A DNA stretch of 20,539 bases from a virus. Under the pieces are notes generated by a model. It did no database searches. It saw nothing but the letters and a program-made list of their open reading frames with translations, and was not told where the DNA came from. Both the position numbers and the translations under genes were made by a program. Below are positions 1 through 20,539 of this stretch, one piece after another (position 1 is the stretch's first letter; each line of letters opens with the position of its first letter). The DNA is taken from positions 1 to 20,539 of IMG/VR virus record IMGVR_UViG_3300028025_000978. One strand, given 5' to 3'.

Positions 1-1464
1 AATAATGCTTATAGACATTTTGGAACAAGAATGAGAATCATTGGAAAAATTGAAAACAATTTAACTAGAACACAGACTGCAACTGGCAGTATTCCATATT
101 TTCAGGTTAGCGGAACCCAACCAGATCAAAACGTGAATATTGGTGGAGGCTCTGGAGGTCTTGCAGTATTGCTAAACCCAGAGACAAACAATGGATATTA
201 TTTTGAACTTATAGCATTAACAGAAGACAACATTACTCCATATCTAAAGTTAGATAAAAACAATCAGGCAAAAGTGTCAATTAATAATGTTGTTTTTTAT
301 AAAATTAAAAAAGATGCTTCAAATACAAATGCTGTACCAATTAAACTTTGGGGAGGTCTATCAAAAGTAATTGTAGATAACGGATTATTTTCTGGGCAGC
401 AAAGAATGTCTGCAGAAGATAACCCAACGGTATATGACCTATCTGTAGAGTATCAGGATATTGGAAAAATAAGAAGGTTTTATCTTTATATAAATAACCA
501 ACTTATTAAAGTTGTAGATGATAACGATCCTCTTCCAGTATACAATAATATGGCACTGTTTGTTCGTGGCTCATCTAAGTGTATGTTTGAAAACATATAT
601 GCATTATCTCAAAACTATAGTCAAAACACCTCTTTTGTTATAGGAGAAACTCTCTCTAATCAGTTTGGTAGTTCAAGCATTGACGTAAACGATTCATTTA
701 GAAAGTATGCTATGAGTGGAGTTGTTCAGTCAACGTATCTTTCTGGTATAAGTTCTCAACAGCCACCAAACTATAATATGTATTTTGAAGAGTTTGGATC
801 TATTATGCGTGAATGTGCATACTTTGATATTAAGTATGACCGTGCTTATCCAGCACTATATGCAAAACTATCTCCAACATTTAATAACATAAAGGGGTAT
901 ACATCTTCAGGATTTTACGCAGACTCATATGGTGCAGAATTTTTAATATTTAATTCAACAGATAAAGCATTAAACTTAGATGAAACAACTGGTAACTTCT
1001 TAAGAATTCAAGGAATTACATTTACACAAGACACCACACAAGAATTAACAGTTGATGATTTTTTCAAAAAACGTGGAAACTTTTCAGATCCAGAGTTAGT
1101 CGGTAGTACATTAACCTATTCACCATTAGTTGAAAAAGCAAAATATGATAGTATTAGACTAAGCAGGTTGACATATGGAAAGAATGAATTTACAATTGAT
1201 AGCCCATATATTCAAACACAGGATGATGCAGAGTCTATGATGAACTGGATAATTAATAAAGTTATGGTCCCTAAAAAATCTATAGGGGTTAATATATTCT
1301 CTATTCCAACTCTTCAATTAGGAGATATAGTTACCGTAGACTATAAAGACAGTGATGGCCTTAATCTAGTTACATCAAATTTGTCTAGATTTGTTATTTA
1401 TAATATTGAATATTCAAGATCACTTGAAGGACCGTCAATGACTATTTATTTGAGTGAGGTGTAA
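1..1464 (+). CDS. Minor tail protein with lectin-like beta domain (5' partial)
   Basis: The reading frame is open from the first base (it reads NNAYRHFGTR before the Met at nt 31), so the gene very likely starts upstream and 487 residues are visible. The first ~200 residues look like a beta-sandwich carbohydrate-binding/LamG-like domain: a Gly-rich loop (IGGGSGG), alternating hydrophobic strands and a YLYINNQLIKVVDD hairpin typical of such folds. The C-terminal part (FFKKRGNFSDPEL onward, ending in ITVD-like beta strands such as LQLGDIVTVDYKD) resembles the end of phage tail/baseplate proteins that present an adsorption domain. It heads a run of tail-like genes, the next one starting 2 bp after its stop. 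Likely role: virion tail component facing the host surface. Family assignment is by pattern, not search. Confidence 0.6.
   Translation, partial: NNAYRHFGTRMRIIGKIENNLTRTQTATGSIPYFQVSGTQPDQNVNIGGGSGGLAVLLNPETNNGYYFELIALTEDNITPYLKLDKNNQAKVSINNVVFYKIKKDASNTNAVPIKLWGGLSKVIVDNGLFSGQQRMSAEDNPTVYDLSVEYQDIGKIRRFYLYINNQLIKVVDDNDPLPVYNNMALFVRGSSKCMFENIYALSQNYSQNTSFVIGETLSNQFGSSSIDVNDSFRKYAMSGVVQSTYLSGISSQQPPNYNMYFEEFGSIMRECAYFDIKYDRAYPALYAKLSPTFNNIKGYTSSGFYADSYGAEFLIFNSTDKALNLDETTGNFLRIQGITFTQDTTQELTVDDFFKKRGNFSDPELVGSTLTYSPLVEKAKYDSIRLSRLTYGKNEFTIDSPYIQTQDDAESMMNWIINKVMVPKKSIGVNIFSIPTLQLGDIVTVDYKDSDGLNLVTSNLSRFVIYNIEYSRSLEGPSMTIYLSEV
141..158 (+). repeat. 18-nt direct repeat, copy 1
   Basis: TGGTGGAGGCTCTGGAGG occurs here and at 2955-2972, in both cases encoding a GGGSGG loop in the same frame of two different tail genes. 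It is GC-rich against an AT-rich background. Confidence 0.7.
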
Positions 1465-1465
1465 A

Positions 1466-2380
1466 GTGCCAACTCCAGAAGAAAATATGGCTGCACAACT
1501 TGCAAAAGCAGCAGAATTTAGAGCAGCAGGAAGAGAAGATAGGGCTGCCACAGCAGAGGCTGCTGCAGATAGATATAGAAGAATTGCCGATGCCAAAACA
1601 AGAACCGAAACGGCAGCAAAAAATATTACAGGAATAAGAGATAGACTTACAACATCGCAAAATGCAGCATCTGGTCCAGTTACTTCTGGACCAAATAAAG
1701 GATGGTACCAAACCACCACAAGCAGACCTTCATCTGCGTGTCCATCAGGACATGAGCGTGTTCAAATTACTTACATGGATGGAGTAGAAACAGACGTTAA
1801 GTCTTTAGGTTGTCATGGAGGTGAAAAGGTAGTAAAAGATGATCCAATAGAGTTAACATCCTCTTTAATAACAGAAACTAAAGTTTCTCCAACACCTCCT
1901 ACACCAGTAGCGGCCCCAACAGTTGTCAGTCCACCACCACCTCCTACTAAAACTGCTCCAATAGATACTATTTTATTTGATGATGACTCAATGTCTATTG
2001 AGATAATGACTGATCTTATATTTGAGGATATTGGTGGACAAGAGTTAATTAATATTGCTAGAAATGATATTGTCAATGGTCAGCAAGTATCTTATACCCC
2101 GATTAAAAACTTGGGATTAATTCAACAGATGTACAATCCTAACAACATTTTAAGACTACAGGCTACATCAGAAAAATATTTTAGTAACTTTTCTATAAAG
2201 TTTGAAGAAAAGGTTCCCCTTGTTGGCAATGGGCCAAATGGAACAAATGTCTATATTGAAGAAGCCACGGGAGACCTAATTATTGAAGGTGTTAACATTA
2301 ACAATGATGAACTATTTGAGGTTGAAATATCCCTGGATGGTACAATATATATAGCAAACTTTGGAGAAACTACATCATGA
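1466..2380 (+). CDS. Linker-rich phage structural protein (tail region)
   Basis: I place the start at GTG 1466 because GAGG (1456-1459) lies 6 nt upstream; an in-frame GTG at 1454 has no such site. The 304-residue product has three parts. An N-terminal Ala/Arg/Glu-rich helix (~1-60) is predicted to be coiled. A small Cys-containing segment (CPSGHERVQITYMDG, then LGCHGG) follows. A Pro/Thr linker (TPPTPVAAP, PPPPPT) leads into an acidic C-terminal beta-rich domain beginning around ILFDDDSMSIEI. The stop overlaps the next ATG (ATGA), so it is translationally coupled to the tail-fibre-like gene. I do not recognise the family. Position and modular make-up suggest a minor structural or assembly protein; enzyme function is not indicated. 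Confidence 0.6.
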   Translation: MPTPEENMAAQLAKAAEFRAAGREDRAATAEAAADRYRRIADAKTRTETAAKNITGIRDRLTTSQNAASGPVTSGPNKGWYQTTTSRPSSACPSGHERVQITYMDGVETDVKSLGCHGGEKVVKDDPIELTSSLITETKVSPTPPTPVAAPTVVSPPPPPTKTAPIDTILFDDDSMSIEIMTDLIFEDIGGQELINIARNDIVNGQQVSYTPIKNLGLIQQMYNPNNILRLQATSEKYFSNFSIKFEEKVPLVGNGPNGTNVYIEEATGDLIIEGVNINNDELFEVEISLDGTIYIANFGETTS

Positions 2381-3537
2381 TAACTAATACTGGCAAAAAT
2401 ATTATTGGAAAGTATATGCTTGGCCAAGCGCCAGCATACGCATCTTACCTTGCCGTTGGTTGTGGTCCAACACCATTGCAGACTGAAGATGTTGCTGATG
2501 ACTTTGCAACAAAAACAAATCTAGATTTTGAAATGTTTAGAGTGCCAATTTCCTCAAGAGGATTCGTAAATGAAAACGGTATAGATAAAATTGTACTTAC
2601 AGCAGAACTACCAACAGAAGAAAGATATGAAATAACAGAGGTAGGACTATACTCAGCAGGATCTAACCCTTCAGCAGGAACACAGGACAGCAAGACTGTT
2701 TTTGCATTTACACAGGGTGAGAACTGGGAACATCATACATCTTCTGCATCTACACAAATTCCTACAGTCTCAACACCACTTGATTCAAACGATGATGACA
2801 TTATTAATGCATTGGGTACAGGCTCTGGAGTGTTTCAAACTAATGCAGATAATTCTATTTTTTATAATCTAGAGCGTTCAAATAGATATGAGCGACCAAG
2901 ATTTTTAAATAATGCAATATTCATTCAAGGAAACGATTCAGACTTAAGTCTAGATGGTGGAGGCTCTGGAGGAGTTGATCACATTGTTATTGACTCTGGA
3001 AACCACATACACTTGGCATCTCCAAATGTTGACTTTACACAAAATGCACCAACAGATGAACTTAGACTTGCTTTTTCTTTAATAAATAAAGATGGAGAGT
3101 CTGCATCTGTTCCAGATACAATAAGAATTCTTGTTGACTTTGCAGGAACAGATGAAGCAAATCCATCAACATACGCTAGGTTTGAGGTTGATATTCAAGA
3201 TGGTGTTGATGGTTATGATTTTTCAACCAATAGATATTTTGTTGTTTCAAAACAATTACAAGAATTATACAAAACACAAAACTTTACCTGGAATGCTGTT
3301 ACTGTTGTAAAAATTTATTGCAGTGTATTTGATTCTAGCGTAAGTGGTGGAACATTCCCAACCTCTGATTATTATATAGCACTTGATGCAATGAGACTTG
3401 AAAACATAGCAACAGTTAATCCTTTATATGGTTTAACAGGGTACTCTGTTATTAAAAATGATACAGCATCAACTATTATTAAGTCTCCTAACACAAATAA
3501 CTATATTGAATTTAGATTTTCTATTGGGGTAACATAA
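2377..3537 (+). CDS. Tail fibre-like protein
   Basis: The 386-residue product starts MITNTGKNIIGKYMLGQAP and continues with YLAVGCGPTPL, FEMFRVPISSRGF and YEITEVGLYSAG. This sequence of motifs (N-terminal attachment region, 'G.G..P...ED' turn, 'I.E.GLY' strand) is common in the N-terminal attachment part of phage tail fibre/collar proteins. From about residue 190 a second beta domain begins with a Gly-rich loop (DGGGSGG) and resembles a concanavalin/carbohydrate-binding fold, so host-surface binding is the likely role. ATG 2377 is preceded by GGAG (2363-2366). It overlaps the upstream stop by 4 bp and the downstream start by 1 bp. Fold and role are inferred from motifs and neighbours. Confidence 0.65.
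   Translation: MITNTGKNIIGKYMLGQAPAYASYLAVGCGPTPLQTEDVADDFATKTNLDFEMFRVPISSRGFVNENGIDKIVLTAELPTEERYEITEVGLYSAGSNPSAGTQDSKTVFAFTQGENWEHHTSSASTQIPTVSTPLDSNDDDIINALGTGSGVFQTNADNSIFYNLERSNRYERPRFLNNAIFIQGNDSDLSLDGGGSGGVDHIVIDSGNHIHLASPNVDFTQNAPTDELRLAFSLINKDGESASVPDTIRILVDFAGTDEANPSTYARFEVDIQDGVDGYDFSTNRYFVVSKQLQELYKTQNFTWNAVTVVKIYCSVFDSSVSGGTFPTSDYYIALDAMRLENIATVNPLYGLTGYSVIKNDTASTIIKSPNTNNYIEFRFSIGVT
2955..2972 (+). repeat. 18-nt direct repeat, copy 2
   Basis: Exact second copy of the 18-nt sequence at 141-158, inside the tail-fibre-like gene at the start of its second beta domain. Confidence 0.7.
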
Positions 3538-3962
3538 TGGCTGACGCTAATATTAAAAAACTTAGGGTATTAAAGTCATCTCTGCCACCAATAGATCACG
3601 ATACAGAAAAGTATAATGTTCGCTATAGAGTTATATCTGATGACAGAAACAGATTTTCTCATTGGTCTCCAATATATAACTCTGATGGCGTTGATGTTGT
3701 TGTAACAAGTGGTGCAGTATCTAGGGCAGGAAACATAATTACAGCCGTATGGGGAGACCAAAATGATTTTCCAGAATACGATGTTTTTGTTAAGTTTGAC
3801 TCAGGCGATTTTTTTTATCATGGAAAGTCAAAGGTTCATTCCTATTCATTTTTAAAAACTGGGACTACATCGGTCAGAGTAAAAGTTCAAATCATTTCAT
3901 CAAAAAAAGAAATTAAAGCAGCACTAAATGTCTTTGACTCTGGCACAGTGTCTTTGATATAA
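3537..3962 (+). CDS. Fibronectin-III-like tail-associated protein
   Basis: A 141-residue, strand-rich product. KYNVRYRVISDDRNRFSHWS is the kind of strand B-C segment found in fibronectin type III domains (Y.VRYR followed by S.WS), and the rest alternates hydrophobic strands with Asp/Ser turns (YDVFVKFDSGDFFYHG, SVRVKVQII). The start ATG shares one base with the preceding stop (TAATG). Such small Ig/Fn3 proteins decorate phage tails and capsids and may bind surface glycans or stiffen fibres. No catalytic motif is visible. The assignment as a structural accessory rests on fold-like pattern and position; a search could place it in a named family. Confidence 0.55.
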   Translation: MADANIKKLRVLKSSLPPIDHDTEKYNVRYRVISDDRNRFSHWSPIYNSDGVDVVVTSGAVSRAGNIITAVWGDQNDFPEYDVFVKFDSGDFFYHGKSKVHSYSFLKTGTTSVRVKVQIISSKKEIKAALNVFDSGTVSLI

Positions 3963-3963
3963 T
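3934..3963 (+). promoter_or_regulatory. Sigma70-like promoter, extended -10
   Basis: TTGACT (3934-3939), an 18-nt spacer and TATAAT (3958-3963) preceded by TGA, giving TGATATAAT. The elements lie in the last codons of the previous gene and would start transcription near 3970, just inside the AGGAGG ribosome site of the next gene, so the leader would be only about 11 nt. The same TTTGATATAATA string recurs at 19889-19900 in a true intergenic gap, which supports this call. A second overlapping TATAAT (3963-3968) exists. Confidence 0.45.
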
Positions 3964-3980
3964 ATAATAGGAGGAATAAA

Positions 3981-4421
3981 ATGGCAAAAGTACCACTACC
4001 TGAAAGAGGACAACCTCTTGATGTTACATATATTTATCAGTTAGTTGAGGCAGTTAATTTTTTATCAACCCAAATATCTGATGCAACATATAACTATACA
4101 GATGTTGATGTTGTTGGTGGAGAAAAACAAAGTTTAAAGACATCTAATACAAAGTTTATTGGAAAGTTTAAGTCAATTGCAAATAACGAAACAGTAACAG
4201 CAGGTCAAGAAAAGTCTTACTCTATTGATTATTCTAATTTTAAGTTTCCACCAATTGTAACTTTGTCTATTGTTAATACATCTGGAACAACTGCAGGTGC
4301 AAATACTACGGTAGTTCTTACATCTGTAACTACAACTCAGGCTAACTTTACAGTAAGATATGGTGTATCTGGAATAGCAACTGTTGGCATAAACTTAATT
4401 GCTATTGGAGTTCCTAACTAG
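3981..4421 (+). CDS. Small tail-tip/fibre-like protein
   Basis: The start is ATG 3981 with a strong AGGAGG (3969-3974) 6 nt upstream. The 146-residue product has an N-terminal helix (DVTYIYQLVEAVNFLSTQIS), which could trimerise or dock, followed by a beta-rich domain ending TVRYGVSGIATVGINLIAIG. The final pattern (a Thr-rich strand pair ending in 'I.AIG') resembles C-terminal receptor-binding beta domains of phage tail proteins such as H-type-lectin-like ends. It is the last gene of the tail run and has its own promoter candidate, so it may be expressed separately or more strongly than its neighbours. Function is inferred. Confidence 0.55.
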   Translation: MAKVPLPERGQPLDVTYIYQLVEAVNFLSTQISDATYNYTDVDVVGGEKQSLKTSNTKFIGKFKSIANNETVTAGQEKSYSIDYSNFKFPPIVTLSIVNTSGTTAGANTTVVLTSVTTTQANFTVRYGVSGIATVGINLIAIGVPN

Positions 4422-4422
4422 T

Positions 4423-4611
4423 ATGAATTGTCAAAGATGCGAAGGAAAAATGTTCGTTGACAGAATACACTCAAACATAGATCACCTAGAAACTTACTGT
4501 GTAAAATGTGGAAATAGAAAGTTTTATCATCCACCTAGCGAATCTGCGGAGGGAAAATGGTTACTGCAAAAGGAAAAATTCAGAGCGAAGTATATAATAG
4601 CGAACCTGTAA
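4423..4611 (+). CDS. Zinc-ribbon microprotein
   Basis: 62 residues from ATG 4423, one base after the preceding stop. I chose this over an upstream in-frame TTG (4399), which would run far into the tail gene. Two CxxC knuckles, C3-x2-C6 and C26-x2-C29, separated by ~19 residues make a classical zinc ribbon; the C-terminal half is basic and aromatic. Zinc ribbons of this size in phages usually bind nucleic acid or RNA polymerase, but no specific family is recognised. It overlaps the next gene by 55 bp, which is unusually long for this window. Confidence 0.6.
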   Translation: MNCQRCEGKMFVDRIHSNIDHLETYCVKCGNRKFYHPPSESAEGKWLLQKEKFRAKYIIANL

Positions 4612-5099
4612 TTTCTGGCGGTAAAAAGATATGGTTCCTTAATGGAGACTTAGTACGACTTCATCACAGTTCTAGATCAACAGGAATGGTAACTGTTTAT
4701 AATATTAACAAAGATAGACTAGAAACTTGCCTACGTTCTGACTTTAGAAGAAATAGAAAAAGAGCATACACAATTGCAGAGACTGCTAAGTTAGTTAATC
4801 GTCATAGAAAGTATATGCCAAGATTAATAAAACGAGGAGTCATTCCTCCACCAGTTGGATCTAGCATTGATGGTAAAACAGGTTTTCAAATAAGAGCGTA
4901 TTACTCAGAAGATCAGGTTAAAGAGATTTGTGCTATACTTGCAACTATACACATTGGTCAACCAAGAAAAGATAAATTAATAACAAACAACATGACTCCT
5001 ACAAGCCAAGAGTTGACAAGGCGAATGGGAGACGGTATACTTACATATACGAAGACAGAAGATGGACGATTTATTCCAGTGTGGAGTGAATCTATTTAA
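4557..5099 (+). CDS. MerR/excisionase-type HTH DNA-binding protein
   Basis: 180 residues from ATG 4557, preceded by GGAGGG (4548-4553). Residues ~70-126 form a winged-helix of the MerR/excisionase kind: AYTIAETAKLVNRHRKYM (helix-turn-helix), then RLIKRGVIPPPVG and a Y-rich wing (FQIRAYYSEDQVKEI). The first ~65 residues contain a beta-rich segment (KKIWFLNGDLVRLHH) of unknown function. The C-terminal tail (TPTSQELTRRMGDGILT) is not recognised. It sits exactly between tail genes and replication genes and has a promoter in its own 3' end, so a transcriptional switch role is plausible. An excisionase role is less likely because no integrase is in view. Confidence 0.6.
   Translation: MVTAKGKIQSEVYNSEPVISGGKKIWFLNGDLVRLHHSSRSTGMVTVYNINKDRLETCLRSDFRRNRKRAYTIAETAKLVNRHRKYMPRLIKRGVIPPPVGSSIDGKTGFQIRAYYSEDQVKEICAILATIHIGQPRKDKLITNNMTPTSQELTRRMGDGILTYTKTEDGRFIPVWSESI
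5013..5041 (+). promoter_or_regulatory. Consensus sigma70-like promoter for replication module
   Basis: TTGACA (5013-5018), a 17-nt spacer and TATACT (5036-5041) match the bacterial consensus closely (6/6 and 5/6). Transcription would begin near 5048, about 70 nt upstream of the gene at 5118, at the head of the helicase/primase/polymerase run. The promoter lies inside the 3' end of the HTH gene. Confidence 0.5.
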
Positions 5100-5117
5100 T
5101 TATTGAATGGGTGGATA

Positions 5118-5324
5118 ATGGAAAACGATAATACAAAGGTATCTGTAACACTTGGATATACACTTAATCTAGGAAATTTTCAGTCACTACGCCTTGATCT
5201 GGGTATTGTAGATTCAAAGCGTGAAGGCGAAAATATAGATGAGGCTTTTAGTCGTGTCTATAAGTTTGTAGAAGATAAACTTACAGAGAAGATTCAAGAA
5301 GCAAAATCTGAAATCTCAGAGTAA
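5118..5324 (+). CDS. Small conserved-type phage protein, unknown function
   Basis: 68 residues from ATG 5118. An in-frame TTG at 5103 would add five residues, but GGGTGG before 5118 fits better. The N-terminal part reads as beta strands (KVSVTLGYTLNLGNFQSLRLDLGI) and the C-terminal part as an acidic amphipathic helix (IDEAFSRVYKFVEDKLTEKI). I recall similar short proteins near replication genes in other phages, but no function can be named. Its stop overlaps the next ATG (TAATG). It is the first gene after the 5013-5041 promoter. Confidence 0.55.
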   Translation: MENDNTKVSVTLGYTLNLGNFQSLRLDLGIVDSKREGENIDEAFSRVYKFVEDKLTEKIQEAKSEISE

Positions 5325-5632
5325 TGGCTGATCGCAAAGACCGAATGGCTTTGCTCAGTAGGTTTAACAAGTTTTACTTGCAACGGTATGAGCAGAAGTC
5401 TAACATGAATCTAAACGTTGAGCAGTGGGCTGCTGATGCCCTTGTAGAGTCATATGGCATTGCACAGTGTTATGATATTCTTGAATATTACTTTAGCATT
5501 GCACAAGATCCATCATGGAATTACTTTGCATATAATGCAGAAAAGATTATTAACGGAAAAGCAGAAGTAGAGCAAGATAAAAAAGAACGTGAAGAGCGCA
5601 GGAGATTAGCAAAGGAGTGGTTAAGTGAATAA
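5324..5632 (+). CDS. Possible helicase-loader/replication accessory protein
   Basis: A 102-residue, mostly helical, charged protein (RFNKFYLQRYEQK, WAADALVESYGI, a DPSWNYFAYNAEKI segment, then a long KKEREERRRLAKEW helix). The aromatic 'W.YF..N..K' segment is reminiscent of phage replication-initiator/helicase-loader C-termini. The gene abuts the DnaB-type helicase, with an 8-bp overlap, which is the usual place for a loader. No ATPase motif is present, so if it loads the helicase it is of the non-AAA+ type. The role is inference from context; the gene itself is well supported by start/stop coupling. Confidence 0.45.
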   Translation: MADRKDRMALLSRFNKFYLQRYEQKSNMNLNVEQWAADALVESYGIAQCYDILEYYFSIAQDPSWNYFAYNAEKIINGKAEVEQDKKEREERRRLAKEWLSE

Positions 5633-6845
5633 CACAGAGGCAAAGTTAATTTCTGCAGTATTACAAGACAAACAAATTCACGTACTACTACAGGCAAACG
5701 TTGAGACACTATTAAGAACCCACAACGATGTATGGAACTTTATTCGTTTGTATTCTGAAAATAATCAATGCCTACCACCAGCAGATTTAGTTACAGAAAA
5801 GTTTAGAGACTTTGAACCAGTTCCAGGTATTGGAGCAACAAAACATCATCTAGCAGAATTACAAACAGAATATCTTAACGATAGCCTAAAAGACATCTTG
5901 CGTAATGCTGCAGGAGAAGTGCAAAGCGGTAATGGTGGAGAAGCCCTTGAACATCTAATTACAAAAACATCTGAGTTAAAAAAGAATACTTCTGCTATTC
6001 GTGATATTGATGCAACCGATCTTGACTCTGCAGTTGCATACTATGAGATGGTTCAGAAACAAAAAGAAACTGGTCAGATAGGAATTAAAACAAACCTTCC
6101 AGGATTTGACAACTATCTTCCATCTGGAATTATGCCAGGACAACTAGGAGTGTTCCTTGCCTATCCAGGAATTGGTAAGTCATGGATGGCTTTATACTTT
6201 GCAGTTCAAGCATGGAAGCAAGGCAAGTCACCACTTATTATTTCTCTTGAAATGTCTGAGACAGAAGTTCGTAATCGTATTTTTGCAATTATGGGTGAAG
6301 GTCTTTGGTCACACAGAAAATTATCTAATGGTGAAGTAGAGATTGATATGCTAAAAAAATGGCATCACAATAAAGTTGCGGGTCGTCCAGAGTTTCACAT
6401 TATCTCAAATGATAGTGGTGGAGAAGTAACACCTTCTGTTATTCGTGGAAAGATTGATCAGTACCGTCCAGACTTTGTGGTTGTTGACTACCTTCAACTT
6501 ATGTCTCCAAACCAAAAGGCTGACTCTGAAACGGTACGAATGAAAAACCTTTCAAGAGAACTTAAACTAATGTCTATTGGTGAAGAAGTACCTATTATCG
6601 CTATCTCATCTGCAACACCAGATGATGTAAAAGATCTATCAAGTCCTCCAACACTTGGACAAACTGCTTGGTCTAGACAGATTGCTTATGATGCTGACTG
6701 GGTTATGGCACTTGGTCGTGCAACTAATAGTGATATTATTGAATGTGTATTCCGCAAGAATCGTAATGGGTTTATGGGTGACTTTTTAGTTCAGGTAGAT
6801 TTTGACAAGGGATACTACAGGTATAAAGACTATGAAGACAAGTAA
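5625..6845 (+). CDS. dnaB: Replicative DNA helicase, DnaB type
   Basis: 406 residues from GTG 5625, with AAAGGAG (5611-5617) 7 nt upstream. Residues ~1-100 match a DnaB N-terminal helical domain. From ~155 the RecA-fold motor follows: Walker A A179-YPGIGKS with K185-S186 (an Ala replaces the first Gly, allowed in the A/GxxxxGK[ST] form), an SLEMSETEVRNR motif typical of DnaB, and Walker B FVVVDYLQLMS with D288. It ends without extension and is slightly shorter than bacterial DnaB (~450-470). It unwinds DNA at the phage fork, probably as a hexamer, paired with the downstream primase, which starts inside its last codons. Confidence 0.92.
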   Translation: MNNTEAKLISAVLQDKQIHVLLQANVETLLRTHNDVWNFIRLYSENNQCLPPADLVTEKFRDFEPVPGIGATKHHLAELQTEYLNDSLKDILRNAAGEVQSGNGGEALEHLITKTSELKKNTSAIRDIDATDLDSAVAYYEMVQKQKETGQIGIKTNLPGFDNYLPSGIMPGQLGVFLAYPGIGKSWMALYFAVQAWKQGKSPLIISLEMSETEVRNRIFAIMGEGLWSHRKLSNGEVEIDMLKKWHHNKVAGRPEFHIISNDSGGEVTPSVIRGKIDQYRPDFVVVDYLQLMSPNQKADSETVRMKNLSRELKLMSIGEEVPIIAISSATPDDVKDLSSPPTLGQTAWSRQIAYDADWVMALGRATNSDIIECVFRKNRNGFMGDFLVQVDFDKGYYRYKDYEDK

Positions 6846-7758
6846 CATATATACACAAGAGCAGATCAAGCGTGTTCTTGTTGGTTCTGGAGTTGACATT
6901 GAGGCAGAGTTTGGCAACGACTTTATAATCTTTTGTCCATACCACAACAATAATAGAACACCTGCTGGTGAAGTTGCAAAAGATAGTGGACTGTTCTTCT
7001 GTTTTGGTTGCCAAACAACAAAGAGCCTAGAAGAATTAATAATGCATATGTCTGGACGAACATACTTTGAGGCAGTTCGTTATATTAAAAGTAAAGAAAC
7101 AGAGCACGATATTGAAAAGTTAGTTAACAAAACATTAGTTGCACCACCAGAGTTTACTCCATATGACGAATTAATCTTAAAGCGTTTGCATAACCAATTG
7201 CTTGCAGATGAAAAGCCTAAGAATTATCTTAAGTATAGGAAGATTAATAGTTCTTCATTTACAAAGTTTTCACTTGGTTATTCAGAAAAGCAAGACTCAA
7301 TAACTATCCCAATGCACTCACCAGATGGGATGTGTCTTGGTTTTGTTGCAAGAACAATTGAAGGTAAAGATTTTAAAAATACACCAGGATTACCAAAGGG
7401 TAAGATATTATTTAACCTGCACAGAATTAAATCATCTGGTACAGTATATGTAGTTGAATCATCCTTTGATGCTATTCGACTAGACCAAGTAGGTTTCCCA
7501 GCAGTTGCTACTCTGGGGGCTAATGTATCTAATTCTCAAATTAGATTGTTAGAAAAGTACTTCACAAACGTTGTACTAATTGCAGATAACGATGAGGCTG
7601 GTAATATAATGAAAGATAAGTTAGTTGAAAAACTTGGATCTTTGGTTACTACTATCAGACTTGATAAAAAATACAAAGACATAGGTGATATGGAAGATGA
7701 AGAAATTAAGAACTTAGAGTTCCAGTTTGACAAATCTATATCTGCTATGCTAAACTAA
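6832..7758 (+). CDS. dnaG: DnaG-type primase (short phage form)
   Basis: I choose ATG 6832 (ACAGG at 6817-6821), giving 308 residues; an upstream TTG at 6802 would overlap the helicase further. The N-terminal zinc-binding domain has C35-P-Y-H38 and C57-F-G-C60. The catalytic TOPRIM core shows VVES with E209 and IADNDEAG with D252 and D254, the metal-binding acidic set. The family synthesises RNA primers on the lagging strand. At half the usual DnaG length it lacks the C-terminal helicase-interaction domain, so coupling to DnaB must differ or be absent. It overlaps the helicase gene by 14 bp. Confidence 0.9.
   Translation: MKTSNIYTQEQIKRVLVGSGVDIEAEFGNDFIIFCPYHNNNRTPAGEVAKDSGLFFCFGCQTTKSLEELIMHMSGRTYFEAVRYIKSKETEHDIEKLVNKTLVAPPEFTPYDELILKRLHNQLLADEKPKNYLKYRKINSSSFTKFSLGYSEKQDSITIPMHSPDGMCLGFVARTIEGKDFKNTPGLPKGKILFNLHRIKSSGTVYVVESSFDAIRLDQVGFPAVATLGANVSNSQIRLLEKYFTNVVLIADNDEAGNIMKDKLVEKLGSLVTTIRLDKKYKDIGDMEDEEIKNLEFQFDKSISAMLN
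7727..7756 (+). promoter_or_regulatory. Sigma70-like promoter for ssb
   Basis: TTGACA (7727-7732), an 18-nt spacer and TAAACT (7751-7756) preceded by TGC, giving an extended -10 TGCTAAACT. It overlaps the end of the primase gene. A start near 7763 leaves a ~20-nt leader carrying AAGGAG (7771-7776) before the SSB ATG. TTGACAAAT and TGCTAAACTA both recur at 15821-15850. Confidence 0.55.
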
Positions 7759-7783
7759 TATAACAACACGAAGGAGAAAAAAT

Positions 7784-8440
7784 ATGAGTATTGTAAAGGG
7801 ATTAAAGAACATCGAAACCCTACTCGAAAAGCCAAAGTATGATGAAAACTCACCAAAGGTTAAGTGGTTAAAACTTGCCGATGGACAATCAGTAAAGATC
7901 CGATTCATTGAAGAGTTGGACGAAGATTCTGCAAACTACAATGCAGAGCGTGGACTTGCACTAGTTGTTAAGGAACACACAAATCCAAAGGACTACAAGC
8001 GTAAGGCTGTAGACACAATGGAAACAGAAGGCCGTGACTGGGCAGAAGAGATGCATCGTAAGGATCCAAAGGCTGGCTGGAGAGCACGTCTTCGTTTCTA
8101 CTGCAACGTTCTTGTAGACGACGGTATTGAAGCACCATATGTTGCAATTTGGAACATGGGTATTAGCAAGCAGTCATCATTTAATACAATTCGTGAGTAT
8201 GCTCTTGAAACAGGAAGTATCTCAAATGTACAATGGAAGTTAAAGCGTAATGGTCAGGGAACTGAAACCAACTACACACTTATTCCATCAGCACCAGATA
8301 AGGAACCATTTAATTGGGGAGATATCAAGCCTTATCCACTAGAATCTGCACTACGCAAGATTCCATACGCAGAACAAGAAGCGTTCTATTTGGGGTTTGA
8401 TACTCCATCTATAACTTCATCTACCAACGCAGATTGGTAA
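7784..8440 (+). CDS. ssb: Single-stranded DNA-binding protein (phage type)
   Basis: 218 residues from ATG 7784 with AAGGAG (7771-7776). The pattern VKWLKLADGQSVKIRFIEEL, then YNAERGLALVVKEHTNP, GWRARLRFYCNVLVDDG, and QWKLKRNGQGTETNYTLIP is that of the actinobacteriophage/T4 gp32-like ssDNA-binding proteins found next to phage DNA polymerases, as I recall them. In related proteins a Cys cluster sits near residue 85-95; here that region (EGRDWAEEMHRKDP) has no Cys, so zinc binding appears lost. 19 of 20 lysine codons are AAG, unlike AT-rich neighbours, which fits high expression. It coats exposed template and coordinates the helicase, polymerase and recombinase encoded around it. Confidence 0.75.
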   Translation: MSIVKGLKNIETLLEKPKYDENSPKVKWLKLADGQSVKIRFIEELDEDSANYNAERGLALVVKEHTNPKDYKRKAVDTMETEGRDWAEEMHRKDPKAGWRARLRFYCNVLVDDGIEAPYVAIWNMGISKQSSFNTIREYALETGSISNVQWKLKRNGQGTETNYTLIPSAPDKEPFNWGDIKPYPLESALRKIPYAEQEAFYLGFDTPSITSSTNADW

Positions 8441-8441
8441 T

Positions 8442-11400
8442 ATGAACTACGTAGGCTTACACGTACATACCCACTACTCACTATTTGACGGCGTAGCAAC
8501 TCCAAAAGAGTATGTTGACCGTGCTAGTGCTTTAGGTATGCCAGCAATCGCAATCACAGACCATGGTACGTTGTCTGGTCATCGTGAGATGTATCGCATG
8601 GCTAAAGAAAAGGGTATTAAGCCGATTCTAGGTCTAGAAGGATACATGTGTGCAGACATATCTGATACAAGAGATAAGTCTGAAAGAGAAGGTCAACAAG
8701 ATCTTGTCTACAATCACATTATCCTTCTAGCCAAGAATAAATTAGGTTTGGAAAACCTTAATAAGATTAGTGAACTATCATGGACAGATGGTTTTTTTAA
8801 GAAGCCAAGATTTGATTTTGACATTCTACAAAAATATCGTGAAGGCATTATTGTAACCTCTGCATGTCCAAGCAGTGTTATTGTTAAAGCATTAGAAGAA
8901 GAAGAGTTTGCTCTTGCTAAGAAGTATATCCAATGGTTTAAAGATAACTTTGGTAGCGATTACTACATTGAAGTAATGCCACATAACGAAGCACAAATAA
9001 ATAAGTATCTTATAGAACTTGCAGATGAGTTTAGTATTAAGGTTGTTGTGACACCAGACTGTCATCACGTTGACCAATCACAAAGAGAAGTACAAGAGTT
9101 TAAGTTGTTGCTTAACACACACGGTAAAGTAAACAAAGAAGCAACATATGAAAAGTCAAAGAAGCAACCAGACATGATGAAGCGACTTGACTATCTGTAT
9201 GGAGAAGATCGCCAAATAACATTTAACAAGTTTGATATCCACCTTTTGTCTTATGAAGAGATGAAAGCAGCGATGGAATTGCAGGGTATTGATAGACCTG
9301 ACATTTATACAAACACACTCCTACTAGCAGATACAGTAGAAGACTACGAGATACAAGATGGACTAAACCTGCTACCAGTTCAATACAAGAGCCCAGACAA
9401 GGAACTTGCTAAGATTGCTTTAGAAGGCTTACAACTAAAAGGTTTGTCAGAGAATAAAGAGTACCTAGATAGACTTGACGAAGAACTTAAGATCATTAAA
9501 GATAAGAAGTTTGCACCGTACTTCCTTGTAGTTCAAAGTATGATTGCTTGGGCTAAGAAGGAAGGAATCATGGTTGGTCCAGGTCGTGGATCTGCTGCTG
9601 GTTCTCTAGTCTGTTACTCACTTGGTATTACAGACATTGATCCAATTAAGTACGGACTACTGTTCTTCCGATTTATCAATCCAGAACGCAATGACTTTCC
9701 TGATATTGATACAGACATTCAAGATAACAGACGTGATGAAGTTAAAGACTATCTTGTTAGACAATACAGACACGTTGCATCTATTGCAACATTCCTTGAA
9801 TTTAAAGACAAGGGTGTTGTGCGAGATGTAGCCAGAGTTCTAGATATTCCTTTAACAGATGTAAATAAAGTTTTAAAGTTGGTAGACACTTGGGATGAAT
9901 ACTGTTCATCAAGGACTACTGCTTGGTTTAGAGAAAAGTATCCAGAGGTGGAGGTTTATGGTGAACAATTACGTGGTCGTATTCGTGGTACTGGTATACA
10001 CGCTGCTGGTGTGGTCACTAGCAAAGATCCGATTTTTAGGTTTGCTCCAATGGAAACGAGATCTAGTCCTGGGTCTGATGAACGTATACCTGTGGTTGGT
10101 GTCGACATGGAAGAGGCTGAACGCATCGGCCTTATAAAGATTGATGCACTTGGTCTTAAAACATTGAGTGTTATTCAAGATGCAGTTGCTATGATTAAAG
10201 AAAATCATTACAAAGATATTGATTTAGATTCTCTTGATCTTGCAGATGCAAAAGTTTATGAAATGCTTTCAGATGGATATACAAAGGGAGTATTTCAGTG
10301 TGAAGCAACACCTTACACAAATCTTTTAGTTAAGATGGGTGTTAAGAATTTTAATGAACTTGCTGCATCAAATGCACTTGTTCGTCCTGGTGCTATGAAT
10401 ACTATTGGTAAAGATTATATTGCTCGTAAACATGGCAAGCAAAATGTATCTTATACGCACCAGATTATGAAAGAGTTTACGGAGGATACCTATGGCTGTG
10501 TTCTTTACCAAGAGCAAGTTATGCAAGCATGTGTACACCTTGGACAAATGTCCATGTCGGAAGCAGATAAAGTTAGAAAAATCATTGGAAAGAAAAAGGA
10601 TGCTAAAGAGTTTGACGTATACAAAGAGCAATTTGTCAAAGGCGCTTCTGCCTATATTGCTCCCAATCAGGCTCTTGATCTATGGCATGACTTTGAAGCA
10701 CATGCGGGGTACTCATTCAACAAGTCTCATGCGGTTGCTTACTCTACGCTCTCGTATTGGACGGCGTGGTTAAAATACTATTACCCTCTTGAATTTATGT
10801 TTGCCCTTCTTAAGAATGAGAAGGACAAGGATGGTCGTACAGAATATCTAATTGAGGCAAAGCGCATGGGAATCCCTATTAAGTTGCCACACATTAATGA
10901 TTCTGACTTTGACTTTAAGATTGAAGGTAAGGGAATTAGATTCGGATTGACTGGAATTAAGTTTATTTCAACTAACATTGCTGAAAAATATGTTGCTGCT
11001 AGACCTTTTAGTTCCTATAAAGAACTTGAAGAGTTTACTTTTACAAAAGGCAATGGGGTAAATAGTCGTGCACTTAATGCTTTACGTGTTATTGGCGCAG
11101 CAACATTTCCAGATCAGCCAAGAAATGATAGTGAGATTAAAGAAAATCTATACGAATATTTAAACCTTCCAGAGTTTAATATTACAATACCATCTCACTA
11201 TTATGCATTTATTCAGGATGTTGACTCATTTGAAGAAAAGGGGTCTTTTATTCTTATGGGAATGGTCAAGGCAATTAAAAGAGGAACAGGATGGTCACGA
11301 ATTGAAATTTTGGACAAGACTGGCAGTGTTGGTATATTTGATGAAGAGTCTACGACTATTGAGACTGGCCGTACTTATCTTATTCTTGCAAATGATAATA

Positions 11401-11717
11401 GGATTGTATCTGCAATACCTGTTGACGAGATAAAAGGATCTTCTAATGCTCTTGTAAAGTTTTTAAGTTATAAGCAATTGCCTTATTCTGAAGAAGAAAT
11501 GTTTGTTGTTTCTTTTAAACCAAGAATGACAAAGGCTGGAAAGAAGATGGCTTCTCTAACTTTGGCAGATACAAGTAGAGAACTTCACTCTGTAACTGTA
11601 TTTCCTACCGCATTTCCTAGAGCATACATGCACATTGAAGAAGGTAAGGCTTATAAGTTTAGTTTTGGAAAAACGAAAGACGGAACAGTAACATTGGAGG
11701 ATGTATATGTCAGTTAG
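8442..11717 (+). CDS. dnaE: DNA polymerase III alpha subunit, DnaE type
   Basis: 1091 residues from ATG 8442, one base after the ssb stop. Domain order: PHP domain (1-~270) with candidate metal ligands H7, H9, D16, H41, E66, H92, C142, D206, H208; palm/thumb with GPGRGSAAG and catalytic D423 and D425 in PDIDTD, plus D568 in KIDALGLKTL; fingers; then a C-terminal OB fold (~935-1010, ILMGMVKAIKRG). The family is the replicative polymerase of most bacteria; phages that carry it replace the host copy. Length is close to host DnaE (about 1160). A clear clamp-binding QxxLF motif is not seen (QDVDSF at 925-930 is the nearest). Its stop overlaps the recombinase start by 11 bp. Confidence 0.95.
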   Translation: MNYVGLHVHTHYSLFDGVATPKEYVDRASALGMPAIAITDHGTLSGHREMYRMAKEKGIKPILGLEGYMCADISDTRDKSEREGQQDLVYNHIILLAKNKLGLENLNKISELSWTDGFFKKPRFDFDILQKYREGIIVTSACPSSVIVKALEEEEFALAKKYIQWFKDNFGSDYYIEVMPHNEAQINKYLIELADEFSIKVVVTPDCHHVDQSQREVQEFKLLLNTHGKVNKEATYEKSKKQPDMMKRLDYLYGEDRQITFNKFDIHLLSYEEMKAAMELQGIDRPDIYTNTLLLADTVEDYEIQDGLNLLPVQYKSPDKELAKIALEGLQLKGLSENKEYLDRLDEELKIIKDKKFAPYFLVVQSMIAWAKKEGIMVGPGRGSAAGSLVCYSLGITDIDPIKYGLLFFRFINPERNDFPDIDTDIQDNRRDEVKDYLVRQYRHVASIATFLEFKDKGVVRDVARVLDIPLTDVNKVLKLVDTWDEYCSSRTTAWFREKYPEVEVYGEQLRGRIRGTGIHAAGVVTSKDPIFRFAPMETRSSPGSDERIPVVGVDMEEAERIGLIKIDALGLKTLSVIQDAVAMIKENHYKDIDLDSLDLADAKVYEMLSDGYTKGVFQCEATPYTNLLVKMGVKNFNELAASNALVRPGAMNTIGKDYIARKHGKQNVSYTHQIMKEFTEDTYGCVLYQEQVMQACVHLGQMSMSEADKVRKIIGKKKDAKEFDVYKEQFVKGASAYIAPNQALDLWHDFEAHAGYSFNKSHAVAYSTLSYWTAWLKYYYPLEFMFALLKNEKDKDGRTEYLIEAKRMGIPIKLPHINDSDFDFKIEGKGIRFGLTGIKFISTNIAEKYVAARPFSSYKELEEFTFTKGNGVNSRALNALRVIGAATFPDQPRNDSEIKENLYEYLNLPEFNITIPSHYYAFIQDVDSFEEKGSFILMGMVKAIKRGTGWSRIEILDKTGSVGIFDEESTTIETGRTYLILANDNRIVSAIPVDEIKGSSNALVKFLSYKQLPYSEEEMFVVSFKPRMTKAGKKMASLTLADTSRELHSVTVFPTAFPRAYMHIEEGKAYKFSFGKTKDGTVTLEDVYVS

Positions 11718-12720
11718 TGTAGAAGAAGTATTAGCACAACTTGATCCTAAGTTGAGAAAAAGATTAGGTAACGGTGTTGGAGTAAACTTTGAGTATCAGC
11801 CTACACCTAGTTTTGGATTAAACCGTGCACTAGGAGGAGGGCTGCCTTATGGACGACAGGTCCTTATTTGGGGATCAAAGTCGTCTGCAAAGTCCTCTAT
11901 GTGCCTTCAGATGATTGCTATGGCACAAAAAGAAGGCAAGGTCTGTGCATGGATTGACTCTGAAATGTCATACTCTGAAGACTGGGCTGTAAAACTTGGG
12001 GTAGATCCAACTAAACTAATCTACTCACAAGCAAGAACTATTAGTGACATGGTAGATGTAGGTGTTGGACTAATAAATGCTGGTGTTGACTTAATCGTAA
12101 TAGACTCTATTACATCAATGCTTCCTGCAATCTATTTTGAAAAAGATACCGATGATATGAAGGCATTAGAAAATACAAAGCAAATCGGAGCAGAGTCTCG
12201 TGACTTTAGTAACGCATGGAAAATGCTTAACTATGCAAACAATAAAGTTAAGCCAACTTTGCTTGTACTTATTTCTCAGTCTCGTAATAATATTAATGCT
12301 ATGTATACTAGCCAACAACCTTCTGGTGGTCAGGCTACTAAATTTTATTCATCATGTGTTATTAAACTATTTTCATCAGAGTCAGATAATCAAGCACTTA
12401 AAGGTAAGATTAAGGTAGGAGATAAACTAATTGAAGAAAAGATTGGTAGAAAGATTCGTTGGGAACTACAGTTCTCCAAAACCTCTCCAGGGTTCCAGTC
12501 TGGTGAGTATGATTTTTATTTTAGAGGTGACGATATTGGTATTGATGCCATTGGTGATTTGGTTGATACAGCAGAATCAGTAGGACTAGTTAATCGTACT
12601 GGGGCATGGTATCAACTTGATGATGGTACAAAGGTTCAAGGACGAGATGGTTTTATCAATCGTGTAAGAGAAGACCTAGATCTACAGCAAAGCCTAAGAG
12701 ATAAACTGGCAAATGGCTGA
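11707..12720 (+). CDS. recA: RecA/UvsX-type recombinase
   Basis: 338 residues. ATG 11707 is chosen because GGAGG (11696-11700) is 6 nt upstream; ATG 11701 would be flush against it. The core shows Walker A G56-SKSSAKSS with K62-S63, where the usual Gly before Lys is A61. It also has a catalytic-glutamate strand (CAWIDSEMSYSEDWA), Walker B VDLIVIDSIT and a GGQATKFYSS L2-like segment. The Walker A variant and overall divergence point to a phage UvsX-like branch. It promotes homologous pairing for recombination-dependent replication and repair, working with SSB and the nucleases downstream. It overlaps DnaE by 11 bp and the next gene by 8 bp. Confidence 0.88.
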   Translation: MSVSVEEVLAQLDPKLRKRLGNGVGVNFEYQPTPSFGLNRALGGGLPYGRQVLIWGSKSSAKSSMCLQMIAMAQKEGKVCAWIDSEMSYSEDWAVKLGVDPTKLIYSQARTISDMVDVGVGLINAGVDLIVIDSITSMLPAIYFEKDTDDMKALENTKQIGAESRDFSNAWKMLNYANNKVKPTLLVLISQSRNNINAMYTSQQPSGGQATKFYSSCVIKLFSSESDNQALKGKIKVGDKLIEEKIGRKIRWELQFSKTSPGFQSGEYDFYFRGDDIGIDAIGDLVDTAESVGLVNRTGAWYQLDDGTKVQGRDGFINRVREDLDLQQSLRDKLANG

Positions 12721-12898
12721 TAACAACTTTGTTATATTTCATGGAAAGTTTCCATGCAAGAAGTGTCAAGAAGAGGTATCGTCTTTAAGACTTTGGCGTG
12801 AAACAGGAGATGCAACATGGATGTGTTCTGCAAAGCATATGTCTAAGGTTGCATTGATACCATCAAAAAAGAAAAAGAAAGATTTTGTTAATGAGTGA
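12713..12898 (+). CDS. Zinc-finger microprotein next to recA
   Basis: 61 residues from ATG 12713, which overlaps the recA stop by 8 bp and has no clear ribosome site, so translation is probably coupled. C15-x2-C18 and C38-x3-H42 form a CCCH-type zinc site in a short beta structure (FPCKKC, LRLWRETGDATWMC). The tail is strongly basic (SKKKKKDF), consistent with nucleic-acid binding. No family is recognised. Its place in the recA/resolvase overlap chain suggests a recombination or repair accessory role, which is inference. Confidence 0.55.
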   Translation: MADNNFVIFHGKFPCKKCQEEVSSLRLWRETGDATWMCSAKHMSKVALIPSKKKKKDFVNE

Positions 12899-13187
12899 GA
12901 GGTCTGAGTCAAAGCGTATCGGAGCAAAGCAGCACAAGAACTCTGGTAGGAATAACACTAAAGGTGATGCATCTTGGAATAATTTTGTAATAGACTTTAA
13001 AGAATGCTCTAAGTCTTTTACCTTAAACCAAGATGTTTGGGCTAAGGCTACAACTGATGCATTAAAGAAAAGCATGGATCCTGCTTTGATTATCGTGCTT
13101 GGCGAGGGTACACAAAAAGTACGCCTTGCTATAATAGAGTTAGATATGTTAGAACAGTTAATAGAGGAGAATAAAAATGTCAAATGA
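12891..13187 (+). CDS. Small PD-(D/E)XK nuclease, possible Holliday junction resolvase
   Basis: 98 residues from ATG 12891 (an in-frame TTG at 12885 gives two more). The pattern KQHKNSGR, KGD with D26, FVIDFKE with D35 and K37, then SFTLNQDVWAKA and a beta strand LIIVLGEG matches the minimal PD-(D/E)XK fold of small phage endonucleases often annotated as Holliday junction resolvases. The D-x-K form replaces the usual E-x-K. It overlaps genes on both sides (8 and 11 bp) and follows the recombinase. Function is inferred from motif spacing; a second, RuvC-like resolvase candidate lies at 14596. Confidence 0.55.
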   Translation: MSERSESKRIGAKQHKNSGRNNTKGDASWNNFVIDFKECSKSFTLNQDVWAKATTDALKKSMDPALIIVLGEGTQKVRLAIIELDMLEQLIEENKNVK

Positions 13188-13491
13188 GGGTCCACAAAAA
13201 ACTACACTAGAGCAAGTAAATGGTTTGGCTGAGATTGCTGAATATATGAATGACGAAGAACTTACGGTTGCTCTTACAATGATTGCTAAAATAATCATTA
13301 AACCAGATATTCCAATTCAGGTTGCAAGTCTTGAGATTGTTAGACTACAGGCAATTGCAGCAAAGATGTCATTAAAGGCTACGTGGATGGCCAATGTTGA
13401 TAAAAGTGACAGGGCAAAGAAAAATATTTACTATACCGCAGCAGAATCAATCAATGATTTGGTGTCAGCATTAAAATACATTATGCGCTAA
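13177..13491 (+). CDS. All-helical phage protein, unknown function
   Basis: 104 residues from ATG 13177 with AGAGGAGA (13163-13170). The sequence is almost wholly helix-forming (VNGLAEIAEYMNDEELTVAL, a long basic/hydrophobic helix LQAIAAKMSLKATWMANV, and SINDLVSALKYIMR). No motif, Cys cluster or membrane segment is visible. It sits inside the recombination block between the two PD-(D/E)XK genes. An accessory or scaffold role would be a guess; the reading frame is supported by the ribosome site and tight packing. Confidence 0.6.
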   Translation: MSNEGPQKTTLEQVNGLAEIAEYMNDEELTVALTMIAKIIIKPDIPIQVASLEIVRLQAIAAKMSLKATWMANVDKSDRAKKNIYYTAAESINDLVSALKYIMR

Positions 13492-13493
13492 CC

Positions 13494-13502
13494 TGCTATA
13501 CT
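13494..13502 (+). promoter_or_regulatory. Extended -10 promoter candidate
   Basis: TGCTATACT: TG (13494-13495), one base, TATACT (13497-13502), in the 31-bp gap before the Cas4-like nuclease. No good -35 is placed 16-18 nt upstream, so activity would rely on the extended -10. It matches the TGCTAAACT of two other promoter candidates at 7 of 8 specified positions or better. Confidence 0.3.
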
Positions 13503-13522
13503 TATATAAACAAGGGATGATA

Positions 13523-14332
13523 ATGACTAAAAATTTACTACAGCAAATAATGATTAGAGAACCAAAGAAGATAGAGATTATAGACACTCAGGCATTGATT
13601 GAAAAAATTCAATCAGGATATACGGTTAAGCGTGTAGATAAATTTCAAACAAAGAAAACTTTTGCACCATCTACAATTGCGTACTCTCATGGAGAGTGTC
13701 CAAGGTATTGGTATCTTGCATTTGAGGGCGCAGTCTTTGAAGATAATGCAGATGCCTATGGCGCAGCAAATATGACTGCTGGTACTAAGTCACATGAGCG
13801 TATTCAACAAGCAATGATGGACTCTGGAATTGCAGAAATTTATGAGTCAGATGAAGGTCCAACAACAGAGTTTAAGATTATCAATAACGACCCACCAATA
13901 TTTGGTTATGGTGATGCCATGATTAATTGGGAAGGTGAGCAGATTGTTGGAGAAATTAAGACTATGCTCAACGAAGGTTTTGAGTATCGCAAGAAGGCGT
14001 TAAAGCCAAAGACTGGTCACTTAATTCAATTACTTATTTACATGAAGATTCTTAAAAAATCAAAAGGTGTATTGATTTATGAAAACAAGAATAATCATGA
14101 GTTGCTAGTTCTTCCAGTAGAAGTAACAGATTATTATCGTCAGTGGATTGATGAAACATTTCAATGGATGAGAGATGTTCGTAAAGCCTGGACAGATAAA
14201 ACACTACCTACAAAAAACTACAGATCAAATTCAAAAATCTGTAAAACATGTCCAATTCAAAAAGCATGTGAAGATGCTGGCACAGGGGTAGTAAAACTTA
14301 AATCCCTGGAGGGGCTCAGTGAAGTTATGTAG
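13523..14332 (+). CDS. Cas4/RecB-like PD-(D/E)XK nuclease with four-Cys cluster
   Basis: 269 residues. ATG 13523 is 6 nt after AAGGG (13512-13516), better than ATG 13517, which is flush with it. Catalytic residues: GYGDAM with D131, then GEIKTM with E144 and K146, followed by a Q-rich helix (HLIQLLIYMKIL). C59 in ECPRYWY and C240-x2-C243-x5-C249 form the N-/C-terminal Cys arrangement of Cas4 and AddB-type iron-sulphur nucleases. The family degrades or resects DNA ends. No CRISPR array or cas1/cas2 is present, so this is a replication/recombination exonuclease rather than adaptation machinery. It may supply 3' single strands to the RecA-like protein upstream. Confidence 0.8.
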   Translation: MTKNLLQQIMIREPKKIEIIDTQALIEKIQSGYTVKRVDKFQTKKTFAPSTIAYSHGECPRYWYLAFEGAVFEDNADAYGAANMTAGTKSHERIQQAMMDSGIAEIYESDEGPTTEFKIINNDPPIFGYGDAMINWEGEQIVGEIKTMLNEGFEYRKKALKPKTGHLIQLLIYMKILKKSKGVLIYENKNNHELLVLPVEVTDYYRQWIDETFQWMRDVRKAWTDKTLPTKNYRSNSKICKTCPIQKACEDAGTGVVKLKSLEGLSEVM

Positions 14333-14609
14333 TGTATGCGATACATCGTTTAAACCCAAAGTAACTTATCAAATTTACTGTAATAAGGTTTGTAGAGACA
14401 TTGCAACCAGAGAAAAAATTGTAGAAAGATACAACGTCACAAAAAGACAAAAAAGAAAAGGTAAAAAACGTTTATGCCTTGGTGGTTGTGCACAAGAACT
14501 TTCTATATATAATGACTCTGGGTTTTGTTCAAATTGTAACGTTAGTGAAAAAGCAGTTGCAAAAATGTTAAAAGAATTGAAAGGTTATATTGAGTATGAG
14601 CAAGACTAA
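14319..14609 (+). CDS. Double zinc-finger basic protein
   Basis: 96 residues from GTG 14319 with GGAGGGG (14308-14314). Two four-Cys sites: C4-x2-C7...C21-x3-C25 (the C..C...F.P...YC...C pattern seen at the N-terminus of some HNH/CxxC phage proteins) and C53-x3-C57...C70-x2-C73. A Lys/Arg stretch (TKRQKRKGKKR) links them, suggesting nucleic-acid binding. No nuclease motif is visible. 12 of 14 lysine codons are AAA. It overlaps the Cas4-like gene by 14 bp and the RuvC-like gene by 14 bp. No specific family named. Confidence 0.6.
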   Translation: MKLCSVCDTSFKPKVTYQIYCNKVCRDIATREKIVERYNVTKRQKRKGKKRLCLGGCAQELSIYNDSGFCSNCNVSEKAVAKMLKELKGYIEYEQD

Positions 14610-15186
14610 ATGGGGAGCAGAAGCACAGCCAAAAACCATTTGTGCTATTGATGCCAGCACTAACAGTCTTGCCTTTGCTTTATTTGTTGGTAATCAACTT
14701 GAAAGCATTGGAAAAATTTCTTTTGATGGAAACAATATCTATGAAAAAGTTATGGATGCTGGGAAAAAAGTAAAAGCCTTTTTTGATATTTATGGTGGTT
14801 TTGAAGCAATAGTTATTGAGCATACAGTATTTATGAATAGCCCTAAGACTGCTGCTGATCTTGCATTAGTTCAAGGAGCAATTCTTGGATCAGCAGGACA
14901 ATCTGGAACTAAAATAATTGGCAGAGTTTCTCCAATTACTTGGCAAATTTTTATGGGTAATGGTAAAATATCTAAAGAAGAACAGTTACTGATACGATCT
15001 CAAAATCCTGGAAAGTCTGATTCATACTACAAGGCTCACGAAAGAATGCTTCGTAAAGAAAGAACAATTAATTTTATTAATATTAATTATGATAGAACAA
15101 TTACAGACAATGATGTTGCAGATGCTTGTGGAATTGGTCATTGGGCTGTAAAAAATTGGGATAAGGCGATAGGAGATAAAAAGTAA
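14596..15186 (+). CDS. RuvC-like Holliday junction resolvase
   Basis: 196 residues from ATG 14596 (an in-frame TTG at 14590 is possible; GAAAGG at 14579-14584). The RNase H-fold features are ICAIDAST with D19, IVIEHTVF with E75, an ATP-independent helix SPKTAADLALVQGAILG, VSPITWQIFMG, and a final acidic set TDNDVADACGIGHWA (D171, D173, D176). This order and spacing match RuvC and related phage resolvases, which cut four-way junctions left by recombination and permit packaging of resolved genomes. Slightly longer than RuvC (~170) because of an insertion around LLIRSQNPGKSDS. It overlaps the next ATG by 1 bp. Confidence 0.8.
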   Translation: MSKTKWGAEAQPKTICAIDASTNSLAFALFVGNQLESIGKISFDGNNIYEKVMDAGKKVKAFFDIYGGFEAIVIEHTVFMNSPKTAADLALVQGAILGSAGQSGTKIIGRVSPITWQIFMGNGKISKEEQLLIRSQNPGKSDSYYKAHERMLRKERTINFININYDRTITDNDVADACGIGHWAVKNWDKAIGDKK

Positions 15187-15824
15187 TGCCAGAGTTAAAT
15201 GCAAACATACCACCGATAAACTGTTATGTAAGAGGAAACTATTTAAGAAATCATCAGGACAGCCACGATAAATATTTTGAGTGCGTAGTTTTTGGTGTTT
15301 CAAGTTTAAAATCTAGAAGTCCGCTATTTCATATTATGATGGCAGACGGTGGCCTCTGGTGGAGACTTCCCATTTCTGCCTTTTGTACAGAGCCAGGAGT
15401 TCCTGAAGTTGATCTACATAATCTAGTTCTTTGGAATTCTTTTAGTCATCACATTGCTGTAACAAGATTTGAAAACCTAACAAACCTTAGAATGTCTTAT
15501 ATAGATAGAACAAAAACAATGAATAAGGGAACCTATTTATTTACATTAGACTGGCACAATCCAGACACAAATGTTTTAGATGATGGGTATTCTGAAAGTC
15601 CTGCAGACCACAAGTGTGGCCATGTAATTCAAAGAGATGATGGCAATTTTGCAATTCAGCCTAACAATAGAGTCAGGGTATACGAGCCTTCATTTACGCT
15701 AGAAAAAGAGTATTTGATTGACAGAATAATCAATGAAAAGAAGTATGACGTAGAAAACCAAGACAAGTGGATAATGGAAAACTCTGACAGGTTTAACTAT
15801 AACATTGAAGAAAACAAAGGTTGA
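15186..15824 (+). CDS. Unknown phage protein with conserved-looking W/H motifs
   Basis: 212 residues from ATG 15186 (TAATG junction). Distinct segments: YVRGNYLRN, FHIMMADGGLWWRLPISAFC, LHNLVLWNSFSHHIAVTRF, YLFTLDWHNPDTN and SPADHKCGHVIQRDDGNFAIQPNNRV. The Trp-, His- and Asp-rich motifs read as a beta-rich enzyme-like or binding fold, but I cannot name a family. I recall similar proteins in other phage replication regions annotated only as hypothetical. It closes the replication/recombination block, and its final codons contain the -35 of the next promoter. The reading frame is secure; function unknown. Confidence 0.6.
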   Translation: MPELNANIPPINCYVRGNYLRNHQDSHDKYFECVVFGVSSLKSRSPLFHIMMADGGLWWRLPISAFCTEPGVPEVDLHNLVLWNSFSHHIAVTRFENLTNLRMSYIDRTKTMNKGTYLFTLDWHNPDTNVLDDGYSESPADHKCGHVIQRDDGNFAIQPNNRVRVYEPSFTLEKEYLIDRIINEKKYDVENQDKWIMENSDRFNYNIEENKG

Positions 15825-15849
15825 CAAATAACGCTATGCCTGCTAAACT
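15821..15849 (+). promoter_or_regulatory. Sigma70-like promoter before HTH/terminase block
   Basis: TTGACA (15821-15826), a 17-nt spacer and TAAACT (15844-15849) with TGC before it (TGCTAAACT). Transcription would begin near 15856, which is downstream of ATG 15836 but upstream of the in-frame ATG 15869. The element shares TTGACAAAT and TGCTAAACTA with the ssb promoter candidate at 7727-7756. Confidence 0.5.
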
Positions 15850-15991
15850 ATATACATCAGAAGTCTATATGCGTAAGCGTTATCTTATGGATAAGAAGAC
15901 TCCAGAAGAGATTGCAAAGGAATGCGGAGCCAGTGTTGAGACTATCTACGTATACCTTGCTAAATTTGGATTAAGGAAGTCTAAAAGATGA
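15836..15991 (+). CDS. Small helix-turn-helix protein
   Basis: 51 residues from ATG 15836, or 40 from the internal ATG 15869 if the overlapping promoter is the main one. The segment MDKKTPEEIAKECGASVETI then YVYLAKFGLRK is a clean homeodomain-like HTH: helix 'EIAKECG', turn 'AS', recognition helix 'ETIYVYLAKFGL'. Such minimal HTH proteins in phages act as repressors, activators or terminase/DNA-packaging helpers. Its TGA overlaps the next ATG (ATGA). Position before the terminase genes suggests control of, or participation in, packaging; this is inference. Real but easy to miss because of its length. Confidence 0.6.
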   Translation: MPAKLYTSEVYMRKRYLMDKKTPEEIAKECGASVETIYVYLAKFGLRKSKR

Positions 15992-16122
15992 ATAAAATAA
16001 AAAGAATTATTTTTATATTGTCATTGGCTGCAGCAGCAGGCATAACATATACAATAGTTGCATTAAAAAATATTCCAGAATCATTTGACTGGAGTCTAGA
16101 GGAAGAGGAAGATGATGAGTGA
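15988..16122 (+). CDS. Single-pass membrane microprotein
   Basis: 44 residues from ATG 15988, overlapping the HTH stop (ATGA) and overlapped in turn by the DUF3310 gene. A basic N-terminus (MNKIKR) precedes one hydrophobic segment (residues ~7-26: IIFILSLAAAAGITYTIVAL), then a short acidic tail (DWSLEEEEDDE). The charge pattern predicts N-in, C-out insertion, or an uncleaved signal anchor. No lysis motif is evident. Possible roles include a holin-like, superinfection-exclusion or host-envelope protein; none can be chosen from sequence. Part of its acidic tail coding sequence doubles as the ribosome site of the next gene. Confidence 0.55.
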   Translation: MNKIKRIIFILSLAAAAGITYTIVALKNIPESFDWSLEEEEDDE

Positions 16123-16357
16123 TAATCTTCACATCACTGTTGATCAAGTAAATCATCCTGCACATTACACAACAGATCCTTCTGGTGTTGAATGTATTCA
16201 GATTACTAGACATAGAAATTTTAATATTGGAAATGCTTTTAAGTATTTGTGGAGAGCAGGACTTAAGGATGAAGCAAAAACCATTCAAGATTTAGAAAAG
16301 GCCATCTTTTATATTAAAGATGAAATAAATAGACTAGAGGGAAAGTATGTCAACTGA
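16115..16357 (+). CDS. DUF3310 protein
   Basis: 80 residues from ATG 16115 (GAGG at 16105-16108, 6 nt upstream; ATG 16112 is an alternative). VNHPAHYTTDPSGVECIQIT, then NIGNAFKYLWRAGLK and TIQDLEKAIFYIKDEI reproduce the hallmark NHP.HY...iEci...GNa.KYl.RaG.K...DL.KA..Y pattern of DUF3310. These small proteins are widespread in phages and sometimes annotated as nucleotide-kinase-like, but their function is not established. It ends inside the first codons of the small terminase gene. Confidence 0.85.
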   Translation: MSDNLHITVDQVNHPAHYTTDPSGVECIQITRHRNFNIGNAFKYLWRAGLKDEAKTIQDLEKAIFYIKDEINRLEGKYVN

Positions 16358-16883
16358 GGCAGAACTTATTCAACATCTTGATGAAGTTAATCAAGTGGTT
16401 ACAGAATACCTCAAGGGTAATGATCCTACAGTTATTTCTAAAGAACTAGACATTCCAAGAACTCGTGTTGTATCTTTAATTAATGAGTGGAAGGTTATGG
16501 CATCTGCTAATGATGCTATTCGTGCCCGTGCAAAAGAGGCATTAGTCGGTGCTGACACACACTATACAAAGTTAATTACAAAGGCTTACGAAGTCATTGA
16601 TGAGGCAAGCCTATCAACAAACCTTACAGCAAAGACTGCTGGAATTAAATTAGTTTTAGATATTGAGTCAAGAAGAATTGATATGCTGCAAAAGGCTGGG
16701 CTTCTTGAGAACAAAGAACTTGCAGAAGAAATGATTGAAATTGAAAGACGACAAGAGGTTCTTGTTGGAATCCTAAGAGATATTGCTTCAGAGCATCCAG
16801 AAGTCCGTGACATTATCATGAAAAGACTTTCTGCTATTGCAAAAGAAGGAGAAGTGATTACAGTTGTCCACGATGTTCAATGA
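16347..16883 (+). CDS. terS: Terminase small subunit-like protein
   Basis: 178 residues from ATG 16347 with GAGGGA (16337-16342). The N-terminal region carries a HTH (residues ~25-48, NDPTVISKELDIPRTRVVSL), followed by long helices (AGIKLVLDIESRRIDMLQKA, EEMIEIERRQEVLVGILRDI) suited to ring oligomerisation. A small, HTH-plus-helical protein directly upstream of and overlapping the large terminase is the usual arrangement. It would recognise the packaging site and regulate the motor. Assignment rests on architecture and position; sequence similarity in small terminases is typically low. Confidence 0.75.
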   Translation: MSTEAELIQHLDEVNQVVTEYLKGNDPTVISKELDIPRTRVVSLINEWKVMASANDAIRARAKEALVGADTHYTKLITKAYEVIDEASLSTNLTAKTAGIKLVLDIESRRIDMLQKAGLLENKELAEEMIEIERRQEVLVGILRDIASEHPEVRDIIMKRLSAIAKEGEVITVVHDVQ

Positions 16884-18648
16884 TTTTCTTGAGGTATTAA
16901 AAGAGAATCACTTTGTTGAAACCCCAGTTGACGTAAAGACATTTGTCCAGTCACCTGATTATCTTGGTCAACCACTTTTATCTGATATCCAGTACGAAAT
17001 TGTTGAGGCAATGAGCCAGATCTATCGTAAAGAAGATTTGATAGACATCATGGGAGATGTTGAAGGAAATAAACACTTTAGTAAGTACACCAAAAATGAA
17101 TTAATCCTTCAACTTGGCAAGGGTAGTGGTAAAGATTTTATCTCAACAGTAGCCTGTGCATATGTAGTATATAAACTATTATGTCTTAAAGACCCTGCAA
17201 TTTATTATGGTAAGCCTGCAGGAGATGCCATTGATATTATCAACGTTGCTGTTAACGCACAGCAGGCAAAGAACGTTTTCTTTAAAGGTTTTAAAACAAA
17301 GATTGAGAAGTCACCTTGGTTTGCTGGAAAGTATAATGCAAAGGCTGACTCAATTGAGTTTGACAAAGCCATTACTGTTTACTCTGGACACTCAGAAAGA
17401 GAATCTCATGAGGGTTTAAACTTACTTATGGCAGTACTTGATGAGATTTCTGGTTTTGCAAGTGAGGTTGTATCTGGAAATGAACAAGGAAAGACTGCCG
17501 ATAATATCTATAAAGCATTTCGTGGAACTGTAGACTCTCGTTTTCCAGATCTTGGTAAAGTAGTTTTGCTTTCTTTCCCACGATATCAAGGTGACTTTAT
17601 TTCTCAGCGATACGAATCTGTTATTGCTGACAAAGAAACTATTGAAAGAACACACACATTTATTATGAATGAAGATTTGCCACACGACGATCCAGGCAAT
17701 CAATTTCAAATTTCCTGGGATGAAGATAATATACTTCAATACAAAATTCCAAGGGTATATGCATTTAAAAGACCTACGTGGGAAGTAAACCCAACCCGTA
17801 AGATAGAAGACTTTAAACTAGCCTTCTATACAGACCTTGGTGATGCTATGATGCGTTTTGCATGTATGCCAACTTATTCCTCTGATGCTTTCTTTAAACA
17901 GATTGACAAAGTTGAGAAGTGTATGAACACTAGAAACCCACTAGACTCGTTTAGAAGGTTTGACGAAACCTTTGTACCAGACCCAGAAAAAACATATTAT
18001 ATTCATGCTGACCTTGCACAAAAACACGATAAGTGTGCGGTAGCAATTGCTCACGTAGACAAGTGGGTAAATATCCAGGTAATTAAAGACTACGAACAAG
18101 TAGCACCAATTGTAGTAGTAGATGCAGTTGCATGGTGGGAGCCAAGAGCAGAAGGCCCAGTTAATCTATCTGAAGTTAAGCAATGGATTATGAACCTACG
18201 CAGACAAGGGTTTAATATTGGAATGGTTTCATTTGACCGTTGGCAATCATTTGATATTCAAAATGAGTTGCAAGCAGTTGGAATTAGGACTGAGACTGTC
18301 TCTGTTGCCAAGAAGCACTACGAGGATCTGGCTATGATGATTTACGAAGAGCGTGTTTCTATTCCAAGAATCCCTATCCTGTTAGAAGAAATGTCAGAAC
18401 TTAAAATTATGAAGGGTAATCGTGTTGATCACCCACGTAAAAAATCTAAGGACTTGGCAGATGCTGTAACTGGAGCGGTATTTGGAGCAATATCACACAC
18501 ACCAAAGAATAATAATACTGAGATAGATGTCCATACCTGGTCTTCTTCTGCACGAGTTGCAGAGAAAGACAGGGGTATGGTAGAATTAGATAATCGGAAA
18601 ATGCCTGACGATGTTAGGGATTTTTTAGACGGCTTTAACTTAATTTAA
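16864..18648 (+). CDS. terL: Terminase large subunit
   Basis: 594 residues from TTG 16864 (GAAGGAGAAG at 16845-16854) or 591 from ATG 16873. Residue numbers here use ATG 16873. The ATPase has Walker A LGKGSGKD with K87 and Walker B LLMAVLDEIS with D190-E191. The RNase H-like nuclease shows D380 (YIHADLAQ), D455 (VSFDRWQS) and D527/D530 (DLADAVTG). Both halves look intact, so motor and cutting activities are expected. It packages the genome into preformed heads; portal and head genes are normally just downstream but are replaced here, within the window, by two exported proteins. Confidence 0.95.
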   Translation: MSTMFNDFLEVLKENHFVETPVDVKTFVQSPDYLGQPLLSDIQYEIVEAMSQIYRKEDLIDIMGDVEGNKHFSKYTKNELILQLGKGSGKDFISTVACAYVVYKLLCLKDPAIYYGKPAGDAIDIINVAVNAQQAKNVFFKGFKTKIEKSPWFAGKYNAKADSIEFDKAITVYSGHSERESHEGLNLLMAVLDEISGFASEVVSGNEQGKTADNIYKAFRGTVDSRFPDLGKVVLLSFPRYQGDFISQRYESVIADKETIERTHTFIMNEDLPHDDPGNQFQISWDEDNILQYKIPRVYAFKRPTWEVNPTRKIEDFKLAFYTDLGDAMMRFACMPTYSSDAFFKQIDKVEKCMNTRNPLDSFRRFDETFVPDPEKTYYIHADLAQKHDKCAVAIAHVDKWVNIQVIKDYEQVAPIVVVDAVAWWEPRAEGPVNLSEVKQWIMNLRRQGFNIGMVSFDRWQSFDIQNELQAVGIRTETVSVAKKHYEDLAMMIYEERVSIPRIPILLEEMSELKIMKGNRVDHPRKKSKDLADAVTGAVFGAISHTPKNNNTEIDVHTWSSSARVAEKDRGMVELDNRKMPDDVRDFLDGFNLI

Positions 18649-18690
18649 CTTTCTGGTCATGGGATCAGATAAAACTAACAAGGAGAAAGA

Positions 18691-19818
18691 ATGAATTCAT
18701 TCAAGAAAATCGCACTAGCCATGGTTGCAGCCATGACTTTGGGCACAATCGTAGCAACACCTGCAAGTGCTGCTGTAATGACAGTCGCTGTATCATTGGA
18801 TTCTGTAGCAAACACTACAGCATCAGCAATTGCTACACCTGCTGCATTGCCAGTTCCTGCAGATAACTCAGTTGACGCTGCTGACGCACTTAAGTTCGTA
18901 GCAACAGTAGATGCTGGAACATCAGTAACAGCAGTTGCAACAAACGCAACAATCGTGTCTGCACTACACACAACCGCTGCACCAGTAGGAGCAACTTCAG
19001 GATCATCATCTTTGACAATTGCAACTGGTACAGGAACAACTGCAACATTTTATGTCTACACAAAGACAACAGCAATTGGTACAGTAACAATTACTAACCA
19101 AGGTACAACTTTTACATACTATGTACAGGGAACTGCGGGTAAGATTAATAATCTAACAGTATCGGCTCCTGCAAACGGTGCTGCTGGTACAAAGCAGGAC
19201 GTTCTAGTTACAGCAACAGACGTATTTGGAAACAAGGTTTCTGGTAAGTCAATCACTGCAACTGTATTTGCTGCAACAGCAACAGTTGACACAGCAACAG
19301 TATCAACTGGTGCAACACTTTCAGATTTTGGAGTTGCAAAGTTTAGCGCAACACTTCCAGCAACTGGAACACGTTCACTAATTATGTTTGCTCCAACAAC
19401 TTCAACAGATGCTGCATCTGCAGATGTAGTTGGTCTAACTGCTCGTACTCTTGCACCATTTGCAGAAATTGCAGTTCGTGATCTAGTATCAGAACTTGCT
19501 GCTGAAAAGGCTGCAAAGGATGCAGCAATCGCTGCGAAGGCTGTTGCAGATGCTGCAGTTGTAAAGGCTGCTGCTGATGCAGTTGCTGCTAAGGCTGCTT
19601 CAGATGCTGCTCTTGTAGCAGAAAAGGCTGCTTCAGCAAAGGCACTAGCAGATGCAAAGGTTGCTTCAGATGCAGCACTTGCTGCTAAGGATGCAGTAAT
19701 TGCTAAGTTGACTGCAGACAATGCAGCAACATTGGCAAAGATCAAGGCATCATTTAATGCACTTGCCAAGCAGTGGAACACAAAGAATCCAAAGGCAAAG
19801 GTTGCTCTACTTAAGTAA
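18691..19818 (+). CDS. Exported Ala-rich Ig-like/coiled-coil protein
   Basis: 375 residues from ATG 18691 with AAGGAGA (18680-18686). A signal peptide (residues 1-27; basic MNSFKK, hydrophobic core ALAMVAAMTLGTIVA, cleavage after PASA) is clear. Residues ~28-150 are Thr/Ala/Val-rich beta strands; ~151-250 resemble a bacterial Ig-like (Big_1 type) domain, with VLVTATDVFGNKVSGK. Residues ~264-345 are an Ala/Lys/Asp-rich helix of repeats starting with KA or KV, and the end is basic. Nearly all lysines use AAG. It sits behind the large terminase and is closed by a terminator. It could be a host-derived surface protein, a secreted phage product or a virion component; no family is certain. Confidence 0.7.
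   Translation: MNSFKKIALAMVAAMTLGTIVATPASAAVMTVAVSLDSVANTTASAIATPAALPVPADNSVDAADALKFVATVDAGTSVTAVATNATIVSALHTTAAPVGATSGSSSLTIATGTGTTATFYVYTKTTAIGTVTITNQGTTFTYYVQGTAGKINNLTVSAPANGAAGTKQDVLVTATDVFGNKVSGKSITATVFAATATVDTATVSTGATLSDFGVAKFSATLPATGTRSLIMFAPTTSTDAASADVVGLTARTLAPFAEIAVRDLVSELAAEKAAKDAAIAAKAVADAAVVKAAADAVAAKAASDAALVAEKAASAKALADAKVASDAALAAKDAVIAKLTADNAATLAKIKASFNALAKQWNTKNPKAKVALLK
19507..19690 (+). repeat. Degenerate Ala-rich coding repeat
   Basis: Units beginning K(A/V)(A/V)..DA start at residues 273, 283, 292, 301, 312 and 323 of the exported protein (nt 19507, 19537, 19564, 19591, 19624, 19657). The last three starts are exactly 33 nt apart, an 11-residue period. A 25-nt segment at 19591-19615 matches 19657-19681 with three mismatches. 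Confidence 0.6.
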
Positions 19819-19835
19819 CCAAAACCTAAAAGTTT

Positions 19836-19867
19836 GGGAGTCAGGAAACTGGCTCCCTTTCTTTTTG
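19836..19867 (+). terminator. Rho-independent terminator
   Basis: GGGAGTCA (19836-19843), loop GGAAAC, then TGGCTCCC (19850-19857): an 8-bp stem with one G-T pair, followed by TTTCTTTTTG. It lies 18 nt after the stop of the Ala-rich exported gene and is the only strong terminator I see in the window. Confidence 0.85.
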
Positions 19868-19890
19868 TCTATATGTCTAACTGAATAATT

Positions 19891-19899
19891 TGATATAAT
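19891..19899 (+). promoter_or_regulatory. Extended -10 promoter for last gene
   Basis: TGATATAAT with no good -35 at normal spacing. It lies in the intergenic gap between the terminator and the final gene, and the string TTTGATATAATA also occurs at the promoter candidate near 3955. Transcription near 19906 would leave AGGAGAG as a very short leader. Confidence 0.5.
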
Positions 19900-19921
19900 A
19901 GGCAAGAGGAGAGTCCACCAC

Positions 19922-20539
19922 TTGAATAAACTCTTGCGTATATTTACAGTTTTATTACTTGCTTTTGGATGGTTATTTATAGCACCAACAGAGGCTAATT
20001 CTGACGACCCTCTAACAGTTGCAGCCCAAAAGATTCAAAACCTTAATAGTGCAGTAGATAAATTAGACTACAAAGACGGTTTAATAGGCATGATTGACAT
20101 AGCAGAGAACAAGTTTATGTATGCTAAAAATCTGCGGGATGTCAGAGATGATGCTCAAGAAGACTATGAAGATGCAGTAGAGGCAGAAGAGTTAGCCTTA
20201 GATGCAGTAGAACTTGCCCAGTCAAATGTAGATGGCCAGACAGTAACAGTAGAACTTGCCCTTGATCATAAAGAAGATGCCCTGCAAGACAAGAATGATG
20301 CACAGGATGCTCTCAACATAGCCAACATCAACCTTCAAACAGCACAATCAAATATGCAATCTGCTGGAGGGCAAGGTTTGGCATATACCGTTTATCATTT
20401 GACAAGAACATTTCCTGGTATAGCAACTCCAAGTGGAGTCATTTGTTCTGGCACTTGGAACTCAAACTCTATGCAACTTCCTGTTTGTGGCAATAGATAT
20501 GAAAATTTTGTAGTTAAATTTACTGGACAGATAACAGTT
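19922..20539 (+). CDS. Exported coiled-coil protein (3' partial)
   Basis: 206 residues are visible from TTG 19922, 8 nt after AAGAGGAGAG (19904-19913); the frame is still open at the window end. A signal peptide is clear (MNKLLRIFTVLLLAFGWLFI, cleavage probably after PTEA, residue 25). Residues ~30-145 are acidic, Ala/Gln/Asp-rich helix predicted to coil (DDAQEDYEDAVEAEELALDA). From G152 a beta domain begins (GLAYTVYHLTRTFPG, VICSGTWNSN, LPVCGNRYENF) with two Cys that could pair. The start of this domain is faintly like PA14-type carbohydrate-binding modules, a weak call. Together with the gene before it, it forms a pair of exported proteins where head genes would be expected. Confidence 0.65.
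   Translation, partial: MNKLLRIFTVLLLAFGWLFIAPTEANSDDPLTVAAQKIQNLNSAVDKLDYKDGLIGMIDIAENKFMYAKNLRDVRDDAQEDYEDAVEAEELALDAVELAQSNVDGQTVTVELALDHKEDALQDKNDAQDALNIANINLQTAQSNMQSAGGQGLAYTVYHLTRTFPGIATPSGVICSGTWNSNSMQLPVCGNRYENFVVKFTGQITV

Follow-up and report, generated by a model that had tools for sequence, protein, structure and literature searches.

The window, that is, the whole stretch of 20,539 nucleotides analysed here (IMG/VR record IMGVR_UViG_3300028025_000978), carries on its plus strand an open reading frame at positions 18691–19818 that starts with ATG and encodes a protein of 375 aa, predicted to be exported. Directly 5′ of it lies terL, the gene for the terminase large subunit (16864–18648, +), which matches phrog_2 (E 2.3e-15) and whose product is 54% identical to the terminases of Streptomyces phages such as Yaboi (Stanwilliamsviridae); terL is in turn preceded by a gene for a 178-aa protein (16347–16883, +; phrog_9507, E 1.8e-45), which served as our linkage control. 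Farther upstream, positions 15186–15824 encode a 212-aa protein matching phrog_3704 (E 5.5e-60), a family labelled ferredoxin or host takeover.

The exported gene is framed by expression signals of its own, as the earlier note had claimed. A ribosome binding site, AAGGAG, is found at 18680–18685 (+), and a comparable site precedes the gene in 77 of 78 loci under a lenient pattern. Just 5′ of this site sits a small leader hairpin of the form TTCTG...CAGA (18651–18669, +), recognised from pattern counts, folds and position; counterparts with differing stem sequences occur in 17 of 76 loci (lenient pattern) and in both genomic arrangements described below. Downstream, an intrinsic terminator with a 9-bp stem, one mismatch and a T run spans 19836–19866 (+), and its hairpin score was reached by none of 300 shuffles. 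A hairpin also follows the gene in all 77 relatives with enough sequence, as judged by a lenient rule without shuffles, and in 72 of these 77 loci at least four T occur within the eight bases after it.

Beyond what the earlier note had described, the next gene (19922–20539, +, truncated at the contig end) encodes, judging from its full-length counterpart, a second exported protein. It is preceded by a TATAAT box (19894–19899, +) that recurs in relatives by eye. The full-length counterpart in locus L001 (11232–13427) is a 732-aa protein with a signal peptide, a coiled coil, a PA14 domain (E 1.8e-6 on this copy) and a Pro-rich spacer. The slot occupied by this second gene also varies, holding, for example, proteins of more than 800 aa that start MTNLKRRL or MPSIEKIL. 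A count of 73 matches to the PA14 gene among 80 loci was set aside, as it includes distant, probably coiled-coil matches. When the PA14 neighbour was compared with 296 host genomes, four matches were obtained, a single one of which (E 5.8e-12) lies over the PA14 stretch, the others falling in the Pro-rich part.

Residues 1–27 of the window protein (18691–18771, +) constitute, by eye and by a simple rule, a classical signal peptide with the start MNSFKK, a hydrophobic core and the cleavage site ASA^A; the six codons at its beginning stay constant in the cassette discussed below. K5, K6, A25 and A27 are invariant in this region across 58 aligned rows, which agrees with the signal peptide proposed earlier, and the protein is thus probably exported or secreted. 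The mature chain contains no cysteine. At the other end, a basic tail (residues 346–375; 19726–19815, +), delimited by residue composition and conservation, counts seven basic and no acidic residues among its last 30, with F355, N356, L358, A359, W362, N363, K365, N366, P367, A369 and K370 invariant in the 58 rows. A sortase motif was sought by eye in the window protein and was not found, nor was a C-terminal membrane segment.

As the earlier note had proposed among its checks, the structure was predicted: AlphaFold2 was given the mature chain, starting at residue 27, and an alignment that included two host relatives. The resulting model (mean pLDDT 87, pTM 0.66) superseded a first one, built with the signal peptide and without the host rows, in which domain 1 was poor. 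Where a single Ig-like domain and a long Ala/Lys/Asp helix had been claimed, the model contains two tandem Ig-like domains, at residues 28–150 (18772–19140, +) and 151–262 (19141–19476, +), both with approximate limits, followed by one long helix spanning residues 265–365. The Ala/Lys/Asp stalk proper is assigned, from this helix and from homologue lengths, to residues 263–345 (19477–19725, +). Homologues differ in length mostly by combinations of 7 and 11 residues, with a few other steps, as expected of a coiled coil.

Both Ig-like domains together resemble invasin (Z 11.9, rmsd 6.9 over 177 residues), intimin (Z 11.6, rmsd 5.9 over 174 residues) and FdeC (Z 10.8, rmsd 3.9 over 181 residues), and the S-layer protein SbsB matches the model in Foldseek with an E-value of 1.1e-6. 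The best Z-score, however, belongs to domain 2 compared with the neck chain of phage Chi (Z 12.4, rmsd 1.8 over 93 residues), and in a viral structure library searched with the first model a major tail protein ranked second with a TM-score of 0.27, another phage structural protein reaching 0.22. Ig-like folds are common, and these matches therefore indicate the kind of protein rather than its function. A solved relative was also sought by sequence; the best candidate, at E 0.068, was rejected.

No family in Pfam or PHROG, searched at E-values up to 1, or in NCBIfam matches the window protein; in particular, neither Pfam nor NCBIfam places an SLH or other known wall-anchor domain in it. Likewise, no enzymatic family was found in the slot proteins examined, and the 50,697 phage records of INPHARED contain no match to the window protein or to the other types of slot protein (three types in all). 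Head or decoration proteins, which the earlier note had named as the homologues that would speak against its reading, are thus absent by sequence from Pfam, PHROG and the phage records, and assignment as a head, decoration or tail protein by homology was rejected, there being no Pfam, PHROG or NCBIfam family and no phage-record match.

We identified at least 438 relatives of the window protein in IMG/VR and used the best 80 of them. WhiB, which has been suggested as an actinophage indicator (PMC10202952), is encoded in 12 of 13 long carrier records. Upstream of terL, the gene order is similar to that of Streptomyces phages such as Yaboi, with DnaE, UvsX, exonuclease and RuvC; in these phages, an HNH endonuclease rather than an exported gene follows terL. 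The exported gene is single-copy in all 13 long records, the split matches seen in four records each representing one gene. Among the loci of the best 80 relatives with room upstream, TerL was found in 68 of 76, and where terL is the neighbour, 12–49 bases separate it from the exported gene.

The remaining eight of these 76 loci show a second arrangement, in which the exported gene lies behind a thioredoxin-like gene and a signal-peptide gene that we take, by motif, to be subtilase-like; this neighbourhood was examined in seven of the eight loci, and one, G003, was read whole. In seven loci (L004, L005, L007, L027, L051, L052 and L080), a signal-peptide protein of 332–381 aa is encoded upstream of the exported gene. 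Its ILDTA.DTS stretch resembles the catalytic Asp motif of subtilases, and the protein is possibly a phage-encoded secreted protease.

The earlier note had assumed that portal and head genes normally occupy the slot behind terL. This premise does not hold in the long record G001, where portal, protease and capsid genes lie at 31–35 kb, terL at 69.8 kb and the exported gene at 71.6 kb, so that portal and capsid genes are more than 35 kb away from the slot. The same distance bears on whether the product might be an accessory fibre or decoration of the virion, joined to particles after export or at lysis. Ig-like domains combined with a coiled coil do resemble phage decoration and whisker proteins, and the structural likeness of domain 2 to the Chi neck chain, the major tail protein in the viral structure list and the capsid-like codon use set out below point the same way. 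Nevertheless, a cleavable signal peptide clashes with the assembly of tailed phages in the cytoplasm, a protein of the host chromosome is the nearest relative by sequence beyond the carriers' own phage family, PHROG returned no match, and the gene is remote from the structural genes; we regard a virion component as decidedly unlikely.

Downstream of the exported and PA14 genes, G001 encodes a weakly holin-like protein (phrog_443, E 0.0044) and a CHAP endolysin. It also carries, at 75644–76168 (L090), a gene for an HslV/proteasome-like peptidase (phrog_1040, E 1.7e-22) with a tblastn match in 40 of 80 loci. The position upstream of the holin-like and endolysin genes would suit a protein that assists in lysis or in remodelling the wall at a late stage of infection, yet the gene is elsewhere in the second arrangement, the slot proteins examined belong to no enzymatic family, and a lysis component would not be expected to have interchangeable ectodomains. 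Such a role is, in our view, highly improbable.

Codon use sets the exported gene apart from terL: its lysines are encoded by 25 AAG and one AAA, which bears out the nearly uniform AAG usage noted before, compared with 20 AAG and 26 AAA in terL. A codon index was derived from two genes in each of three long records (relatives of 106–117 kb), the one for the major capsid protein and the one presumed to encode the major tail protein; in G001, the capsid gene was assigned by phrog_1623 (E 5e-73) and the tail gene by its place and a phrog_2175 Ig-domain match, while in the other two records both were assigned by order and likeness. The exported gene ranks 2nd of 104, 4th of 115 and 8th of 103 genes by codon adaptation, and 4th, 5th and 3rd once Ala and Thr codons are disregarded; terL ranks 23rd, 27th and 52nd in the same records. 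The very high expression claimed earlier is supported in so far as codon use can support it: the exported gene appears to be highly expressed, like capsid and tail proteins, a bias that speaks for expression and not for its timing. A host gene that we take by eye to be LivK-like likewise uses AAG as its only lysine codon (26 of 26).

What occupies the slot in other phages was examined by a TerL-based search, from which the best 80 of at least 599 loci, hence close relatives, were taken. In 70 loci with at least 600 bases past terL, tblastn (E 1e-10) detected the window type in 26 and no match in 44. The slot ORF was readable in 72 of 76 new loci, and every one of these 72 proteins starts with MNS[FL]K[KR], one of them after trimming of an upstream start. 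By a stricter profile, 23 slot proteins scored as the window type and the other 49 did not. All 49 match the signal-peptide profile, one matches ectodomain 1, none ectodomain 2 and seven the tail, with the proviso that 11 of them are cut by contig ends, some being too short to include the ectodomain. Those exceeding 300 aa, 43 of the 49, fall into two BLAST groups of 34 and 9 proteins. Weak resemblance to Big_1 was seen in two of five slot variants, at 17.6 and 17.7 bits, below the cut-off of 34.9.

At the nucleotide level, ungapped comparison between types, with subsets of 3–10 loci from each, gives 89–93% likeness over bases 1–18, 48–65% over the next 63 bases and 36–38% over the following 150; by the same ungapped measure, the corresponding values within the window type are 93, 70 and 57%. 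In two members of the nine-protein group (L190 and L210), the last segment is the module that also terminates exported proteins of Planktophila, its core sharing 18 of 21 and 16 of 21 residues, respectively, with the nearest host copy. Scanning for the module motif gave 9 positives among 56 host loci and 2 among 183 phage loci, counts that are not frequencies, since the loci overlap and the host ones lie mostly around one junction. These comparisons identify the slot after terL as a swap cassette, in which the same signal-peptide start is followed by different ectodomains; that it holds interchangeable exported proteins is the second respect in which our analysis goes beyond the earlier note.

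If neighbouring genes are inherited together, the pairwise identities of their proteins should agree, which we assessed with Mantel correlations. Agreement with TerL is high for the 178-aa protein (r 0.88, n = 47) and RuvC (r 0.63, n = 41), and low for the exported protein (r 0.23, n = 55), although the latter value still lies above all 200 permutations. By this measure, the history of the exported gene is largely decoupled from that of terL, the link being weak rather than absent. Parts of the exported protein also correlate poorly with one another (0.16–0.40); this suggests mosaic genes, although noise may account for some of the low values, the protein being of low complexity. At the ATG, DNA identity changes abruptly, falling or rising, in the seven pairs viewed, chosen as the most discordant: L012 and L071 are 88–100% identical in the terL stretch shown and 73–87% inside the exported gene, while the opposite applies to L019 and L026 (60–81% and 87–97%) and to L014 and L020 (62–88% and 95–100%).

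The distant relatives G001 and G003 share an exported protein at 82% and a PA14 protein at 80% identity, compared with 55% for TerL and 40% for the capsid, and these two are the most alike of the 49 shared proteins of at least 90 aa in this one pair; between G001 and G006, the exported protein ranks fifth of 78. Within the window type, dN/dS is 0.24, compared with 0.07 for TerL (150 sampled pairs each). This value denotes purifying constraint, and it gives no sign of point-by-point diversifying selection.

The earlier note had raised the possibility of a captured host surface protein and had called for a search against host and phage proteins. Kinship with the host was indeed found. A profile search over 296 Nanopelagicales genomes gave four matches, two of them strong (E 3.1e-55 and 1.5e-38) and two partial ones at E 0.003, which we rejected; the host homologue is 43% identical to the window protein over 246 aa, covering both Ig-like domains. 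G160 and G211, the two genomes with the homologue, are members of the genus in which P. lacus is also placed. The G160 homologue (G160:C45, 343 aa) is full length, with a signal peptide, both Ig-like domains and the Ala/Lys/Asp helix, and the host homologue shares with the phage protein a Sec signal peptide ending, by eye, in AxA and an N.LA motif near its end; the G160 copy lacks the KNPKAKV end. The G211 copy is split by contig ends over two contigs and occupies the same chromosomal place. The window protein is thus supported as host-like, that is, as kin to a host chromosomal protein. Capture by the phage from the host, in contrast, is at most a possible direction of transfer, because the phage and host clades cannot be rooted and the carriers are just 2 of 296 host genomes. 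Base composition was considered as a sign of capture from a host and rejected: GC is raised, but GC3 is 0.18–0.19 against a phage median of about 0.18–0.24.

The relative remained confined to these genomes in wider samples (2 of 394 genomes for the class and 1 of 396 for the phylum, the same genomes in each case). With the host protein as query, 3 of 296 genomes matched, the third (E 4.5e-4) partially. The profile found no match in five freshwater actinobacterial (acI) genomes, reached via a 16S pattern and including Ca. Planktophila versatilis and lacus. A scan of the genome collection with the alignment returned 28 pattern stretches and no relative, which is weak evidence given that two patterns were used, and the host protein met six pattern stretches and no relative in viral contigs and no match in phage records. 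The type C ectodomain (L217) found no counterpart in 20 host genomes, a comparison that shows little, as it had no positive control. The tail alone matched in 3 of 135 Planktophila genomes, two of these being the known homologues. The third match, 14 residues in a LivK-like protein (E 0.002, one of 135 genomes), was treated as chance; this host protein, LivK-like by eye (L165, 580–1734), holds NAKNPKVKVTLVK, nearly the phage tail and probably so by chance.

The G160 homologue sits between two aminotransferase genes, which we take to be those of class III and class V enzymes. Among 30 loci of the class V gene, the aminotransferase genes are adjacent in 17, separated by an insert in 6 and not judged in 7; the homologue makes up two of the six inserts (L117 and L128), and the empty junctions include two genomes whose flanking proteins are 98–99% identical to those of G160. 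Elsewhere, the junction holds exported proteins ending in the C.KG...K.VT...P.CP.GY module (L121–L123) or another gene (L134). The aminotransferase junction in Planktophila (host loci L117–L146) is a variable site, and the host copy is, on its distribution, an accessory gene there. Its codon bias is not that of high expression, AAG accounting for 10 of 20 and 5 of 12 lysine codons.

Such mobility might befit a passenger gene (moron) that moves between phages and hosts and plays no part in the lytic cycle, being useful, for instance, to surviving cells. The cassette is self-contained and found at two positions in phage genomes, and host copies lie at a variable chromosomal junction. Still, all 72 readable slots past terL hold some type of exported protein, and the codon adaptation is capsid-like, both of which argue for a regular role in infection and make a mere passenger quite improbable.

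Considering the export signal, the capsid-like codons, the accessory, surface-type host kin and the exchange of ectodomains together, the product is best read as a protein displayed on the surface of the infected cell. We therefore tentatively propose that the gene belongs to a swappable surface-protein cassette of large freshwater Nanopelagicales (Planktophila) actinophages whose product coats the infected cell and blocks rivals, a reading that we find plausible while stopping short of calling it probable. Its starting point is the predicted composition of the protein, namely a Sec-type signal peptide, two Ig-like domains, a helical stalk and a basic tail, with a full-length relative in a host chromosome. 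Codon use, the separate ribosome site and the terminator suggest that it is made in large amounts, like capsid and tail proteins. Export during infection would then allow the stalk and basic tail to stick to the cell wall, leaving the infected cell coated with a host-like protein. Such a coat could keep rival phages from attaching or their DNA from entering, and it might also stop progeny from sticking to the dying cell and debris. Finally, the cassette is swapped among relatives: the first codons stay and the exposed domains are replaced, as would be anticipated if the exposed surface must fit changing hosts and competitors.

Several observations run against this coat. In the 135 Planktophila genomes searched, the tail occurs only in the two homologues and the one chance-level match, phage structural proteins appear among the structure matches, and the dN/dS value gives no sign of point-by-point diversification. 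Furthermore, attachment to the wall is a conjecture based on the basic tail, given that neither a sortase motif nor a C-terminal membrane segment was seen. These two absences, combined with the signal peptide, would suit a soluble factor freed during infection or lysis, serving as a decoy or acting on neighbouring bacteria or grazers, and high-expression codon use and Ig-like domains of the adhesin kind are compatible with it as well. The conserved basic tail, however, fits attachment better than free diffusion, and two variants carry the C-terminal module of host exported proteins, whose wall binding is itself putative. A soluble factor is accordingly an unlikely, though not negligible, alternative to the surface coat.

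Returning to the surface protein, a bolder version is possible, and we hold it with more doubt: the slot might be a dedicated surface-variation locus, with a constant start, exchangeable Ig-like ectodomains and end pieces, some of them host-type, and capsid-level expression, which repaints the infected cell and thereby excludes rivals. If so, it would be the infected-cell counterpart of antigenic variation. More generally, if large Nanopelagicales phages carry exchangeable surface proteins, competition between phages would take place partly on the infected-cell surface, and phages that shut one another out could be classed by their ectodomain type. Many freshwaters are dominated by Nanopelagicales, whose microdiversity has been seen as a response to heavy predation by phages; cultures of Planktophila exist, as do two isolated phages of another, 39-kb kind (PMC10202952). 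In the open-access literature, as far as titles and the beginnings of abstracts go, we recognised no such actinophage cassette, a negative that carries little weight; six terms relating to secretion and surface proteins do not occur in PMC6802176, and extracts of PMC12143481 hold nothing relevant to an exported cassette.

Among the closest known systems are two phage proteins linked to superinfection exclusion, Ltp of phage TP-J34 and gp41 of the Cutibacterium acnes phage Aquarius, which, as is predicted for the window protein, are exported in infected Gram-positive cells. In C. acnes phages, gp41 is a signal-peptide protein proposed to act in superinfection resistance, and it is conserved across these phages, with strong expression (PMC11480721). 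It differs from the window protein in its predicted N-terminal membrane segment and its fold. Both Ltp and gp41 are smaller and fold differently, a point against the proposed coat, and the extracts of their sources describe no swapping of ectodomains. A lipoprotein of the Ltp type has a lipobox cysteine and repeated HTH, whereas the mature window protein has no cysteine, belongs to no Pfam family and consists of Ig-like domains and a helix.

Head decoration and fibre proteins are encoded with the head genes and lack a cleaved signal, in contrast to the window gene, with its signal peptide and its place at 71.6 kb in G001. The chromosomal Planktophila protein is, unlike the phage gene, accessory (2 of 296 genomes) and without high-expression codon bias. 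In architecture, the tandem Ig-like domains recall invasin, intimin, FdeC, SbsB and SbsC; the resemblance to these invasin-type and S-layer proteins is structural, sequence identity being below 20% and Pfam Big_1 giving no match. Pelagimyophages, whose host is another streamlined aquatic bacterium, widely carry curli-related and secretion-related genes (PMC7029224); these are other proteins in other hosts, likened here by description rather than by sequence comparison. The same kind of likeness, by description, holds for CwpV, a surface protein of Clostridioides difficile that acts in a manner resembling superinfection exclusion, does not stop adsorption and apparently acts at DNA entry (PMC4737114): it is of the surface type, as we propose for the window protein, and differs from it in being encoded by the host.
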